This document shows, piece by piece, positions 1-64,000 of a stretch of DNA of 64,000 nucleotides. The position numbers and the translations under genes were made by a program. Location of the stretch: positions 394,405-458,404 of the forward strand of contig JAJEEG010000006.1 of assembly GCA_022821085.1 (NCBI GenBank), given 5' to 3'. The notes below the pieces were generated by a model, which was not told where the DNA came from, made no database searches, and was given only the letters and a program-made list of their open reading frames with translations. Every line of letters begins with the position of its first letter. Within the stretch, counting starts at the first letter, position 1. This DNA comes from Candidatus Latescibacterota bacterium. Lineage in GTDB: Bacteria > JAAXHH01.

Positions 1-14
1 AGCATGCGGTTCAT
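1..14 (-). CDS. 5' end of a gene leaving the window leftward (partial)
   Basis: On the minus strand an ATG is preceded, nine bases away, by GGAGG (positions 24-28), and the reading MNRM continues to the window edge. The spacing is ideal and the gene would be divergent from the molybdoenzyme gene to its right, with about 190 bp of shared leader between them. Only four codons are visible, so the product cannot be named and this could be chance. Confidence 0.4.
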
Positions 15-147
15 GTCTTGTGACCTCCGGGTGATGAGGATGGAAATCGATACTACGCGGAAGGCATGGCCTTGTCAACATTGCCCTTGATCTGAATGGC
101 CCGCTCGCAGTATCATAGAATCGTTTACCGAAATCCCCTTCACAAAT

Positions 148-171
148 CGAATTGTAGATACCGAATTGTAG
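148..171. repeat. 10-bp direct repeat in divergent leader
   Basis: CGAATTGTAG occurs at 148-157 and again at 162-171, a 14-bp period, 35-58 bases upstream of the molybdoenzyme ATG. It could be a pair of operator half-sites or a slippage product. Function is not shown by the sequence. Confidence 0.5.
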
Positions 172-176
172 CAACT

Positions 177-194
177 TAAGCCGGGTAAGCCGGG
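177..194. repeat. 9-bp tandem duplication at the ribosome binding site
   Basis: TAAGCCGGG is present twice head to tail, directly before the AGGA of the ribosome binding site of the molybdoenzyme gene. It is one of many short tandem duplications in leaders across this window. Confidence 0.6.
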
Positions 195-205
195 AGGATA
201 CGCAC

Positions 206-1387
206 ATGGCTGGTAAATCTAACCTGTCCCGCAGAGACGTGCTGATCAAGGGAGGGATCGCGACGGCCGGCATGACGCTGCTGCCTTCCCACGTGCTGGC
301 CCAGTTGGACCAGCTGGCACGGGACGAAACGCCCGTGAACTGGATCGACGAATTCGGGCCGCCGCGAAGCCCCGATTTCGTGTTGCTGGACTGGAACGGC
401 CTGGAGTCGTGGATTACGCCCGTGGACCAGTTCTTCTCGGCCAGCCACTATCCGGAGCCGACCGTCGACGGGGATACCTACAGTCTCGAGGTCACCGGCG
501 CGGTGAGACAAAAGCTCAACTTGAGCCTGGACGAGATCAAATCCATGCCGCGCAGAGACCTGGACTTCACCCTCGAATGCTCGGGCAACCGGGGTGTGCC
601 AGTATTCCGCGGCGGCGTGTACAACGCCCGGTGGACGGGCACGCCGCTGGCGCCGATCCTGAAAAGGGCGGGCATGTGGGACAACGGCATGGAGGTGGTT
701 TTCTTCGGGCACGACGAAGGAGAGGAGGTCATCTCCCCCCGCAGGAGCGAGCCGCTGACCATGAAGCAGAACTTCGCCCGTTCGCTCACCATGGCGCAGG
801 CCATGGATCCGGACATCCTGCTGTGCTACGAGGTGAACGGCCAGACGCTGCCGCCGAAGCACGGTTATCCCCTGCGCCTCATCGTGCCCGGCTGGTACGG
901 CATTACCCAGGTGAAGTGGCTGAAGCGCATCGAAGTACGCACCACCCGGTACATGGGGCGGTTCATTTCTCGGGATTACGTCACGATCCGCGAGGAGACC
1001 CACAACGGAGAGACCGTGTGGCGCCAGGAATCCGTGGGCAAAGGCCGGATCAATTCCGTCACGGCGCGGGTCACCCGGGTCGGGCCCCTGCACCGGATCT
1101 ACGGCGCGGTATGGGGCGAACCGCTCAGGGAGGTGCAGGTGCGCATCGACGACGGGCCCTGGCGGACGGCGGAGATCATCGAGGGCGAGGACGCCGAGTA
1201 CGCCTGGAAGTTCTGGCGGCTGGACTGGGACCGCCCGTCCCCCGGCGAGCATACGATCACGTCGCGGGGCGTGACGGCGGCCGGCACGGTGCAGCCGGCA
1301 CCGGACGACCCCTACCTGGCCGGCAAGAAGACCTACTGGGAGAGCAACGGGCAGGTAACCCGTACGATTCGGACCTTCGAAAGCTAG
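206..1387 (+). CDS. Tat-exported sulfite-oxidase-family molybdopterin oxidoreductase (SoxC-like)
   Basis: The 393-residue protein opens with a twin-arginine signal (SRRDVLIKGG, residues 8-17, then a hydrophobic stretch ending near ALQ-like LAQ at 31-33), so it should be folded with cofactor and exported. The Mo-pterin domain holds the family motif LECSGNRG; Cys125 is the expected molybdenum ligand. A C-terminal Mo-co dimerisation-type domain starts near RINSVTARV (about residue 278). Family members oxidise sulfite or reduce/oxidise related sulfur or sulfoxide groups; the substrate here is unknown. The start is supported by GGGAGG eight bases upstream. It is followed by two metabolic genes on the same strand with short gaps (18 and 13 bp). 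No haem partner gene is visible next to it. Confidence 0.9.
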   Translation: MAGKSNLSRRDVLIKGGIATAGMTLLPSHVLAQLDQLARDETPVNWIDEFGPPRSPDFVLLDWNGLESWITPVDQFFSASHYPEPTVDGDTYSLEVTGAVRQKLNLSLDEIKSMPRRDLDFTLECSGNRGVPVFRGGVYNARWTGTPLAPILKRAGMWDNGMEVVFFGHDEGEEVISPRRSEPLTMKQNFARSLTMAQAMDPDILLCYEVNGQTLPPKHGYPLRLIVPGWYGITQVKWLKRIEVRTTRYMGRFISRDYVTIREETHNGETVWRQESVGKGRINSVTARVTRVGPLHRIYGAVWGEPLREVQVRIDDGPWRTAEIIEGEDAEYAWKFWRLDWDRPSPGEHTITSRGVTAAGTVQPAPDDPYLAGKKTYWESNGQVTRTIRTFES

Positions 1388-1405
1388 GGAACCGTTTCCC
1401 GATCC

Positions 1406-2536
1406 ATGATCATCGATTCCCACGCGTACTGCTTTCCGCCGGGTGACGCGAAGGCCGGGTACGCCGACGCCCGGGACCACCTGAGGTGGATGCAGGCCGA
1501 GCACGCGGTCCATCACCAGCCGGCCTGGCGGGTCCGGGACCGGGCTCCCGCTTCGTCGGAGGCGATCGCGCCCGCGTCGCCCGGCGACTGGTCCACGCTC
1601 CCCGACGTGGATTTCCGCGTCGATCGCACCCACGGCCGCGTGGTTTGGACGATCGACGGCGAAGACTGCACCAAGCAGTTCTACCCGCCCCACCTGCGCA
1701 ACCTGGAATACACGCCCGACGGCCTGATCGCAGAGATGGACTACGCGGGCGTGGACGCCGCCCTGCTCCATACCAATCCCATGCTGGGCCGCGACAGCGC
1801 GTTTCAGGCCGAATGCATCGCCGCGTTTCCCGGCCGCCTGTATTCCATGGCGCCCTTGGACGAGTGGCGTATCGCCTCGGAACCGGACCGGGTAATCGAA
1901 GAGATCGAGCGGGCCGTGTGCGCCCACAGGCTGCATGCCGTCAAGTTCAATGCTTCGCTGGCTTACCGCGGGAGCGAGCAGCCGTGGAGCCGCGGCGCCT
2001 ACCAGCCGTTCTGGGACGCCGTGGCCGCGTTGAACGTCCCGGTTTTCTTCACCCTGGGCGCCGGACCCGTCCTCGGCTACCATGCCGACCTCACGCAGGG
2101 ATACTTAAGCGAACTCGGCGTGCTTATGGACTGGATGGAAAGGTTCCCGGACACGATCTGCAGCATCACCCACGGTTTCCCCTGGCGCATGTTCGTGGAT
2201 GGCGACCGCCTGGTCCTGCCCGATGGCCTGTGGAGACCCTTCGAAAACCCCAACCTCAGTCTTGAAGTGTGCTTTCCCGTACGGATCGGCGATCTGTTCG
2301 ACTATCCCTACCGCGAGACCTGGCCGGCGCTGGAGGAGATGGCCGACCGGATCGGATCGGATCGGTTGCTATGGGGCACGGACATGCCGTTTCAAAACCG
2401 GTTCTGCACCTATCGCCAGTCCCGGGACTGGATCGAGAAGTACGCGGATTATCTAAGCGAGGTGGATCTGGCCGCGATCATGGGCGGCACCGCCGCGCGC
2501 ATACTGGGTATATCCCGTACCCGCAAGTTTACATAA
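1406..2536 (+). CDS. Amidohydrolase (amidohydrolase_2 family, TIM-barrel metal hydrolase)
   Basis: A 376-residue amidohydrolase-2 type protein. The N-terminal MIIDSHAYCFPP carries an H-x-Y/C variant of the usual HxH metal motif (DSHAYC), so the first metal site is atypical. Later features are the strand His region KFNASL, SITHGFPW (about residue 255) and the C-terminal WGTDMPF with its conserved Asp (about residue 326). Relatives decarboxylate or hydrolyse aromatic or lactone compounds. It lies 18 bp downstream of the molybdoenzyme gene and 13 bp before the UxuA-like gene, so the three are probably co-transcribed. There is no clear Shine-Dalgarno sequence, consistent with translational coupling. 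Substrate unknown. Confidence 0.82.
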   Translation: MIIDSHAYCFPPGDAKAGYADARDHLRWMQAEHAVHHQPAWRVRDRAPASSEAIAPASPGDWSTLPDVDFRVDRTHGRVVWTIDGEDCTKQFYPPHLRNLEYTPDGLIAEMDYAGVDAALLHTNPMLGRDSAFQAECIAAFPGRLYSMAPLDEWRIASEPDRVIEEIERAVCAHRLHAVKFNASLAYRGSEQPWSRGAYQPFWDAVAALNVPVFFTLGAGPVLGYHADLTQGYLSELGVLMDWMERFPDTICSITHGFPWRMFVDGDRLVLPDGLWRPFENPNLSLEVCFPVRIGDLFDYPYRETWPALEEMADRIGSDRLLWGTDMPFQNRFCTYRQSRDWIEKYADYLSEVDLAAIMGGTAARILGISRTRKFT

Positions 2537-2549
2537 CACGGAGGATTCC

Positions 2550-3536
2550 ATGCACGTCGGCACCCAGCAGTTCAGCACGGCGGACGAAGATCTCGAGTAT
2601 CTCGCCCGTCACGGCGTTTTCAACAAGAACGAGAACAACATCACCTTCCACAGGGAATACGGCTGGGACGTGGAGGAATTGGCGGCGAAGAAGGAAAAGT
2701 GCGCCAGCTTCGGCATCAACATGGAGATGGTGGCCCTGCCCATCGCCCAGTTCAACGTGGACGGCGGCCAGGTGCCCAACTACATGCTGGGCAACTACGA
2801 GGAAGGCGACAAGGAAATCGAACTGGTGTGCAACATGGTCCGCCAGGCCTCGGAAGCGGGCATCCCCGCGATCAAGTACTATCTGTGCGAGATGGAGAAC
2901 CAGCGCACCGAAAGCGATCCGCCCGGCCGCGGCGGTTCGATCTACAGCACCTGGGACCTGGAGAAGGCGAAGGACCGGCCGGCCAGGTACGACGAACCCG
3001 TGACGGCCGAGATGAACTGGGCCCGCATCACCTACTTCCTGGAACGGGTGATCCCCGTGGCGACGGAATGCAGGGTCCGCATGGCCTGCCATCCCTGCGA
3101 CCCGTGGCTTCCGCCCGGTTATCGTTGCGTGGACCGCGTGCTCGGAGGCTTCGACGGATTCAAGCAGTTCATCGAGATATGTCCCAGCCCCTATCACGGC
3201 GTCAACCTCTGCCTGGGTTGCATGGCGGAGAGTTCCCTCGACCCGCTCAACGAGGTCCCGGACATCATCCGCTACCTGGGTTCGCGCAACAAGATCTTCC
3301 TCTGCCACTTCCGCAACATCGTGGGCGGGCGCAACAAGTTCCAGGAGGTCTGGCCGGACGAGGGCGTGATGAACATGCACCGCAACATGCAGGCGCTTAA
3401 AGAGGTCGGCTACCCGCACATGTGCGTGCCCGATCACGCGCCCGGGCATAAGGACCCGGATAGCTACCGGCAGGGCTTCGCCTACGAGTTCGGCTACATC
3501 CAGGCCATGATCCAGGCCGTGATGGACGAGGGGTAG
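2550..3536 (+). CDS. Mannonate dehydratase (UxuA)-like TIM-barrel enzyme
   Basis: The 328-residue sequence shows the UxuA-family order of motifs: ACHPCDPW (about residues 175-182), NLCLGCMAE (about 222-230), FLCHFRNI (about 250-257) and a C-terminal CVPDHAPG (about 293-300). In true mannonate dehydratase these His/Cys/Asp residues bind the metal that drives loss of water from D-mannonate. The length is somewhat short for UxuA (about 350-400) and the proline-rich HPDDPP of the classic enzyme is altered, so another sugar acid is possible. The start is set by GGAGG just upstream. It ends the three-gene plus-strand group and is convergent, with an eight-base gap, to the HNH fusion gene. Confidence 0.75.
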   Translation: MHVGTQQFSTADEDLEYLARHGVFNKNENNITFHREYGWDVEELAAKKEKCASFGINMEMVALPIAQFNVDGGQVPNYMLGNYEEGDKEIELVCNMVRQASEAGIPAIKYYLCEMENQRTESDPPGRGGSIYSTWDLEKAKDRPARYDEPVTAEMNWARITYFLERVIPVATECRVRMACHPCDPWLPPGYRCVDRVLGGFDGFKQFIEICPSPYHGVNLCLGCMAESSLDPLNEVPDIIRYLGSRNKIFLCHFRNIVGGRNKFQEVWPDEGVMNMHRNMQALKEVGYPHMCVPDHAPGHKDPDSYRQGFAYEFGYIQAMIQAVMDEG

Positions 3537-3543
3537 GGTGACG

Positions 3544-5322
3544 TCAGGCCGGCCACTCGATCAGTTGCTGGTCCTGTTTCAGGCGCGCGCGCTGGTGCTG
3601 GGCGGCGGTAAAGATGTCTTCCAACCCGGGCGTGTCGACGTCGAGTCCCGGCAGGGAGTAGCGCGCTTCCATGAAAAACCGCTCCTCCTCGGGCGATTGG
3701 ACCCACGCGTGCCGCCACCATTCCAGCATGCGGTTTCGCGCGTCGGCCATGGCGCTGGAGGAGGGCAGCCGGTCGCGTTTGCGCAGGTTGATCTTGTCGT
3801 GGGCCGGCAGCAGGTTCCAGAGATCGTTGTTGCGCCATCGAGCCCACGGGAAACAGTGATCGATGTGCAGCGCTTTTCGAATTCGCGTAGCGGACCAGAC
3901 GCAGGTGAGTACGAATCCGTCATCGCGCAACTGCTTCGCCCGTTCCTGGGCGATGCCGGTATCGTAGCGGCTTTCGGTCCATTCGAAGGGGTCGTTCGTC
4001 GCCGTTTCGACTCCGGATTCCCGGACCAGGGCAGACGGTCCAGCGGTTTGGCCGGCGGTTTGGCCGGTGTGGACCGCCCACCGCGCGGCCCCTTGCCGGT
4101 CTGCCGGGCCAATCCAATTCGAAGTCAGTTGCCGCCATTCCCCCACGATGACCGGATCCAGCCAGCAGGCGAACTGGCCGAGGGCCTGCCACAGCAACGC
4201 GGGTATCCTGAAGCGGCCGAACCGCAGCAGGTATTCGCGCGACAGGATGATGGGCCGCGACGTCGCCCGCGATCTGGAAAACCCGGATTCGAACAACTGA
4301 CGGTCGTTGGAACCGGGATACGTGATGTAGTGTACCGGCATCCGCTCGATATTCTCGCAGGCGTCGTTTATGGCGCGGGTAAGGATGACGGCGCGGTCCG
4401 AATCAAACCGGGCGCCGAGCCGAAGGTCGGAAGGTGAAACGTCTTGCAGTTGATAGAACGCTTCCCTGGCCCAACCATAACCGCCCGGTCCCGATGGGCG
4501 TTGCGGCAGACTATGATGCAGGACCAGGGGCAGATATTGCTTCAGCCAGTACAAGCCGACGGCGCCGAAGGGAATCTCCACGTAGTCGTCCGTACGAGCA
4601 ATGACCAGTCCCGGCGCCGTTTCCGCGAGGCGCACGAGGGTCCGAAGCAGCCCCAGCTTGTAGGTCGCGGACTTGTTGTCGTTCACGATCACGTGACGCA
4701 GCAGCGGCAGGCTGCCGGTGCCGTCGTCCGGCATGGCGAAGACCAGCGTCTCCCAGTGTATGCCGGGGCGCGTCAGGTCCGGCTGCGTCGAGTGGCTGCG
4801 CAGCGCGATGGCTCGCCGGTTGGCTAACCCGATGATCTCCTCTGCCGAGGTGTCATGGAATCCCCGGGCGGCGTTTTCCGCGGCGTCTCCACCGCGCCTT
4901 AGCGAAATCACCTGCAGCCCGGATGGATTGAGGAGCTCGGAGAGGATGCGGAACGCCCGTTCGCGGGCCTTCGGCGCCACGTGCATCCACACGGCACTCA
5001 GTAGAATCAGGTCGAAGCGCCGGCCAAGTGCGCGCAAAGCCCGCAGGTCCGGCAGTGCATCGTCCATCCAGACCACGCGTGGATGGGCGCGTTCCGCGGC
5101 GAGGTTCCGCAATGCGCTCGGCTCCACCGCCACGACTTCCCACCCCCTGGCCGCAAGCCAGTTGGCATCCCGTCCCGAACCGGCGCCGATATCGCAGGCG
5201 AATCCGGGTTCCTCGCGCAGGTGCACCGGTGCCCAGTCGGCATGGACTTCGGCAGGATCGACGCCGTCATACTGGGCTACGAGGGCGTCGGCGTTGAGGT
5301 CGTAGTAGGTGGTGTTGTTCAT
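3544..5322 (-). CDS. SAM-dependent methyltransferase fused to HNH endonuclease
   Basis: A 592-residue two-part protein. Residues about 44-52 (DIGAGSGRD) are a class I methyltransferase motif I, followed by VAVEPS and a FDLILLSAVW region. A middle segment beginning LLRHVIVNDNKSATYK (about 207-222) resembles the N-terminal part of some HNH proteins. The C-terminal HNH domain has HIDHCFPW (His486, Asp488, His489) and DLWNLLPAHDKINLRK (about 500-515). The ATG chosen begins MNNTTYYDL; the frame is open for 57 more codons upstream, but those read unlike protein and overlap the divergent leader. The combination suggests DNA modification plus cleavage, or a modification-dependent nuclease. Target is unknown. 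No separate specificity gene is adjacent. Confidence 0.8.
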   Translation of the reverse strand: MNNTTYYDLNADALVAQYDGVDPAEVHADWAPVHLREEPGFACDIGAGSGRDANWLAARGWEVVAVEPSALRNLAAERAHPRVVWMDDALPDLRALRALGRRFDLILLSAVWMHVAPKARERAFRILSELLNPSGLQVISLRRGGDAAENAARGFHDTSAEEIIGLANRRAIALRSHSTQPDLTRPGIHWETLVFAMPDDGTGSLPLLRHVIVNDNKSATYKLGLLRTLVRLAETAPGLVIARTDDYVEIPFGAVGLYWLKQYLPLVLHHSLPQRPSGPGGYGWAREAFYQLQDVSPSDLRLGARFDSDRAVILTRAINDACENIERMPVHYITYPGSNDRQLFESGFSRSRATSRPIILSREYLLRFGRFRIPALLWQALGQFACWLDPVIVGEWRQLTSNWIGPADRQGAARWAVHTGQTAGQTAGPSALVRESGVETATNDPFEWTESRYDTGIAQERAKQLRDDGFVLTCVWSATRIRKALHIDHCFPWARWRNNDLWNLLPAHDKINLRKRDRLPSSSAMADARNRMLEWWRHAWVQSPEEERFFMEARYSLPGLDVDTPGLEDIFTAAQHQRARLKQDQQLIEWPA

Positions 5323-5542
5323 GCGGAAAGTCGAGACGGTGCCATCGCGGGACACACAAAAACGGTTGAATATCCAATGTCGAAACCATAATCTATGATC
5401 TTGCCATAGTAGCCGGAGGGTGCGGAATGTCAAGTAATCCGATGAGCCTGCCAATGGCGACGGCCGCTGGTAATTGTCGGCAACGATTTCCATCGGCGAC
5501 TACCTGCCACGCCCTATACGCGCCAGCCTACAGGAGATACCC

Positions 5543-6340
5543 GTGATTTCAAAACGCATACTTCCCGGAGAGCGTCTCGACGACGCCAGGATGGAAGCGA
5601 TACTCGAGGACTTTCACCGTGACGGGTTCGCCCTCATCCCAGGAGTGCTGAACCGGGATGAAGTCGACGCGCTCCGCGAAGTCACGGACCGCTGTTTCAA
5701 TGATCCGGTGCTGGCCGGCACCGATTACTTGAGCGGACGGGGAGACGGATTCGTGCTGCGGAACACGCTGGAACTGGACGCGGTGTTCGTGGACATGCTG
5801 ATCCGCGAACCGATCCTGAGCCTGGCCGAGGCGGTCGTGGGGGAGGACTGCAAGTTCTGTGGGCAGAATGTGATTCGGAACGCGCCGGGCCAGGCAATCG
5901 ATCTGTGGCACGTGGACGACCGGGTGGAGTTCCCGCTGCCGGAAGACGTACCCCGTCACGACCCCCGCATCCGCATGCCGGTGCAGTGGTTCACCATCCA
6001 GATGGCGCTCACCGACATCGACACGGTCGAGGACGGGCCGACGCAGTTCGTCCCGGGCAGTCAGTATTCAGGCAGAGACCCCAATAGCCAGGAAAACCCC
6101 GAGTTTGAAGGACGGGGGCCGGTATCGGCCTTGTGCAAGGCGGGAGACGTCTATCTGCAGAACAACCAGTGCTGGCACCGGGGTGCGCCGGTCACGTCGA
6201 ACCGGATGCGCTACGTCTTCCAATCTCAGTATGCCGCCTTCTGGGCCTACAGGCGGTTTTCCGAATACAACCACGTACCCGTACCGCCCACGGTGCTGTC
6301 CCGGGCGTCCGACCGGCTGCGCGGAGTGCTGGGCGTGTGA
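5543..6340 (+). CDS. PhyH-family Fe(II)/2-oxoglutarate dioxygenase
   Basis: About 265 residues with a complete facial triad: WHVD (His123, Asp125) and CWHRG (His212), plus Arg223 for 2-oxoglutarate. An in-frame ATG exists at 5474, but the GTG at 5543 is preceded by AGGAG at ideal spacing and begins just before the family's helix (RMEAILEDFHRDGFALIPGV), so GTG is preferred. The insertion LPEDVPRHDPRIRMPV between the metal motif and the core strand is longer than usual. It stands alone, divergent from the HNH fusion and convergent with the glyoxalase-cupin gene. Substrate unknown. Confidence 0.88.
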   Translation: MISKRILPGERLDDARMEAILEDFHRDGFALIPGVLNRDEVDALREVTDRCFNDPVLAGTDYLSGRGDGFVLRNTLELDAVFVDMLIREPILSLAEAVVGEDCKFCGQNVIRNAPGQAIDLWHVDDRVEFPLPEDVPRHDPRIRMPVQWFTIQMALTDIDTVEDGPTQFVPGSQYSGRDPNSQENPEFEGRGPVSALCKAGDVYLQNNQCWHRGAPVTSNRMRYVFQSQYAAFWAYRRFSEYNHVPVPPTVLSRASDRLRGVLGV

Positions 6341-6412
6341 CGTGCCGGAAGGGTAGTCGGGTCGGACTTGCGGGCTCGTGCAGGGTGGTTGCGATAGAGT
6401 AAAAGCCGCGCC

Positions 6413-7684
6413 TCAGGCCAGGCTTGCATCCCCGTGCACAATCGTCTCGAACTGCGCGGGCAGCGCCACCTCGAGGAGTTCGAGGTCGGCCGAGCGATCC
6501 GTGAGCGATGTCTTCGTGTGGGGCGGAATGACGTAGGCGTCCCCCGCCTCGAGCCTGTGGGCAACCTGGTTCTCCCCGTTCAGCGTCACCTCGCCTTCCA
6601 TGACGAAGGTGAAGAGGATATCGCCCGTGTGGCTCGTGACCTGTTCGCCGCCGTCCGAACCTCCGCCGTCCGAATCTCCGCCGTCCGAACCTCCGCCGTC
6701 CGAGCCGCCATTTGCGCCGCTGCCGCCGTTAGCGCCGCCACTCGCACCATCAGCACTGCCGCCAGCCGAACCACCGTCCGAGCCAGCCGTCGCCCGGGCG
6801 ACCTGCACCGAGGCCACACCGCCCGTCGCCTTTCCGATGCCCGTTTCCCTCGCCTCGAATCCCGGGATTCTCCACGGTTCCCACACCGCGTCCTTGAGCT
6901 GGTGGCGGCAAAACGTCTGACCGCCGAAGACGCGACCGGGATTCAACACCCCTGTCGGCAGCTCGACCTCGTGGTCGATGGTGGTCACGTGATCGGCCGG
7001 GACGCCGATCTCGATCACCTGCAGGTTTTCCGACGATTCGAGCACGCGGTGCCGGATCTCCGGGGGCTGGATCACGCAGTCGCCGGCCTTCAGCATGAAG
7101 GGCGGCCCCTGGTCCTCGTAGACGAGCTTCACCTCGCCGCGGTAGGCGAAGATCAGCTGGAAACCCACGGTGTGGTAGTGCACGACGTCGGGTACGGGAC
7201 CGGCGTCCGGGATCCGGATGTGGGAGGCGATGATGCTCCCACCCAGGCGGCCGGGCACCAGGTCGCGGTAGTGCATGCCCGCGCGGCCGATTACCCAGGG
7301 CGTGTTATCCTTCAACCGCCGCACGAGGAAGGCGTGCTGCGTCGGCGGGATCTCGAGCGGAGGATCGGCCTTCACGATCTCGACGCGGGTGCCGTTCGGC
7401 GCGGTGAGTTCGGCCTCGCCGCCTGCCAGGGCCGCCGGATCGCGGCACAGGATCCGTATCGTACCCGGCGGTTCGGAAGCGTCCTGCTCCAGGCGGATCG
7501 TAAGTCCGTGGCCGGAGAGCACGGAAACCGTCGGGTAGTCGGCCGGATAGATCTTGTCCATGCGGAACCCCAGGGTCTTCATGAAGAAGGCCAGGTCCGC
7601 CGTCAGGTCCGCGGACGGCAGCCGGATCTCGGCGCCCTGGATGTTGTCCGCGCGGTTGGTCTGTTTGTCGTCGTGCAGTTGCAT
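6413..7684 (-). CDS. Glyoxalase-like plus double-cupin protein with Gly/Ser/Asp linker
   Basis: This 423-residue protein has three parts. Residues about 15-110 look like a vicinal-oxygen-chelate (glyoxalase) half (AEIRLPSADL, FFMKTLGFRMDKIYP). Cupin 1 lies at about 120-260 (VVHYHTVGFQLIFAYRGEV, GDCVIQPPEIRHRVLES). Cupin 2 is at the C-terminus (GDILFTFVMEGEV, GDAYVIPPHTKTSL). Before cupin 2 lies a low-complexity stretch of about 50 residues made of GGSDGG/GSDGGG repeats, encoded by 15-nt repeats. It is the last gene of a minus-strand operon, 13 bp after the enolase-superfamily gene, with GGGAG as ribosome binding site. It may act on or sense a metabolite of that operon; catalytic role not established. 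Confidence 0.75.
   Translation of the reverse strand: MQLHDDKQTNRADNIQGAEIRLPSADLTADLAFFMKTLGFRMDKIYPADYPTVSVLSGHGLTIRLEQDASEPPGTIRILCRDPAALAGGEAELTAPNGTRVEIVKADPPLEIPPTQHAFLVRRLKDNTPWVIGRAGMHYRDLVPGRLGGSIIASHIRIPDAGPVPDVVHYHTVGFQLIFAYRGEVKLVYEDQGPPFMLKAGDCVIQPPEIRHRVLESSENLQVIEIGVPADHVTTIDHEVELPTGVLNPGRVFGGQTFCRHQLKDAVWEPWRIPGFEARETGIGKATGGVASVQVARATAGSDGGSAGGSADGASGGANGGSGANGGSDGGGSDGGDSDGGGSDGGEQVTSHTGDILFTFVMEGEVTLNGENQVAHRLEAGDAYVIPPHTKTSLTDRSADLELLEVALPAQFETIVHGDASLA
6645..6704. repeat. 15-nt tandem repeat encoding Gly/Ser/Asp linker
   Basis: Four near-identical 15-nt units (CCTCCGCCGTCCGAA with single-base changes) lie in frame in the glyoxalase-cupin gene and encode part of its GGSDGG linker. 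More degenerate copies continue to about 6780. Confidence 0.8.
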
Positions 7685-7697
7685 ATCGCCTGCTCCC

Positions 7698-8819
7698 TTA
7701 ACCTTTGAAACGGTATTTCTCTACGACGTCCATATTCAGCTCGGTCCCCAGCCCGGGTTTCTCGGGGAGCCTGAAGTATCCGCTCTCCACGACCGGCGGA
7801 TCGGTCAGCAGGTCATCGCGCCAGGGCGCGTCCCATTTCTCATCCACGAATTCGAGCACCAGGGCGTTCGGGATGTTGGCCATGACATGCAGACTCGCCG
7901 TCGTGGACACGGCGCTGTTCGGATTGTGGGGCGAGACCTGCATGTAGTAGCTCTCGGCCATGGCCGCGATCTTCTTGGTCTCCATGATGCCGCCCGTGCG
8001 CACCACGTCCGGCATGATCATGTCCACCGCCTGGGCGGCGATCAGGTCCCGGAAACCGAAGCGCGTGTACCGACGCTCCCCCACGCACACGGGCACGTTT
8101 ACCGACGCGGTCACTTTGGCCAGGGCGTCGATGTTCTCCGGGTGGACCGGCTCCTCGTAGAACAGCAGGCCGATCTCCTCCAGCCGGTTGCCGATGCGGA
8201 TCGCGGCGCTCGTGGTGTACCGGCATCCCACGTCGGTGCAGAGGTCCACCTCGTCGCCCACGGCTTCGCGGCACCGGCGCATGTGTTCCAGGGCGAGCTT
8301 CTCTTCCCGCAACGTAACCGACCGGGGTGAATCGATGCGCTCGCCCTTGACGAGCGGGTCGGCGGGGAAGTAGGCCTTGATGGCGGTGACGCCCTTTTCG
8401 GCCAGCGCCGCGCATTCCTCCGGGTCGGACGCATGGCTGTAGAAACGGATGCGGTCGCGGCAGGGTCCGCCTATGAGGTTGTAGATCGGCTGCCCGGTGA
8501 CCTTGCCCACGATGTCCCACAGGGCGATCTCGATGCCGCTGACGGCGGCGATGACCGTGCCGGTCTGCCCGATCTGCTCAAGGGCGTAGTACATGCGGTG
8601 ATACAGGTACTCGATGTGAAAGGGATCCTCTCCGATGATGAGCTTGGCCAGCTCCTCCACGGACTGGGCGATGATCGTGCCGCCCGGCCAGTTCGTGGCG
8701 TCCCCCAGGCCCGTGACGCCCTCGTCGGTATAGACCTGGACGAAGACCCACGGCGAACCGATGTCCGTCGATTTGCGCCAGGACTCCACCAGGTGTACTT
8801 TCACATCGGTGATTTTCAA
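7698..8819 (-). CDS. Mandelate racemase/muconate lactonising (enolase superfamily) dehydratase
   Basis: A 373-residue enolase-superfamily member. The N-terminal capping domain (MKITDVKVHLV) is followed by the barrel: TAIKAYF (Lys of the catalytic KxK region), VDLCTDVGC, FYEEPVHPEN and CVGERRYTRF as the three acidic metal ligands, and QVSPHNPNS as the catalytic His. This pattern matches sugar-acid dehydratases of the mandelate racemase subgroup (galactonate/rhamnonate-like). The exact substrate cannot be read off. Translation starts at TTG, with GGAGGA five bases before it. It sits between a PhyH gene and the glyoxalase-cupin gene in the operon, pointing to catabolism of a sugar acid or related hydroxy acid. 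Confidence 0.88.
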   Translation of the reverse strand: MKITDVKVHLVESWRKSTDIGSPWVFVQVYTDEGVTGLGDATNWPGGTIIAQSVEELAKLIIGEDPFHIEYLYHRMYYALEQIGQTGTVIAAVSGIEIALWDIVGKVTGQPIYNLIGGPCRDRIRFYSHASDPEECAALAEKGVTAIKAYFPADPLVKGERIDSPRSVTLREEKLALEHMRRCREAVGDEVDLCTDVGCRYTTSAAIRIGNRLEEIGLLFYEEPVHPENIDALAKVTASVNVPVCVGERRYTRFGFRDLIAAQAVDMIMPDVVRTGGIMETKKIAAMAESYYMQVSPHNPNSAVSTTASLHVMANIPNALVLEFVDEKWDAPWRDDLLTDPPVVESGYFRLPEKPGLGTELNMDVVEKYRFKG

Positions 8820-8856
8820 TGGATTCCTCCGGACCGGTATTGGGTGGCAGCCGTCC

Positions 8857-9669
8857 TCAGTCCCGCCGCAGGTGGCTGAACTCCGGTTTGGGACCGCCCT
8901 CTTCCCGGTCCCACTGCCAGAGCTCCGTGTAGGGCGACTGGGCCTGGAAACCGAAGATAACCGGTCCGTCTTCGCCGGCCCGTTCGAGGACGTCGGGTTT
9001 CACCACGCGGGCCATCTCGTACTCGCACTTCGTCCACCGCCGGCGCCACGGGCTCAATACCGCGTAGCGCGTTTCGCCGGTCTGGTTTTTTGTCGTGCCG
9101 TGCCAGGTATTGACATCGAAGAGCACCAGCGATCCTTCCGGGGCGACGGCGGTCCGAGCGTTGTCGTAGGCCGAATCGGGTACGTCCAGGTACTCGTAAC
9201 GGTGGCTGCCGGGGACGAACTCCGTGGCGCCGTTGGTCTCGGTGAAAGGGCTCAGGCAGAAGATCGTGTTCAAGGCGATCGAATGACTCGTGATCCGCCG
9301 CCCCTCGTCGGCGTCGGGCATGGACGCGTCCCGGTTGTGACCGGTGATACCGCTGTCGGAATGCAGGCCGCGTCCGCCCTCGCCGGGCATCACCACCGAC
9401 CCGTACACGGCACTCAGAAGCGCGTCGGGACCCAGGAAGTGGCGGATCAGACGCAGATGATCGGGCAGTTGGTAGAACCGCTCGAAAACCCGTGCCTTGT
9501 TGAAGAGCCACTCGAAACTGCCCCGTTCGCGATCGGGGTATCGGGTTTCCAGTTCCTTACGCGCTTCGGCGCACTCTTCCGGGGTCAGCTGGTCCGTCAG
9601 GATGGTGTATCCCTCGACCTTCATATCCAGCACATGGGCTTGAAAGGATTCCTCTGTCATGGTGTGCAT
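8857..9669 (-). CDS. PhyH-family Fe(II)/2-oxoglutarate dioxygenase
   Basis: 270 residues; triad GLHSDSG (His103, Asp105) and TWHGTT (His190), with Arg201. The core strand FVPGSH is present. The C-terminal tail (WQWDREEGGPKPEF) recurs in few of its neighbours. The first ATG is chosen because GGAG lies six bases upstream; a second ATG is three codons in. It belongs to the six-gene minus operon, 45 bp after the double-cupin gene and 37 bp before the enolase-superfamily gene. It may oxidise the compound handled by those enzymes. Confidence 0.88.
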   Translation of the reverse strand: MHTMTEESFQAHVLDMKVEGYTILTDQLTPEECAEARKELETRYPDRERGSFEWLFNKARVFERFYQLPDHLRLIRHFLGPDALLSAVYGSVVMPGEGGRGLHSDSGITGHNRDASMPDADEGRRITSHSIALNTIFCLSPFTETNGATEFVPGSHRYEYLDVPDSAYDNARTAVAPEGSLVLFDVNTWHGTTKNQTGETRYAVLSPWRRRWTKCEYEMARVVKPDVLERAGEDGPVIFGFQAQSPYTELWQWDREEGGPKPEFSHLRRD

Positions 9670-9714
9670 CCAGCTCCGTGGGATGGGCGGGACGGCGGCC
9701 GGCCCGGCCGCGTT

Positions 9715-10530
9715 TTACCGACCGGCCAGGTCGTCGCCCAGATCGGTCGCGTCCGTCTTGCCCTTTTCCAGGCTCACGCCGACGACGAAGAGTTCGAGAT
9801 CCTCGTCCGCGTGGTTGTAGATGCCGTGAGCGCTGCCAATCAGGTTCGGGACGGCGTCCCCGCGGACGACCTCCTCCGTCTCGTCGTTCACGGTGATCCG
9901 GCCGCGGCCGTTCATGATCATGTAGGCTTCTTCCACGAGATCGTGCCGGTGGTAGCCCACGGAGGTGCCCGGCGGCAACAGGATATGGCAGAGGTATTCG
10001 AAGTTGGTCGTGAAATCCCGGCTTCCCCACACCTCCCGGAAAAGCACCTCGCCCTTTCCCCCGTGGTGCCGTCGTGGCTTCAGCAAGGCGCGGTCGAACC
10101 GTCCGACGGGCAGCCGGTCCGTGGACTCCAGGTCGACCCCGATGCGCGGGTCGTCGAAATCCTCGTGCTTCGGTTCGAGGACCGTATCCACGCAATGGGA
10201 ATTGAAGAACCAGGTGTCCCGGTCCGTGTGGTTGTAGATACCGTGGGACTCGCCCGAGCGCAGGGGAACCGCGGCGCCGCCGACGACTTCGGCCGTGCGG
10301 CCGTTGTGGGTGAATTGCGCGGCGTTGTCGATGGTGACGAAGATTTCTTCCGCGTGGGTGTGGCTGTGCTGGCCTATGCCGCTTCCGGGCGGAAAGATCA
10401 CCGAGTGGATGAACGTCCACGGCGATTCGAAGTCACGGTCGTTGAATCCTGGGTTGAAATAGCTTGCCGCAGCGCCGCCGTGGCTTACGCCGAGATGCAT
10501 TTCTTCGCGCCTGGTGTGGGTAATCAGCAT
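9715..10530 (-). CDS. Double-cupin protein
   Basis: 271 residues containing two cupin barrels. The first has GIGQHSHTHAEEIFVTIDN (metal-binding His/His/Glu pattern) and ESHGIYNHTD, the second has SVGYHRHDLVEEAYMIMNG and SAHGIYNHAD. Both halves keep the His-x-His...Glu...His set, so both may bind metal. The repeat structure suggests internal duplication. Such bicupins act as dioxygenases, isomerases or metabolite sensors; nothing in the sequence decides. Its ATG is preceded by GGGAG. Lies between two PhyH genes within the minus operon. Confidence 0.8.
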   Translation of the reverse strand: MLITHTRREEMHLGVSHGGAAASYFNPGFNDRDFESPWTFIHSVIFPPGSGIGQHSHTHAEEIFVTIDNAAQFTHNGRTAEVVGGAAVPLRSGESHGIYNHTDRDTWFFNSHCVDTVLEPKHEDFDDPRIGVDLESTDRLPVGRFDRALLKPRRHHGGKGEVLFREVWGSRDFTTNFEYLCHILLPPGTSVGYHRHDLVEEAYMIMNGRGRITVNDETEEVVRGDAVPNLIGSAHGIYNHADEDLELFVVGVSLEKGKTDATDLGDDLAGR

Positions 10531-10618
10531 GCTGACCGCTCCCAGCCCGCCATGTGATGTTTCCGAACAGAAACCGTCCCGGAACGAGCAGTAGGTGCCA
10601 CCGCACTTTAAGGCCGGA

Positions 10619-11425
10619 TCACTGCAGGACGACTTCCTCGACGGGCTGCGTGCCGGTCTCGTAGGCGGGCCGCCACCGGTCGTGGGCCATGGACTCTTCT
10701 TCGCTCAGCCCGCACAGCCAGTTCCACGTATGGATGCGGCGCCTCAGGTCCCGGTAGGATTCCACCCCGCTCGTGTACGGCGCGGCCGGGCGATCCCGGT
10801 ACGCGGGGATCTCATCCGAATGGATCAGCCAGTCGCGCCGCCGCGGCTCCGCATTGCGGAAGTAGGAGAACTTGATCATGCTGCGGGGCTTGTGATTGAG
10901 CTTGGGGCCGGCCCGATGCCAGATGCCGTAACGGGTAATGGCCACGGTGCCGGCCTTCACGACGAGTGAAAGCTGGCCGGCAAGATCGCCGTAGTGGGCC
11001 AGGGCGTCGCGGTTGACCGCCCGGCAGTGGGAACCGGGCAGGATCATGGTCGGACCGTCTTCGATGTTCACGTCCTGCGGATAGTAGTAGCACTGGAGTT
11101 CGTTGATCTCGTATCCGAGGCCGGATATGCCGTCCGAATGCCAGTCCTGCCCCGAGACCGGCTGGTCGATGAGATGGTGATGTCCCCCCGTCGGCATCAG
11201 GAAATTTGGACCGAGCAATGATCGGATCACGCCGGCCAACCGGGGATGGAGCAGCACTTCGCGGATGAAATCGGGTGAACCGACTGTTTCCTTCGCGGGG
11301 CCTTGCTTGAGGTTGCGGCACCGTTCGTTGAAATCGTCATCCACCATCTCGTCGAGCACGACGTATCCATTGGCTACGAAATCCATCACGTCGTCATCGG
11401 TCATCGTCGGTCTGATCTCCGCCAT
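10619..11425 (-). CDS. PhyH-family Fe(II)/2-oxoglutarate dioxygenase
   Basis: 268 residues with WHSDG (His96, Asp98), WHRAG (His170) and Arg181. An unusual HHH run (GGHHHLIDQ, about 81-87) precedes the metal motif. A Trp-rich C-terminus (HTWNWLCGL) distinguishes it from other copies in the window. GAGGAGG lies eight bases before the ATG. It is 13 bp after the small conserved gene and 88 bp before the double-cupin gene on the same strand. Substrate unknown. Confidence 0.88.
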   Translation of the reverse strand: MAEIRPTMTDDDVMDFVANGYVVLDEMVDDDFNERCRNLKQGPAKETVGSPDFIREVLLHPRLAGVIRSLLGPNFLMPTGGHHHLIDQPVSGQDWHSDGISGLGYEINELQCYYYPQDVNIEDGPTMILPGSHCRAVNRDALAHYGDLAGQLSLVVKAGTVAITRYGIWHRAGPKLNHKPRSMIKFSYFRNAEPRRRDWLIHSDEIPAYRDRPAAPYTSGVESYRDLRRRIHTWNWLCGLSEEESMAHDRWRPAYETGTQPVEEVVLQ

Positions 11426-11438
11426 CTTAAGCGCCTCC

Positions 11439-11801
11439 TCAGTTCCACTTCTCGAGTATGAAATCGAAACCCACGTAGTCGTTTTCGAGATCCTTGTATT
11501 CGTAGAGCTTGTTAATAGGGTACTGCACCACGCGCCATCCGTCGGCGACCGCCTCCAGCACGGATTCGTAAGGCGGCTCGTCGCCCGGCAGCTTGAGCTC
11601 CGGCCCCTCGCCCGGGACGAACACCGCCCAGCCGACGATCCCGGACCGCATGTTTATCGACCGGGCCGTCAGGTACATGATCTTCGGAGGGGACGGGCTT
11701 TCCAGGACTGCTTCCAACTGGTCCAGGTCTCCGTTATCCAGCCCCTTCCCGTCCAGTTTCTTCCGGCTTTCGGCGATCCATTGCCTGATTTCCGATTGCA
11801 T
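11439..11801 (-). CDS. Small conserved hypothetical protein, first gene of the minus operon
   Basis: A 120-residue soluble protein starting MQSEIRQWI. I do not recognise a named family. It has an N-terminal helix (IRQWIAESRKKL), a central strand-rich part (KIMYLTARSINMRSGIVGWAVFVPG) and a C-terminus rich in aromatic residues (RVVQYPINKLYEYKD). No signal peptide or membrane segment. The frame is open for 94 codons upstream, but that part crosses a tandem duplication and the divergent leader; the chosen ATG has AAGGGA upstream. It begins the six-gene operon, so it may be a regulatory or accessory partner of the PhyH/cupin enzymes. Confidence 0.6.
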   Translation of the reverse strand: MQSEIRQWIAESRKKLDGKGLDNGDLDQLEAVLESPSPPKIMYLTARSINMRSGIVGWAVFVPGEGPELKLPGDEPPYESVLEAVADGWRVVQYPINKLYEYKDLENDYVGFDFILEKWN

Positions 11802-11844
11802 TGCGTGATGTCCCTTTGCCGCTTGCGTGATGTCCCTTTGCCGC
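11801..11844. repeat. Perfect 22-bp tandem duplication over a ribosome binding site
   Basis: A 22-bp unit (11801-11822) is repeated exactly at 11823-11844. Read on the minus strand it contains the AAAGGGACATCACGC segment just before the ATG of the operon's first gene, so the ribosome binding site itself is present twice. Confidence 0.85.
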
Positions 11845-12193
11845 GTAGCCGTCGCGGATAATACAGATGATTCAGGCAAGGAGTATGGATAATTAACAAT
11901 GACAGGAGCCGGATTGGCTCGACGGCCGGATTCGCACTCGGCTCTCTGCAATGGTATACGGCTCACGTGCATCGTGTCAAGCAGGAACGAACCGTCTTTT
12001 AAGAGGTCGTTCAGCATCGAATGCCGCGGGTCTTGACAGTGTCCTGTTCGCCCCTTAAGTTTCCTTTTGCCGACCATCGCCATATGGTCTTTCGGGCCCT
12101 TCCGTCTGCAGAAACGTAGCGATCGACCGGGCAGAATTTTCCCGCGCTATTTACTGGTTTCCACAACAGGTTCCCAGTCTTACAGGTATCAAG
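11845..12193. other. Divergent intergenic region
   Basis: About 350 bp between the start of the minus operon and the start of the plus-strand PhyH gene. No open frame looks like protein. It presumably carries promoters for both directions, but I cannot point to convincing -35/-10 pairs or a terminator. Confidence 0.5.
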
Positions 12194-12943
12194 ATGACCT
12201 CATCCCGGCCCCTGAACGCCCAGCAGATCGCTCACTTCAAGCTGAACGGCTATCTCGTTCTGAAGGACGTGTTCGACGAAGAGACCCTCCAGGCATGGCG
12301 GCGGCAGATCTGGAGCGCCCTCGACGGATCTCTTGAGGATCCCGCGACCTGGCCGAGGGAGACGAGCGGTCTCGACGGGTACGAGTACGATCCGCCCGAA
12401 TCTGCCCTCGTACACCATCCACGGATGATGGCGATCATAGACCAGCTCAGCGGCGGTACGTTCGTCGCGGGCGACGGCATCCCCATCATACGCTGGCCCG
12501 AACCCGGAAAGTCCTGGGAAATGCCGCGAACCGGCCATATCGACGCCTACGGAGGCCGGTGGCTGCCCTTCATGATCGGCGCGACGACCTACCTGTATGA
12601 CGTGGAACCCGGCGGAGGCGCCTTGATCTACTGGCCGGGAAGCCACCATGCCGCACATCGGTACTTCCTCGAGCATCCGTCCCACGTGGACGGAAGTTTC
12701 CTCGAGATCGAGGGGTTTTCGTGGGACGTATTCTGTGACAACCCGGCCACCGGAGGCAGGGAATTTACCGCAAAGACCGGCGACGTGGTACTGTGGCATT
12801 CCTATCTGACCCACAATGGATCGGAGAACACCAGCCACTCGCCGCGCTTCGCTCTGTTCGCCCGCTGGAACCACGAGAGACACCTGGAACAGTCGTTCAG
12901 ATACGAGATTCCGGAAGATCTTTGGAAGTACTGGGCGGTGTGA
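12194..12943 (+). CDS. PhyH-family Fe(II)/2-oxoglutarate dioxygenase
   Basis: 249 residues, among the shorter members. Triad: TGHIDAYG (His115, Asp117) and LTHNGS (His207), with Arg218. The usual Trp before the first His is replaced by Gly. The N-terminal helix QQIAHFKLNGYLVLKDVF is typical of the family. The ribosome binding site is weak. It lies immediately left of the AT-richer AAA-PIN island and reads toward it. Substrate unknown. Confidence 0.86.
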   Translation: MTSSRPLNAQQIAHFKLNGYLVLKDVFDEETLQAWRRQIWSALDGSLEDPATWPRETSGLDGYEYDPPESALVHHPRMMAIIDQLSGGTFVAGDGIPIIRWPEPGKSWEMPRTGHIDAYGGRWLPFMIGATTYLYDVEPGGGALIYWPGSHHAAHRYFLEHPSHVDGSFLEIEGFSWDVFCDNPATGGREFTAKTGDVVLWHSYLTHNGSENTSHSPRFALFARWNHERHLEQSFRYEIPEDLWKYWAV

Positions 12944-13029
12944 AGGGGACGTAAATCGTGCGTGGCTGGTAAAAGTACGAGTTTTGGTTCGAGATTGAGG
13001 ACTGTATCGGATGTTGGTATTCAAAAGTT

Positions 13030-14442
13030 ATGGGTGAATCCATGAAAGTTCGTAAGCTAATTGTCGAGGATGTTCGGTGTTTCGCGGACCGTCAGGAGTT
13101 TCATATCCGACCGCTGACCTTCCTGACAGGAGAGAATAGTACCGGCAAAACAACAGTTTTGGGTGCTCTTCAGACGTTGCATGATTTTTTCATAGGTGCT
13201 CCCTCCAGGCTAGACTTCAATTCCGATCCATATCAGCTGGGAGCATTTACAGACATAGTTAGAAGATCGAAGCCAAGGAATCATCAGTTTAAAATCGGAT
13301 TTGAAGCAATTTTCACCGAAACTGGAAATTCAATAGAATATACACTTACGTTAACAGAGCGAGAAGACGGCGCTGAGCCGTATATTGCGAAGCAGGAGAT
13401 CTTCACACCAATTGGTGAGATAGAATTTGCCGGAATAAGCAACGAGGAATACGCAAGCCGGCTACGTTCGGAATGGGATTCGCCTTTGACATTACGAACG
13501 AGAGTCAAGAAAAGAGATTCAGAGACCGGAGAATACGACAGGTTTTGTTTCAATATGTCAGATAGCTGGCTACAGTCACCATTGCTGGCTTTGGTAACTA
13601 GATTTGGGACAGGTGTCGATATCAGCAGGACTGTATCCGAAAAAGTACCTATCGACGATTCTCGTTATCAAGATGAAGTAGCTTACGAGGATTTTGTAGG
13701 ACAGTTTACGGAACTGATCGGATTTGGGACGTATGAAAAACCAAAACAAATCCGTATTGAACCTCCCTGGATATATAGTTTTGCGCCGATACGGTCCAAA
13801 CCGCAACGGACCTACAACCCATTGCTTGAAGACATGTTGCCGGATGGTAGCGACGTGCCAATGATCATGTTGAATCTGGCGCGAGTAAGAGAGGATTTAT
13901 GGGAATCGCTCAAAACCAGCTTAATGGAATTTGGGAAATCATCCGGATTGTTTTCGGATGTTGGTATAAGAAAACTCGGAGCATCATCGGGTGATCCCTT
14001 TCAGTTACAGATAAAGGTGAGGGGCCCAATGGTAAATTTGATTGATGTAGGCTATGGAGTAAGTCAGATACTACCGATTCTTGTACATATCTTGTCTGAC
14101 CAAAACAATGCTGTTTTCTTGATGCAACAACCTGAAGTACACCTGCATCCGAAAGCTCAAGCTGAGCTATCTTCACTGATCATTGAATTGATAAAGCGAA
14201 ACGGAAACGAGTTCGTTTTGGAAACCCACAGCGATCACATGATTAACCGTGCACGAATCGAGATTATGAACAGTAAAATCGCTCCGGAGGATGTTTCGCT
14301 CATTTACCTGGAACCAGTTGGAAACAAGGTCAGAGTCCATAACATTCAATTTGATAAGCAGGCAAATCTGTTAGGAGCACCACAAGGTTATAGGGACTTC
14401 TTCATCAATGAATCGGATAGGTTACTTGGTTTTACAAATTGA
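13030..14442 (+). CDS. AAA-type (SMC/OLD-like, AAA_15/AAA_21) ATPase
   Basis: 470 residues. Walker A is GENSTGKTT (34-42). Near the C-terminus come GYGVSQILPIL (341-351, signature-like), LMQQPEVHLHP (364-374, Walker B) and LETHSDHMINR (398-408, switch His). This head-only ABC/SMC-like ATPase layout, without a coiled coil of SMC length, is common in phage-defence ATPases (OLD, Septu, AbiL, PARIS types). The base composition is clearly AT-richer than the flanks and codon use differs. An internal start at 13042 (MKVRKL) is equally possible; neither has a good ribosome binding site. A PIN gene follows after nine bases. Probable role: sensor/ATPase of a two-gene defence or toxin module. Confidence 0.8.
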   Translation: MGESMKVRKLIVEDVRCFADRQEFHIRPLTFLTGENSTGKTTVLGALQTLHDFFIGAPSRLDFNSDPYQLGAFTDIVRRSKPRNHQFKIGFEAIFTETGNSIEYTLTLTEREDGAEPYIAKQEIFTPIGEIEFAGISNEEYASRLRSEWDSPLTLRTRVKKRDSETGEYDRFCFNMSDSWLQSPLLALVTRFGTGVDISRTVSEKVPIDDSRYQDEVAYEDFVGQFTELIGFGTYEKPKQIRIEPPWIYSFAPIRSKPQRTYNPLLEDMLPDGSDVPMIMLNLARVREDLWESLKTSLMEFGKSSGLFSDVGIRKLGASSGDPFQLQIKVRGPMVNLIDVGYGVSQILPILVHILSDQNNAVFLMQQPEVHLHPKAQAELSSLIIELIKRNGNEFVLETHSDHMINRARIEIMNSKIAPEDVSLIYLEPVGNKVRVHNIQFDKQANLLGAPQGYRDFFINESDRLLGFTN

Positions 14443-14451
14443 AAGTGATGT

Positions 14452-14868
14452 ATGTGCCTGATTTTAGATACAAACAGATTTAGCGACTATTTAAATCCAG
14501 AAAAGCAAGAAATGGAACCAGTTAGGCGGTGGATTCGAAAACACAATGGTAAGATCGTGTTTGCTCATACTGACCAAATGGATAAAGAGTTAAACAAGCA
14601 CCGTAAGATGCATACGAAATTCCACGAGGATCGTGTGAATGGGAGGGTAAAACTCATTGATGCCCAAGAAGTCGAGTACAGGAAGGCGGATTTACCCGAA
14701 TTAAAATCAAACGACTGGGACGTAATCGCATTGGCATTGGTGGCAAACGTAAAACTATTGGTTTCTGGTGACAGAAATCTGCATGAAGATTTCAAATCGA
14801 TCGTTAAGGGTAGTGTTTACCAAAACCGAACTCACAAGCATCTGCTTAAACGAGATACTTGTCCCTGA
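14452..14868 (+). CDS. PIN-domain ribonuclease-like protein (probable effector of the ATPase)
   Basis: 138 residues that fit a PIN fold. MCLILDTNRFSDYL gives Asp6 and the Asn of DTN. A helix holds KELNKHRK (Glu46), then SNDWDVIALAL (Asp88, Asp90), then LVSGDRNLHEDF (Asp107, Asp113). These are the four acidic clusters that bind metal in PIN nucleases, which usually cut RNA. The spacing of nine bases after the ATPase stop implies one transcript and one functional unit. It shares the ATPase gene's low GC. No antitoxin-like gene is present, so the ATPase may keep the nuclease silent. The C-terminal tail is basic (THKHLLKRD). Confidence 0.75.
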   Translation: MCLILDTNRFSDYLNPEKQEMEPVRRWIRKHNGKIVFAHTDQMDKELNKHRKMHTKFHEDRVNGRVKLIDAQEVEYRKADLPELKSNDWDVIALALVANVKLLVSGDRNLHEDFKSIVKGSVYQNRTHKHLLKRDTCP

Positions 14869-14914
14869 ATTTGCAGAATGTGTCTTCAAAGCCTGATTTC
14901 TAATCCAATCATCC

Positions 14915-15742
14915 ATGACCCCATCTCCCCGCTACCTCACCGCCGACCAACTGGCGCAATTCTGGTCCGAAGGCTACCTCGTCCTGAAGGGCACGCTAGA
15001 TGTCGAAGTCGTCGGGACGGCCCGTGAATTCCTGCTGGACCTGATCCCGCGCGACCTGGTCATCCCGGACCACTATCACGCGAACCACGCCCGGTTCAAA
15101 CCCCACAATCCCGATGGTAACGGCAGCTTCTGGACTCCGGCTTTGTTGCCCCTGATGCAGAACGAGGCACTGTACGGTGCCGCCGTGGACATCTTGGAGA
15201 CCGAATTTATCCAGGTGTGGGATGGTTCTGCGGGGATAACCCTACGAAACCGTGCCATGGAGGGGCGGCTTCAGAACCTCCATCTCGACGCCGTGCCGAA
15301 GGGTCCCGAGGAACTGAACGAGGGATTCCTGCGCACGGGCATCGGAATCGGCGGTTGCTATTACCTGAACCGGGTGGAAGACAACGGCGGCGGCATTCAT
15401 GTGGTGCCCGGCGCGCCCAACAGGGTGCGGGAGATCATGTTAAGCGAGCCGGACGGACTCACGCGCAATAACGGCTGGGGCCATATCGTCGATTTCCAGT
15501 CGTCCATGGAGGTCGCGGGCGACGCCGGAGACTTCGTGCTCATGCATCACCTGATGCCGCACTCCGCCAGCGCCAATCACAATGCCTCGCCACGGATCGC
15601 CCAGTTCACCCGCCTGCAAGCCCTGTCGGAGGACGAGGCCCGGCAGGCACCCGGGCCGGAACGGCCCCTGAGCCCGGACGCCGTGGCCGCCCTGACCCCG
15701 CTGGGCCGCAAGTTGTTCCGCCTGGATCCCTGGATCGGGTAA
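14915..15742 (+). CDS. PhyH-family Fe(II)/2-oxoglutarate dioxygenase
   Basis: 275 residues. Triad: NLHLDAV (His123, Asp125) and MPHSAS (His216), with Arg227. The segment before the metal motif (DHYHANHARFKPHNPDGNG) is His-rich. The C-terminus (PLGRKLFRLDPWIG) is amphipathic. High GC returns here after the AAA-PIN island. The gene is only about 25 bp upstream of the DUF6785-type transporter gene, so dioxygenase, transporter and sulfatase may be co-transcribed. Confidence 0.86.
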   Translation: MTPSPRYLTADQLAQFWSEGYLVLKGTLDVEVVGTAREFLLDLIPRDLVIPDHYHANHARFKPHNPDGNGSFWTPALLPLMQNEALYGAAVDILETEFIQVWDGSAGITLRNRAMEGRLQNLHLDAVPKGPEELNEGFLRTGIGIGGCYYLNRVEDNGGGIHVVPGAPNRVREIMLSEPDGLTRNNGWGHIVDFQSSMEVAGDAGDFVLMHHLMPHSASANHNASPRIAQFTRLQALSEDEARQAPGPERPLSPDAVAALTPLGRKLFRLDPWIG

Positions 15743-15766
15743 CTTCAAGTGCCGCAACCGGATCGG

Positions 15767-17731
15767 ATGAACGCCATGTCCCCTGAACCACCCCGGTCCC
15801 GGGGCGATTCGGCCATTACCTTGCGTGCCGGGCTCATCGGGCTCGCGCTCTCCGCCGTGGTCGCATTCTGGGGCCAGTTCTCCGCCGATCACGCCGGGTA
15901 CAACTATTCCACCTACGCCCATCTCCCCGCGGCGCTGCTGATCCCTTTTTTGATCCTGATCCTGGGCCCCCACGTCCTGCTCAAGAGGCTGGCGCCCCGG
16001 TACGCCCTGACGACGTCCGAGCTGATCGTGGTCTTCGCCATGGGCCTCATCGGTTCGATGGTGCCCGACTGGGGCATGACCAGGTACCTGGTCTCCCTCA
16101 TCACCGGGCCTTTCTACCATGCGAGCCCCGAAAACCGCTGGGCGGAAACGTTTTTCGACACGCTGCCCACGTGGCTGGTGATCAGCGCTAAATCCGACGC
16201 GGTCAGAGTCTTCTACGAGGGGGCCGCGCCGGGTTACCGGATCCCGTGGATGGCCTGGATCTCGCCCCTGCTTTGGTGGATGTCGTGTTTCGCCGCCCTG
16301 ATGTGGACGGGCGCGTGCATCGTGGTCATTCTGAGGAAGCAGTGGGTCAGCCACGAGCGGCTGCGCTTTCCCCTGGGGGAGGTGGCGCTCAACCTGATGG
16401 GCGTGGGGAAGGACCGGGACGATCCGCCCATGGTCCGCACGACCGCCTTCCGGATCGGCGTCGGCCTTTCGCTGGCCGTCGTGGTCTGGAACATCGCCTC
16501 GTACTGGGACATCGTTACGCCCGTCCCCATCATGGGGCCGGACCTGCTGAACTTGACGGTCCATCCATCGATTCCCGATCTTCCCATCAGGCTGAATGTC
16601 TTCGTGTTCTGCTTCGCCTTCTTCATCAATGCCGAGATCCTATTCAGCCTGTGCTTCTTCCTGCTGTTCACGACGCTGCAACGTGGGGTGCTGAACATGC
16701 TCGGGGTCACGGCGGCCACGACCATGTCGCCGACCGGCCTCGTGGGCACGCAGTCCATCGGCGCGCTGATCGCTCTGGTGGTGTGGGGACTGTGGATGGC
16801 GCGCCGCCACCTGGCCGCGGTGGCCCGGCGGGCGTTCAAGAAGGATCCGTCGGTGGATGACAGCGGGGAGTTCTTCTCGTACCGGGTGGCGGTTTTCGGC
16901 CTGTTCTTCGGCCTGTTCTACCTGCTGGCCTGGCTGTACAGCATCGGCATGTCCCTGCCGGTCAGCCTGGTGCTCCTGGCCGTCCTCTTCATCATCTACC
17001 TCGGCATGGCCCGGATCGTAGCGGAGGCGGGACTGGTCGCCATGGACCTGCCGGTGAATGCCAACAACTTCACCGCGGGCATCATCGGCGCCGACAACCT
17101 GGACCCCTCCACGATCACCGCCCTGGGCATGACGAACGCCTTTGCCCGGAACTGGCGGACCTTCACGATGATCGGGCTGTCCCACGCCGCCTACCTGCAG
17201 CGCTGGATGGCGCCGGCCACCCGGCACCTCTTTCTCTGGATCTGCCTGGCTTTCGCCGTCAGCGTAGTTACATCCCTCTACTATTACATCAGCGCGGGAT
17301 ATGCAGTCGGCGCCGACAATCTCCTGTCCAAGCCGGGCGACCTCGTGCCTTTCTTCTACAACACGATCATGACGTGGAACAGCAGCGTAACCAACGTCTC
17401 GGACCTGGAGCTGATCTTCTTCGGAAACGGTATCGTCCTGTACATGCTGATGATCCTCGGACGCTTCCTGTTCCTGTGGTGGCCGCTCCATCCCATCGGC
17501 CTGGTCGCCGTGGCCGCGGACACCGTGCGGTTCATGTTCCTGCCGTTCTTCCTGGCCTGGCTCGTCCAGGTGATCCTGCTGCGACTGGGCGGAGGAGCCC
17601 TTTACCGCCGGGCGCAGCCCCTCTTTCTCGGCATCCTGGCAGGGTATGTCCTCGGCATGGCGCTTTCGTTCCTGGTGGACAGCCTGTGGTTTCCGGCGGT
17701 GCCCCACCAGTTCGAGTCGTTCATCAACTGA
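15767..17731 (+). CDS. Polytopic membrane protein, DUF6785/DUF6784 type (OPT-like transporter suspected)
   Basis: About 654 residues with a dozen or more hydrophobic segments: among them AGLIGLALSAVVAFWG, ALLIPFLILILGPHVLL, ISPLLWWMSCFAALMW, LVLLAVLFIIYLGM and FMFLPFFLAWLVQVILL. Conserved landmarks shared with the second copy (21627-23618) are ITGPFYHAS/ITGPYYNAT, LRKQWVSHERLRFPL, DDSGEFFSYR and ARNWRTFTMIG. The family is of unknown function; the fold resembles oligopeptide-type transporters. GTG 15749 and ATG 15776 are alternative starts. The sulfatase gene begins 19 bp after it, which suggests uptake of a sulfated substrate or export of a product. Confidence 0.82.
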   Translation: MNAMSPEPPRSRGDSAITLRAGLIGLALSAVVAFWGQFSADHAGYNYSTYAHLPAALLIPFLILILGPHVLLKRLAPRYALTTSELIVVFAMGLIGSMVPDWGMTRYLVSLITGPFYHASPENRWAETFFDTLPTWLVISAKSDAVRVFYEGAAPGYRIPWMAWISPLLWWMSCFAALMWTGACIVVILRKQWVSHERLRFPLGEVALNLMGVGKDRDDPPMVRTTAFRIGVGLSLAVVVWNIASYWDIVTPVPIMGPDLLNLTVHPSIPDLPIRLNVFVFCFAFFINAEILFSLCFFLLFTTLQRGVLNMLGVTAATTMSPTGLVGTQSIGALIALVVWGLWMARRHLAAVARRAFKKDPSVDDSGEFFSYRVAVFGLFFGLFYLLAWLYSIGMSLPVSLVLLAVLFIIYLGMARIVAEAGLVAMDLPVNANNFTAGIIGADNLDPSTITALGMTNAFARNWRTFTMIGLSHAAYLQRWMAPATRHLFLWICLAFAVSVVTSLYYYISAGYAVGADNLLSKPGDLVPFFYNTIMTWNSSVTNVSDLELIFFGNGIVLYMLMILGRFLFLWWPLHPIGLVAVAADTVRFMFLPFFLAWLVQVILLRLGGGALYRRAQPLFLGILAGYVLGMALSFLVDSLWFPAVPHQFESFIN

Positions 17732-17750
17732 AGCCAAAAAGGACGCAATC

Positions 17751-19112
17751 ATGGCGGAATCCAGACGCCCCAACCTCCTCTTCATCATGGATGACCAGCA
17801 CCGCCACGACTACCTGTCGGCTGCGGGCGCGTCGTTCCTGAACACGCCGAACCTGGATCGCCTGGCAAGACGCGGGATCCGGTTCACGCAATGCATCACC
17901 AACGCCCCGGTCTGCGCCCCCGCGCGCATCGGCCTGGCCAGCGGATACCAGCCCGCGCGGCTGGGGTGCCTCGACAACAACTGCTACCTGCCCCGGCATA
18001 TCACGCCCTATTACGCCCGCCTGCGGGACGCCGGGTACCGGGTCGGCTGCGTGGGGAAACTCGACCTGGCCAAGCCGGACCCCTACAACGGCCGCCGCGG
18101 CGACCGGCCCCGGGTCTTCGGCTGGGGTTTCACGCACCCCGTGGAGTGCGAGGGCAAGATGCATGCGGGCATGGCGGACGAACCGCGCGGGCCTTACGGC
18201 TTCTGGCTGGAGGAGCAGGGGTTGTTCGAAGCCTTCCGGGCGGACTACGCGGCCCGTCAGGCGCGGGGATGGATCGAGGGCGCGTCCCACGACTCGGTGC
18301 TGCCCACCGAGGCCTTCGAGGACGTCTACATCGGCCGCCGTGCCGCCGAATGGATCGGCGCCGTGCCTGACGACTACCCGTGGCACCTCTTCGTGAGCTT
18401 CGTAGGTCCACACGACCCCTTCGATCCGCCTGCCGAATACGCCGACCGTTACCGGGACGCCGATTTGCCGCCGGCCGTGCGCAGCGGCCGCGTGGAGAAA
18501 CCGGGCTGGGTCAACGCCCGGCGGCGCAACCTCTCCGATGACGAGGTCGCCGTCACCCGTCGCCAGTATAGTGCGGCCATCGAACTGATCGACGACCAGG
18601 TGGGCCGGATCGTCGAAGCGGTTGAACGGCGGGGGATGGGGGAGGACACGGTTGTCGTCTTCGCCAGCGACCACGGCGAGATGCTGGGCGATCACGGGTT
18701 GTACACCAAGTCGGTGCCCTACGAGGCGGCCCTGCGGGTACCCTTGATCGCCGCCGGCAGGGGCATACCGGGCGGACGGACCTCCGACGCCCTCGTGGAA
18801 CTGATCGATGTCAATCCCACCCTGTGCGCCCTGGCGGGCCTGCCCGCGCAGGAGGGCCTCGACGCGAGCGACTTCGGCCCCGTGCTCGCCGGGGAACGGA
18901 CGACGCATCGGGAGGAGGCGGCCAGTGCCCTGCGCGAGTTCAGGCTGGTCCGGACCGCGGAACGCAAGCTGGTGGCGCACCACACGGGCGAGGTCGAGCT
19001 ATATGACCTGGCAAATAATCCAGATGAGTTGGAGAACGTGGCGGAAGACAGGCCCGACGAGGTCGCGGCGCTGCGGAGGCGGCTGCGCCGCCGGTTTCAC
19101 TTCCCGCCCTGA
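17751..19112 (+). CDS. Type I (formylglycine) sulfatase
   Basis: 453 residues. The activation motif CAPARIGLASG (Cys55 in C-x-P-x-R) is intact, so formylglycine formation is expected. Metal ligands are in NLLFIMDDQHRHD (Asp14, Asp15) and VVFASDHGEMLGDHG. Family members remove sulfate from carbohydrates or other esters. No signal peptide or lipobox is visible, so the enzyme appears cytoplasmic, which fits import of the sulfated compound by the adjoining membrane protein. AAAGGA precedes the ATG at good spacing. It ends ten bases before a convergent PhyH gene. No formylglycine-generating enzyme is in the window. Confidence 0.9.
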   Translation: MAESRRPNLLFIMDDQHRHDYLSAAGASFLNTPNLDRLARRGIRFTQCITNAPVCAPARIGLASGYQPARLGCLDNNCYLPRHITPYYARLRDAGYRVGCVGKLDLAKPDPYNGRRGDRPRVFGWGFTHPVECEGKMHAGMADEPRGPYGFWLEEQGLFEAFRADYAARQARGWIEGASHDSVLPTEAFEDVYIGRRAAEWIGAVPDDYPWHLFVSFVGPHDPFDPPAEYADRYRDADLPPAVRSGRVEKPGWVNARRRNLSDDEVAVTRRQYSAAIELIDDQVGRIVEAVERRGMGEDTVVVFASDHGEMLGDHGLYTKSVPYEAALRVPLIAAGRGIPGGRTSDALVELIDVNPTLCALAGLPAQEGLDASDFGPVLAGERTTHREEAASALREFRLVRTAERKLVAHHTGEVELYDLANNPDELENVAEDRPDEVAALRRRLRRRFHFPP

Positions 19113-19121
19113 GCCTGCGCT

Positions 19122-19967
19122 TTAGTGAAGACCGGGCCCGTCGTACGGCGCGCCCTCTGGCGAGGCTTTTTGCGGCGACACGATCTGCCGCCGCTCGGGG
19201 GTCAGGCGGTCCAGCAGTTCCGGGGACGCCTGGTATCCGTGGCGGAAGTTGCCCCAGGAAGGACCGTACCGGTAAACGACGATACGCCGCGTGCCCGCGT
19301 TCCGCCGCATGGCCGATCCGTGAGAGATACCGTCCACGAAGAGCAGCGCGTCGCCGGCTTCCATGTGCAGCTCCACCGATGCGGAGATGCCCTCCACGGA
19401 AGCGCCTTTCGGCTTCATGGCGTGGCGGGCAAAATCGGGATGGGTGAAGTTGGATTTATGGCTGCCCGGTATGACCATGGTGCCGCCATCCCCCGGACCG
19501 ATGTCGGTCAGGGCCATCAGCACGTTGATCTGTCCGCACATGAACCGGCCGCCGTGGTAGCGGAAACCGTTGCGCATGATGGGCGGGAATCCGCCGGAAT
19601 GCAGGCCTATAGCCTCGCCCGGTTCGCGGAAATTGGCGAAGTTTTCGTCGATGAACAGGGGTCCGTGGGCGTAATCGAACGTGCCTTCGCCACCCACGAA
19701 AAGCTTGAGTTTTTCGATCCATGACGGGTGGTCGATCAGGGCCTCGAAGGGGGCGCCCGCCTCGTAGATCTGCTGCAGGTTCAGGCCGTCCACGGTACCG
19801 TAGGTATGGGCGTGGACGTAACCGTGCCACTCGCCCGGCGACAGCGGCGGGATTTCGTCAAGGCAGGCGTTCAGTTCCAATACTTCCGGTCTGGAAAGCG
19901 CCTGCTTCAGGTGTAAATAGCCCTGCAGGTCGAACAGGTAGATTTCGAGATCGCTTGGCTTGCTCAT
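19122..19967 (-). CDS. PhyH-family protein with His-x-Gly in place of His-x-Asp
   Basis: 281 residues with normal PhyH landmarks: N-terminal helix IYLFDLQGYLHL, core MVIPGSH (about 164-170), distal ISHGSA (His216) and Arg227/228. At the metal site, however, the sequence is GLHSGG: His123-Ser124-Gly125 where Asp should be. I checked the codons (CAT TCC GGC). In Fe(II)/2-oxoglutarate halogenases Ala or Gly at this place leaves room for chloride, so this copy may be a halogenase-like, altered or inactive member. It lies between two sulfatase genes but on the opposite strand, with GGAG upstream of its ATG. Confidence 0.82.
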   Translation of the reverse strand: MSKPSDLEIYLFDLQGYLHLKQALSRPEVLELNACLDEIPPLSPGEWHGYVHAHTYGTVDGLNLQQIYEAGAPFEALIDHPSWIEKLKLFVGGEGTFDYAHGPLFIDENFANFREPGEAIGLHSGGFPPIMRNGFRYHGGRFMCGQINVLMALTDIGPGDGGTMVIPGSHKSNFTHPDFARHAMKPKGASVEGISASVELHMEAGDALLFVDGISHGSAMRRNAGTRRIVVYRYGPSWGNFRHGYQASPELLDRLTPERRQIVSPQKASPEGAPYDGPGLH

Positions 19968-20151
19968 ATACGGTGGGCTCCGAACGTGAAATCCGGTTGA
20001 TTTGTGGCCGGAGATTCGTTACTCTCTTGACCGGCAATATAGCACGCCGGATACCGGTACACAACTCCAATAACCCGAGCCATCGCGCCGTAGCGGGCGA
20101 TGGTTTCATGCCATCCCGATACGCCCGCGGACACCGGACGAGGTAACCTGA

Positions 20152-21522
20152 ATGAAGGCCGCTTCACCGCCCAATGTGCTGATCGTGCTGAGTGATCAAC
20201 TGCGGCGGCAGGCCCTGTCCACCTACGGCGATCCGAATATCGTCACCCCGCACGTCGACGCCCTGGCCGGCCGGGGCGTGCGCTTCGAGAACGCCAGCTC
20301 GACCTGCCCCATATGCGTGCCCTTCCGCTTTACCTTCATGACGGGATTATACGCCCACGACCGGAAGGTCCCCGCGATCGAATACCGGATGTCGCCGGCG
20401 GAACGGACCCTGGCCGACGAATTCAACGAGGCGGGCTACGAGACGATCTACACGGGGAAATGGCATCTCGACGGCGGCCACGGACGCATGGGATCCGCGG
20501 TCCAGTGCGGCAGGACGGCCGTAAAGAAGGCGTACCGGGGCCGCTGGCAGAAGTGGCTCGGTTTCGAACTCAGAAACGGCCCCTTCGACACCTATTACTT
20601 CGAGGACGATGACCCGGTGCCCAGGCCGGTCGAAGGATACCAGACTGACGGACTCTTCGACCTGGGCTTGAACTACCTCGAGCACCGGGACCCGTCCCGG
20701 CCGTTCTGCATGGTGATTTCCGTCGAACCGCCCCACGACCCCTTCGAGGCGCCGGAGACGCTACAGCGGACCTGGGAGGCGATGGACATCGTGCTGCCGC
20801 CCAACGTCGAGGCCGCCGACCCCGGGGCCCTTGAACAGATCATGCTCAACCGGAAGCGGTACTACGCCATGGTGGAGAATCTGGACTGGAACATGGGCCG
20901 CCTGGGCGCCTTCCTGTTGCGTACCGGGCTGCATGGCGAGACCGTCGTCCTGTTCATGGCGGACCATGGAGAGCTCGGCGGCGCCCACGGGCTTCGGGGC
21001 AAGCAGTGGCCCTACGAGGAATCCACGGGGATCCCGCTCATCGTGGCGGATCCGAGGCACCCGGACCGGGCCGGCGCCGTGGTCGAGGACCCGGTCTCCA
21101 CCGAGGACCTGTTCCCCACCATACTGGGCCTGGCCGGCCTGAAGCCGCGAGACGCCCTGCCCGGCGAGAACCTGTCCCCGCTGATACACGGCAGCGCCGG
21201 CAGGCTGGACCGGGAAGGCGTCCTGCTGGAATTCGTGGCGGAACAGAGGAAGGGCGTGGCCTTCCACGACTGGGTGTGGCGCGGGTTCCGTTCCGCCCGG
21301 TACAAGTACACCGTCCGCGGCGACAACCTCGGTGGCAGGCCCTGGCAGTTCTTCGACCTTGCGGAGGACCCGTGGGAACAGCGGAATCTCCTGGAGGATC
21401 CGGCGTACCGGTCGGAGATCTTTCGGCACCACGACCTGCTTCGGCAGCGGATGCAGGAAACCGATGACCACTTCGTACTACTTCCGGCGTACGGCCGGGA
21501 GGGTTTGAATACCTGGGAATGA
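20152..21522 (+). CDS. Type I (formylglycine) sulfatase
   Basis: 456 residues. Activation motif CVPFRFTFMTG (Cys55 in C-x-P-x-R, preceded by Cys52). Metal-binding regions NVLIVLSDQ and VVLFMADHGELGGAHG are present, with YTGKWHLDG typical of the family. No export signal. It is distinct in sequence from the first sulfatase, so a different sulfate ester is likely. GAGG lies eight bases before the ATG. It is followed, after about 100 bp, by a DUF6785-type transporter gene: the same pair as upstream but in the opposite order. Confidence 0.9.
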   Translation: MKAASPPNVLIVLSDQLRRQALSTYGDPNIVTPHVDALAGRGVRFENASSTCPICVPFRFTFMTGLYAHDRKVPAIEYRMSPAERTLADEFNEAGYETIYTGKWHLDGGHGRMGSAVQCGRTAVKKAYRGRWQKWLGFELRNGPFDTYYFEDDDPVPRPVEGYQTDGLFDLGLNYLEHRDPSRPFCMVISVEPPHDPFEAPETLQRTWEAMDIVLPPNVEAADPGALEQIMLNRKRYYAMVENLDWNMGRLGAFLLRTGLHGETVVLFMADHGELGGAHGLRGKQWPYEESTGIPLIVADPRHPDRAGAVVEDPVSTEDLFPTILGLAGLKPRDALPGENLSPLIHGSAGRLDREGVLLEFVAEQRKGVAFHDWVWRGFRSARYKYTVRGDNLGGRPWQFFDLAEDPWEQRNLLEDPAYRSEIFRHHDLLRQRMQETDDHFVLLPAYGREGLNTWE

Positions 21523-21626
21523 AATGCGCGGCCGCGGTATTTGCGCGGACCGGATCCGCCGTTGGCGACCGCGCCGGGCCCGGCCCCGGCAGCAGTGACT
21601 GAACACCAAGGGAAAACGAAGCTTCC

Positions 21627-23618
21627 ATGTCCCAGACCAGCAAGACCGCCCCGCGGACCGGCGAATCCGGAAGCGGGGGCCTGCCAGCCACATTGACGAC
21701 GGGACTCACCCGCCGGGCGTTGCTGATCGGCGTCTTTCTGTCCATACTGCTGAACATCTGGACAATCCACGCGGGCTATATCTCCCAGTCGTCCTTCATC
21801 AGTCTGACCCACCTGCCCGTTTCCGCGCTGTTCCCCTTCCTGCTGGTGGTGCTCGGACTCAATCCCCTGCTGAAACGCTTCTGGCCGTCCAGGATGCTCA
21901 ACCGGAACGAGCAGATCGTCGTCTTCTTCCTGGTGTTCACCGCGTCCACCATTCCGGCGTGGGGTTTCAGCTCCTACTGGATCGGCGGCATCACGGGACC
22001 GTACTACAATGCCACCACGGAGAACCAGTGGGCGGAGCTCTTCTTCCAGTACCTGCCCTCCTGGCTCATCGTCCAGGACCAGCAGCAGGCGCTCACGTGG
22101 TTTTTCGAGGGCATCCCGGACAGCCGCCCGCCGGTCCTCGGCATCATCCGCAATGCCTGGACGATTCCGATGATCTGGTGGATCACCTTCTTCCTCGCCA
22201 TCTTCGTGGTCGGCGCATCGGCCATGGTCATGCTCCGCAAGCAGTGGGTGGAACACGAGCGGTTGACTTTCCCGCTCGCCCAGATCCCGCTGATCATGAT
22301 CGAGGAGCAGAAGGGCCGTGCGCTGCCCGCCGTGATGCAGTCGAAGCTGTTCTGGTACGCCTTCGGCATCACGCTGTTCATTTTCCTCTGGAACATCGTC
22401 GGTTTCTTTGGCTGGGTCAGTCCGATCCCCATCGGCCCGTTGCACAATTTCAACGTGGTACTGGCCCGGGCGTTTCCCAACATACCCGTGAAGTTCAATT
22501 TCCTGGTCGCAGGCGTCGGGTATTTCACCAACCTGAACGTCCTGTTCAGCATCTGGGTGTTTTTCGTCATCATGACCATTCAGCAGGGCATCATGACGCG
22601 CCTCGGCGTGCCCGGGGCCTTCGCCGTCGTCAAGTCGCAGCATTCCGGCGGTTTTCTGGTGTTTACGCTGTACGCGCTGTGGGCTGCCCGGCGGCACCTG
22701 AAGGACGTCGTAATGAAGGCGCTGGGCAAAGCGCCCCACGTGGACGACTCCAGGGAGTTCTTCTCCTACCGCATGGCGGCGCTGGGCGTGCTGGGAGGGG
22801 TCGCCTACATCGTCTGCTGGCTGTATGCGTCGGGCATGTCCCTCGGTATCATCGCCTTCATGATGGGTTCTCTCCTGATCATGTTCGTGGGCGTGACCCG
22901 CATCGTGGCGGAAACGGGCATCGTATTCCTGGACCTGCCCTTCGAGACGCACGATTTCACCGTGGCCGTCATCGGTTCCGGCAGTATCAGTACGCGGGAC
23001 CTGACCAACCTGGCCATCGCCAATTCCTACGCCCGGAACTGGCGGACCCTCGGCATGTGCTCCATGGGGCACATCGCGAAGGTGGACGATGAAATGGGCG
23101 GCACCGGGAAAGGCTCCTTCAAGACCATCACCGCCGTGCTCGCGATGAGCATCGTAGTGGCGCTGGTCTTCACGCTTTACCTGGGATACAATCACGGCGG
23201 GGCTTCGCAGTTTTTCGAGCCGGCCTTCTCCAACGCCGTGCAACTGCCCTACAACAACCTGGTCAAGTGGATCAACAACCGGGAGGCGATCACCGGCACC
23301 GAGTTCTGGTTCATGGTTTTCGGCGGTCTGATCACCGCCTTGCTGATCCAGGCTCACCACCGGTTCACCTGGTGGTCGCTGCATCCCATCGGGTTCACCG
23401 TGGTCCTGACGCCGGGCATGGCCAGTTCGGCCTTTTCCCTGTTCGTGGTATGGTGCGTGAAGGCCCTGCTGCTGAAGATCGGCGGCATCCAGCTCTACCG
23501 GAAGGCCATACCCGCGGTGATGGGCATGCTCGTGGCCTTCGTACTGGGCGTGTTCCTGTCCTACGTGGCGGACGTCACGTGGTTTCCACGGGCCGGCCAT
23601 CCCGTACAGAACTGGTAA
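21627..23618 (+). CDS. Polytopic membrane protein, DUF6785/DUF6784 type (OPT-like transporter suspected)
   Basis: 663 residues, homologous throughout to the protein at 15767-17731. A hydrophilic start (MSQTSKTAPRTGESGSGG) precedes about a dozen hydrophobic segments such as ALLIGVFLSILLNIW, ALFPFLLVVLGL, GVLGGVAYIVCWLY and GMLVAFVLGVFLSYV. Shared motifs include LRKQWVEHERLTFPL, DDSREFFSYR and YARNWRTLGMCS. Function unknown; transport of the substrate or product of the sulfatase is the simplest idea. AAGGGA lies upstream. The Minf_1886 gene follows 17 bp later, so three genes from the sulfatase onward look like one operon. Confidence 0.82.
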   Translation: MSQTSKTAPRTGESGSGGLPATLTTGLTRRALLIGVFLSILLNIWTIHAGYISQSSFISLTHLPVSALFPFLLVVLGLNPLLKRFWPSRMLNRNEQIVVFFLVFTASTIPAWGFSSYWIGGITGPYYNATTENQWAELFFQYLPSWLIVQDQQQALTWFFEGIPDSRPPVLGIIRNAWTIPMIWWITFFLAIFVVGASAMVMLRKQWVEHERLTFPLAQIPLIMIEEQKGRALPAVMQSKLFWYAFGITLFIFLWNIVGFFGWVSPIPIGPLHNFNVVLARAFPNIPVKFNFLVAGVGYFTNLNVLFSIWVFFVIMTIQQGIMTRLGVPGAFAVVKSQHSGGFLVFTLYALWAARRHLKDVVMKALGKAPHVDDSREFFSYRMAALGVLGGVAYIVCWLYASGMSLGIIAFMMGSLLIMFVGVTRIVAETGIVFLDLPFETHDFTVAVIGSGSISTRDLTNLAIANSYARNWRTLGMCSMGHIAKVDDEMGGTGKGSFKTITAVLAMSIVVALVFTLYLGYNHGGASQFFEPAFSNAVQLPYNNLVKWINNREAITGTEFWFMVFGGLITALLIQAHHRFTWWSLHPIGFTVVLTPGMASSAFSLFVVWCVKALLLKIGGIQLYRKAIPAVMGMLVAFVLGVFLSYVADVTWFPRAGHPVQNW

Positions 23619-23635
23619 ACGGTTGGAGGAGTGAC

Positions 23636-24025
23636 GTGTCGGAAGAAAAGGATCCCCAGGAAGTACTCGACCGCATCCTGGAGAAGGATGGCCGATATCC
23701 CCGGCGGGCTTACCTCTTTGTCATGGAGGCGGTTTCTTTCACGGTGGAAAAACTGTCCGTCCGCAGGCACATTACGGGGAAGGAACTCTCCCTCGGTATA
23801 CGGGATCTGGCCCTGGAGCGGTTCGGCATCGCGGCGAAACTGGTCTTCGACGAGTGGAACATCTCGAAAACCCGTCACTTCGGCGATATCGTGTTCAATC
23901 TCGTCAACGACGGACTACTGCGCAAGACCGAGGAAGATTCCATCGAAGACTTCGACGAAGTCTTCGATTTCAGCACCGCTTTCGAGACAGAAATCCGGAT
24001 CGACGTCGAATCGCAACGTCCCTGA
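23636..24025 (+). CDS. Minf_1886 family protein
   Basis: 129 residues. The N-terminus (ILEKDGRYPRRAYLFVMEAV) and the helix LGIRDLALERFG are hallmarks of the Minf_1886 family, small acidic proteins found mainly in planctomycete-, verrucomicrobia- and related genomes; no function is established. The C-terminus is very acidic (EEDSIEDFDEVFDFS). Translation starts at GTG, with GGAGGA five bases before it. It lies 17 bp after the transporter gene and ends six bases before the convergent acetamidase gene. Confidence 0.85.
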   Translation: MSEEKDPQEVLDRILEKDGRYPRRAYLFVMEAVSFTVEKLSVRRHITGKELSLGIRDLALERFGIAAKLVFDEWNISKTRHFGDIVFNLVNDGLLRKTEEDSIEDFDEVFDFSTAFETEIRIDVESQRP

Positions 24026-24030
24026 TCTTA

Positions 24031-25782
24031 CTACCGGCGGACCGCACGACGCTGCCTTCTACCGAATGTGGGCTTGGCGGGAGCGGTGTCCTGAACGGTC
24101 TCATCCGTGGCTTGCCGCGCCTCCTTGCCGGTATCCGTGGTTTTCGCGAGCGTTTCTGCCGGTTCCGTCACGGCATCCTTTCCGCCGCGGGCTGCCGGAG
24201 CGGTCTCTACCGGGACAGATCCGGCGTCCGATGGTAACGGCGATGGGTCCTTCTGAGCGACCGGTTCGTCTTTTTTAGCGGATCTACCCCCCCTGGTCCG
24301 CCTGTGACCGTTGCCTCGCGCAGAACCCGGGCTTGCCTGCCCGCCACGCTTGCCTCTGGCCGAACCCGGCCGTTTTTCTTTAGCCGCGACCTGCTTCTCG
24401 TCCCTGGCTTCGGCCTTCTGGTCGTCTTTTGCTACGGCCTGCTGGTCGTCACCGGTCGCGTCCTTCGGACTGTCCTTGGCCGCGTCTTTCAGGCCTGGCT
24501 CGGCTGCGACCTGCTGGTCGTCTTTAGCTGCGACCTGCTGGTCGTCTTTAGCTGCGGCCTGCTGGTCGTCTTTAGCTGCGGCCTGCTGGTCATTTTCGCC
24601 GCTCGCGGGAGTCGGCGCGCCGTTCGATTTCTGGCTTTGGCGCGTTCCGCGCCGGCTGCCGGATTGCCGGGACCTGCCCGATCCCCGCTGCGAACGCCCT
24701 GAGCCGGATCTGCGGGATGAACGGGCCGCGGGTTGGTCCGTCTCCGCCGCCACGGTCTCGGCTCCAGCGTCACCATTGGCCGCGGGAGGAAGTTCACGGT
24801 AGTTGAGCCGGCCGGATGCGGCGGGCACCGATTTGAGCTTGTTGATGAGCCGCTTGGGAAAGACCATGCGCGCGGTAGTCAGCGGATTCCCCCACTGGCT
24901 GACGCGCAGGCTGCCCCCCAGGCTGACCAGCGCGTAGGCCGTATCGAAATCGAGCCCCTTGTCCTGCGAGATCCATTTTACCATTTCCGTGATGGCCAGG
25001 CGCGCCGCCTGGTCCACCGTGGACGCGGACGTGATGGTGATCCATTCGCCCTTCGATTCGACCCGGGGCCAGGAGAACCGGCCGCCCGGCAGCGTGTCCA
25101 CCCGCAGGGTGACCTCCGCTTCGACTTCCACGCCGGAACCGGCGATCTGTCCGTCTCCCACGCACGCCTTGACATCGCCCAGCGACAACAGGGCGCCGTT
25201 GACCTGCACGGGGAGATAGACCCGGGATCCGGTCGTGATTTCCAGGGTGTCCATGTTTCCGCCGTGCCGGCCCGGGTAGACCGTGTCGATTTCCCCGTGC
25301 CTGGCTGCCACGCCCATGCTCCCGATCACCGGGTGAAGCGGCAGTTTGAGCCGGTCGTCCAGGTGAACCTGGTTTTCGTTGACTTCGAGGACGCGCACCT
25401 TCGGTTTCTTGATATCCTGACCGGGAACGCCCGTCTCCGGCTGCACGGCGAACACGCCGGTAGCGGCCGTCGTAATCTGTTTGACCTGGATCGACAGTAC
25501 ATCGCCGATGCTGGCTTCTTCCACGTAGATCGGACCGGTTACGGGTATGCCCCCGGACCGGTCGCCGTCTCCATCGGTTCGGGGTTCTTTCGTCAGGAGA
25601 CCCCGGTAGCAGTCCTGCGTTTCCACTACGACGGTTTCACCACGGCTCACCGTAATGGCCGGTGAGACGTTCGGGCCGAATACCTGGTGGACCCGGTCTC
25701 TGGTAACCCGCCTGGTCAGGACGGCCTGCTCCTTGCTGCCTGTCTTGGACGTTCGTGACGTCCTGGATGATCTGCGAAACAA
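24031..25782 (-). CDS. Acetamidase/formamidase with a ~250-residue low-complexity tail
   Basis: The catalytic part (about the first 320 residues) matches the FmdA/AmdA family: RVHQVFGPN, VETQDCYRG, IGDVLSIQV, GRHGGNMD, LSLGDVKACVGDGQI and GEWITITSAS. These enzymes hydrolyse formamide or short amides to ammonia and the acid. After RLNYRELPPA comes a tail of roughly 250 residues, first Arg/Ser-rich (RSSRRSGSGRSQRGSGRS), then KDDQQAAA-type repeats, then a basic end (GRRQRRAVRR). The family normally lacks any such tail. The TTG chosen has AGAGG upstream; ATG at 25854 would add 24 residues and overlap the previous gene, so the start is uncertain. It lies downstream of the ACC-deaminase-like gene. 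Confidence 0.75.
   Translation of the reverse strand: MFRRSSRTSRTSKTGSKEQAVLTRRVTRDRVHQVFGPNVSPAITVSRGETVVVETQDCYRGLLTKEPRTDGDGDRSGGIPVTGPIYVEEASIGDVLSIQVKQITTAATGVFAVQPETGVPGQDIKKPKVRVLEVNENQVHLDDRLKLPLHPVIGSMGVAARHGEIDTVYPGRHGGNMDTLEITTGSRVYLPVQVNGALLSLGDVKACVGDGQIAGSGVEVEAEVTLRVDTLPGGRFSWPRVESKGEWITITSASTVDQAARLAITEMVKWISQDKGLDFDTAYALVSLGGSLRVSQWGNPLTTARMVFPKRLINKLKSVPAASGRLNYRELPPAANGDAGAETVAAETDQPAARSSRRSGSGRSQRGSGRSRQSGSRRGTRQSQKSNGAPTPASGENDQQAAAKDDQQAAAKDDQQVAAKDDQQVAAEPGLKDAAKDSPKDATGDDQQAVAKDDQKAEARDEKQVAAKEKRPGSARGKRGGQASPGSARGNGHRRTRGGRSAKKDEPVAQKDPSPLPSDAGSVPVETAPAARGGKDAVTEPAETLAKTTDTGKEARQATDETVQDTAPAKPTFGRRQRRAVRR
24503..24596. repeat. 24-nt tandem repeat encoding KDDQQ(A/V)AA
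   Basis: Four head-to-tail 24-nt units (24503, 24527, 24551, 24575; the last incomplete) differ by one or two bases and encode an eight-residue repeat in the acetamidase tail. Degenerate copies extend to about 24410. Confidence 0.85.
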
Positions 25783-25831
25783 AATAGATATAACCTCTCG
25801 TGAATGGGTTGGTGGATCTAACCGGAGCGGC

Positions 25832-26851
25832 TCAACCGAAGAGCTCGTCTCCATAGGCGAATACGGCGGGCGTTCCTCCCGTGTGAAGGAATACGACGGA
25901 TTCGTCCGTCTGGAACCGCCCCTCGCGGATGTGTATGGCCAGGCCGTCCATGGCCTTGGCCGTGTATACCGGGTCGAGAACGATGCCCTCGGTCTGCGCC
26001 ACCAGGCGCATGGTCTCGAGGCTGGTACGCGACGGTTCGCCGAAATCCGGTTTGGCGAACGTGCAGGAGACATCGAAATCGTCCGGTGTGAAAGTGTGGT
26101 TCAGTCCGATGACCGAGGCGCATTCGTTGGCCACGGGCGCGAGACGTTCCTGCATCTCCCGGTCGTCTCCCACCCAGTAGTTGAGCCCGACGGCCTTGAA
26201 GCTGGCGGAGACGGCGCGCAGTCCGACCACCAGTCCGACGATGGTATAGGTCATGGAACTCGTATAGATGGCCCTTGGCGTTATGCTCCGCTGCGCGAGT
26301 TGTTCGCACAGTTCGAGGACGGCGTCGACGTAGGCCACGGCACGCAGGATCGCGCCGTCGCTGCTCGTGTCGTAAGCCTTCGATCCCTTCGATTCCAGTT
26401 CCTCGATCTGCTTTTTCAACTCGTCCTTCACGGTCAGCGGAAAGACGTACTTGATCTGGTCCGCCATGAGGTGGTTGAGCAGCAGGTTGCCGGAAACGGG
26501 ATAGGATCGGTGGTCCCGCGGGATGACCACGATGGACTTCATGCCCAGCCGGGCGGCGGCCGCGGCGGTCTGCGCGGACTGGTTGGACTGGGAATCGGAG
26601 CCGTGGACCAGGTAGTCGAAACCGTTCTCGAGGGCGGGACCCAGCGAGTAGGTGAACTGGCGGGCCTTGTTTCCGCCCATGGCCAGCCCGGTCATGTCAT
26701 CGCGTTTGATGTATATACGGGGGCCCCCGAGGGCCTCCCCAAGGCGAGGACAGTCCTGTAGCGGAGTGGGCAGGTGGGCCACCGGTGCTTTGGTGAACCT
26801 GCCCAGAAGGTGACGCAGTTCCTGCGCGGCGTCACGGTCGTACAACTTCAA
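25832..26851 (-). CDS. D-cysteine desulfhydrase / ACC-deaminase-like PLP enzyme
   Basis: 339 residues of fold-type II PLP enzyme. IYIKRDDMTGLAMGGNKARQ contains the Schiff-base Lys (about residue 62), followed by SQSNQSAQTAAAAARLG, and VFLHTGGTPAVFAY binds the phosphate end. This motif set is shared by 1-aminocyclopropane-1-carboxylate deaminase and D-cysteine desulfhydrase; environmental homologues are more often desulfhydrases or D-amino-acid enzymes. The start is TTG with GGAG nine bases upstream, in a leader holding three 15-bp repeats. Downstream is the acetamidase gene: both would release ammonia from nitrogen compounds. Confidence 0.85.
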   Translation of the reverse strand: MKLYDRDAAQELRHLLGRFTKAPVAHLPTPLQDCPRLGEALGGPRIYIKRDDMTGLAMGGNKARQFTYSLGPALENGFDYLVHGSDSQSNQSAQTAAAAARLGMKSIVVIPRDHRSYPVSGNLLLNHLMADQIKYVFPLTVKDELKKQIEELESKGSKAYDTSSDGAILRAVAYVDAVLELCEQLAQRSITPRAIYTSSMTYTIVGLVVGLRAVSASFKAVGLNYWVGDDREMQERLAPVANECASVIGLNHTFTPDDFDVSCTFAKPDFGEPSRTSLETMRLVAQTEGIVLDPVYTAKAMDGLAIHIREGRFQTDESVVFLHTGGTPAVFAYGDELFG

Positions 26852-26888
26852 TATGGCTGCTCCAGCAGGCGAGAGGCCGGGTTCCTAA

Positions 26889-26933
26889 GCGGGAATCATC
26901 CCAGTGGGAATCATCACAGCGGGAATCTGCCGG
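26889..26933. repeat. 15-bp tandem repeat, three copies, between two minus-strand genes
   Basis: Units at 26889, 26904 and 26919 share the core GGGAATCATC (last copy diverged at the end). They lie between the gamma-glutamyltransferase stop and the start of the PLP-enzyme gene. Confidence 0.75.
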
Positions 26934-26943
26934 CTGAGTTCGC

Positions 26944-28716
26944 CTAATGTCCGAATGCAGCGCCTTCGATCCTGAGGTCCGGGGCGCCCAGCCGATCGCC
27001 GGATTCGGGGTCCACCATGATGCTGTGGCCGTCTCCCTGGCGGTATGAACCGCCTCCCCATCCGCGACTGCTGAGATTGTGCCCCTTCGTCTTCAGGGCG
27101 TCGACGACGTCGGTCCCCACTCCGCCTTCCACGCGTAGGAAGTCCGGGAACCACTGGTGGTGGATGCGCGGCGCGTCGACTGCTTCCTGGATGTTCATGC
27201 CGTGATCGACGACATTCAGGATCAGCTGCATGGTCGTATTGATGATCGTGCGTCCCCCGGGGCTGCCCACTACCAGGTACAGTTCGCCGTTGCGCGTAAC
27301 GATGGTCGGCGACATCGAACTCAGCATCCGCTTGTTCGGTTCGATGAGGTTCGGCTGCGTGCCGATCTGCCCGGTGTTTCTGGTGACCCCCGGTTGGTAA
27401 TTGAAATCGCCCATCTCGTTGTTAGTGATCATGCCCGTTCCCGCGATGACGATGTGGGAGCCGTACCCGCCTTCAAGCGTGTAGGTGTTCGATACGGCGT
27501 TGCCCCATTGGTCGACGACGGAATAATGGGTGGTTTCCATGGGCTCCGTTGCCATGGTCAGTTCCGGTCCCAGTTCCTCGCTGGGCGTGGCGAAGAAGGG
27601 ATCGATCGTGGTCCGAAGCTCCGCGGCGTACTCCTTCGTCGTGAGATGTCCCGGTATCTCGACGAAGTCCGCGTCTCCCAGGTGCCGGGCGCGGTCGGCG
27701 TAGGCCCGGCGCATGGCTTCGGTCATGACGTGAAGGGTGTTGGACGCGTTATGGCCCATTCGGCCCACGTCGTACCCTTCGAGTATATTGAGCATCAGCG
27801 ACATGGTGATGCCGCCCGAACTCGGCGGGGGCATGGAGATGATCTCGTATTCCCCGCGGTAGGTGTTGCGTATGGGTTCCCTGACGATCGCCTGGTAGTT
27901 GGCCAGGTCGGTCCGGTCGATCATGCCGCCGCCGGCCATCATGTCCTTTTCGATCAGCTCGGCGGTCCTGCCCTTGTAAAAGCCGTCGTGGCCGTGTTGC
28001 GCGATAAGTTTCAGGGTTTCCGCCAGGTCCTTCTGGATCCAGCGGTCGCCTGCCTGCCAGGCCTCCCCGTCGCCGCGGAGCATGGCCGCCTTGCTCGCGG
28101 GGATCTGGTCGAAAATGACCTTGCGGCCGTTCAGTCCCCGGGCGATGCGTTCCGTCAGGATGAAACCGTTCTCGGCGAGATCGATGGCGGGCTGGATGAC
28201 CTCCGCCATGGACATGGTGCCGTACTTCTCGAGGGCCAGGGCGAATCCCGCGACAGTGCCCGGCACGCCGATGGCAAGGTGGTGGATCCGGTTGGTGAAG
28301 GGATGATAGGGTGTACCGTCGCCGCGGGTGAGGACGATGTTCTGGTTCACCGCCCGGTTGCCGTCCGGATCAAGGTACATCCGGGCATGGGCCTTTCCGG
28401 GCGCCTTTTCCCGGTAGTCGACGGCCACGGCCGTTCCGTCCGCCAGTCGGATGACCATGAAGCCCCCGCCCCCGATGTTGCCGGCGGAAGGATGGGTCAC
28501 CGCCAGGGCCAGCCCCAGTCCCACGGCCGCGTCCACCGCGTTACCGCCCTTCTTGAGGATGTCCGCGGCGATCTGCGTGGCCAGGGGTTCGACGGCCACC
28601 GCCATGCCCTTCTTGCCGACCACCGGCTTGCGCGAGGCCGCATGCGACGTTTGAACGGTGGTGGACAGCAGGATGAAGCCGCACAGAACGACCAGGGTCT
28701 TGAATCGATGTATCAT
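26944..28716 (-). CDS. ggt: Gamma-glutamyltransferase / glutathione hydrolase
   Basis: 590 residues with an N-terminal signal peptide (TLVVLCGFILLSTTVQ, cleavage near SHA-ASR), so the enzyme is periplasmic or secreted. The Ntn-hydrolase autoprocessing site is TTHYSV at about residue 395; the new N-terminal Thr becomes the nucleophile. Substrate-binding MPPPSSGGITMS (about 295-306) and the C-terminal SMSPTIV and GSPGGRTIINT are present. It cleaves gamma-glutamyl bonds of glutathione and similar peptides. GAGG precedes the ATG. It is first of three minus-strand genes (then PLP enzyme, acetamidase) that together look suited to harvesting nitrogen and sulfur from peptides and amides. Confidence 0.93.
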   Translation of the reverse strand: MIHRFKTLVVLCGFILLSTTVQTSHAASRKPVVGKKGMAVAVEPLATQIAADILKKGGNAVDAAVGLGLALAVTHPSAGNIGGGGFMVIRLADGTAVAVDYREKAPGKAHARMYLDPDGNRAVNQNIVLTRGDGTPYHPFTNRIHHLAIGVPGTVAGFALALEKYGTMSMAEVIQPAIDLAENGFILTERIARGLNGRKVIFDQIPASKAAMLRGDGEAWQAGDRWIQKDLAETLKLIAQHGHDGFYKGRTAELIEKDMMAGGGMIDRTDLANYQAIVREPIRNTYRGEYEIISMPPPSSGGITMSLMLNILEGYDVGRMGHNASNTLHVMTEAMRRAYADRARHLGDADFVEIPGHLTTKEYAAELRTTIDPFFATPSEELGPELTMATEPMETTHYSVVDQWGNAVSNTYTLEGGYGSHIVIAGTGMITNNEMGDFNYQPGVTRNTGQIGTQPNLIEPNKRMLSSMSPTIVTRNGELYLVVGSPGGRTIINTTMQLILNVVDHGMNIQEAVDAPRIHHQWFPDFLRVEGGVGTDVVDALKTKGHNLSSRGWGGGSYRQGDGHSIMVDPESGDRLGAPDLRIEGAAFGH

Positions 28717-29098
28717 TTACCGAAACCTCATTCTATGGTGGCGATTCTGCGATGTTTAAGGATTGAATGCAAATCGGGGACACCGTCTTTCTTGCCGTGC
28801 CTGCCACGGCACCTGTGCCGTACCGCCTGTGCCGTGTTCGCCACGGTACAGACATCATCCACGGTACAGATCAGAAGTAATAAAGGCGGACATTCCGTCC
28901 GAGTCAAGGCCAATGTATATCCGGCAACCTGCGAAAGGCCACAAAATACACCATTAAAAGATACGGCGGACACCCCCTGCGCCTTCAGTTTTTCTCTGTT
29001 GATCCACCTCGTGCGTTGCCGTATATTCGAACGATGTTTCGACCGCAAGGAAACGACGACTGAACTCATCGGGTTATACACATCCACAGGTAATCTCC
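28717..29098. other. Divergent intergenic region with nested repeats
   Basis: About 380 bp between the gamma-glutamyltransferase and aminotransferase starts, locally AT-richer toward the right. No gene is apparent. ACGGCA-CCTG-TGCCGT (28806-28821) can form a hairpin. CCTGTGCCGT occurs at 28812 and 28826, and CCACGGTACAGA at 28841 and 28859, so GTACCG and CGGTAC can also pair. This could be an operator cluster or an expanded repeat. Confidence 0.5.
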
Positions 29099-30244
29099 AT
29101 GCGTAAACACTACCGTCTGATGATCCCCGGCCCCATCGAAGTCAGCCCCGACGTGCTCGCCCACATGAGCGATCCCCTCACCGCCCACTACGGCGACCGC
29201 TGGGTGGAGATCTGGCGCAAGACCGTATCCAATCTCCAGCGCGTGATCGGGACCGAAGGCGAAGTCTTCCCGCTCGTGGGATCGGGCCACACGGGCAACG
29301 ACGTGGTCATGAACAGCCTTTTCAATCCCGGCGACCGGATCCTGACGCTCGACAACGGCCTTTTCGGAAAGCGCCTGGACGACCTGGCCAGGGCTTTCGG
29401 GCTGGATTCGGTGGTGTTGGAAAAGCCCTGGGGCATCCCCTTCGAGGCTGCGGATATCCACGAGGCAGCCGCGGCGAATCCAGGCCTGAAGGCGGTCTTC
29501 ATGGTGCACGGGGAAACGTCGACGGGCGTGGCCAACCCGGTGCACGAACTGGCCGCCGCCGCCCGGGAACACGGCATGCTCGTCCTGGTGGACACCATCG
29601 CGTCCCTGGGCGGCGAGCAGTACCTTATGGACGCCTGGGACATCGACGTCACGGTGTGTGCTTCCCAGAAGGCCCTGGGCGCGCCGCCGGGCCTGGCCCT
29701 CGTGGCCGTGAGCGACCGGGCCTGGGACGCCATGAAAGACCGGCGGGAGCCCCGCGGGTTCATGGCCGACCTGCAGAACCTGCGGCACTTCGCCGAGACC
29801 CAGGCGGATGTCCATCCCCATCCGGGAACCATGCCGGTCAACAACTTCGTCGCATTGATCAGAAGCACGGACGATATCCTGGAAGAGGGACTCGAGGCCT
29901 GCTGGACACGGCACCGCAAGGTCTCCCGCGTGGTGCGGGAAGGCGTGCGCGCCATGGGCCTGAAGGTCATGGCCGAGGAACGGACCGCCTGCGTCAACAT
30001 GACGGTCATCCTCTCGGAAGACCGGATCAAGCCCGTCGCCTTTTCCGATTTCATGAAGGCCGAGTACGGCATGCATGTCGGCCTGGGCCTGGGAGATTAC
30101 GTAAATCGGTCTATTCGTGTGGGACACATGGCGCACAACGCCAACCTGGAGGCCGTGACGCCCTTCCTAGTCGGCCTGGAGCAATACCTGCGCCGCCAGG
30201 GATTCGACGTGGAGCGCGGCGCGTGCCTGGCCGGCCTGGACTGA
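29099..30244 (+). CDS. Class V aminotransferase (alanine/serine-glyoxylate aminotransferase-like)
   Basis: 381 residues of fold-type I PLP enzyme. MIPGPIEVSPDVL and the substrate loop LTAHYGDRW are typical of the alanine--glyoxylate/serine--pyruvate group. VHGETSTG (about 140-147), VDTIASLGG and the PLP-Lys motif ASQKALGAPPG (Lys about 196) follow. It would transfer the amino group of alanine or serine to glyoxylate or another 2-oxo acid. The close NIPSNAP gene and permease downstream suggest a small amino-acid or amine uptake and use operon. Confidence 0.88.
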   Translation: MRKHYRLMIPGPIEVSPDVLAHMSDPLTAHYGDRWVEIWRKTVSNLQRVIGTEGEVFPLVGSGHTGNDVVMNSLFNPGDRILTLDNGLFGKRLDDLARAFGLDSVVLEKPWGIPFEAADIHEAAAANPGLKAVFMVHGETSTGVANPVHELAAAAREHGMLVLVDTIASLGGEQYLMDAWDIDVTVCASQKALGAPPGLALVAVSDRAWDAMKDRREPRGFMADLQNLRHFAETQADVHPHPGTMPVNNFVALIRSTDDILEEGLEACWTRHRKVSRVVREGVRAMGLKVMAEERTACVNMTVILSEDRIKPVAFSDFMKAEYGMHVGLGLGDYVNRSIRVGHMAHNANLEAVTPFLVGLEQYLRRQGFDVERGACLAGLD

Positions 30245-30268
30245 ACTGCCGGCCGTTCTGAACTGCCG
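30241..30268. repeat. 11-bp direct repeat over a stop codon
   Basis: CTGAACTGCCG at 30241-30251 (containing the aminotransferase TGA) is repeated at 30258-30268, in the leader of the NIPSNAP gene. Confidence 0.6.
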
Positions 30269-30293
30269 TACTGGACCGAGGGGAGATACCTGG

Positions 30294-30620
30294 ATGATCT
30301 ACGAAGAACGGATCTACAAAATCATGCCCGGCCGCGTGCCGGATATCCTGGACCGGTTCACGAACCACGCCGTGCCCCTCTTCGAGAAGCACGGCATGAA
30401 GCTGGTGGGATTCTGGCAGACCGCGGTGGGGCCGAGCAACCACGACCTCACCTACCTGCTGGCCTTTGAAGACGCGAACCACCGCGACCGGGCCTGGGCG
30501 GCGTTCATGGCCGACCCCGCATGGATCAAGGCCAAGGCCGACAGCGAAAAGAACGGCGTGCTGGTCGCCGAGGTGGCCAACCGGATCCTGACGCCGGTTC
30601 CCTTCTCTCCTCTACAGTAG
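30294..30620 (+). CDS. NIPSNAP family protein
   Basis: 108 residues, a single NIPSNAP-type ferredoxin-like domain. MIYEERIYKIMPGRV, LVGFWQTAVGPSNHD and LLAFEDANHRDRAWAAF are characteristic of the family. These small proteins often sit next to catabolic enzymes but their biochemical role is not settled. GGGGAGA lies before the ATG. It is about 50 bp after the aminotransferase gene and 76 bp before the permease gene, separated by repeats. Confidence 0.85.
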   Translation: MIYEERIYKIMPGRVPDILDRFTNHAVPLFEKHGMKLVGFWQTAVGPSNHDLTYLLAFEDANHRDRAWAAFMADPAWIKAKADSEKNGVLVAEVANRILTPVPFSPLQ

Positions 30621-30641
30621 AACGCCCCTGCAGCAGGACTC

Positions 30642-30681
30642 CTCTGCAGTTGAACGACTCTGCAGTTGAACGACTCTGCAG
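30642..30681. repeat. 16-bp tandem repeat before the permease gene
   Basis: CTCTGCAGTTGAACGA at 30642 and 30658, with a partial third copy from 30674; diverged relatives (CTACAGTAGAACG, CTGCAGCAGGACT) begin about 30612. The array fills most of the gap between the NIPSNAP stop and the permease ATG. Confidence 0.75.
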
Positions 30682-30696
30682 CAGATCGGCACCGAC

Positions 30697-32772
30697 ATGG
30701 CGAAAACTCAGCGCTTGAGGAAGGAACTGCGGTTCTTCGAAGTCTACGCCGTTGCGACGGGTACCACGTTGAGCGCGGGCTTCTTTCTTCTGCCGGGCCT
30801 GGCGGCGATGGAGGCCGGTCCCTCCCTCGTGCTGGCCTACCTGTTGGCGACCGTTCCCCTCATCCCCGCCATGCTCTGCATCGTGGAACTGGCCACCGCC
30901 ATGCCCCGCGCCGGCGGCGTGTACTACTTCGTCGACCGGTCTCTGGGACCTTACGCCGGACTGATCACGGGGATCGGGACCTGGCTGGCGCTCATCCTCA
31001 AGGTCACCTTCGCGCTGGTGGGCATGGGCGCCTACGTCGCCCTTTTCTTCCCGGGCCTGCCCCAACTGCCCGTGGCCCTGGTACTGGCGGCGGGTCTCGG
31101 TGCGGTGAATTACTTCGGCGCCGCGAAGAGCGGCCGCCTGCAGATCTACCTGGTGATGGCCCTGCTCCTGCTGCTGGCCGGTTTTATCGGCGGCGGAGTC
31201 CCGGCGCTGGATGCCGTCGTGTTCGAGGGCCTCTTCGACGTCGAAATCACCACGCTCATGGGGACGGCGGGGCTGGTCTACATCAGCTACGTAGGGGTGA
31301 CCAAGGTCGCGAGTCTCGCGGAAGAAATCGAAAAGCCGGAGAAGACCCTTCCCCGGGGCGTATTCCTGGCCCTGGCCACCGCCGTCGTGGTATACGCCCT
31401 CGGCACGGCGGTCATGGTGGGGGTCATACCCATCGAACGCCTTGCGGGCGACCTGACGCCGGCGGCGACGGCGGCCGGCATCCTGTACGGCTGGTGGGGA
31501 AGCCTGCTCCTCTCGGTGGCGGCCCTGCTCGCCTTCGTCTCCGTGGCGAACGCGGGCATCCTGAGCGCTTCCCGCTATCCGCTTGCGATGAGCCGGGACC
31601 GCCTGCTGCCCGTCGGGATGAGTCAGGTAACCTCCAAAGGCGTGCCGGTCCGCTCGCTGATCGTTACGGTGGGAAGCATCCTCGTCATCCTGCTGACCCT
31701 CGACCCCGTGGGCATCGCCAAGCTGGCGAGCGCCTTTCAGCTGGCCGTCTTCGCCCTGGTGTGCCTCGCGGTCGTCGTGATGCGGGAAAGCCGAATCGCC
31801 GAGTACGACCCGGGATACCGCTCGCCCTGGTACCCCTGGATGCACATCGCGGGCATGGTACTGCCCTTCCTCGTGATCTGGCAGATGGGTTGGCCCGCCA
31901 TCCTGTTCATCGTCGGATTCATAGGCGCCGGGACCCTGTGGTATTTCTACTACGCACGGTTCAGGGCGGACCGCAACGGCGCGATCTACCACATCTTCGA
32001 GCGGCTCGGCCGGTCGCGCTACCAGGGGCTGGACCGGGAACTGCGCGGGATCCTGAAGGAAAAGGGGCTCAGGGACGAAGACCCGTTTGAAGACATGATC
32101 ACCCGGTGCCAGCCGGTCGATCTGGAAGAGAAAGTCGAGTTCGATCAGGTTGCCGCCGTCGCGGCGGAAAAACTTTCGTCCCGCGTCGGACTTTCAGTGG
32201 GTGAAATCAACGACAGATTCACGCAGAAGACCGATGCGGGCGGAACACCGGTCGCCGAAGGCGTGATGCTGCGCCATTTTCGAATGACGGGTATCGCCCT
32301 GCCGGAACTGGTTCTCGTCCGTGCGTTCGAGGGCGTGCGGGTAGACTATCAAAATCCCGTGACCGGCACGCTGAATTCCGACGAAATTCACGCGTTTTTC
32401 TTCCTGGTCAGCCCCGCGGAGCACACCGCGCTGCATCTGCGCATGCTGGCCCGGATCGCGGAACGGGCCGACGACGTGAACTTCGGCCAGGTATGGATCG
32501 CCGCGTTCGACGAACACGCCCTTCGCGATATCTTCCTGCGGAACGACCGGTACCTTACCGTCCCGGTCCTACCCCAGTCGCCCGCGAGCGGCCTGATTGG
32601 CATGCCCATATCGGAAATGGAAATCCCGGGAGGATGCCGGATCGTGTGGATACGCCATTTCGACGAGGTGATCGTACCCTCGGGCGACACCGTGATCAAG
32701 CCCGGTGATCTGCTGACCGTTATCGGAGATCCCGGGGACTTGAACGCCTTCCGGCGGATGTACCACGACTAG
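30697..32772 (+). CDS. APC-family amino acid permease with C-terminal PTS-EIIA-like and TrkA-C/RCK-C-like domains
   Basis: 691 residues. The first 440 or so form a 12-segment APC transporter; TGTTLSAGFFLLPGL is the unwound-helix-1 motif and ELATAMPRAGGVYYF the helix-2 loop. After a basic loop (YYARFRADRNG) a cytoplasmic tail of about 230 residues follows. It contains a PTS-EIIA type 2-like stretch (HAFFFLVSPAEHTALHLRMLARIA, about 569-592) and a TrkA-C-like end (GMPISEMEIPGGCRIVWIRH, then IKPGDLLTVIGDPGDL). Such tails usually sense nucleotides or regulate gating. The His expected to carry phosphate in EIIA is not in a clear context. Likely imports an amino acid used by the adjoining aminotransferase. 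Its stop overlaps the convergent acetamidase stop. Confidence 0.85.
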   Translation: MAKTQRLRKELRFFEVYAVATGTTLSAGFFLLPGLAAMEAGPSLVLAYLLATVPLIPAMLCIVELATAMPRAGGVYYFVDRSLGPYAGLITGIGTWLALILKVTFALVGMGAYVALFFPGLPQLPVALVLAAGLGAVNYFGAAKSGRLQIYLVMALLLLLAGFIGGGVPALDAVVFEGLFDVEITTLMGTAGLVYISYVGVTKVASLAEEIEKPEKTLPRGVFLALATAVVVYALGTAVMVGVIPIERLAGDLTPAATAAGILYGWWGSLLLSVAALLAFVSVANAGILSASRYPLAMSRDRLLPVGMSQVTSKGVPVRSLIVTVGSILVILLTLDPVGIAKLASAFQLAVFALVCLAVVVMRESRIAEYDPGYRSPWYPWMHIAGMVLPFLVIWQMGWPAILFIVGFIGAGTLWYFYYARFRADRNGAIYHIFERLGRSRYQGLDRELRGILKEKGLRDEDPFEDMITRCQPVDLEEKVEFDQVAAVAAEKLSSRVGLSVGEINDRFTQKTDAGGTPVAEGVMLRHFRMTGIALPELVLVRAFEGVRVDYQNPVTGTLNSDEIHAFFFLVSPAEHTALHLRMLARIAERADDVNFGQVWIAAFDEHALRDIFLRNDRYLTVPVLPQSPASGLIGMPISEMEIPGGCRIVWIRHFDEVIVPSGDTVIKPGDLLTVIGDPGDLNAFRRMYHD

Positions 32773-33701
32773 GGCACGTAGGGCGTCCCCGTTCGCCGGA
32801 GTTCCTTCGTAATCGCCATCTGGCAGGTCACGTAGGCCTGGGCGTCCGCGTTGCCGCGGCGGTTCAGCAGGCCGGCGGCGTAGCCCGGACGGGCGTCGGC
32901 GATGGTGCCGACGATGAGGTTGGCGTATTCCACCGTGGTGTCGTACCGGTCCGCGATCAGGGCGTTCATCTCGCTCCAGGCGATCTTGACGGCTTCTTCC
33001 CAGTTATAGCCCTGCCCGCTGGTCAGATACTCCTCCTGCGACTCCACGATGCGGGTCTTCTCCACGACCGGCGCGCTGCACGGAAACCCGGGCGACCGGT
33101 CCACGCGCATCGTGATCGTCGAATCGATCTCAACGCCCGTCCCCGTCAACTCGCCGTCCCCCATCCGGGCGTGCACGTCCCCCAGGGACAGCAGTCCCCC
33201 CGGTTTCTGGGCGCAGATGTGGACCGTGCTGCCCGGTTGTATCGCATTGAAATCCATGTTGCCGCCGGTGTCGATCTGGTGGAGCGCCACCGATTCGAGC
33301 ATGACGACGCCGATCATGGGCCGGACCGGGACCACGAAGTCGGGCGGGAAATGGACCAGGCCGTCCCGCACCGGCGCGATCAGTCGCAGGCTGCCCCAGT
33401 GGGGGCCGCCGTTGCGGTAGAAGCCGTAGGGACCGACCTCCATGTCGAGGATCTCCACGGACACCCAGTCCCCGGCCTCGATCCCCTCGATATGGAACGG
33501 TCCGCACGGCCGTGAATACCGGTAGGGATCCACGTCCATCACCGCCCCGGCCCGCAGGTCCTTCTTGGCGGGATAGTCCTGGTCGTGACCGCCGTAGGTC
33601 TCGACCTGGACCGTCTCCCCGGGTTCGAGCACGCCGCGGATCTCCTTGAATGCCGGATCGTCCGGACCGGAGAGATAGGGGGTGCGGGTAAACCGGCGCA
33701 T
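32769..33701 (-). CDS. Acetamidase/formamidase family protein
   Basis: 310 residues, full family length without any tail. Motifs match the homologue at 24031-25782: VQVETYGGHDQ, GDWVSVEILDMEV, GGNMDFNAIQPG, LSLGDVHARMGDGELTGTG. It should hydrolyse a short amide to ammonia and acid. AGGAAGGAG lies before the ATG. The 3' end overlaps the permease stop by four bases (convergent). The two copies in one window show the family is expanded here; this one is the ordinary form. Confidence 0.88.
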   Translation of the reverse strand: MRRFTRTPYLSGPDDPAFKEIRGVLEPGETVQVETYGGHDQDYPAKKDLRAGAVMDVDPYRYSRPCGPFHIEGIEAGDWVSVEILDMEVGPYGFYRNGGPHWGSLRLIAPVRDGLVHFPPDFVVPVRPMIGVVMLESVALHQIDTGGNMDFNAIQPGSTVHICAQKPGGLLSLGDVHARMGDGELTGTGVEIDSTITMRVDRSPGFPCSAPVVEKTRIVESQEEYLTSGQGYNWEEAVKIAWSEMNALIADRYDTTVEYANLIVGTIADARPGYAAGLLNRRGNADAQAYVTCQMAITKELRRTGTPYVP

Positions 33702-33974
33702 GGAACGCTCCTTCCTGTTGGGCCAACGTCCTTGTAGTCCGACGGGTTGTTAACGGTTTGATGCGATTACGATTAATTGCGAATTCAGGCGTGTTTTCTG
33801 TCGCCTCGCGGCGAAGGCGCGTTATATTCCGGATTGTATTCGTTCCAACGGTGCCTTACAAGCCCAAAACCTACCCCATCCCGCGGTCCGGCGCTGGAAG
33901 AAGTCCGACCCAACCAGGGGTCCGGTCTATACCGGGGTCCGATCCCTACGTCGATCCGCGGCGGAGAACAGACC

Positions 33975-34826
33975 ATGCGACTGACGAAAGAACAACTGGC
34001 GTTCATGGAGACCTTCGGCTTCCTCGGCTTTCCCGGGCTGTTGAAGGACCGGATCGACGGAATCACCGGAGCCTTCGAGGCCGTCTGGGCCGAGCGCGGC
34101 GGCGGTCATGACGGCAAGCCCCACGACGGCACGGCCAGGTCCTGCATCGTGCCCTTCATCGACCAGCATCCCGTGCTGTCCGCGCTCATCGACGACCCTC
34201 GCGTCAACGGGATCTTCAGCAGCCTCCTGGGGGACGACTTCGTGTACCTGGGCAGCGACGGGAATTTCTACGTGGACGATACACGGTGGCATTCGGACAC
34301 GGACTGGTCGGGTAAGATGCGCGGCGCGCCGCCCCGTATCTACTACAAGATGGCCTTCTACCTCGATCCGCTGACCCGGGAATCGGGTGCGCTGCGGGTG
34401 ATCCCGGGCAGCCACCGCTGGGGTGACGCGTATGCCGACTCGCTGGAATCCCAGATCCGTGAATCGCCGGAAAACTGGGGCATCGAAGGCTGGGAGGTGC
34501 CGGCCGTAGCCCTCGAGACGCAGCCCGGCGACATCGTGGTCTTCAACCAGAATACCAAGCACAGCGCCTGGGGCGGGGGCGATCGGCGCAGGATGTTCAC
34601 GGTCAACTGCACGGCCCGGTTCGCCGATGAGGATATCCCGATCCTGAAGAACGAGATCGCCGCCGCCGCACGGTTCTGGCTCGACAGCGTCTACGGCGAG
34701 GCCATGCTGGAGACGGCCGGCCCGGCGCGCATGAAACACCTGGAACAGCCCCTGGCCCACCAGGACCACCTTGTGGAGGAGGTACGCAAGGCCAGGCTGC
34801 GTATGGCGGAGCCGTCGCGGGGTTAG
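33975..34826 (+). CDS. PhyH-family Fe(II)/2-oxoglutarate dioxygenase
   Basis: 283 residues. Triad RWHSDTDW (His106, Asp108) and TKHSAWG (His196), with Arg205/206. The start MRLTKEQLAFMETFGF has GCGGAG upstream; a longer open frame to 33777 reads unlike protein. It is clearly paralogous to the protein at 50744-51532: both share FMxTFGFLxFPGLL, SDGNFYV and HSDT. The paralogues differ by an insertion here after the metal motif (SGKMRGAPPR). It stands between the acetamidase and amidohydrolase genes. Substrate unknown. Confidence 0.88.
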   Translation: MRLTKEQLAFMETFGFLGFPGLLKDRIDGITGAFEAVWAERGGGHDGKPHDGTARSCIVPFIDQHPVLSALIDDPRVNGIFSSLLGDDFVYLGSDGNFYVDDTRWHSDTDWSGKMRGAPPRIYYKMAFYLDPLTRESGALRVIPGSHRWGDAYADSLESQIRESPENWGIEGWEVPAVALETQPGDIVVFNQNTKHSAWGGGDRRRMFTVNCTARFADEDIPILKNEIAAAARFWLDSVYGEAMLETAGPARMKHLEQPLAHQDHLVEEVRKARLRMAEPSRG

Positions 34827-34841
34827 AGCACAATTACGCTT

Positions 34842-34869
34842 CCGGCGACCGCACTGCCGGCGACCGCAC
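34842..34869. repeat. 13-bp direct repeat between convergent genes
   Basis: CCGGCGACCGCAC at 34842-34854 and 34857-34869, a 15-bp period, in the 60-bp gap between the PhyH stop and the amidohydrolase stop. Confidence 0.65.
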
Positions 34870-34889
34870 CGTGGGTCGGCCGCCCCGAC

Positions 34890-35894
34890 TTACCGCCAGT
34901 CCTGCTGGCCGCGGACCTGCCGCAGGAACCTTCGGGCGTTGCCGGAGAAATGGTCCTCGATCTCCTTTGGCGTCAGCCCCAGCATGTCCGCCACCTGTTT
35001 CTCCTGCCGTAGTTGCTCGTAGATGACCAGCGTCGCCCGCGAATCGCAGTGGGGCGTCGTTTCCGTCGTGCCCTCGTAGTAGGTCCACGCCCGCCCGTAG
35101 GTGACGTACTTGCCCCGGGCGCATCCCGCCACCACGTTGTCCGAACCGAACATGACCCGCGAGCGGTCCTCGTGCTTCATCAGCAGGTACTGGGAGTAGA
35201 GGTCGTTCACGGCCGACGTATCGTACCAGATGTTGGGCAGGTCCGTGAGAAAGTGGATGGCCCGCTCCATCATGAAGCAGTTGAAGGCCCGGGCGCAGTG
35301 GGCGAGGATCCACTGGGCGCGGGGATAGCGCTTCGTGTAGTCGGCCAGGTCTTTCTGGTTTTCCGCGTCCGCCGGCCCTTCGGGCTTGGACATGTGCATG
35401 GTGATGGCGAGTCCGAGATCGTGGGCCACTTCGATGAAGGATTCGGGCAGGAAGTCCGGGATGCGGCAGTAGGTGGGGTCCGGCGCGAAGGTCCGGTAAG
35501 GCTTCAGACCCAGGAAGCCGTGTCGCTTTACCTGCGCGGCCACGTATTCCGGCGTCATGTCGGGCGTGACCATCATGTTGATCGCCGATTCGGGGTCCTG
35601 CTTCATCTCCTCGGCCATCCAGTCGTTATGGCCTTCCGTGTCGATCCCGCCGGGGATCGGCGTGCCGAGTACCAGGTAATGCATCCTGCGGCCCGGATAC
35701 AGCTGCTCCGCCCAGGCGAGGTGGTCCTGGTAGTCAATCTCCACCCGGAGCCCGGTAGGATCCGGGGGAAGCTTTCCCCGGTGCCGTTCCGACCACATGT
35801 GCACGTGCATGTCGTAGACGGTTTCCGGCACGAAATCGGCCAGTTCCTCGTCCCAGAAGCCTCGATCGAAATCCTGATAGTTTGGTACGCTCAT
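34890..35894 (-). CDS. Amidohydrolase (amidohydrolase_2 family)
   Basis: 334 residues. The metal motif YDMHVHMWS (HxH, about residues 27-34) is intact, unlike the copy at 1406-2536. ITMHMSKPEG (about 164-173), ILAHCARAF and MFGSDNVV (conserved Asp) complete a typical site. Relatives hydrolyse or decarboxylate cyclic compounds. GAGGAG lies seven bases before the ATG at 35894; a further upstream ATG would add 13 residues without a ribosome binding site. A divergent leader of about 250 bp separates it from the HisC-like gene. Substrate unknown. Confidence 0.87.
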   Translation of the reverse strand: MSVPNYQDFDRGFWDEELADFVPETVYDMHVHMWSERHRGKLPPDPTGLRVEIDYQDHLAWAEQLYPGRRMHYLVLGTPIPGGIDTEGHNDWMAEEMKQDPESAINMMVTPDMTPEYVAAQVKRHGFLGLKPYRTFAPDPTYCRIPDFLPESFIEVAHDLGLAITMHMSKPEGPADAENQKDLADYTKRYPRAQWILAHCARAFNCFMMERAIHFLTDLPNIWYDTSAVNDLYSQYLLMKHEDRSRVMFGSDNVVAGCARGKYVTYGRAWTYYEGTTETTPHCDSRATLVIYEQLRQEKQVADMLGLTPKEIEDHFSGNARRFLRQVRGQQDWR

Positions 35895-36142
35895 GAAGAC
35901 TCCTCGCAGATGCAGGGGATAGCTGTGTGACATTGCGGCGAAATCGGCGTTGGCGCGAGTGCGATGCCAACTCTACTGCTTGAGAACGGAAATCCTTTGT
36001 TTTGTCGTGCGCAACCGGTTCAGTGTACCCCTATCGCGCATCCTTTTCAAGACCAAAAGAAACTTTGACATTACACGGCTGAAGACGCTTATTTCTCTCG
36101 ATATCTCATCCAATCAGATCGCCATTGAAGACGGAGGCTATC

Positions 36143-37303
36143 ATGGCTGAAGCACAAGACATGAACCGGCGCAGTTTCCTGCGCAACACCATGCTGGGCG
36201 GCGCGGGCGTCACGCTGATGGGCACGCCGGCCTGGGAAGCGGCCGCCCAGATGGTCAGCGGCTCCGCGGGCCGTCCCGTGAACGGAGTGGGACTCGACGA
36301 TCCCCTGCTTGTCCAGCTCAGTATCAACGAGAACCCCCTCGGCGCTTCGCACCGGGCTATCGAGGCGGTGGCGGGCAAGATGTTCGGGATGAACCGGTAT
36401 ACCATGCATTTCGAACTGGAAGAGGCCCTGGCCGCCCATCACGGCGTCGATCCGGAGTCTGTGTTCACGGGCGTCGGTTCGTCTGAAATCCTGTTGACCG
36501 GGACATTGGCGGCCTTCTGGAACAATCCCGGAAACGCGGTCACGGCCTTCCCGTCCTACCGATCCATTCCGAGGACGGCGGAGGAACTCGGACAGGCCGT
36601 CAAGCAAGTTCCGCTGACCGGAGACTGGCAGATGGACCTCGACGCAATGCTGGCGGCCGTGGACGACCAGACGCGTATCGTCAGCATCTGCAATCCCAAC
36701 AACCCCACCGGCCAGATCCTCGATCCCGCCGCGCTGGAACGCACGATCCGGGCGGTACCGAAGGACGTCATCGTCTGCGTGGACGAGGCGTATATCCAGT
36801 TTGTCGACGATCCCGCTTATCCGTCCACGATTCCCCTGACGAAGGAAGTCGAGAACTTGCTGGTGTCCCGGACTTTCTCGAAGGCCTACGGACTCGGCGG
36901 CATGCGGGTCGGGTACGGCGTGGCTCATCCCTCGCTCCTGGAGCGCATGCATCGGTTCAGCATCGGGCTCCTCAACAAGAACACCCTGTCGACCGTGGCC
37001 GCGATGGCCGCGCTGAATGACCAGGAGCACGTGCGCCGCACGGTGGAGATCACCCGCCAGGGGAAGGCCTTCCTCTACGAAGAACTGGAAGCCATGGGGT
37101 ACAGTCCCATTCGCACGCAGACGATCTTCGTCACCGTCGAAATCGGTCCCAACGTGGAGACGCTGATCGACCGGTTGTGGGAGAAGAAGGTCTATGTCCG
37201 GCAGGCCTTCGACATGGAGGGCTTCATGCGTATATCCGTCGGTCTGCCCCGCGAGAACGAGGCCTTCATCTCCGCCTTCAAGCGCGAACGCAGCGCGTTG
37301 TAG
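36143..37303 (+). CDS. Tat-signal HisC-like (histidinol-phosphate aminotransferase family) PLP aminotransferase
   Basis: 386 residues. The N-terminus MNRRSFLRNTMLGGAGVTL is a clear twin-arginine signal followed by AWEAAAQ, so this PLP enzyme should be exported folded. The rest matches class I/II aminotransferases of the HisC branch: INENPLGAS, NPNNPTGQ (184-191), DEAYIQF, the PLP-Lys in SRTFSKAYGLGG (Lys247) and MRVGYG. GGAGG lies five bases before the chosen ATG. True HisC is cytoplasmic, so this is unlikely to serve histidine synthesis. The HpaI aldolase, PhyH and TenA genes follow on the same strand. Confidence 0.85.
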   Translation: MAEAQDMNRRSFLRNTMLGGAGVTLMGTPAWEAAAQMVSGSAGRPVNGVGLDDPLLVQLSINENPLGASHRAIEAVAGKMFGMNRYTMHFELEEALAAHHGVDPESVFTGVGSSEILLTGTLAAFWNNPGNAVTAFPSYRSIPRTAEELGQAVKQVPLTGDWQMDLDAMLAAVDDQTRIVSICNPNNPTGQILDPAALERTIRAVPKDVIVCVDEAYIQFVDDPAYPSTIPLTKEVENLLVSRTFSKAYGLGGMRVGYGVAHPSLLERMHRFSIGLLNKNTLSTVAAMAALNDQEHVRRTVEITRQGKAFLYEELEAMGYSPIRTQTIFVTVEIGPNVETLIDRLWEKKVYVRQAFDMEGFMRISVGLPRENEAFISAFKRERSAL

Positions 37304-37357
37304 AGGGCCGCGGGATCGGCGCATCGCAGGCGCGATGCAGAAAGGTTTACATCCTGG

Positions 37358-38122
37358 ATGAAATACCCGAACCCGCTCAAGCGGCGCATCCGCGACGGCG
37401 AGTTGCTGCTGGGCACGGTCCTGCCCGCCCACGATTCGTTCACGGCCTCGGTGGTATGCCGTTCCGACATAGATTTCCTCTGGATCGATACCGAGCATTC
37501 CGCGAGTGCCGTGGAAGACCTGGACATGGTCCCGGTGATCGCCCGCCAGAACGACGTGGCGCCCATGATCCGCGTCGCCTGGAACGATCCCGCGCTGATC
37601 AAGAAGGCCTATGACATCGGCGCCGTCGCCGTCATGATCCCCCAGGTCAATACGGCCGGGGAGGCGGAACGGGCGATGCAGTCCGCCCGCTATGCGCCGG
37701 AGGGACAGCGCGGTGTATCTCCGTACTGGGCCATGATGGCCGGCTTGGAATTCAACCACGTGGTCAAAACGGCCAACGCGGAGACCGTCACCGTACTGCA
37801 GATCGAAAGCGTCGAAGCCCTCGAGAACCTGGACGAAATCAAGCAGGTGGAAGGGATCGACGTCCTCTTCATGGGACCCACGGATCTGTCCGCCACCATG
37901 GGGGTGATCACGGAAACCGAGTCGGCCGAGGTGCAGGCCGCCATCCGGGAATTCCCCCGGCGGCTCGAAGGCACCGGGATCATGGCGGGCACCACGCTGG
38001 ACGACCTCCAGGACATCCGGCAGAAAATCGACTGGGGCTACCGGTACATCAACGTCGGCAGCCCGATGGGCTACGGTTTGCGTGTCCTCAAGGACAACCT
38101 GGAAGCGCTGCGGAGCGGATGA
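37358..38122 (+). CDS. HpcH/HpaI family aldolase
   Basis: 254 residues. MKYPNPLKRRIRDGELLLGTVL opens the barrel. DFLWIDTEHS is the family's DxEH motif, VMIPQVNTAGEAE (usual MVPxVxTAEEAR) is near the centre, and VLQIESVEALENL and DVLFMGPTDLSATMG carry the metal-binding Glu and Asp. These metal-dependent enzymes split or join 4-hydroxy-2-oxo acids with pyruvate. AAAGG lies upstream. The following PhyH gene begins four bases after the stop, indicating co-translation, so both may act on one degradation route. Confidence 0.88.
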   Translation: MKYPNPLKRRIRDGELLLGTVLPAHDSFTASVVCRSDIDFLWIDTEHSASAVEDLDMVPVIARQNDVAPMIRVAWNDPALIKKAYDIGAVAVMIPQVNTAGEAERAMQSARYAPEGQRGVSPYWAMMAGLEFNHVVKTANAETVTVLQIESVEALENLDEIKQVEGIDVLFMGPTDLSATMGVITETESAEVQAAIREFPRRLEGTGIMAGTTLDDLQDIRQKIDWGYRYINVGSPMGYGLRVLKDNLEALRSG

Positions 38123-38126
38123 AGTA

Positions 38127-38936
38127 ATGATCAGTGAAGAACAGGTCCGGATATTCCACGAGCGTGGATGGCTGGTTGTCGAGGGTGTTTACCTTCCTGA
38201 AGAGGCCGACGAGGTCGCCCGATTGGCCGCGGAAACGGCGGACTCCATGGACGTAGAGGAATCCATGGAGGGCTATCTGCTGGACCGTTCCGATACGGGC
38301 GATACCGCTGCGCGAAAGATCGACAATCCGTACCTGCGGAATCCGTTGTTCCGCGATTTCGCGCTGGATGGCCGGCTCCGGGGTATCCTCCGTCAACTCA
38401 CCGGCGAAGCCCCCCTGCTAAAGAGCGACCAGCTCTTCATGAAACCGCCGCGGTTCGGCTCGGAGAAACCCTACCACCAGGACAACTTCTACTTCCGGTG
38501 CACGCCGGGCGGCCACGTCATCACGGCCTGGATCGCCCTTGACGACGTGGACGAGGAAAACGGCTGCCTCAGGTACATCACCGGCTCCCACAAGAAGGGG
38601 ATCATCGACCACGTGGAGGTCCCCGGCCAGCCCTACAACCTGGCCCCTCCGGATGACCTGATCGACTGGGATAGGGAAGCCTCCGCACCGGTGCGGAAGG
38701 GCGGCGTAGTCTTCCATCACTCGGAGACGCTCCACTCGTCACGCCGCAACACGTCGGATCGCTGGCGGCGCGGCTACGCGACCCACTGGGTCTCGGCGTC
38801 GGTCACAACCGAAACGGACAACCTGGATGGTGCCTACTTCCGAAGCGACGACTACGCGGAGCACGTGCGGGCCGTGGACCAGAAGCTGGGCGGCGCGGCG
38901 CAAGTCGAGTCTGCGGAGCGGACGGGAGTATCGTGA
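38127..38936 (+). CDS. PhyH-family Fe(II)/2-oxoglutarate dioxygenase
   Basis: 269 residues. Triad PYHQDNFYF (His117, Asp119) and TLHSSRRN (His203), with Arg214/215. The core AWIALDDVDEENGCLRYITGSH is the classical PhyH strand, close to ectoine-hydroxylase-like enzymes, with Thr in place of the usual Pro of IPGSH. Start MISEEQVRIFHERGW follows the aldolase stop by four bases. Its TGA overlaps the TenA ATG by one base. The tight aldolase-PhyH-TenA arrangement is good evidence for one pathway; substrate unknown. Confidence 0.88.
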   Translation: MISEEQVRIFHERGWLVVEGVYLPEEADEVARLAAETADSMDVEESMEGYLLDRSDTGDTAARKIDNPYLRNPLFRDFALDGRLRGILRQLTGEAPLLKSDQLFMKPPRFGSEKPYHQDNFYFRCTPGGHVITAWIALDDVDEENGCLRYITGSHKKGIIDHVEVPGQPYNLAPPDDLIDWDREASAPVRKGGVVFHHSETLHSSRRNTSDRWRRGYATHWVSASVTTETDNLDGAYFRSDDYAEHVRAVDQKLGGAAQVESAERTGVS

Positions 38937-39643
38937 TGCCCGCAGGTAAGTCTACAGCCGCATCGCGAGGCACCCCGGAAACCTCCATTACCGATCTCAT
39001 GTGGTCGAAGACGGCATCGATCTACGACGCCATCCTCGCCCATCCCTTCATCAAGGGTCTCACCTCCGGCGACCTCGACCGCTCGGCCTTCGAGTTTTAC
39101 ACCGTCCAGGACGCGCTGTATCTGAAGGACTACGCCCGGGCCCTGAGCCTCGCCGCGGTGAAGGCGCCGGACGAGAACACCATCATCCTCTTCAACGAGC
39201 ATGCCAAGGGGTGTCTCGTGGAAGAGCGGGCCATGCAGGAGAACTTCTTCGACGTCTTCGGCCTGTCGTCGGAAGAGGTCTGGGCCACGCCCAAGGCCCC
39301 GGTATGCCAGGCCTATACAAGCTACCTGCTTTCCGTAGCCTACGGCCGGCCTTTCCACGAGGTCGTGGCCGTTGTACTCCCCTGCTACTGGATCTACTGG
39401 GAGGTGGGCAAGGCGCTGGCGGAGAAGGGATCGCCGGATCCCATGTACCAGCAGTGGATCGACACCTACGCCGGTGAGCAGTTCGCCGAATGTGTCGTTG
39501 CCGTCCTCGAAATCGCGAACCGGGTCGCGCACGGGCTACCCACGGAGGGCCGCGAGGCCATGCTGGGGCACTACGTCACGACCAGCCGGTATGAGTGGAT
39601 GTTCTGGGATATGGGGTACCGGAAGGAACAGTGGCCGGTGTGA
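38936..39643 (+). CDS. TenA/thiaminase-II family protein
   Basis: 235 residues. The TenA pattern is clear: HPFIKGLTSGDL, FYTVQDALYLKDYARALS, the catalytic Cys150 in VVLPCYWIYWEVG and the C-terminal SRYEWMFWDMGY. TenA hydrolyses aminopyrimidines from broken thiamine for salvage, but some homologues act in other pathways. No other thiamine genes are nearby, and its start overlaps the PhyH stop (TGATG), so an alternative substrate is plausible. An N-terminal extension of about 15 residues precedes the domain. GTG at 38933 is an alternative start. GGGAG lies upstream. Confidence 0.88.
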   Translation: MPAGKSTAASRGTPETSITDLMWSKTASIYDAILAHPFIKGLTSGDLDRSAFEFYTVQDALYLKDYARALSLAAVKAPDENTIILFNEHAKGCLVEERAMQENFFDVFGLSSEEVWATPKAPVCQAYTSYLLSVAYGRPFHEVVAVVLPCYWIYWEVGKALAEKGSPDPMYQQWIDTYAGEQFAECVVAVLEIANRVAHGLPTEGREAMLGHYVTTSRYEWMFWDMGYRKEQWPV

Positions 39644-39868
39644 ATGTCGTACGTGCTGGTTTTTCGGTCGATTGCGATTGTGTTTCTGGATTCCTCACGT
39701 AGCACGGTTACGGACCGGACGGAAAACATCCTGGTCTTTTCTTACAAGAATCCCCCGGCTTTACCTACTAATCAAGTACACAACCGTTAGAACGCAGTCT
39801 GTACGGACAGCCAACCTGGCCGCAACCGGACTACGTGTGAATCCGTCGCTTTCGGATCGCTGAAAAAG

Positions 39869-39890
39869 CGTGCGTGGCGCGTGTGTGGCG
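39869..39890. repeat. 11-bp tandem duplication upstream of helicase gene
   Basis: CGTGCGTGGCG is followed directly by CGTGTGTGGCG, about 45 bp before the helicase ATG, in a 290-bp leader without other recognisable signals. Confidence 0.5.
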
Positions 39891-39935
39891 CGCGCATAGC
39901 GCGATGATGAGAGCGACCTGCCGGAAGGAGTCGTC

Positions 39936-42119
39936 ATGAGTGTAGATATCGTTCGAGGTACCAGCCAGAAGCCCGTGTCAAGCAATGCCCTGGTGGAGGT
40001 TGTATCTCAGCAGACCAAATGGTCGGGGCGACTGTTCATTGGATATCCTATTTTCAGCACGTCCGAAGGACTCCGGATGATTGACGCCCTGCTGGTTTCT
40101 GCAGATATGGGCGTGGTCGTTTTCGATCTCATCGAGGGACACGAAACGGGTGATTTCGGGGCGCGGCAGGATGATTCGGCCAACAAGCTCGAAGCCCGGC
40201 TTAAGGTACACCAGGGACTGATGCGGCGCCGGGACCTCATGGTTCCCATCCATACGATCTCATTCGCCCCCGCACTGACCAATCCGGATTCATATCGTGA
40301 TTCATATCGTGATTCATATCGTTTGGAGGACTACCCTCTCGCGAACGCCTCTTCACTCATAGAGGAACTGAACCGGTTCACCTGGTCGTGTGCGCATGGC
40401 CAGGATTTGTGCGCGAAGGTGCTGTCGGCGATTGAGCACATCACCACGATGCGAAAAAGAGGATTCAGTCGACATGTTGCGGAGGCGGCCTCGCGAGGTG
40501 CTAAGCTGGTTAAACTCGAGAAATCGATCGCGACACTGGATAACATGCAAAATCGAGCCGTCATAGAAACGGTCGAAGGCATACAACGCATTCGCGGTCT
40601 GGCGGGTTCGGGCAAAACTATCGTACTGGCGCTGAAGGCCGCTTATTTCCATGCATACAATCCCGGCTGGCGCATCGCCGTCACGTTCAATTCCCGTTCC
40701 CTCAAGGCTCATTTTCGTCGCCTCATCAACAACTTCTTCATAGAACAAACCGGCGAAGAGCCTGATTGGAACAAGCTGCGTATCGTCAACGCCTGGGGTG
40801 CCTGGCAAGGAAAGGATCGCAGGGGCATCTATGCCGAATTCTGTCGTCTGCACGGAATGACATTTTTCGATTATGGAAAGGCGCGTAACAGATTCGGACC
40901 AGGCAGGGAGTTCAAGGGGGCGTGCGAATACGCCCTTGCCAATGCACGTAATCGCGAACCGGTCTACGACGCGATACTTGTCGACGAGGCGCAGGATTTA
41001 CCGGCCATATTTCTGAGGCTCTGCTACAAACTGCTCAAACACCCTAAAAGACTGGTGTACGCCTATGACGAACTGCAGAATCTCCGTGGCCGTTCCCTGC
41101 CCTCTCCCGAAGAGATTTTCGGGAAGAACAAGGATGGATCACCCAAAGTGCGGTTCGACGACACCGGAGATCTCGCACCGCAGCGTGATATCATGCTGTC
41201 GAAGTGTTACCGCAACTCGAAACCGGTTCTGGCCACGGCATTTGCCCTTGGACTCGGGATATACCGAAAACCGCCCCAGGGGACGGAAACCGGTCTGATC
41301 CAGATGTTCGACCGTGCTCATTTATGGGAGGACATCGGTTACAGGGTGCGGGACGGGGCATTGCGGGACGGTTCGAACGTAACGCTTGACCGAACGGAAG
41401 ATACGAGTCCGGAATTTCTGGAAGACCATTCCAACCTTGACGACCTGATTCGGTTTATCGCCTTCAGAAACCAGGATGAACAGGCAGACTGGCTGGCGGA
41501 GGCCATTGCCGAGAACCTCCTGAAGGACGAACTGCGCCACGACGACATCATGGTCATCAACCCCGATCCTCGTGCGACAAGGGAGAAGGTAGAACCGATA
41601 CGCAGCCGATTGAAGGAATTGGGCATCAGATCCCACCTCGCCGGGGTCGACACCGATCCGAATACCTTCTTCCGGCCGGGCAAAGCATCGGTGACCCTGA
41701 CCGGGATTCACCGTGCAAAGGGCAACGAAGCCGGAATGGTCTATATCATCCATGCCCAGGACTGCCATTCGGCCGTTCGTAATCTGGCGAGCGTGCGTAA
41801 CTGCCTGTTTACGGCGATAACGCGAAGCAAGGCTTGGGTCCGTGTGCTTGGTTTCGGCGAGTCCATGGCCATGTTGAAATCAGAATATGAGAAACTGAAA
41901 GCGCGGCGTTTCGAGTTGCGGTTTACCTATCCGACTTCGGAGCAGCGGGAGCGCTTGCGTCTCATCCACAGGGATATGACCACGGCCGATGCCAACCACC
42001 TCAGGAACCGCGACAGGCATCTGGATGATCTTCTGAAGGAACTCGAATCCGGCGAAGTGCAGATCGAAGACCTGGACGAGGAGACGATTGCCCGGTTCAG
42101 GAGTGTGCTGACGAAATAG
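39936..42119 (+). CDS. Superfamily 1 (UvrD/Rep-like) helicase with NERD-like N-terminal domain
   Basis: 727 residues. Residues about 20-110 resemble the nuclease-related NERD fold (RMIDALLVSADMGVVVFDLIEG), but the E-x-K catalytic pair expected at VVF-DLI is missing, so nuclease activity is doubtful. The helicase part has Walker A GLAGSGKT (221-228), Walker B VDEAQD (349-354), KCYRNSK (motif III/IV area), GIHRAKGNEAGMV and AITRSKAWVRVLG near the end. It should use ATP to unwind or translocate on DNA or RNA. A DSYR triplicate lies at about 119-129. GGAAGGAG sets the start. Base composition is lower in GC than the metabolic neighbours. It is convergent with the J-domain gene. Confidence 0.82.
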   Translation: MSVDIVRGTSQKPVSSNALVEVVSQQTKWSGRLFIGYPIFSTSEGLRMIDALLVSADMGVVVFDLIEGHETGDFGARQDDSANKLEARLKVHQGLMRRRDLMVPIHTISFAPALTNPDSYRDSYRDSYRLEDYPLANASSLIEELNRFTWSCAHGQDLCAKVLSAIEHITTMRKRGFSRHVAEAASRGAKLVKLEKSIATLDNMQNRAVIETVEGIQRIRGLAGSGKTIVLALKAAYFHAYNPGWRIAVTFNSRSLKAHFRRLINNFFIEQTGEEPDWNKLRIVNAWGAWQGKDRRGIYAEFCRLHGMTFFDYGKARNRFGPGREFKGACEYALANARNREPVYDAILVDEAQDLPAIFLRLCYKLLKHPKRLVYAYDELQNLRGRSLPSPEEIFGKNKDGSPKVRFDDTGDLAPQRDIMLSKCYRNSKPVLATAFALGLGIYRKPPQGTETGLIQMFDRAHLWEDIGYRVRDGALRDGSNVTLDRTEDTSPEFLEDHSNLDDLIRFIAFRNQDEQADWLAEAIAENLLKDELRHDDIMVINPDPRATREKVEPIRSRLKELGIRSHLAGVDTDPNTFFRPGKASVTLTGIHRAKGNEAGMVYIIHAQDCHSAVRNLASVRNCLFTAITRSKAWVRVLGFGESMAMLKSEYEKLKARRFELRFTYPTSEQRERLRLIHRDMTTADANHLRNRDRHLDDLLKELESGEVQIEDLDEETIARFRSVLTK
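40287..40322. repeat. 12-nt tandem repeat, three exact copies
   Basis: GATTCATATCGT occurs three times in frame in the helicase gene, encoding DSYR three times between the NERD-like and linker regions. Confidence 0.85.
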
Positions 42120-42147
42120 CGATATCCGAGAACTGTTGGTTCGGACC

Positions 42148-42179
42148 CTTGAGCGTTCACAGCCTGTTTTACGCTCAAG
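42148..42179. terminator. Inverted repeat between convergent genes, possible bidirectional terminator
   Basis: CTTGAGCGT (42148-42156) pairs perfectly with ACGCTCAAG (42171-42179) around a 14-base loop that contains TTTT. It spans the stop codon of the J-domain gene and lies 29 bases after the helicase stop. There is no long T-run after either arm, so intrinsic termination is only possible. Confidence 0.5.
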
Positions 42180-43035
42180 CATCATCGATCAGGTTCCCGA
42201 GAATGCTGACCAGCGCCCTTCCCGGTCCATTTTCCGCATAACCCGCGGGTTCGAATTTCCGGCTTCCACGTCTGCGCACCACGATCTCGCTCCAGAAGAA
42301 GAATCCTTCCTTCAATTGGACATCCAAAAGGTCGCTGATGTCGTACAGGGTCCCGGTGTTGTTGTTGACCAGGTGGTTCGACCGGGTGATGGCCATGCCT
42401 TCCTCTCCGGAACCGTCGATATCGTAGAACACCAGCAGATCGTTCACCGTCGCGGCCACACCGCTGAATCGGTGGCTAAGCTGCAGAGCAACGATGAAGT
42501 TCGCAGCCCGGTCGGGGTCGATATCGGGGTAGATGTACAGGCCGGCCCTGGTATCGGTCCGGATACCTCGAGCGGCCTGTCGGACACGTTGAACAACCGG
42601 ATCGGTCGACGATCCGGCTCCCGTGCGGCTGGAGGCGTCGGTCCAGGAGGCACCGGATCCGGAGGCGCCGGACCCGGAGGCGCCGGTTCGGCCTGACGCA
42701 CCGGACCGTGAGGCACCTGTCCGGGAATTCTCCGCGCGTGTATGGGAAGATTGAGCGGAAGAACGATAGCGAGGCGGTGTTTGCCGTTGGTAAAACGACC
42801 CGGTAGACGACCCGGCGGCCGAAGACGTCCGCAGGTTTTCCGGATTTCGAATGAGCCACTGGTAGGCCTCGTTGATCTCCGTGAACTTGGCGGTGGCCCG
42901 GTCTTTTACCCGGTCGGGCACCTTGTCCGGATGCCAGATCAGCGCCAGTTCCCGGTACGATTTCTTCACGTCGTCAAGCGACGCGCCCGGGGCGAGATCG
43001 AGCGCATGCAGCGCCCTGTTCGTGGTATCATCCAT
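42175..43035 (-). CDS. J-domain (DnaJ-like) protein with repeat linker and unknown C-terminal domain
   Basis: 286 residues. An N-terminal J domain (residues about 5-65) carries the HPD motif (35-37) that stimulates DnaK ATPase. A Ser/Gly/Ala linker follows (about 70-145) with GASGSGASGSGAS repeats encoded by 15-nt units. The C-terminal domain (about 150-286) is unfamiliar: RIRTDTRAGLYIYPDIDPDRAANF, VNDLLVFYDIDGSGEEGMAIT and FFFWSEIVVRRRG. There is no zinc finger or DnaJ client-binding domain, so it is not a housekeeping DnaJ. The C-terminal part probably decides the client. Convergent with the helicase gene and divergent from a PhyH gene. Confidence 0.8.
   Translation of the reverse strand: MDDTTNRALHALDLAPGASLDDVKKSYRELALIWHPDKVPDRVKDRATAKFTEINEAYQWLIRNPENLRTSSAAGSSTGSFYQRQTPPRYRSSAQSSHTRAENSRTGASRSGASGRTGASGSGASGSGASWTDASSRTGAGSSTDPVVQRVRQAARGIRTDTRAGLYIYPDIDPDRAANFIVALQLSHRFSGVAATVNDLLVFYDIDGSGEEGMAITRSNHLVNNNTGTLYDISDLLDVQLKEGFFFWSEIVVRRRGSRKFEPAGYAENGPGRALVSILGNLIDDA
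42631..42690. repeat. 15-nt tandem repeat encoding the J-protein linker
   Basis: Four adjacent 15-nt units starting GGAGGC (42631, 42646, 42661, 42676) vary at a few bases and encode the GSGAS-type linker on the minus strand. Confidence 0.8.
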
Positions 43036-43257
43036 ACATGGTTATTTAAGCCATTCAAAGGGTTGTCTCAAGCGATTTATGCCGGTATATTCAACGTCAC
43101 TACGAGACCTCCGGTCACAGCGAGACGACAAGTCGGCGTCCGACAATAACGTCGCCGTCCGGCTGCAAGTCGCTGCCCGACATCTAATCGCCACCCGGCT
43201 TCATCGTCGCCACCGGACCAGGTCCGCCCACAAACGAACATTCGAAAAAGGCCACCC

Positions 43258-44091
43258 ATGCCCATCACCGACGCCCTGCCTGAAATGAAGCGGGAACTGC
43301 GTTTCTTTCCGGCAAGAACCGATAGTCCCAGGACGCTTTCCCGCGAACAGGTCGACTTCTTCAACGCGAATGGCTATCTCTGCCCCCTCGACGTCTTCAC
43401 ACCGCAGGAAGCCGAAGAGAACCGAGTTTATTTCGAAGACCTGATGGCCCGCGCGGAGCAGGAGGGGTACAACAGCTACTCGATCAACGGCTGGCAGCGG
43501 CATTGCGAAGGTATCTACAACCTGGCCATGAACGAGCGGATTCTGGACTACGCGGAAGACCTGGTCGGGGAGACGCTGATCTGCGAGATGACCCACTATT
43601 TCTGCAAGATGCCGGGCGACGTGCAGCGGGTGAGCTGGCACCAGGACGCGTCCTACTGGCCCCTTACCCCGAGCAAGGTGGTGACGATCTGGCTGGCTAT
43701 CGACGACGTGGACGAGGAGAACGGGCCCATGACGGTCATCCCCGGTTCCCACCTCCACGGACAGATCCCCTTCGAAAACAGCACGAAGGCCGAACGGAAC
43801 GTGCTCGGCCAGACTGTAACGGACCCGCTCAGGTGGGGCGGCGATCCCGTGCCCTTCGTCATGAAGGCGGGCCAGATCTCCATGCACACCGACCTGCTGC
43901 TGCACGGTTCCGAGCCGAACGTATCCAACCGCCGACGCTGCGGCCTGACGATCCGGTACCTGCCGCCTGAGGTGCGGAGCCGCTACCCGGAGTACCACCG
44001 GGCCGTAATCTGCCGCGGCAGCGATCCCTCGGGTTACTGGAGACCCATACCCCGGCCCGTCGGCGACCATATCCCTCCGCGAAACCGCTAG
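43258..44091 (+). CDS. PhyH-family Fe(II)/2-oxoglutarate dioxygenase
   Basis: 277 residues. Triad SWHQDASYW (His128, Asp130) and LLHGSEPN (His216), with Arg226/227. VVTIWLAIDDVDEENGPMTVIPGSH is the most canonical PhyH core in the window. N-terminal extension of about 25 residues before SREQVDFFNANGYL. AAGG lies before the ATG. It is divergent from the J-domain gene by about 220 bp and followed by a gene-poor AT-rich stretch. Substrate unknown. Confidence 0.88.
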   Translation: MPITDALPEMKRELRFFPARTDSPRTLSREQVDFFNANGYLCPLDVFTPQEAEENRVYFEDLMARAEQEGYNSYSINGWQRHCEGIYNLAMNERILDYAEDLVGETLICEMTHYFCKMPGDVQRVSWHQDASYWPLTPSKVVTIWLAIDDVDEENGPMTVIPGSHLHGQIPFENSTKAERNVLGQTVTDPLRWGGDPVPFVMKAGQISMHTDLLLHGSEPNVSNRRRCGLTIRYLPPEVRSRYPEYHRAVICRGSDPSGYWRPIPRPVGDHIPPRNR

Positions 44092-44572
44092 TATATGTAC
44101 ATCTCCGTCGACTGCGGGCACAGTCCGATTGCGATTCAAAAGAGAAACTTTGGGATGTCTGTGCAAATTCGATTGTTCCTGAGGTTTGTGTGCGCTAACC
44201 TACTTTCGAACGCTGTGTGTATCTAATTCCGATTTGTCCGTTACGTATGGAACGGCAGATGATAGTTCCTCGTGTTAGTACTTTTTTTCTTGCAGGTGCC
44301 AATGTGGCCACCCATCCGATTTACCACCATTGCTGCTCTGCATGGTGACGGAAGCTTGAAAGCCCTGAACTCAGACAGGCTAGCTGCATAATGCAACGTT
44401 GACTAAAATGCTGATAAGCAGTTATGTTGTAATTAGAAGTAGGAGATATGTTTGGATAAAGCAACGAGGTAGCAGGGCGGTATGTACGACGCTAAATCAG
44501 ACGTGTGTTTACTCGTTATTCGGCGTGTCAGCAGGTGCCGGGTAAAGCGTTCTGAAACGCATCACATGATGC
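44092..44572. other. AT-rich gene-free stretch
   Basis: About 480 bp with visibly lower GC than the flanks and no open frame that reads as protein. It contains a T-run (near 44280) and scattered imperfect palindromes such as around TGCATAATGCA (44387-44397). It may hold the toxin-antitoxin promoter and the scar of an insertion; I see no element ends, target duplication or tRNA. Confidence 0.5.
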
Positions 44573-44872
44573 TTGAAAATCGAAGCTGTGAACCTCAGAT
44601 TCTTTATTGATCGAGAAACCGGCTACCCTCATGTTCTCTCTCATGGGATCAAGGAGAGTGAAGCCGAGGAAGTCCTCATGTCTCCGGACGAAGATAGACC
44701 AGGCCGGGAGGGGTCGCGCGTTGCGATTGGAAGGACAGGTGGCGGACGTTATCTACGGGTCATCTACGTACCTGACCGCAATCCCGATCAGGTTTTTGTC
44801 ATCACAGCATACGAGTTGAGAGGTAAACCGCTCACTGCTTTTCGACGGCGCATGAGAAGGAGTAAAAGATGA
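44573..44872 (+). CDS. BrnT/DUF4258-like toxin candidate
   Basis: About 99 residues, basic. LSHGIKESEAEEVLMSP, then RYLRVIYVPD and VFVITAYELRGKPLTAFRRRMRRSKR follow the pattern of the BrnT/DUF4258 RelE-like toxins: a conserved HGI.. helix, a central strand and a basic C-terminal strand. The proposed start is TTG; GTG at 44588 would lose five residues, and neither has a strong ribosome binding site. Its stop overlaps the next ATG by four bases (ATGA), the usual coupling of toxin and antitoxin genes. Target, if any, would be mRNA on ribosomes. Confidence 0.6.
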   Translation: MKIEAVNLRFFIDRETGYPHVLSHGIKESEAEEVLMSPDEDRPGREGSRVAIGRTGGGRYLRVIYVPDRNPDQVFVITAYELRGKPLTAFRRRMRRSKR

Positions 44873-45069
44873 AGAACAAAACCAGTTTCCCACCAGGATG
44901 GAACGAAGAGCGTGTCCAGCGTGTACTTCGTCACTATGATACGCTAACCGAGGTTGAACAGGTTGCCGAAGATGAAGCCGCGTATGAGGATACAACGCAA
45001 ACAGTGATGGAGATCCCAAATGATTTGGTCCCCACTGTCCGAGCGTTGCTAGCGAACCGCGTACCGTAG
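44869..45069 (+). CDS. Probable antitoxin partner
   Basis: 66 residues, acidic (VEQVAEDEAAYEDTTQ), with a predicted C-terminal helix (NDLVPTVRALLANRV). I do not recognise a named DNA-binding domain. The strong AAGGAG ribosome binding site inside the end of the toxin gene would favour excess of this product over the toxin, as expected for a labile antitoxin. The pairing with the preceding gene (four-base overlap) is the main evidence. Confidence 0.6.
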   Translation: MKNKTSFPPGWNEERVQRVLRHYDTLTEVEQVAEDEAAYEDTTQTVMEIPNDLVPTVRALLANRVP

Positions 45070-45143
45070 TGTGCCAGTACTGACTCCCAATTCACACCTG
45101 ACACACGAACGCGTTACCAGACCGTGACACAGCCTCTAGACCG

Positions 45144-46052
45144 CTACAGCGACAGCGGCCTGCAATGTTTACACGGGCGGTACCCGTTTTCCGCCGCCTC
45201 CTCGGGACTGCTGAATTCCATGCGGTGCTGACTTTGGATCCGCCGGGCATTGCGGCAGGTCGGATAACAGTAGATGCCCGTTGTGCGGCTGCCGATGAAG
45301 CGCACGCCGCGCTGCTTCCAGCCCGCGAGGTCTTTTCTGGCGATCCCCTCCCGCTCCAGCAGCATCCATTTCATTTCCGGTCCGTAGTAATAGTTCCCCA
45401 CGCCTCCGGTCGAGGGTACGAGCCGGTGGCAGGGCATCAGGAAGGGCACAGGATTGCGGGCCATGACCGTTCCGACGGCACGGATCGCCTTCGGCCTGCC
45501 CACTTCCCGGGCCAGCCAGGCATAGGGCCGGACCTCGCCCGCCGGGATCCTGGCCAGGTTTTCCAGGACGATCTGTTCGAACTCGGTAAGCCCCTCCAGC
45601 GTGACCGGTGGCTTGGCGATCTTCTCTCCTTTTATGGCCCGCCTGACCGCTTCTGCAAACGCTTCGGGGAGCGAACCTCTGACCGTGGTCCGCCCCAGCC
45701 TTTCTTCGTAGTAGGATTCGAAAGCGCCGTCCTCCTCCACGTCGAGTTTTACGGCCGAAATGCCCCTGGGCGTGAAGCCCACGTGCGCCGGCCCGAAATC
45801 CGTATCGATGACATCATATCGGTCTGCAATCCTGATCATCACTTCCTCCTCGATTCCGGCCGGAGCGGTCATTTTCAGTTTGGGTGATGCCGCGGCTATA
45901 CTTTTCATGAAATCGGCTTCTTCGCGGCTATCAGCGCAGCCTACCAGTTGTTCCGCCGCGGTGCGGCTCACTTTCTCGGACCGGCTCGCTTCCTCGTCCG
46001 CCTCGCCTGTCCTGATTTGGTTAAGGTTCTGTCTCGATTCGCTAGAATCCAC
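45144..46052 (-). CDS. Methylated-DNA--cysteine methyltransferase with C-terminal Ada zinc domain
   Basis: 302 residues. An N-terminal region of about 80 residues of unclear role leads into an MGMT N-terminal-like half (VIDTDFGPAHVGF). The active-site half has LMPCHRLVPSTG with Cys208, which accepts the alkyl group from O6-alkylguanine. The C-terminus is an Ada-type metal-binding domain with Cys262, Cys266, Cys294 and Cys297, which in Ada repairs phosphotriesters. In E. coli Ada this domain is N-terminal, so the order here is reversed, and the AraC DNA-binding part is absent. GTG start with GGAGGA inside the sigma-factor gene; the two genes overlap by 11 bases. Confidence 0.85.
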   Translation of the reverse strand: MDSSESRQNLNQIRTGEADEEASRSEKVSRTAAEQLVGCADSREEADFMKSIAAASPKLKMTAPAGIEEEVMIRIADRYDVIDTDFGPAHVGFTPRGISAVKLDVEEDGAFESYYEERLGRTTVRGSLPEAFAEAVRRAIKGEKIAKPPVTLEGLTEFEQIVLENLARIPAGEVRPYAWLAREVGRPKAIRAVGTVMARNPVPFLMPCHRLVPSTGGVGNYYYGPEMKWMLLEREGIARKDLAGWKQRGVRFIGSRTTGIYCYPTCRNARRIQSQHRMEFSSPEEAAENGYRPCKHCRPLSL

Positions 46053-46590
46053 TGGGGTCGTCCTCCATGATTTTGCGAAGTCTGCGCAGCGCCCGGTACA
46101 CTTTGCCCCGCAGCGCCGATTCCGGTGAGCCGGTGACCGTCGCGATTTCCGCGTAGGAGTATTGCTCGATGAATCGCAGGATGATCAGTTCACGGCTCTC
46201 TCTGCCCAGTTTGTCGATCGCCGACCGGATCGACCTTGCCAGGTCGTTCCCGGGGATGACTGACTGAACTTCCTCTTTCATCCTGTCCACTGCACCTGCC
46301 ATGCGTTTGCGAGACCTCAGCCGGTTCAACGCCAGGTTCCGCACGATGCGGTACAGCCAGGGACGGATTTCGAGCGTCATGCACCGCTCCGCGTCGTACT
46401 TTCCGGTGAGTGTGACATAGGCCTTGACGAAGGCTTCCTGCGTAACGTCGAGGGCGTCGTCCGAACCACCGAGCATATGGAAGGCGTAGGTGAAGAGTCT
46501 GTCCTTGTACGCCGCCACCAGGTCCGCCACCGCCTTTCTGTTGCCGCGATGGATTTCCAGCGCGATGCATTGTTCATTTACTGCACTCAT
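46042..46590 (-). CDS. ECF-type RNA polymerase sigma factor
   Basis: 182 residues from the chosen ATG (MSAVNEQCIAL). Region 2 is clear (LVAAYKDRLFTYAFHMLG, DALDVTQEAFVKAY, then RPWLYRIVRNLALNRLRSRKR). Region 4 follows (SRELIILRFIEQYSYAEIATVTGSPESALRGKVYRALRRLRKIM). The frame is open for 54 codons upstream, but that part reads unlike protein. No separate anti-sigma gene follows; instead the Ada/MGMT gene overlaps its end. The N-terminal 80 residues of that protein could be a remnant or substitute for an anti-sigma domain. Suggests an alkylation-responsive regulon. Confidence 0.85.
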   Translation of the reverse strand: MSAVNEQCIALEIHRGNRKAVADLVAAYKDRLFTYAFHMLGGSDDALDVTQEAFVKAYVTLTGKYDAERCMTLEIRPWLYRIVRNLALNRLRSRKRMAGAVDRMKEEVQSVIPGNDLARSIRSAIDKLGRESRELIILRFIEQYSYAEIATVTGSPESALRGKVYRALRRLRKIMEDDPSGF

Positions 46591-46784
46591 ATGGATTGCT
46601 ACACTCCTCAATTCGTCGCCGGCTTCAGTACTATAACACCGTGTATCGGTGTTTCGTTCGGGGGAAAATGATATCCTGTATCCCGCTTGACAGATTCTTC
46701 GCCAATACCTTCTTTGCACCTTGGCGACGATGCCAGAGTCTATCAGGAACAATCCATTAAAGTAGCGATCAAGGAATCACAGAA

Positions 46785-47024
46785 ATGAAGATGAGTTCTC
46801 GATATGTGAAAATCGTGGAGTGGTCAGAAGAAGATCAGTGTTACGTCGGTAGTTGTCCCGGTCTGTTTTACGGCGGGTGTCATGGGGTGAACGAGGAGGA
46901 AGTGTTCTCCGAGTTATGTCGTATCGTGGAAGAAACCATAGACCTGTTCCGACGAGACGGCCGGTCCCTTCCTTCACAGACTTCGGGAAAAGACTACGCC
47001 AACAAAATGCTGAATATTGTCTGA
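46785..47024 (+). CDS. Orphan HicB-like protein
   Basis: 79 residues. YVKIVEWSEEDQCYVGSCPGLFYGGCHGVNEEEVFSELCRIVEETIDLF is a HicB-type partial RNase-H-like fold. HicB normally neutralises the HicA mRNA nuclease, but no HicA-like gene lies on either side, and there is no obvious DNA-binding tail. It could be an orphan antitoxin or an unrelated regulator. AAGGAA lies eight bases before the ATG. The composition is lower in GC than its neighbours. Confidence 0.75.
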   Translation: MKMSSRYVKIVEWSEEDQCYVGSCPGLFYGGCHGVNEEEVFSELCRIVEETIDLFRRDGRSLPSQTSGKDYANKMLNIV

Positions 47025-47042
47025 TCAGCCTCCTGCTTCCAC

Positions 47043-48890
47043 CTACCCGCCGCCCCCCAGCACCCGCTCCCAGAAGCCTTTTGTTCCTGCGTCCCGATTC
47101 CCCTCTTCCGCGATATAGATCGTGAAGGCCGTGTTTCCGATCTGCTCGCCCCGCCAGGACCGAAAGCCGCGCCGGTTCGGTTCGAGGGCGTCCCCCTTGA
47201 TATCCGATTTCCAGATCTGGTTCATCGTCGGGTACCACACGAAGAGGCCGCCCACTTCCTCCACCAGGAGGCGTTCGGCCTGCCGGTAGACGTCCATCCG
47301 CACCTGATAGTCACCGACGACGCCACCAGCCCGGACCACCAACTGGTCGAAAAGGTCGTGTTTCCAGGCGTGGCGCCCCGATGAAAGCCAGAGGTTCATC
47401 AGGCTGCTGGGATCGATGAAGTCGGCCCCGAAGCGGACGAGTCCCAGGGGGAGCTCGTGGCTGTTGATCGCGTCCATGAAGATCTTCACCTCCATGTTGC
47501 GCACCACCAGGTCGATGCCCAGGTTCTGCTTGATCATGGCGTGGATCGCCTCCCCGGCCTCGTGGACCGGCCGGACGTCGCGCCGGACCCACATCTCCAC
47601 GCGCGGGAAGCCCTTGCCGTCAGGGTATCCCGCTTCGGCCAGCAGCTTGCGTCCGAGGGCCGGGTCGTACCGCTGGACGGGTTTCAGGGCTTCCGTCGCT
47701 TCCGCCGGGAAGCCGGGCGGCAGCATTGAGTAGGCGGGGATCGCAAAACCCTGGAGCGCAGATTCGCACACGGCGTCCCGGTCGATGGCGTGGCTGAAGG
47801 CCTGGCGCACTTTCAGGTTGTCGAAGGGCGGATTGTAAGTGTCCATGGTGAGGTAGTAGGTCGCGAAATCCGTATAGGAATGCAGCTCCCGGCTCAACTG
47901 TGGATCGGTCTTGATCCGGGCGAGTTCGGCGTGGTTCGTTACGAGGCCGAAATCCACCTCGTCGGCCTCGTAGGACGCGAGCAGGGGCGGTGGCGTCGAC
48001 GCGTTGTGCAGCTTGGCAATCAGCGTCTCCAGGTAGGGCCGCGCGGCGCCGTGGTACCGGGGGTTGGCCTTGAGCACGACCCGGTCCGCCTTGGTCCACT
48101 CCGCGAGATAGAAGGGCCCGCTCGCGATGGAGGTCTCCGGGCTCGTGGACCAGGCGTCGCCGTACTTCTCCACCGCCTGGCGGGGGGAAACCCAGCTGTC
48201 CACCATCAGATCGGGCATGTAGGCACAGGGTTCGTCCGTCTCGATGAGAAGGGTATAGTCGTCAACCGCGTGGACGCCCAGCGAGTCGAGAGGCAGTTCC
48301 CGTCCCACGACGCGGCCCCAATTCTTGATCGGACGGTAATACCACTCCACGTCGTAGGCGTTTTCCGGATCGGCCCCGCGTCGCAGCGTAAACACGTAGT
48401 CGTGGGCGGTCAGCGGCTTGCCGTCGGAGAACTCGAGATCGTCCCGAAGGTAGAAATACCAGCCCAGCCCGTCGTCGGTGGGCTCCCAGCGGTCCGCTGC
48501 CGCCGGGATCAGGTTGAAGTCCTTGTCGAAACGGATCAGCGGTTCGGCGATGATCCGGTGGCCGTAGGTCCCCTTGTAGATCGTGCGGAACCACTCCATG
48601 TAGGTGTTATCCAGCTGAAACGTGCGGACGTACTGCTCCGAGGGCGGCGCCGCGTCGGGCGGCAGTTCGACGCCCGCGGAATTGACGTACCGGGAAGATG
48701 ATTGATCGGGCTGGCCGCCGCCCGGCCCGCCCGGTCCGCCCGGACCGCCCGGCCCGCCCGGTCCGCCCGGACCGCCCGGCCAGCCCAGAACGCGCAGGAT
48801 GCCGAATATGGCCGCGCAGAAGATCACGACGATTGCAATGGCACGGGCAGTGGTGCGCATGGAGACACCGAAGCGGGCAGTGGTGATCAT
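47043..48890 (-). CDS. ABC transporter substrate-binding protein, family 5 (peptide/nickel type), with Gly-Gly-Pro spacer
   Basis: About 615 residues. An N-terminal signal anchor (AIAIVVIFCAAIFGIL) is followed at once by a GPGGPGG repeat of about 21 residues and a polar stretch (QPDQSSSRYVNSAG). Then comes an SBP_bac_5 domain: GTYGHRIIAEPLIRFD, YFYLRDDLEFSDGKPLTAHDYVFTLRRG, VRQAFSHAIDRDAV, LLAEAGYPDGKGFPRVEM. It probably binds oligopeptides or another solute at the outer face of the membrane, held off by the spacer. No permease or ATPase gene adjoins it. Alternative starts are 48860 and GTG 48929. Confidence 0.83.
   Translation of the reverse strand: MITTARFGVSMRTTARAIAIVVIFCAAIFGILRVLGWPGGPGGPGGPGGPGGPGGPGGGQPDQSSSRYVNSAGVELPPDAAPPSEQYVRTFQLDNTYMEWFRTIYKGTYGHRIIAEPLIRFDKDFNLIPAAADRWEPTDDGLGWYFYLRDDLEFSDGKPLTAHDYVFTLRRGADPENAYDVEWYYRPIKNWGRVVGRELPLDSLGVHAVDDYTLLIETDEPCAYMPDLMVDSWVSPRQAVEKYGDAWSTSPETSIASGPFYLAEWTKADRVVLKANPRYHGAARPYLETLIAKLHNASTPPPLLASYEADEVDFGLVTNHAELARIKTDPQLSRELHSYTDFATYYLTMDTYNPPFDNLKVRQAFSHAIDRDAVCESALQGFAIPAYSMLPPGFPAEATEALKPVQRYDPALGRKLLAEAGYPDGKGFPRVEMWVRRDVRPVHEAGEAIHAMIKQNLGIDLVVRNMEVKIFMDAINSHELPLGLVRFGADFIDPSSLMNLWLSSGRHAWKHDLFDQLVVRAGGVVGDYQVRMDVYRQAERLLVEEVGGLFVWYPTMNQIWKSDIKGDALEPNRRGFRSWRGEQIGNTAFTIYIAEEGNRDAGTKGFWERVLGGGG
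48721..48783. repeat. 9-nt tandem repeat, seven copies (Gly-Gly-Pro spacer)
   Basis: Seven 9-nt units of the form CCCGGNCCG. The variable base cycles C, T, A and again C, T, A, giving a 27-nt higher-order unit, which points to duplication of a trimer. Confidence 0.85.
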
Positions 48891-49097
48891 GGATGGACCA
48901 TCCGATCGCCACAATCGGGGGCGGTTCACGATAGGGGCTGTTTACGATGGACGGGCTGTAAGTACGTTATTCCCTTCCTGTCCCCGCGTCAAGCGTCGTA
49001 CGGTAAATCGACTTTACTGGCACGGTGAATCACCTTGACCCGTTTCGGCCGGTCTGTATTTTGCACGTGGACACCAACCGGCCGGGTGAATCACCCC

Positions 49098-49598
49098 ATG
49101 GATTCCTTCCTCGTATCTCAGGCGCTCGCCGCCGTCGCTTTCACCTGCGGCGTCGTCTCCTTCCAGTGCAAGAAGCGCCGCGACGTCTTGCTCTGGCTGA
49201 GTGCCTCGGCACTGACGAACGCCTTCCACTTCTTCGTGCTCGGCAGAAGCAGCGCCGGTACGATGTATGTCGTCATGGGCGTCAGGGTCTTCACCGCGGC
49301 TTTCACGACCGACCGGCGCCTGATGTACCTGTTTATGGCGTTGATCCTGGCCGGTTTCTTCGTCTCCTACGAACGTCCCCTGGATATCCTGGCGCTTTTC
49401 GGCTCCCTGCTGCCCACCTACGGCAACTTCCAGAAATCCGACCGGAAAGTACGGCTGATCTACATGGTCTGCGCGGTGACCTGGATGATACACAACTACA
49501 TCGCCGGGAGTCCAGTCGCCGTGCTCATGGAGACCACGTTCCTGGTCAGCAACGTAATCGGGTACTGGCGGATCTATCGATTTGCGCTTAAGGCCTGA
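49098..49598 (+). CDS. YgjV-family inner membrane protein
   Basis: 166 residues with about five hydrophobic segments (ALAAVAFTCGVVSF, LLWLSASALTNAFHFFVLG, LFMALILAGFFVSY, LIYMVCAVTWMIHN, LVSNVIGYWRIYRF). The motifs SFQCKKRR and FHFFVLGR place it in the YgjV (Imp-YgjV) family of unknown function. The start chosen (MDSFLVSQ) fits the membrane topology; a longer frame begins at 49035. The Shine-Dalgarno sequence is weak. It is followed by a 15-bp repeat array and a convergent PhyH gene. Confidence 0.83.
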   Translation: MDSFLVSQALAAVAFTCGVVSFQCKKRRDVLLWLSASALTNAFHFFVLGRSSAGTMYVVMGVRVFTAAFTTDRRLMYLFMALILAGFFVSYERPLDILALFGSLLPTYGNFQKSDRKVRLIYMVCAVTWMIHNYIAGSPVAVLMETTFLVSNVIGYWRIYRFALKA

Positions 49599-49656
49599 GC
49601 GGGCAGGTTCCACCACCACCGCTTCAACCGGTTCGATAAAAGCCCGGACGAAGCAG

Positions 49657-49701
49657 CCCGTGGCGGTATGACCCGCGGTGGTATGGCCCGCAGTGTTATG
49701 G
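49657..49701. repeat. 15-bp tandem repeat, three copies, between convergent genes
   Basis: Units at 49657, 49672 and 49687 follow CCCG(T/C)(G/A)G(C/T)G(G/T)TATG with a few changes, in the gap between YgjV and a PhyH stop. Confidence 0.7.
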
Positions 49702-49714
49702 CGCGCCGGCGGAC

Positions 49715-50674
49715 CTATCCGTATATCCGGATCGGGGTCGGCTCGGTCGGCTTGTTCTTGCGGGGCGGACGCTGCGCCGTGACTTTCAGCGCTTCTTCCC
49801 AGCCCCGGTTCCAGGTGCCGTAGTCCGACAGCACGAATTCGGGATGGCGCCGGCTGCGGACGATGAAGTTGGGGTAAAAAGAGCGGCCCGTGGGCAGCCC
49901 GGTCTGCTGGTAGCGAAGGTCCAGACTCCACCGGATCGTACCTGAGCGGTTCGGGATGGACCGGTGCGGGATCAGCTTGTGCATGAGCAGGACGTCGCCC
50001 TTCCGCATCGGAAGGGACAGGACTTCGCCCTCGGGCAGACGGCCCTCTTCGATGCCGAATCCTTCGCTCCAGTAGACGGTCCGGCTATGGTGCACCCGGG
50101 GGATGATCTGCAGGCATCCGTTCTCCTCGTCGGTGTCGCACAGGGGCAGCCACACGGTGAGAATGAACACCGGGTCGGCGTCCTCGTGATGCACCTGCGC
50201 GTCCTGGTGCCAGGGCGCCACGTTTTCCCTGATGCGGGCGGCCAGGGCGTCCTCTTCACCGGTGCCGCCGCCATTTCCGTGACCCGGCAGGCTGTTCAGG
50301 CCCTCCGGCAGCTTCGCCCGCAGATGCTGGATGGGGCTGCACGTGATTTCGGGTCCGACGAGGGATTCCACCAGGTCCAGCATCCGGCCGTTGCCGAGAA
50401 ATCGGAACACCGCCTCGGCCCGCATGTTCATGATGTCGATGTCATCGTAGATCGCGGCGTTTTCCCGGGTGATCAGGGCCAGCCGCCGCTCGAAGGATTC
50501 GGTCTCGTGCAGATCTGAGATCAATCCTTCGCGGTGAAGCTCCCGCGCCCGTTCGTCGACAAAGGCCTCGATCCCCGAAATGACGGGATCCAGATCGTCA
50601 CCGGTGAGCGCGCCTTCGACGATGACGTAGCCCTCATCCAAGAAATGTCGCAACTGATCCTGTGTAAGAGACAT
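49715..50674 (-). CDS. PhyH-family Fe(II)/2-oxoglutarate dioxygenase
   Basis: 319 residues, the longest PhyH in the window. Triad PWHQDAQVH (His156, Asp158) and IPHRSIPN (His237), with Arg248. A Gly-rich loop (LPGHGNGGGTGEEDA) is inserted before the metal motif, and IIPRVHH replaces the common IPGSH. The C-terminal end is basic and Pro-rich (TAQRPPRKNKPTEPTP). The start MSLTQDQ has AAAGGGA upstream, in a leader with a 15-bp duplication. Second gene after the 50744-51532 PhyH on the minus strand. Confidence 0.87.
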   Translation of the reverse strand: MSLTQDQLRHFLDEGYVIVEGALTGDDLDPVISGIEAFVDERARELHREGLISDLHETESFERRLALITRENAAIYDDIDIMNMRAEAVFRFLGNGRMLDLVESLVGPEITCSPIQHLRAKLPEGLNSLPGHGNGGGTGEEDALAARIRENVAPWHQDAQVHHEDADPVFILTVWLPLCDTDEENGCLQIIPRVHHSRTVYWSEGFGIEEGRLPEGEVLSLPMRKGDVLLMHKLIPHRSIPNRSGTIRWSLDLRYQQTGLPTGRSFYPNFIVRSRRHPEFVLSDYGTWNRGWEEALKVTAQRPPRKNKPTEPTPIRIYG

Positions 50675-50690
50675 GCCGGTGGTTTCCCTT

Positions 50691-50724
50691 TCCGTTGCGG
50701 CAACTTCAATCCGTTGCGGCAACT
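50691..50724. repeat. 15-bp direct repeat in a PhyH leader
   Basis: TCCGTTGCGGCAACT at 50691-50705 and 50710-50724, a 19-bp period, 17 bases upstream of the ATG of the minus-strand PhyH gene. Each copy contains the palindrome GTTGCGGCAAC (one central base off), so these could be operator sites. Confidence 0.7.
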
Positions 50725-50743
50725 CCAGGACGGATTCAATTCT

Positions 50744-51532
50744 TCAAGCCGCTTTCGGTATATGCGTGATCAGGTTCTGCAGATGCACCAGCCGTTCGGG
50801 CGTGGCCGTGGAAAGCAGGGGGCCGTCCTCTCCGCCGAAAACCTCCCGCGTTGTATAGCCATGTTGGCGGATGATCTTCTTGAAAGCCTCGAGATCACGA
50901 CCGTCCGTGTGGAGCCCGGTATACACGAGCGTGAACATGCGCCTTTTCTTGCCGCCGCCCCATGCGCTGTGCTTGGTGGAATGGTTGAAGACGGCCAGGT
51001 CGCCGGGCCGGGTCTCGACGGCGATTGCCGGGACTTCGCTGCCGTGCAGTCCGCCCCAGACATCCCGCTTGCCGGAAAGGTGTTCATGGATGGTTTCCGC
51101 GTATCCTTCACCGAACCGGTGGCTGCCCGGAATGACCCGCAACGCGCCTGTGTCTTTCGTCATGGGATCCAGGTAGATGGCCATCTTGTAGAATCGGATG
51201 GGCTCGGGCCACTGGGTGTCGGAATGCCACCTGGTGTCTCCGACGTAGAAGTTGCCGTCGCTGTTCCAGTACTGGTATCGCTCGCCCAGCAGTCCGGCGG
51301 CGATGCCGTGGATGCGGGGATCGTCCAGCAGCGTGCACAGGTACGGGTCGTGGTTGATGAACGGCGCCACGGCCAGACGTTCCAGGCCTTCATGGTCATC
51401 GCCGCCATGTTTTTTCAGCAACCCGTCGAAAGCCCGTTCTATATCGCCGATCCGGTCGTCGAGCAGGCCGGGGAAGTGCAGATACCCGAAGGTATCCATG
51501 AATTCCCTCTGGTGCGCATCCAGTTGAAACAT
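50744..51532 (-). CDS. PhyH-family Fe(II)/2-oxoglutarate dioxygenase
   Basis: 262 residues. Triad RWHSDTQW (His103, Asp105) and TKHSAWGG (His188), with Arg197/198. Close paralogue of the protein at 33975-34826. GGGAG lies before the ATG. It is 36 bp after the sialidase-like gene and 70 bp before the next PhyH gene, so sialidase-like, PhyH and PhyH genes probably form a minus-strand operon. Confidence 0.88.
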   Translation of the reverse strand: MFQLDAHQREFMDTFGYLHFPGLLDDRIGDIERAFDGLLKKHGGDDHEGLERLAVAPFINHDPYLCTLLDDPRIHGIAAGLLGERYQYWNSDGNFYVGDTRWHSDTQWPEPIRFYKMAIYLDPMTKDTGALRVIPGSHRFGEGYAETIHEHLSGKRDVWGGLHGSEVPAIAVETRPGDLAVFNHSTKHSAWGGGKKRRMFTLVYTGLHTDGRDLEAFKKIIRQHGYTTREVFGGEDGPLLSTATPERLVHLQNLITHIPKAA

Positions 51533-51567
51533 GGAAACTCCCGATAGTCTTATATAGCCGAAATTCC

Positions 51568-52647
51568 TCAGTATTCCTCGAGCACCGATCCTTCTATGCC
51601 TCGTGTACCGTCTTCATAAACATAATAGTAAACGACCAGCACCCGTCCATCCCTCAATTCGACCGACCACGGATACCCGCAGTCGGACGCCAGGGAATCG
51701 GCGCGCACGACGACAACCGGCGCGGTATCCAGGTCGCCGGCCTCGGGATCGAGTACTCGCGCCAGGCAGCCCATCTGTCCTTCCCACCGGGTGCCCACCG
51801 TGGCCAGGATGCGGCCGTCCCGCAGCCCCAGTAGGTGACCCGGGCAGCCCCGCATGGTCGTGGACCGCCAGGGCGACCAGGTCTCGCCACCGTCGTCCGA
51901 GTGCACTTCCACCAGGTGCACGTCCTGTCCGGGCGGCTGGTTCGGATGACAGCGGAAGAGCACCAGGATCCTGCCGGACGGCGTCCGGTAGATCGCCGGT
52001 TCGCTGAAATGGGCGACGTCGTCCTCGGCGATGCGGCCCTGGTAGACCCAGGTACGTCCACCATCTGTAGACGATTGCATCATGCCGAAAAACGGCGGTC
52101 GGCCTTCCGGATGGTCCGTCGCCTTGCCGGGAAGCAGCATCTGCCCGTCCGGCATCTCCAGCAGGCCGCTCCGGCATATCCCCGTGTGTGAGGCGGGATG
52201 GCCGTTCACGGCATCCGGGAGCGGCGGAAACGGCTCGGGGTGCGACCAGGTCCTCCCGTTGTCCGAGGAACGCACGTGGAAACCGACACCGGGACGAGAA
52301 GCCCAGGTATGCTTGGAGACTTCCGGTGCCTGGGCAAGTACCAGGTCCACCGTGCTCGCGTGCAGGAGGATCTCGCCGCCGGAAAGCGTGTGGGTCCCGA
52401 AATCGATCACGCCTCCGTGGGGATAGACCGTCACCAGTTCGGCCGGACCCCAGGACCGCCCATCATCACCTGAACGGCAGGCCCGTACGTCGAAGAGCGG
52501 GTGGCTGTGGTGGCTGAACCCCGTGGCGGGCGACCGATGGAACAGGGCCAGCAGGTCGCCGTTAGGGGTCCGGACGACGTTCGGATGGGCGCCGTACCAG
52601 CCTGCTTCGCGGTAGATCGTTAAGTGATCCGCAACGCGCCAGCCCAT
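51568..52647 (-). CDS. Sialidase-like (BNR/Asp-box) six-bladed propeller protein
   Basis: 359 residues. At least four Asp-box repeats are visible: SGDDGRSWG, SSDNGRTWS, STDGGRTWV and SDDGGETWS, spaced as in exo-alpha-sialidases. HPNVVRTPNGDLLALFHRS and the late Arg/Tyr-rich part (VRADSLASDCGYPWSVELRDG) resemble sialidase blades. No signal peptide is seen, so it appears cytoplasmic, unlike most sialidases; another glycoside, or a non-catalytic propeller, is possible. GGAGGG precedes the ATG. First gene of the minus group with two PhyH genes. Confidence 0.78.
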   Translation of the reverse strand: MGWRVADHLTIYREAGWYGAHPNVVRTPNGDLLALFHRSPATGFSHHSHPLFDVRACRSGDDGRSWGPAELVTVYPHGGVIDFGTHTLSGGEILLHASTVDLVLAQAPEVSKHTWASRPGVGFHVRSSDNGRTWSHPEPFPPLPDAVNGHPASHTGICRSGLLEMPDGQMLLPGKATDHPEGRPPFFGMMQSSTDGGRTWVYQGRIAEDDVAHFSEPAIYRTPSGRILVLFRCHPNQPPGQDVHLVEVHSDDGGETWSPWRSTTMRGCPGHLLGLRDGRILATVGTRWEGQMGCLARVLDPEAGDLDTAPVVVVRADSLASDCGYPWSVELRDGRVLVVYYYVYEDGTRGIEGSVLEEY

Positions 52648-52681
52648 GGGGACTCACCCTCCCGGCTATTGGTATACGTAC

Positions 52682-52715
52682 CGGTTGTACCCGCGGCCCG
52701 GTTGTACCTGCGGCC
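52682..52715. repeat. 17-bp tandem duplication in the sialidase-like gene leader
   Basis: CGGTTGTACCCGCGGCC at 52682 is repeated at 52699 with one base changed, about 35 bases upstream of the ATG. Confidence 0.7.
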
Positions 52716-52858
52716 CGTTCAGAAACGATACCCGGTCAGTCATGCGGGCTCGAAGGTCATCGAAATCGACGATGGATGCAAGAATATACCCGTGGCGGCA
52801 TCGCGGTAAATGGAAATATGAACACGAAGCGCCGCGCCTTAAAATCGATCGTTTCGAT

Positions 52859-53560
52859 TCATCCGGCCATCGCGGCCAGCCGCCTGAACGCAACCGGCTC
52901 GGGGCCGGATTCGACATGCTCCAGGATCTTGCCGGCCCATGCATCGGCGCTCGACTTCGACGTGTCGACTTCGAGGTCGTAGATACCGGGTCTATGGACC
53001 TCCCGGTCCCAGATCCGCACCAGTTCGGGTACAGGCGCGTCAGCCGGTATGTTTTCGTCCCGGAGCCAGGTCTCTCTTCGGCGTCGCCACACGACCTCGT
53101 CGGCACAACGCACGCCTATGAAATACACGTTTAAACCCTCCAGGCGCCTTGCGCAGTCGTAGAGGATACCGTTCAGCGTAACGTAGTCATCGTGATGCGC
53201 GACGTCGGCAACCACGTTCAGGCCCAGTCGGAGGTGGGCCCCGATGGACGCGTAAAGCGCGTCGTACATGATGGGGATCAACGGTTCGAGATCGGGCCTG
53301 TCGCCTCCAGGCCGGTCCGCGATGGCGGCGGGCCGGAGCCCGATCCCGGGGCGAAGTCTCGCCGGCGTGATTTCAATGAATCGATCGGCGCCGAGGTTCA
53401 TCCACGGTACCTGCGACATCTGCTGGATGGCGGAAGCGATACTGGACTTCCCGGATCTGGGTGCGCCGTTTAGAACGACCGCCGTGCCTGGTGCGGCAGC
53501 ATCCGGTACGGCCGAACCCGGCGGAGCGGCGGAGTCTGGCTGATTCGCGGCATCCGGCAT
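52859..53560 (-). CDS. Chloramphenicol-phosphotransferase-like P-loop kinase
   Basis: 233 residues. A Pro/Ala-rich start is followed by VVLNGAPRSGKSSIA (P-loop), WMNLGADRFIEI, NVVADVAHHDD, VYFIGVRCADEVVWRRRRE and VHRPGIYDLEVDTS. This series matches the CPT family. Members phosphorylate hydroxyl groups of small molecules and include the self-resistance enzyme of chloramphenicol producers; most environmental homologues have unknown substrates. GAGGAGA lies before the chosen ATG. It is divergent from the GH43-like gene. No antibiotic biosynthesis genes are in the window. Confidence 0.8.
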   Translation of the reverse strand: MPDAANQPDSAAPPGSAVPDAAAPGTAVVLNGAPRSGKSSIASAIQQMSQVPWMNLGADRFIEITPARLRPGIGLRPAAIADRPGGDRPDLEPLIPIMYDALYASIGAHLRLGLNVVADVAHHDDYVTLNGILYDCARRLEGLNVYFIGVRCADEVVWRRRRETWLRDENIPADAPVPELVRIWDREVHRPGIYDLEVDTSKSSADAWAGKILEHVESGPEPVAFRRLAAMAG

Positions 53561-53701
53561 GGCGGCATCTCCTCGAAACGTACGCAAAGGACAGGGGTGG
53601 CAATGCTGGAAATCCAGTGGCGAACCGGGCTGGCCGAATCCCGGTTTCGCGGTGGATTAACCGGAATATAGGGTTTATCTTTAACAGGACAAATCGGTAT
53701 T

Positions 53702-53741
53702 GTGTGCCGCCCTGTTCAATGGTGTGCCGCCCCATTCAATG
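53702..53741. repeat. 20-bp tandem duplication at the GH43-like gene start
   Basis: Two 20-bp copies (53702 and 53722) differ at two bases. The first begins with the GTG that opens the frame, so the true start of the gene is obscured. Confidence 0.7.
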
Positions 53742-55288
53742 TCGGGCCACTCACTGTCCGACAGTTTCGTCGTCCTTGCTATGGTCTTACCCGGATCGGG
53801 ATCCAGCCTTTGACTACGCGACGCGTAACCGGCAACTACGAGCTATGCGCAAGAATCGCCGGTGCGGATCCGGCCTCCGCGGCGAGCGCACCCGCGGCGA
53901 ACACACATGCGGTGAGCGGACCCGATGCGCGCACACCAGAGGCGAGCGCACCCGCGGCGAACACACATGCGGTGAGCGGACCCGATGCGCGCATCCGGTT
54001 TTCGGGATCGGACGATTCCGTGAGCGTGTACCTGGAAATCGACGGACAGGGATTCCGCGTGGTGAGCCAGGCCGGCGAAGACCGTACGGTCCTGAAGGAC
54101 TACCCGGTCGGGGGACCGCCTCCGTGGAATGTCGGCGTGCTGAAGAAGGGCAACTTCTTCCGGTTCGCGGTGAATGGAAAGGCAGGATGGGTCCGGGGCC
54201 CATCGGGCGAGTGGGAAGGGCGGTACGACCCGTGGGAGAACGAGTTGACGCTGGAGGGAATTGGTGGTTGCGCATTCGAATCCTGCACGGTCACGACGCT
54301 GCCCTGGCTGGACCGGCAGACGGAACCGGTCATCGCGCGGGGTCCGGCAGGCAGCCACTACGAGAAGCAGATCATACCGGGCGCCATTCTCGAATTCGAC
54401 CGCCGATTCTACATGTACTGCATGGCGGGCATGGAGGGCGACCAGGAAGGGTCCTCCCGGCGCACCGTCGCCGTGGCGGAAAGCGATGATCTGAGATCGT
54501 GGGAAGTGCATCCCGTTCCGGTTCTTTCCCATGCGGACGCGCCGGGGGACAATATCTACGTGAACGGCGCGGTCGTTACACCCGACGGCCGGATCGTCAT
54601 CATGTACGCCGTCCAGCAGTATCCGTCCTGGCTCGGATTCATGATGGCCTCGGCCGGCGATCCGAAAGGGCCGTTCACGCCGTATTCGCGCAATCCCGTC
54701 TACCGGCATTTCAATGATGCCGCCCACGAGTTCGATCTGCTGCGCGTGGACCATCCGGACTACCGGTATGTCATGTGCTACGCCGGTTACACGCCGCGGC
54801 CATCGGGCGGCTGGCCGGGCGGCGACCGGGGATACCTGCTTTTCAGCGACAATCTTGTGGACTGGCGTGAGGCCGAGCACAATCCGGTGTTCGGTCCTGA
54901 AACGGCGGACGACTGGGACGCCGTGCATGTCCGGCCGCGGTCCCTGAACCGGATCGGCGATACGTGGTATCTCTGGTACGAAGGTTGCAACGCGTGGACG
55001 CCCCCGGGCGCATCCGGGCAAAAGCAGTGGTGCGATTCGATTGGCCTTGCCCGTTCATCGGACCTGCGGAACTGGTCGTACTATCCCCGGAACCCCGCCC
55101 TCCCGGCACTGGGCATCGGCGTCGAGCGTTTCGACCACACCTGGACGGGCTGGCCCCGGATGGTCATAAAGGACGGCCTGGGGTACGTGTTTTACACCGG
55201 GAACGCCCAGGTCGGTCTGAGGACGATTCCGATCCGCCGGTTGACGGACTGGACGTCAGAAGGCGGCAAGATGTTCAGGATCGTCTAA
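53702..55288 (+). CDS. GH43/GH32-like five-bladed propeller protein with LamG-like N-terminal domain
   Basis: Up to 528 residues. The C-terminal part (from about residue 205) has a glycosidase-propeller pattern: DNIYVNGAVVTPDGRIVIMYA, YRYVMCYAG, GYLLFSDNLVDWREAEHNPVFGP and LARSSDLRNWSYYPRNPALP, as in GH43/GH32-type enzymes. The N-terminal part (RVTGNYELCARIAG, then RFSGSDDSVSVYLEIDG) looks like a laminin-G/DUF1080-like beta domain split by an insertion of two 20-residue repeats (ASAPAANTHAVSGPDAR). The region before RRVTGN reads poorly, and no signal peptide or ribosome binding site is seen. The 5' end is thus uncertain and may be damaged. Probably acts on or binds a glycan. Confidence 0.7.
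   Translation: MCRPVQWCAAPFNVGPLTVRQFRRPCYGLTRIGIQPLTTRRVTGNYELCARIAGADPASAASAPAANTHAVSGPDARTPEASAPAANTHAVSGPDARIRFSGSDDSVSVYLEIDGQGFRVVSQAGEDRTVLKDYPVGGPPPWNVGVLKKGNFFRFAVNGKAGWVRGPSGEWEGRYDPWENELTLEGIGGCAFESCTVTTLPWLDRQTEPVIARGPAGSHYEKQIIPGAILEFDRRFYMYCMAGMEGDQEGSSRRTVAVAESDDLRSWEVHPVPVLSHADAPGDNIYVNGAVVTPDGRIVIMYAVQQYPSWLGFMMASAGDPKGPFTPYSRNPVYRHFNDAAHEFDLLRVDHPDYRYVMCYAGYTPRPSGGWPGGDRGYLLFSDNLVDWREAEHNPVFGPETADDWDAVHVRPRSLNRIGDTWYLWYEGCNAWTPPGASGQKQWCDSIGLARSSDLRNWSYYPRNPALPALGIGVERFDHTWTGWPRMVIKDGLGYVFYTGNAQVGLRTIPIRRLTDWTSEGGKMFRIV
53881..53993. repeat. 60-bp tandem duplication inside the GH43-like gene
   Basis: The 60 bases from 53881 are repeated from 53941 with 53 identical bases before divergence. 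The duplication is in frame and adds 20 residues within the LamG-like domain. Confidence 0.9.
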
Positions 55289-55336
55289 ACCGGTTTATCG
55301 GGCCCGGTCCGGCCGGTCGGCCGCATTTTCCTCATA

Positions 55337-55414
55337 TACCGCGCCTGGCGCTACTGCAGCGCGTGGCGCATATACCGCGCCCGACGTGTCTGCCGCGTCT
55401 ACCGCGCCTGGCGC
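55337..55414. repeat. Dispersed 15-bp repeat after convergent genes
   Basis: TACCGCGCCTGGCGC occurs at 55337-55351 and 55400-55414, with a partial copy at 55373. The last copy covers the stop codon and final codons of the TIGR02206 gene (minus strand). Confidence 0.65.
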
Positions 55415-56106
55415 CGCCGTGACAGATGCACCGGCAGGTATACCGCGAAGAACATGGCAAGCGCGACCACGTCGAGGATCGGGATGTACCAGGGCCAGGG
55501 CGCGAAGAAGAAGGGCGAGACCGTACCCCAGGGCGGCCGCGACAGGTACATGTAGTTCGACTCCAGGAGCAGGTTGATGATCCCGACGAACAGGGCGAAC
55601 GCGTTCAGGGCGATGAAGGCGCGGAAGAGTCCGCGCAGCGTAGGCCGCATGCCCAGTCCCCAGGTGGCGTACAGTACAGCCACGACGATCCCGGAGTGGG
55701 CGATGAAATACTGGAAGAAACGCCACGAAGGGAATCCGGCGTCCATGGCGCCTGGGGTGATCACGGCGTTGGCGGAACCGACGAGACCCCAGAAGAATGC
55801 GATCTCGTAAGTGTACCGGTTCCGGAAGATCAGGGTAGCGGCCGTGACCAGGTTCGCGACGCCGCAGATATGCAGCGGAAGGTGGTTGCGGACGATGTAT
55901 TCCGGACCGAATTGCACGAGGCGGTATCCCCAGGCCGTAAACTCGTTGACCAGGAGCATGGCGGCGAGCACGTAGCCGATCGTCGCCGGCGATCGATCAT
56001 CCCCCGCTCGCCGTGCGAGACCCGAGAGCAGGATGGGAAGGACGAGAGTAAGCCCCATGACGATGAGATGGGGCGTCCCGAAAGTCTGGAATCCGGATGG
56101 CGTCAT
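55399..56106 (-). CDS. TIGR02206 family (YwaF-like) integral membrane protein
   Basis: 235 residues with about six to seven hydrophobic segments (LIVMGLTLVLPILLSGL, TIGYVLAAMLLVNEFTAW, EIAFFWGLVGSANAVITPG, FFQYFIAHSGIVVAVLYATW, ILDVVALAMFFAVYLPVHL). NHLPLHICGVANLVTA, TPGAMDAGFPSWRFFQYFIAHSGI and NYMYLSRPP are diagnostic of this family of unknown function. The start MTPSGFQTFGTPHL matches the usual family beginning. It is divergent, by about 50 bp, from the GH89-like gene. Confidence 0.85.
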   Translation of the reverse strand: MTPSGFQTFGTPHLIVMGLTLVLPILLSGLARRAGDDRSPATIGYVLAAMLLVNEFTAWGYRLVQFGPEYIVRNHLPLHICGVANLVTAATLIFRNRYTYEIAFFWGLVGSANAVITPGAMDAGFPSWRFFQYFIAHSGIVVAVLYATWGLGMRPTLRGLFRAFIALNAFALFVGIINLLLESNYMYLSRPPWGTVSPFFFAPWPWYIPILDVVALAMFFAVYLPVHLSRRRQAR

Positions 56107-56156
56107 GATGTAGGATGATAACAGGGAACCGATCCATAAAACAACCCGCATTCTCC

Positions 56157-58952
56157 ATGATCACACTTTTCGAAAAAAGACAACCTCGTGCGCGGATCGT
56201 GCTGTCCCCGTCGGCAGGACCTTCGGAACATCGGGCTGCCAGGGAGTTTCAGCGCATCCTGGGTCGTATGGGCGGTGTTGAACTGCCGGTCCTGCAGGGT
56301 GACGAGGAACATCCCGCAGGCGGGACCATCGGGCCTTATCCGGATCGCGAGGACGATGACGGCCGTGTATATATCGGCTGGGCGCCCGCCGAACTCGACG
56401 TCGATCTGTCCGAATCCGCCCTGGGATACGACGGATACGTCATCCGGTGTACCGGCAACACCCTGGTGCTTGCCGGACGTCAGCCCTACTCCGCGCTCTA
56501 TGCCGTGTACCGCCTGTTCGAAGAACATCTCGGTTGCGGTTTCTTCGAAGAGGGCGAGCAGATTCCGCACCGGGAGACGGTCTCGATCGGCGAATTGGAG
56601 GAGTACCGCAAGCCCCGATTCAAGTGGCGGATGTACTTCGCGAACATGCAGGACGCCTACAGCGGCATGCGCTGGTGGACCTGGGACGAGTTCAGGCCCT
56701 GGGTCGACTACCTGGTCAAGAAGCGCTTCAACATCCTGGAAAGCGGCAACATCGCCGACTGCTGCGGCATCGGTGCGCTGGCCGCCAACCGGCTGGGCGT
56801 TCCGGTGGAGCTGACCGGCTGGCAGAAGGAGCGAATCGCGTTGTTGCGGCGGGTCTTCGACTATGCCCGGGAGGCCGGCATCCGGATCCGGTACCGCATG
56901 CAGCTCCACGTGGGTACCCCCGCGGTCAATCCCGGTTTCTCCCCCTACGCGGACGGACGCCAGCTCCAGGAGTTCGTGGACGGGTACGAGGCCATGACCG
57001 GCAAGAAGATCCGGGTCGCGCCGCTGGAGTGGTGCGGCGAGTCCGAGATCGTCCTCGACCCGCGAGACCCGGTGACCCGACGGTTCACTACCGCCGTGGT
57101 GGAATCCTGCGCGGAAGCGCTGGGCACCGACCATCTCTACAGCCTGTGGCTGCCCACGGAGGAGACCTGGGTGGAGGAGGATCCCGACCGCGCGGCAGAA
57201 CTGACCCACGCGTCCGTCGATGGCATGATCGAGGCCATTCGGGACGGCGATCCGGACGCGGTGCTGTTCAGCCCCCGGGTGTGCACGGACAACCCCACGG
57301 CGGCCGCCCAGGCGCAGGCGGTCCGGGACGCCGGCCTGCCCGTGATCGGCAACATGTTCCTCAATCACGCCGGGAGGATGTACGACTTCCTCCGGTGCGA
57401 CTACTACTGGGGCCTGCCGTGGTCCACGGGCATGTGCGGCCAGTGCGGCCGTGAGACCAATCCCAACGGCGACATCAGGACGGCGATCGACAACGCACGG
57501 TCCCTGGCGGATCATCCCCGGGCATCCAACCTGCAGGGATTCATGGTGTCCTCGGAAACCAACTGCCGGAACGTGATGACCATGGATCTCTACGCGGAAC
57601 TGTCGTGGAACCCCGCGGACCTGGATCCGGACGCCTATGTCGAGCAATGGAACCGCAGGCGGTACGGACCGGCGGCAGAAGAAACGCGTCCAGCCGTCCG
57701 GATCTTCGCCGGCACGATCATGTCCTACTTCGATCCTTGCACCCATAACGGCCCCCTGTACCGGAACTGGGACGGCACGCTGCTGCCCGGTCTCACCTCG
57801 GGCTCGGTCAAGCGGCTCATCGGGTTCCTGCCGGCGCTGCGCGACATGCTCGAGATCCTGCTGTCGCGGTACGATGCGCTGGAAGATTCCCCCATGTACC
57901 GCTTCGACCTGGTGGACATCGGACGGACCTACCTGGCGGGCATCTTCAACCACCGGCTGGCCGACGCGCGCAAGGCCTTCCGCGCAGGGGACCGGGAACG
58001 GTTCGAACGCATGGCCGGGGAGACGGAACGGGTGATGCGCGCCATGGCCCGCTACTGCAGCGCCCACGAACAGTTCAGGCTGAAGACCCACGACGATTGG
58101 GCAGCCCGGTGGCCGGAGATCGTGCCGGGCCATGCCAACAGCGAGAGCAACTGGATCACCTTTACCGCGCTGATCTCTCTCGAAAACTGGCAGGTGCTGC
58201 TGGACTACCTCCCGGAGGACTTCGCCGAGATGATCGTCCACTACTTCCTGCCTCGCGTCCGGCAGTACCTGGACCGGATGCGGACGCTCATGGCCCGTGG
58301 CGAGGACATCTCGGAGCGGCTGGTGGACCGGGATTCGGATGTCGATCTGCCCTCCCGCGTGGCGAACTGGTCGACGCCCCGGGGCAACACGCCATGGTCG
58401 CCCTACGGGGACACCTGCGAACCCGAGCTGACCGGAGAGGACGAGGCCCTCGCCCTCCGGCTCATCAAGGCCGGATCCGTGAGCGGCCGGTACGCCTTTT
58501 ACGACGGGCCGCTGGATGCCCTCGTCCGCGAGATGGTGGACGCCTTCCCGCCGCCCGGGGATATCGAGGAGATCCTCGCGGAGGAAGACTACGCGCCGCC
58601 GGGCAACCGGCTCGTACTGCACGGAATGCCCGGCGAAACGATCGAGGGATTCAACGTGCCCGGTTTCGTGGAGCGGGTCGAGGTACCGCGGGAGCTCCGC
58701 GACATCATCGCGGTGCGCGAGGTACGCAGGGAATACAACATTGCCCGGGGTGAGATCGCCCTGTACCAGGTGACCGTGCCGCCGGAGATCGACCTGACAC
58801 GTCACGAGGACGAACCTGCCGCCACGGACGGCCATGACGTCGCAGTGTTTACATTCAGCGCCGAAGGCACGGCGTACAAGGTGTGGTTCGACAGCGGGAC
58901 GGACCTGGACGTGGCGTCATTCGCGGTGAAACGAACCCCGGTATCTCATTAG
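56157..58952 (+). CDS. Large glycoside-hydrolase-like protein (GH89/alpha-N-acetylglucosaminidase-related)
   Basis: 931 residues. The N-terminal domain (IVLSPSAGPSEHRAAREFQRIL, then LVLAGRQPYSALYAVYRLFEEHLGCGFF) has the alpha-beta fold that precedes the barrel in GH89, GH20 and GH67 enzymes. The barrel follows with FKWRMYFANMQDAYSGMRWWTWDEFRPWVDYLVKKRFN, then APLEWCGES, LYSLWLPTEETW and CDYYWGLPW. The candidate acid residues are in these segments but cannot be assigned with certainty. A long C-terminal region (from about residue 630) is less familiar. No signal peptide. Start at 56157 fits the domain; ATG 56115 is an alternative. Likely acts on a glycan. Confidence 0.7.
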   Translation: MITLFEKRQPRARIVLSPSAGPSEHRAAREFQRILGRMGGVELPVLQGDEEHPAGGTIGPYPDREDDDGRVYIGWAPAELDVDLSESALGYDGYVIRCTGNTLVLAGRQPYSALYAVYRLFEEHLGCGFFEEGEQIPHRETVSIGELEEYRKPRFKWRMYFANMQDAYSGMRWWTWDEFRPWVDYLVKKRFNILESGNIADCCGIGALAANRLGVPVELTGWQKERIALLRRVFDYAREAGIRIRYRMQLHVGTPAVNPGFSPYADGRQLQEFVDGYEAMTGKKIRVAPLEWCGESEIVLDPRDPVTRRFTTAVVESCAEALGTDHLYSLWLPTEETWVEEDPDRAAELTHASVDGMIEAIRDGDPDAVLFSPRVCTDNPTAAAQAQAVRDAGLPVIGNMFLNHAGRMYDFLRCDYYWGLPWSTGMCGQCGRETNPNGDIRTAIDNARSLADHPRASNLQGFMVSSETNCRNVMTMDLYAELSWNPADLDPDAYVEQWNRRRYGPAAEETRPAVRIFAGTIMSYFDPCTHNGPLYRNWDGTLLPGLTSGSVKRLIGFLPALRDMLEILLSRYDALEDSPMYRFDLVDIGRTYLAGIFNHRLADARKAFRAGDRERFERMAGETERVMRAMARYCSAHEQFRLKTHDDWAARWPEIVPGHANSESNWITFTALISLENWQVLLDYLPEDFAEMIVHYFLPRVRQYLDRMRTLMARGEDISERLVDRDSDVDLPSRVANWSTPRGNTPWSPYGDTCEPELTGEDEALALRLIKAGSVSGRYAFYDGPLDALVREMVDAFPPPGDIEEILAEEDYAPPGNRLVLHGMPGETIEGFNVPGFVERVEVPRELRDIIAVREVRREYNIARGEIALYQVTVPPEIDLTRHEDEPAATDGHDVAVFTFSAEGTAYKVWFDSGTDLDVASFAVKRTPVSH

Positions 58953-59194
58953 TCCTTCTGTATGGAAGGCTGCTTTTCAAGGTCTGCCGAGGGCGACATC
59001 ACGGCGGGAGCCGCAGCTTCGGGAGCGGCAGTATTGAACTTGAGATATCCTCGGACTTCATCAACCTTCGTTTCCACGCGGTCGATCTTGTTTCCCAGGT
59101 CCCGAATCTCGGTTCTCAAATCCAGATACATCAGTACGGCCGCCCCGATCAGTGCCGCCTTTATGGTCGTGTCCATCCAAGCCTTCCGGTCCAT
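58949..59194 (-). CDS. Small single-pass membrane protein with coiled coil
   Basis: 81 residues. One membrane segment (TTIKAALIGAAVLMYLDL) is followed by a short coiled coil (LRTEIRDLGNKIDRVETKVDEVRGYL) and a Pro/Ala-rich tail. No family recognised; the build resembles small phage or stress membrane proteins such as haemolysin XhlA-like proteins. AAGGTGG lies before the ATG at 59194. The stop overlaps the GH89-like stop by four bases (convergent). Confidence 0.6.
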   Translation of the reverse strand: MDRKAWMDTTIKAALIGAAVLMYLDLRTEIRDLGNKIDRVETKVDEVRGYLKFNTAAPEAAAPAVMSPSADLEKQPSIQKD

Positions 59195-59416
59195 TATTGC
59201 CACCTTGTTATCGTGTCGCCGGCCCCACCACAGTCAGGTCTCTGATATAGAAAGAGTCGGACAAATGCCGGTAGCTCTCGCAGAAAAAGTACAAATACCT
59301 TCTGCTGCATCCGGATCCCTTACGTCCACGGCATTTGCCTTTGACACTTCTCTCGCGGCAAGCGTATTATAATTCCCGCTCACGCGCTCCCAGTGTATCT
59401 GCCGAGACAACTACCC

Positions 59417-60217
59417 ATGTCGTCTACACCGACCGACTACGATCTCGACCTGAAGGTGGCGGAACTCAAGATCAGCGGATTCACGGCCTTCGAAGACCTC
59501 GTCGCCCCGGAGAAGATCGACCGCGTTCGGGAGGCCTTCCTGCCCAGGCTGGATCGGCTGAAGAACCGTGAATCACACGAGATCCATCCCAAGGAACGGG
59601 GCGAGGTCCGCACGGGCAAGGGCCGCCAGCAGTTCGTCAACCGCTATACCATGCACATCCCTTGGGAACCGCCCTTCTCCGACCCGGAGATCTATGAAAA
59701 CCCCGTCGTACTGGCGTTTCTCGAACGATACTGGGGCACTGACGATTTCCATATTACCTGCTACCACTCCAACAATCCGTATCCGGGCAGCGCGTACCAG
59801 CCCTGGCACCGGGACATGCACCTGGTTACGCCCCATGTGGGCCTGCCCATCTGCCCCCATTTCGGCGTCAAGTTCCCACTGGTCGACACGAACGAAGAAA
59901 ACGGCAGTTTCGAGGTCATGCCCGGCACGCAGTACCTGGCGGACCCGGACATGGAGAAGACGTACAATGACGTGCTGCTTCGGGGAGATTTCCCGCCTGC
60001 CCACCGGCTGAACCTGAAGAAGGGCACTTTCTGGGTCCAGGACCCGAGGACCCTTCACCGGGGCACGCCGAACCGGTCGGACCATGTCCGCGGAGAGCTG
60101 GTGGTCTGCTATTCCAGGCCGTGGTTCCACAGGTCCACGATCGAGATGACTGCGGCGGAATACGCGAAGCTTTCGGATCGTGGCAGGGCCATGTTGTCGC
60201 CAAGCAAGATCGTGTGA
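59417..60217 (+). CDS. PhyH-family Fe(II)/2-oxoglutarate dioxygenase
   Basis: 266 residues. Triad PWHRDMHL (His131, Asp133) and TLHRGTPN (His214), with Arg225. NPYPGSAYQPWHRD gives a Pro-rich approach to the metal motif and EVMPGTQ replaces IPGSH. Start MSSTPTDY; ribosome binding site weak, and a frame extension adds only eight residues. The next PhyH gene begins 50 bp downstream on the same strand, so the two form a pair. Confidence 0.87.
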   Translation: MSSTPTDYDLDLKVAELKISGFTAFEDLVAPEKIDRVREAFLPRLDRLKNRESHEIHPKERGEVRTGKGRQQFVNRYTMHIPWEPPFSDPEIYENPVVLAFLERYWGTDDFHITCYHSNNPYPGSAYQPWHRDMHLVTPHVGLPICPHFGVKFPLVDTNEENGSFEVMPGTQYLADPDMEKTYNDVLLRGDFPPAHRLNLKKGTFWVQDPRTLHRGTPNRSDHVRGELVVCYSRPWFHRSTIEMTAAEYAKLSDRGRAMLSPSKIV

Positions 60218-60267
60218 TTCTGGCCCTGAGGTTCTGCCGCTCGCAAAATCCAGGGAAGGCGTGTTTC

Positions 60268-61071
60268 ATGCTGTCTCGCGAACAGATCGCCCATTTCCGG
60301 ACCTTCGGCTTCCTGGTCATTCGCCAGGCCTTCAAGGGTGTGGAAGTGGAAGCCATAGTCCGTGAGGTCGACACCGCGTGTGTGGAGAAACTGGACCGCG
60401 GCGGCGAAAGGTCGGCGTACCTCTGGGCGTCAGAGATCGTCGAGGAGCAATCGGCCCTGACCAGGCTGGTGGAAGACGACCGGATCTACTTGGCCATGAG
60501 CCAACTTCTGGGCGGGGATTGCATCTGGATCGGGTCCGAAGTCATGTGGGGCATCGACCCGAAGCTGGCTGACCACACCTGGCATTTCGACGGCCACAAG
60601 ACGGCCCGTCACCTCGACTATACGCGGACCAAGGTCATGCTTTACCTCGATTCGCAGCGAAAGGACACCGGCGCGTTGCGCGTCATCCCCGGTTCCCACC
60701 GGGACCCGCTACACAAGACGCTGTTTCCCCTCCAGGACGCCCACCTGGGCGGCGACCCAAGCCCTTACGGCGTCGAGGGACCGCAGGTCCCCGCCTGCGC
60801 CGTCGAGACCGATCCGGGCGACATCGTCTTCTTCAACCAATGGCTGTATCACGCGGTGTACGGCAAGGAGGGGAAACGGCGGGTCATCATCTTCAAATTC
60901 GGCCCGCGGCCGCGGACGGAAGCCCACCTGGCCATGCTGCGGGCCAGCGCGCCTTCCATTTTCACGCCCCATCCGTCCTTCCGCGACAGCGAGCGTCCAC
61001 GGATTCGGAATCTGGTCGACGGATTGCCGGAACTCGCAAAACAGGCGGAATTCGCGGAGCAGCCGGAATAG
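60268..61071 (+). CDS. PhyH-family Fe(II)/2-oxoglutarate dioxygenase
   Basis: 267 residues. Triad TWHFDGHK (His106, Asp108) and LYHAVYG (His195), with Arg204/205. LRVIPGSHRDP is the core. The start MLSREQIAHFRTFGFLVIRQ has GGGAAGG upstream; the open frame continues 49 codons upstream but overlaps the previous PhyH gene. C-terminus ends in a helix (LPELAKQAEFAEQ). Convergent with the RND pump gene, 17 bp apart. Substrate unknown. Confidence 0.88.
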   Translation: MLSREQIAHFRTFGFLVIRQAFKGVEVEAIVREVDTACVEKLDRGGERSAYLWASEIVEEQSALTRLVEDDRIYLAMSQLLGGDCIWIGSEVMWGIDPKLADHTWHFDGHKTARHLDYTRTKVMLYLDSQRKDTGALRVIPGSHRDPLHKTLFPLQDAHLGGDPSPYGVEGPQVPACAVETDPGDIVFFNQWLYHAVYGKEGKRRVIIFKFGPRPRTEAHLAMLRASAPSIFTPHPSFRDSERPRIRNLVDGLPELAKQAEFAEQPE

Positions 61072-61088
61072 TTGTCCGGACCCGGCCG

Positions 61089-64000
61089 TCAGACCGGCCG
61101 CTTGATCCTCGCCACGATGCCGCCCCACCAGTTTCGCAGATCCTCGAAGGCACTGTAGACCAGGGGCAGCGCGATCATGGCGCCGATGGTGGAGAAAATC
61201 AACCCGCCCATGACGGACCGGCCCATGGGGTAATAGGGCTGATCGCCGAGGGTGGCGGTCCCGATCGCCATGGGCAGCAGGCCGAGCATGGTGGTGAACG
61301 CGGTCATCAGGATCGGCCGCAGGCGGTCGCGGCCGGCCTGGATGATCAGTTCCTGTCCCTTCAGGCGGCCCTCCCGCTCCAGGTGCTTGATGTGGTCGAT
61401 GAAGACGATGGCGTTGTTGACCACGACCCCGATCAGGATCACGATGCCGATCATTGCGAGTATCGACATGTTGGTACCGGTCGCCCATAGCATCCAGTAG
61501 CACCCGAAGTAGGCGAAGGGGATGGATACGAGGATGATGATCAGGGGATCGATATAGGACTCGAAGAGGGATCCCAGGAGCAACAGCACGGCGACGAGCG
61601 CGAGAATGATCGCGGTCACCATGGCGGCCGAATCTTCTTCCAGCCTTTCCCATCGGTCCCCGAGGCGCCAGGAGTAGCCCCTGGGCAGGGAGAGGTCCGC
61701 CAGGCTGGTGCTGATTTTGCCGCCGAGGGTCTCAATGCCCTCTTTGGTGGTGTTCGCGCGGACCATCAGGATGGTCTCGCTGTCCCTGCGGAAGACCGTC
61801 CTGAAGGCCGGTGTCTGGGTGAAACTGGCCATGGTGGCCAGCGGGAGCTGGGTCCCGTCGTCCAGGTAGACCGCCTGGTCCCGGAGCTGGTGGACGGTCT
61901 CGCGGTCTTCCTCCTTGGACTGCACCCATACCCGGATCTCCCGGTCCTCGGTCTTCAGGCGCTTCAGTTCGTTGCCGCGGATGCCCGAAAGGGTCATTTC
62001 GGCGACGCGCCGGGGCGTAAGGCCGAACTTGCCCGACATCTCCCGGTCCACGGTGACCTGGACCTCGTCCTGCGTTTCCTCGTTGTCCAGGTCGGTGGTG
62101 ATGGCCGTGATCTCGGGCAACTGGCCCAGACGCGCGTTCACGTCCTCCGCGATCTCTTCGAGCCGCCTCGGGTTTTCTCCGTGCAGGGCGATGCTCACCC
62201 TCGGATCTTCCTCGCCGCCGTCGCCCCATCGCCATCTTACGACGAGTCCCGGCACCTCGGGAATGGTGTCCCTGATGATCCGGGCGACCTCTTCCGAAGA
62301 CCGGTACGACTGCACACCGCCCTGGGTGCCGAGTATCAACAGGATCGCGACGTACAGCGCCGTCAGCACGGCGGTAATCTGCAGCGCGTTGGTTTTCCTG
62401 CGCACCAGGACGAGCGCGACCGCGCACAGGGCGAGCGACCCCCAGACCCACGGCGCTTTGGCCTTGTGTCGAAGGACATCCCAGACCGAGTCGTCCGCGT
62501 CGTTCTGGAGGAATACTTCAAAGGTGATGCGTCCGGGACGGAAATCGGATCGTATGGCCTTGATGTTCAGCGAGTCGGCCGAGGCCATCCACTGGTTTTC
62601 CAGGTCGGTTACGAATCGATCGGTGTATTCCAGGCTGGCATACTCGCCCGGCTCGATGTACATCCAGACCCTTCGCGGGTCCGAGGACGAGTTGTCCAGG
62701 GTCACGGAGCGCATGGGCACCAGAAAGGTCAGTATGACGAAGCCCCCGAGGATGAGCGCCACGTCGAGCCGGTGGTTCAGCACCCATCCGATCACCTGGG
62801 CGTACCGGTGTTCGAGCGCCTCGAGCAGACTGACCGTCGGCAGGCGGCCTTCTTTCAGCAGCCGCGAAGCCAGGAGCGGTATGAAACTGAGCGACATCAC
62901 CAGGGACGAGATCAGGGAGATGGTGATGACCAGGCCGAACTCCCGCATCTCCGTCTGCGCGTCTCCGCCTCCGATGAAAAGCAGGGGCAGGAACACGATG
63001 GCCGTCGTCAACGTGGCGGCGCTGACGGCAACCGATATTTCGCGGGCGCCCTGGATCGCCGCCTTCACGGGCTCCACGCCCAGCCGTCGGAGCCGGACGA
63101 TGTTCTCCAGCACCACCACGGCGTTGTCCACCAGCATGCCGATTCCGAGCATCAGCCCCATGAGCGAAATGAGATTGAGCGACAGGATGCCGTAACCGGT
63201 ATTCACGAAATACATGACCGTGAAGGTCACGAGGATGGACGCGGGGATGGACGCGGCGATGATGAAGGTCGTCCGGTACCTCCGCAGGAAGAAAAACAGC
63301 ACGCCCAGGGCGAAAAGCCCGCCCCACATGCCGGCGGTACCGAGCGCTTTGAGCGAATTCAGGATCCAGGAAGCCTGTTCGAAGTAGATGTAGTAGGAAA
63401 GGCCGGGCCAGCGCGGATCGCGGGTCAGGTCGCCCAAGGTCTCCTTCACGGCCGCCGTGACTTCCACCGTGTTGGCGTTCGACTCCTTTCTGATCACCAT
63501 GCCCACGGCGTCCTGGCCGTTCAGGCGGAACCGTCGGTATGACGTGGGCTTCCGGTATTCCACACGGGCCACGTCGCTGAGCTTGAGGCCTCTTTCATTG
63601 ATCGGGTAGGACTGGATGTCCTCCACGGTCTCGAAAGCGCCCGTGAGCCGGACGATATAGCGGAACCCGCCGTCTTCCACGTAGCCTCCGGGCGAGTCCA
63701 TGTTGGCCTGGTCCATGGCGCGGATGAACTGTTCCACGTTTACCCTGTACGCCTTCAGCAGGTCCTCGTCCAGGTCGATGATCACCTGTCTGGACCGGGA
63801 TCCCCACGCGTCGATGCCGGCGATGCCGTCGATCCGCTCGATGCGGGGGATGAGCTGCTCGTCGACGACCTGGAACAGGGCGTCGCGGTCGCCGTGCCAG
63901 GACAGGGAGAGATACATGACGGGGATGTCCGTGCTGGAGAACTTCCGCACCCAGATCCGGTCGATCTCGTCCGGCAGCACCGGCCGCACCCGTTCCACGC
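61089..64000 (-). CDS. RND-family (HAE1/AcrB-like) efflux transporter, N-terminus beyond window
   Basis: About 970 C-terminal residues are visible; the first hundred or so lie outside. RND landmarks are TM4 with GMLVDNAVVVLENI (the charged Asp-Asn pair of the proton relay; usual motif is DDA), IPASILVTFTVMYF, and the second repeat with IGIVILIGVVVNNAIVFIDH. Periplasmic porter domains lie between. It would drive drug, lipid or metal export with a membrane-fusion protein and an outer-membrane channel, both presumably encoded further right. In the second periplasmic half, two extra hydrophobic stretches (WGSLALCAVALVLV and ITAVLTALYVAILLIL) sit where soluble structure is normal. Confidence 0.88.
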   Translation of the reverse strand, partial: VERVRPVLPDEIDRIWVRKFSSTDIPVMYLSLSWHGDRDALFQVVDEQLIPRIERIDGIAGIDAWGSRSRQVIIDLDEDLLKAYRVNVEQFIRAMDQANMDSPGGYVEDGGFRYIVRLTGAFETVEDIQSYPINERGLKLSDVARVEYRKPTSYRRFRLNGQDAVGMVIRKESNANTVEVTAAVKETLGDLTRDPRWPGLSYYIYFEQASWILNSLKALGTAGMWGGLFALGVLFFFLRRYRTTFIIAASIPASILVTFTVMYFVNTGYGILSLNLISLMGLMLGIGMLVDNAVVVLENIVRLRRLGVEPVKAAIQGAREISVAVSAATLTTAIVFLPLLFIGGGDAQTEMREFGLVITISLISSLVMSLSFIPLLASRLLKEGRLPTVSLLEALEHRYAQVIGWVLNHRLDVALILGGFVILTFLVPMRSVTLDNSSSDPRRVWMYIEPGEYASLEYTDRFVTDLENQWMASADSLNIKAIRSDFRPGRITFEVFLQNDADDSVWDVLRHKAKAPWVWGSLALCAVALVLVRRKTNALQITAVLTALYVAILLILGTQGGVQSYRSSEEVARIIRDTIPEVPGLVVRWRWGDGGEEDPRVSIALHGENPRRLEEIAEDVNARLGQLPEITAITTDLDNEETQDEVQVTVDREMSGKFGLTPRRVAEMTLSGIRGNELKRLKTEDREIRVWVQSKEEDRETVHQLRDQAVYLDDGTQLPLATMASFTQTPAFRTVFRRDSETILMVRANTTKEGIETLGGKISTSLADLSLPRGYSWRLGDRWERLEEDSAAMVTAIILALVAVLLLLGSLFESYIDPLIIILVSIPFAYFGCYWMLWATGTNMSILAMIGIVILIGVVVNNAIVFIDHIKHLEREGRLKGQELIIQAGRDRLRPILMTAFTTMLGLLPMAIGTATLGDQPYYPMGRSVMGGLIFSTIGAMIALPLVYSAFEDLRNWWGGIVARIKRPV

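Follow-up and report, generated by a model that had tools for sequence, protein, structure and literature searches.

The locus considered here pairs each of two sulfatase genes with a gene for a membrane protein of the DUF6785/DUF6784 type. Does this arrangement suggest that sulfated compounds are imported intact and then desulfated in the cytoplasm, as the original prediction proposed? The window (the whole stretch of DNA that was analysed, 64,000 nucleotides) comes from a Candidatus Latescibacterota MAG, that of an uncultured marine bacterium; this genome (G000) is called the host genome below.

Organization of the locus

Pfam confirms the anticipated layout, with all five genes at the predicted places:

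15767..17731, + strand: DUF6785/DUF6784 membrane protein 1, 654 aa (PF20581 355 bits, PF20580 63 bits)
17751..19112, + strand: sulfatase 1, 453 aa, CAPAR (PF00884 140 bits, plus SGSH_C)
19122..19967, - strand: PhyH-family protein, 281 aa (PF05721 55.7 bits)
20152..21522, + strand: sulfatase 2, 456 aa, CVPFR, GKWH (PF00884 158 bits, plus SGSH_C)
21627..23618, + strand: DUF6785/DUF6784 membrane protein 2, 663 aa (PF20581 365 bits, PF20580 65 bits)

The gene order is DUF6785, sulfatase, PhyH, sulfatase, DUF6785. It had been described as a pair of mirrored cassettes, which holds for gene order only: both sulfatases and both DUF6785 genes lie on the + strand, there is no inverted repeat, and identity between the sulfatases is only 26%. 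The membrane proteins are homologous throughout, as predicted, with 36% identity across 673 residues. Transporters and sulfatases alike are old paralogues. A recent inverted duplication as the source of the mirror is excluded by the common strand and by these two identities, and also by the placement of the two DUF6785 proteins in distant branches of the family tree.

The PhyH protein is atypical in the way that had been noticed. HxG replaces the HxD iron-ligand motif, so that the HxD...H triad of canonical Fe(II)/2-oxoglutarate PhyH enzymes is incomplete; the distal His216 and Arg227 are retained. HSG occupies this site in 8/8 orthologues, the window copy included, and HxD in the remaining 19 rows of the alignment. 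The predicted structure of the HxG protein is poor (pLDDT 68).

Fold of the membrane proteins

Both membrane proteins score above the cut-off for PF20581 and PF20580. NCBIfam profiles give a name to neither, and the literature library searched has no paper under the Pfam names DUF6785 or DUF6784. The Pfam OPT profile PF03169 scores 18.5 bits on protein 2, under the cut-off of 25.8, and is not listed for protein 1. The clear link to OPT transporters came only from fold comparison, since a PDB sequence search with the DUF6785 alignment, at E values up to 1, returned no matches. The original prediction had named comparison of a predicted structure with OPT transporters as a check. An AlphaFold2 model of protein 2 (pLDDT 90.9) matches barley YS1 (HvYS1, 7wsr_A) with a Foldseek E of 3.1e-10; VIA-align gives Z 23.2 and an rmsd of 3.9 over 544 residues at 12% identity, and the next row has Z 4.1. 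This match, with so distant a runner-up, identifies DUF6785/DUF6784 as a remote OPT-type transporter family by a fold that is predicted with high confidence. Protein 1 is assigned to it through its 36% identity to the modelled protein. Residues that DUF6785 proteins conserve include R204, Q206, W207, E211, H357, E377, Y381 and R382 in the numbering of protein 2. The family is OPT-like by fold and is not placed in PF03169.

Location and maturation of the sulfatases

As predicted, C-x-P-x-R is intact in both sulfatases; together with a PF00884 domain above the cut-off, this places both proteins among the formylglycine sulfatases. GKxH is an active-site motif of such enzymes. It is present in most sulfatases of the host genome and reads GKWH in sulfatase 2; sulfatase 1 has GKLD at the aligned place in 7/7 copies seen. 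Judged by its motifs, the active site of sulfatase 1 is not canonical throughout.

The predicted lack of an export signal stands for both enzymes, on gene starts and hydrophobicity, but is not special to the locus. Gene starts were taken from a custom gene caller and open frames, and signal peptides were scored by a custom hydrophobicity rule, not SignalP; the gamma-glutamyltransferase of the window, a control, shows a clear export signal. The reading frame of sulfatase 2 opens directly with the fold: a stop codon immediately precedes it, and there is no upstream open frame. No hydrophobic segment precedes the fold of sulfatase 1. In 15 of the 29 sulfatases of the host genome the open frame extends fewer than 18 residues ahead of the fold; a single one of the 29 carries a doubtful flag. 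High-scoring, non-random samples from a sister genus (G013; 20 of 68 matches) and from another phylum (G077; 21 of 50 matches, merged to 45 genes) gave 0/20 and 0/21 flags. A missing signal as a mark of DUF6785-paired sulfatases only is excluded, the trait being general across the host's sulfatases. Read from their gene starts, these enzymes seem to be cytosolic. An anaerobic-type maturase is encoded in the same genome (TIGR03942, 491 bits, above the cut-off), and FGE (PF03781) is absent from 10/12 genomes of the genus, the host included. Because the sulfatases look cytosolic and a maturase is present, it is probable that sulfated compounds must enter the cell intact, ahead of sulfate removal.

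Other loci of the host genome bear on sulfate handling. Both of its TauE-type anion exporter genes have a sulfatase gene no more than 1.3 kb away (probability 0.0015 by random placement), one of them in a row TauE-sulfatase-MFS (L024). The window cassettes contain no TauE gene.

Association of DUF6785 genes with sulfatases

The survey of sulfatases next to DUF6785 genes that the original prediction had suggested gave a mixed answer. In the host genome 3/15 DUF6785 genes have a same-strand sulfatase neighbour, with 0.32 expected (p 0.0035). Three genomes of another phylum (G068, G077 and G093) contribute 4/71, one of the four with an intervening gene; neighbours were called for 66 of these 71 genes. 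Pooled, the four genomes give 7 observed against 1.72 expected (p 0.002; this value and that for the host alone assume independent genes). A small number of sulfatase matches that were weak or split had been merged or dropped for the adjacency counts. However, without the host genome the association is marginal (4 against 1.4 expected, p 0.054). In sister taxa (G012-G014), none of the 22 DUF6785 genes examined, listed high-scoring matches of which many lie on short contigs, adjoins a sulfatase. Nor do near and far neighbours differ significantly in sulfatase content (6/75 against 3/75, p 0.49). A near neighbour is the adjacent gene on the same strand, no more than 400 bases away and encoding 120 aa or more, with DUF6785 genes excluded; the far set is 75 random picks out of 225. 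MFS genes, a control counted on any strand within 1500 bases, show no clear excess next to sulfatases (1/15 in G000, 0.59 expected; 0/12 in G077, 0.50 expected).

The DUF6785 family is large, with 15 to 33 genes in each of the four fully counted genomes. In a midpoint-rooted FastTree tree built from the 99 sequences that remained of 185 after dereplication at 75% identity (branch support not considered), sulfatase adjacency appears in about five separate places and two phyla. At another locus of the host genome (L005), the coding regions of transporter and sulfatase overlap for about 25 bases. No sulfatase adjoins L068 or L069, which are two of the nearest relatives of protein 2 (65% and 58% identity) from beyond the genus group. 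Conversely, 26/29 sulfatases of the host genome lack an adjoining DUF6785 gene, so DUF6785 proteins cannot be the sole import route. The link between the two families is real but loose; on these mixed statistics, DUF6785 is a broad family of transporters with sulfatases as one of its recurring partners.

Proposed mechanism and alternatives

In the proposed mechanism, DUF6785/DUF6784 proteins would be inner-membrane secondary transporters of OPT fold, and the same-strand DUF6785 and sulfatase genes of each window cassette would form an uptake-and-desulfation pair. The transporter would import a small sulfated compound in intact form. Activated inside by the anaerobic sulfatase-maturating enzyme, the sulfatase would strip the sulfate in the cytosol, and the organic part would presumably be catabolized. 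The two pairs differ enough from each other that each may have a substrate of its own. We infer that the sulfated substrate is carried by the paired DUF6785 proteins; the locus alone does not tell what the family transports. The explanation as a whole comes close to an even chance without reaching it. The OPT fold, the cytosolic-looking sulfatases and the maturase speak for the predicted import and desulfation, and the statistical link is only partial. Against it count the opposite-strand PhyH gene that breaks up the cassette row, the missing GKxH His of sulfatase 1, and the majority of DUF6785 genes without a sulfatase neighbour (12/15 in G000, 67/71 in G068/G077/G093, 22/22 in G012-G014).

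Enolase-superfamily, sugar-isomerase-like, Gfo/Idh/MocA and SDR proteins recur among the neighbours of DUF6785 genes and fit OPT-type transporters that import peptides, metal chelates, sugar acids or de-sulfated parts, with sulfatases acting on intermediates that enter otherwise. The only solved fold relative of DUF6785 imports Fe(III)-phytosiderophore, and other sulfatases of the host genome adjoin MFS or amino-acid permease genes. Even so, same-strand sulfatase pairing occurs separately in several DUF6785 lineages of two phyla, and this alternative is somewhat unlikely. Chance neighbourhood without functional coupling, in a stretch where acquired catabolic genes abound, is less plausible and on balance improbable. 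PhyH genes do crowd the 64-kb window (13 recognised), the gene order is seen only in near relatives, whose flanks are conserved too, and adjacency is nil in G012-G014; but same-strand adjacency exceeds random placement, sulfatase 1 starts 19 bases past the stop of membrane protein 1, and the genes at L005 overlap.

Two further alternatives concern the enzymes. Both might cleave phosphate, phosphonate or other anion esters, not sulfate esters: PF00884 also takes in phosphate and phosphonate ester hydrolases, phosphonate monoester hydrolases are among the solved-structure matches of sulfatase 1, which lacks the GKxH His, and neither protein reaches any NCBIfam equivalog cut-off. The intact C-x-P-x-R, the encoded maturase and solved matches that are mostly sulfatases make this distinctly improbable. 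Export without a classical signal, with desulfation outside the cell, accords with a published metabolic model of the phylum, in which polysaccharides are desulfated prior to sugar uptake (PMC4454575). It is nevertheless scarcely credible when a signal, or room for one, is lacking in essentially every sulfatase examined across the three genomes. The library searched has no paper that treats cytoplasmic sulfatases in connection with signal peptides and sulfated compounds, Poribacteria in connection with sulfatases and phytanoyl, or bacterial sulfatases in connection with oligopeptide transporters of the OPT family.

A wider claim is possible and is put forward tentatively: DUF6785/DUF6784 may form a new branch of OPT-type importers in bacteria, greatly expanded in sulfatase-rich uncultured lineages, part of which imports intact sulfated small molecules for wholly cytosolic sulfatases. 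If true, the usual picture of extracellular polysaccharide desulfation by these bacteria would be reversed. Uncultured Latescibacterota rich in sulfatases would then consume small sulfated molecules instead of degrading extracellular sulfated polysaccharides, and the reading of sulfatase counts in metagenome studies would change. DUF6785 itself gains a predicted fold and a testable role.

Comparison with known systems

YS1 is a plant iron-chelate importer. The predicted fold of DUF6785 resembles this OPT-superfamily protein (PDB 7wsr, 7wst) across nearly its whole length, but identity is low, the Pfam OPT score (protein 2 only) is below the cut-off, and DUF6785 neighbours are catabolic genes. 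The window sulfatases share the domain, C-x-P-x-R and DHGE motifs of formylglycine sulfatases (PF00884, S1 family); they differ in that the enzymes of this genome lack an export signal and sulfatase 1 has GKLD for GKxH. The L024 cassette (TauE/SafE-sulfatase-MFS) is likewise compatible with import, desulfation in the cytosol and export of the anion; the window cassettes have DUF6785 where it has MFS, and no TauE gene. Choline-O-sulfate is taken up as the intact sulfate ester and desulfated inside by the cytosolic choline sulfatase BetC. The proposed pathway has the same order of import and desulfation, and the window sulfatases score on the choline-sulfatase model TIGR03417, but at 223.5 and 178.7 bits they fall far below its equivalog cut-off of 433.45, and the transporter belongs to another family.

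Organization of the gene row

The five genes, each with a Pfam match over the curated cut-off, are as follows.

15767-17731, + strand: DUF6785-1, a membrane protein with DUF6785 and DUF6784 domains
17751-19112, + strand: sulfatase 1
19122-19967, - strand: PhyH protein
20152-21522, + strand: sulfatase 2
21627-23618, + strand: DUF6785-2, with the same domains as DUF6785-1

The original prediction of two mirrored cassettes around a PhyH gene was correct as to the row and the identities of its genes. Both transporter genes and both sulfatase genes are read from the + strand; what is mirrored is therefore only the order of the genes. The two DUF6785 proteins share 36% identity over 673 residues, and the two sulfatases 26%. 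Transporter and sulfatase are separated by 19 bases in the first cassette and 104 bases in the second; at L005, another locus of the same genome, the two genes overlap by about 25 bases.

The DUF6785-2 locus has its closest named relatives in Candidatus Latescibacterota MAGs, some of which carry the label Gemmatimonadetes. The row is conserved in six of the 77 loci compared (L062-L067; at L066 a contig end cuts the first transporter), and its second half at L100. Because the flanking genes are conserved as well, this is by itself weak evidence. At four loci of other Latescibacterota-type MAGs (L116, L117, L118 and L121), DUF6785 and sulfatase genes stand tail to tail, unlike the window arrangement, with domain edges about 50-240 bases apart.

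Directly 3' of DUF6785-2 lies a Minf_1886 family protein (23636-24025, +; TIGR04138, 130 bits, cut-off 60). It is followed by a formamidase-like protein (24031-26073, -; 66.8 bits, under the cut-off of 500) with a long C-terminal low-complexity tail of AKDDQQ-type repeat units. A PLP-dependent enzyme (25832-26851, -), closest to the models for D-cysteate sulfo-lyase and D-cysteine desulfhydrase, both under cut-off, is another sulfur-related gene close to the cassettes.

Association of DUF6785 and sulfatase genes

Two genes counted as adjacent if they shared a strand and their domain edges were no more than 1500 bases apart. A sulfatase adjoins three of the 15 DUF6785 genes in the own genome (0.32 expected, p 0.0035). 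Three genomes of another phylum gave two of 15 (G068; 0.38 expected), one of 33 (G077; 0.80 expected) and one of 23 (G093, one gene intervening; 0.22 expected). The four genomes pooled yield seven adjacencies against 1.72 expected (p 0.002), falling to four against 1.4 (p 0.054) without the own genome; on either strand the pooled figure is seven against 3.26 (p 0.048). Across 20 regions of three sister taxa (G012, G013 and G014), no sulfatase lies within 5 kb of any of 22 DUF6785 genes. By Pfam family, sulfatases are the commonest immediate same-strand neighbours (6/75), with no significant difference between near and far positions at the same loci (6/75 versus 3/75). Enolase-superfamily, sugar-isomerase-like, Gfo/Idh/MocA and SDR proteins also occur among the near neighbours. 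The link is thus real, but loose, and a strong or exclusive pairing did not emerge.

In a tree of 99 DUF6785 proteins, the six sulfatase-adjacent leaves fall in about five separate places and two phyla, a pattern that suggests recruitment on several occasions. The family as a whole looks like one of broad uptake function, with some members tied to sulfatases.

A predicted OPT-type fold

An AlphaFold2 model of DUF6785-2, for which 81 family members of the window and the named loci were aligned, reached a mean pLDDT of 90.9 and a pTM of 0.90. Among PDB entries its match is barley Yellow Stripe 1, an importer of the OPT family: Foldseek gives E 3.1e-10, and VIA-align gives Z 23.2 at 12% identity, with an rmsd of 3.9 A over 544 residues. 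The second-best entry has Z 4.1. Sequence gives a mere hint of this link (Pfam OPT on DUF6785-2, 18.5 bits, below cut-off), and a PDB sequence search found no match. From the predicted model we conclude that DUF6785/DUF6784 proteins represent a remote OPT-type transporter family. By analogy with that superfamily, the direction would be import.

Location of the sulfatases

The 30 PF00884 matches of the own genome correspond to 29 sulfatase genes. In 15 of these the open frame before the fold is shorter than 18 residues, so that a signal peptide has no room. By our own hydrophobicity rule, only one of the remainder has a hydrophobic stretch, far upstream of the fold. No such stretch was found in 20 high-scoring sulfatases from G013 (a different genus within the host's family), 21 from G077, or 11 near DUF6785 genes in G077's phylum. 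The rule did pick up the plain signal peptide of the window's gamma-glutamyltransferase. The proposed cytoplasmic location is therefore supported. An anaerobic sulfatase-maturating enzyme is encoded at L029 (TIGR03942, 491 bits, over cut-off), and FGE had no match in the genome.

Sulfatase 1 carries GKLD, identical in seven copies, in place of the GKxH of most own sulfatases. Two own PF00884 proteins (L004:2111-3559 and L015:4754-6178), in which the C-x-P-x-R motif was not detected, are possibly not sulfatases.

The intervening PhyH protein

The window PhyH has HxG for HxD in all eight orthologues (88-93% identity to the other seven), while the 19 other aligned PhyH rows all have HxD. The distal His and Arg are retained. 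Iron/2-oxoglutarate halogenases have HxG or HxA with the remaining ligands kept, and on this pattern the protein may be a halogenase, or an oxygenase that has lost its activity. Sequence comparison with solved structures finds oxygenases as relatives, at partial coverage. A second HxG PhyH of the genome (L017:8401-9207) lies two genes from another sulfatase. With 13 or more members of the PhyH family, the 64-kb window contains an unusually dense cluster of them.

Proposed import and cytosolic desulfation

If the sulfatases are cytosolic, their sulfated substrates must either be taken up or be produced in the cell, and the DUF6785 proteins encoded beside them would be natural importers. The known substrates of OPT proteins are small peptides and chelates, and for this reason the substrate here is likely a sulfated metabolite of small size or a short oligosaccharide rather than a polymer. 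Freed sulfate would have to be exported or used. The genome has two TauE-family exporter genes, each with a sulfatase no more than 1.3 kb away. One of them is at L024:3878-7461 (G000:C1:1338377-1341960), where genes for a TauE-type exporter, a sulfatase and an MFS transporter follow in a row on one strand. Import of intact sulfated compounds with desulfation in the cytoplasm, as originally proposed, is partly supported: the predicted transporter fold and the cytosolic sulfatases agree with it, an exclusive or strong pairing did not show, and the two proteins of a cassette would act on a shared putative substrate.

A model published for Latescibacteria has polysaccharide sulfate removed by sulfatases before sugar uptake, and the maturase is noted there (PMC4454575). 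PAUC34f, described in a second source as a sister clade of Latescibacteria, is sulfatase-enriched (PMC7081726).
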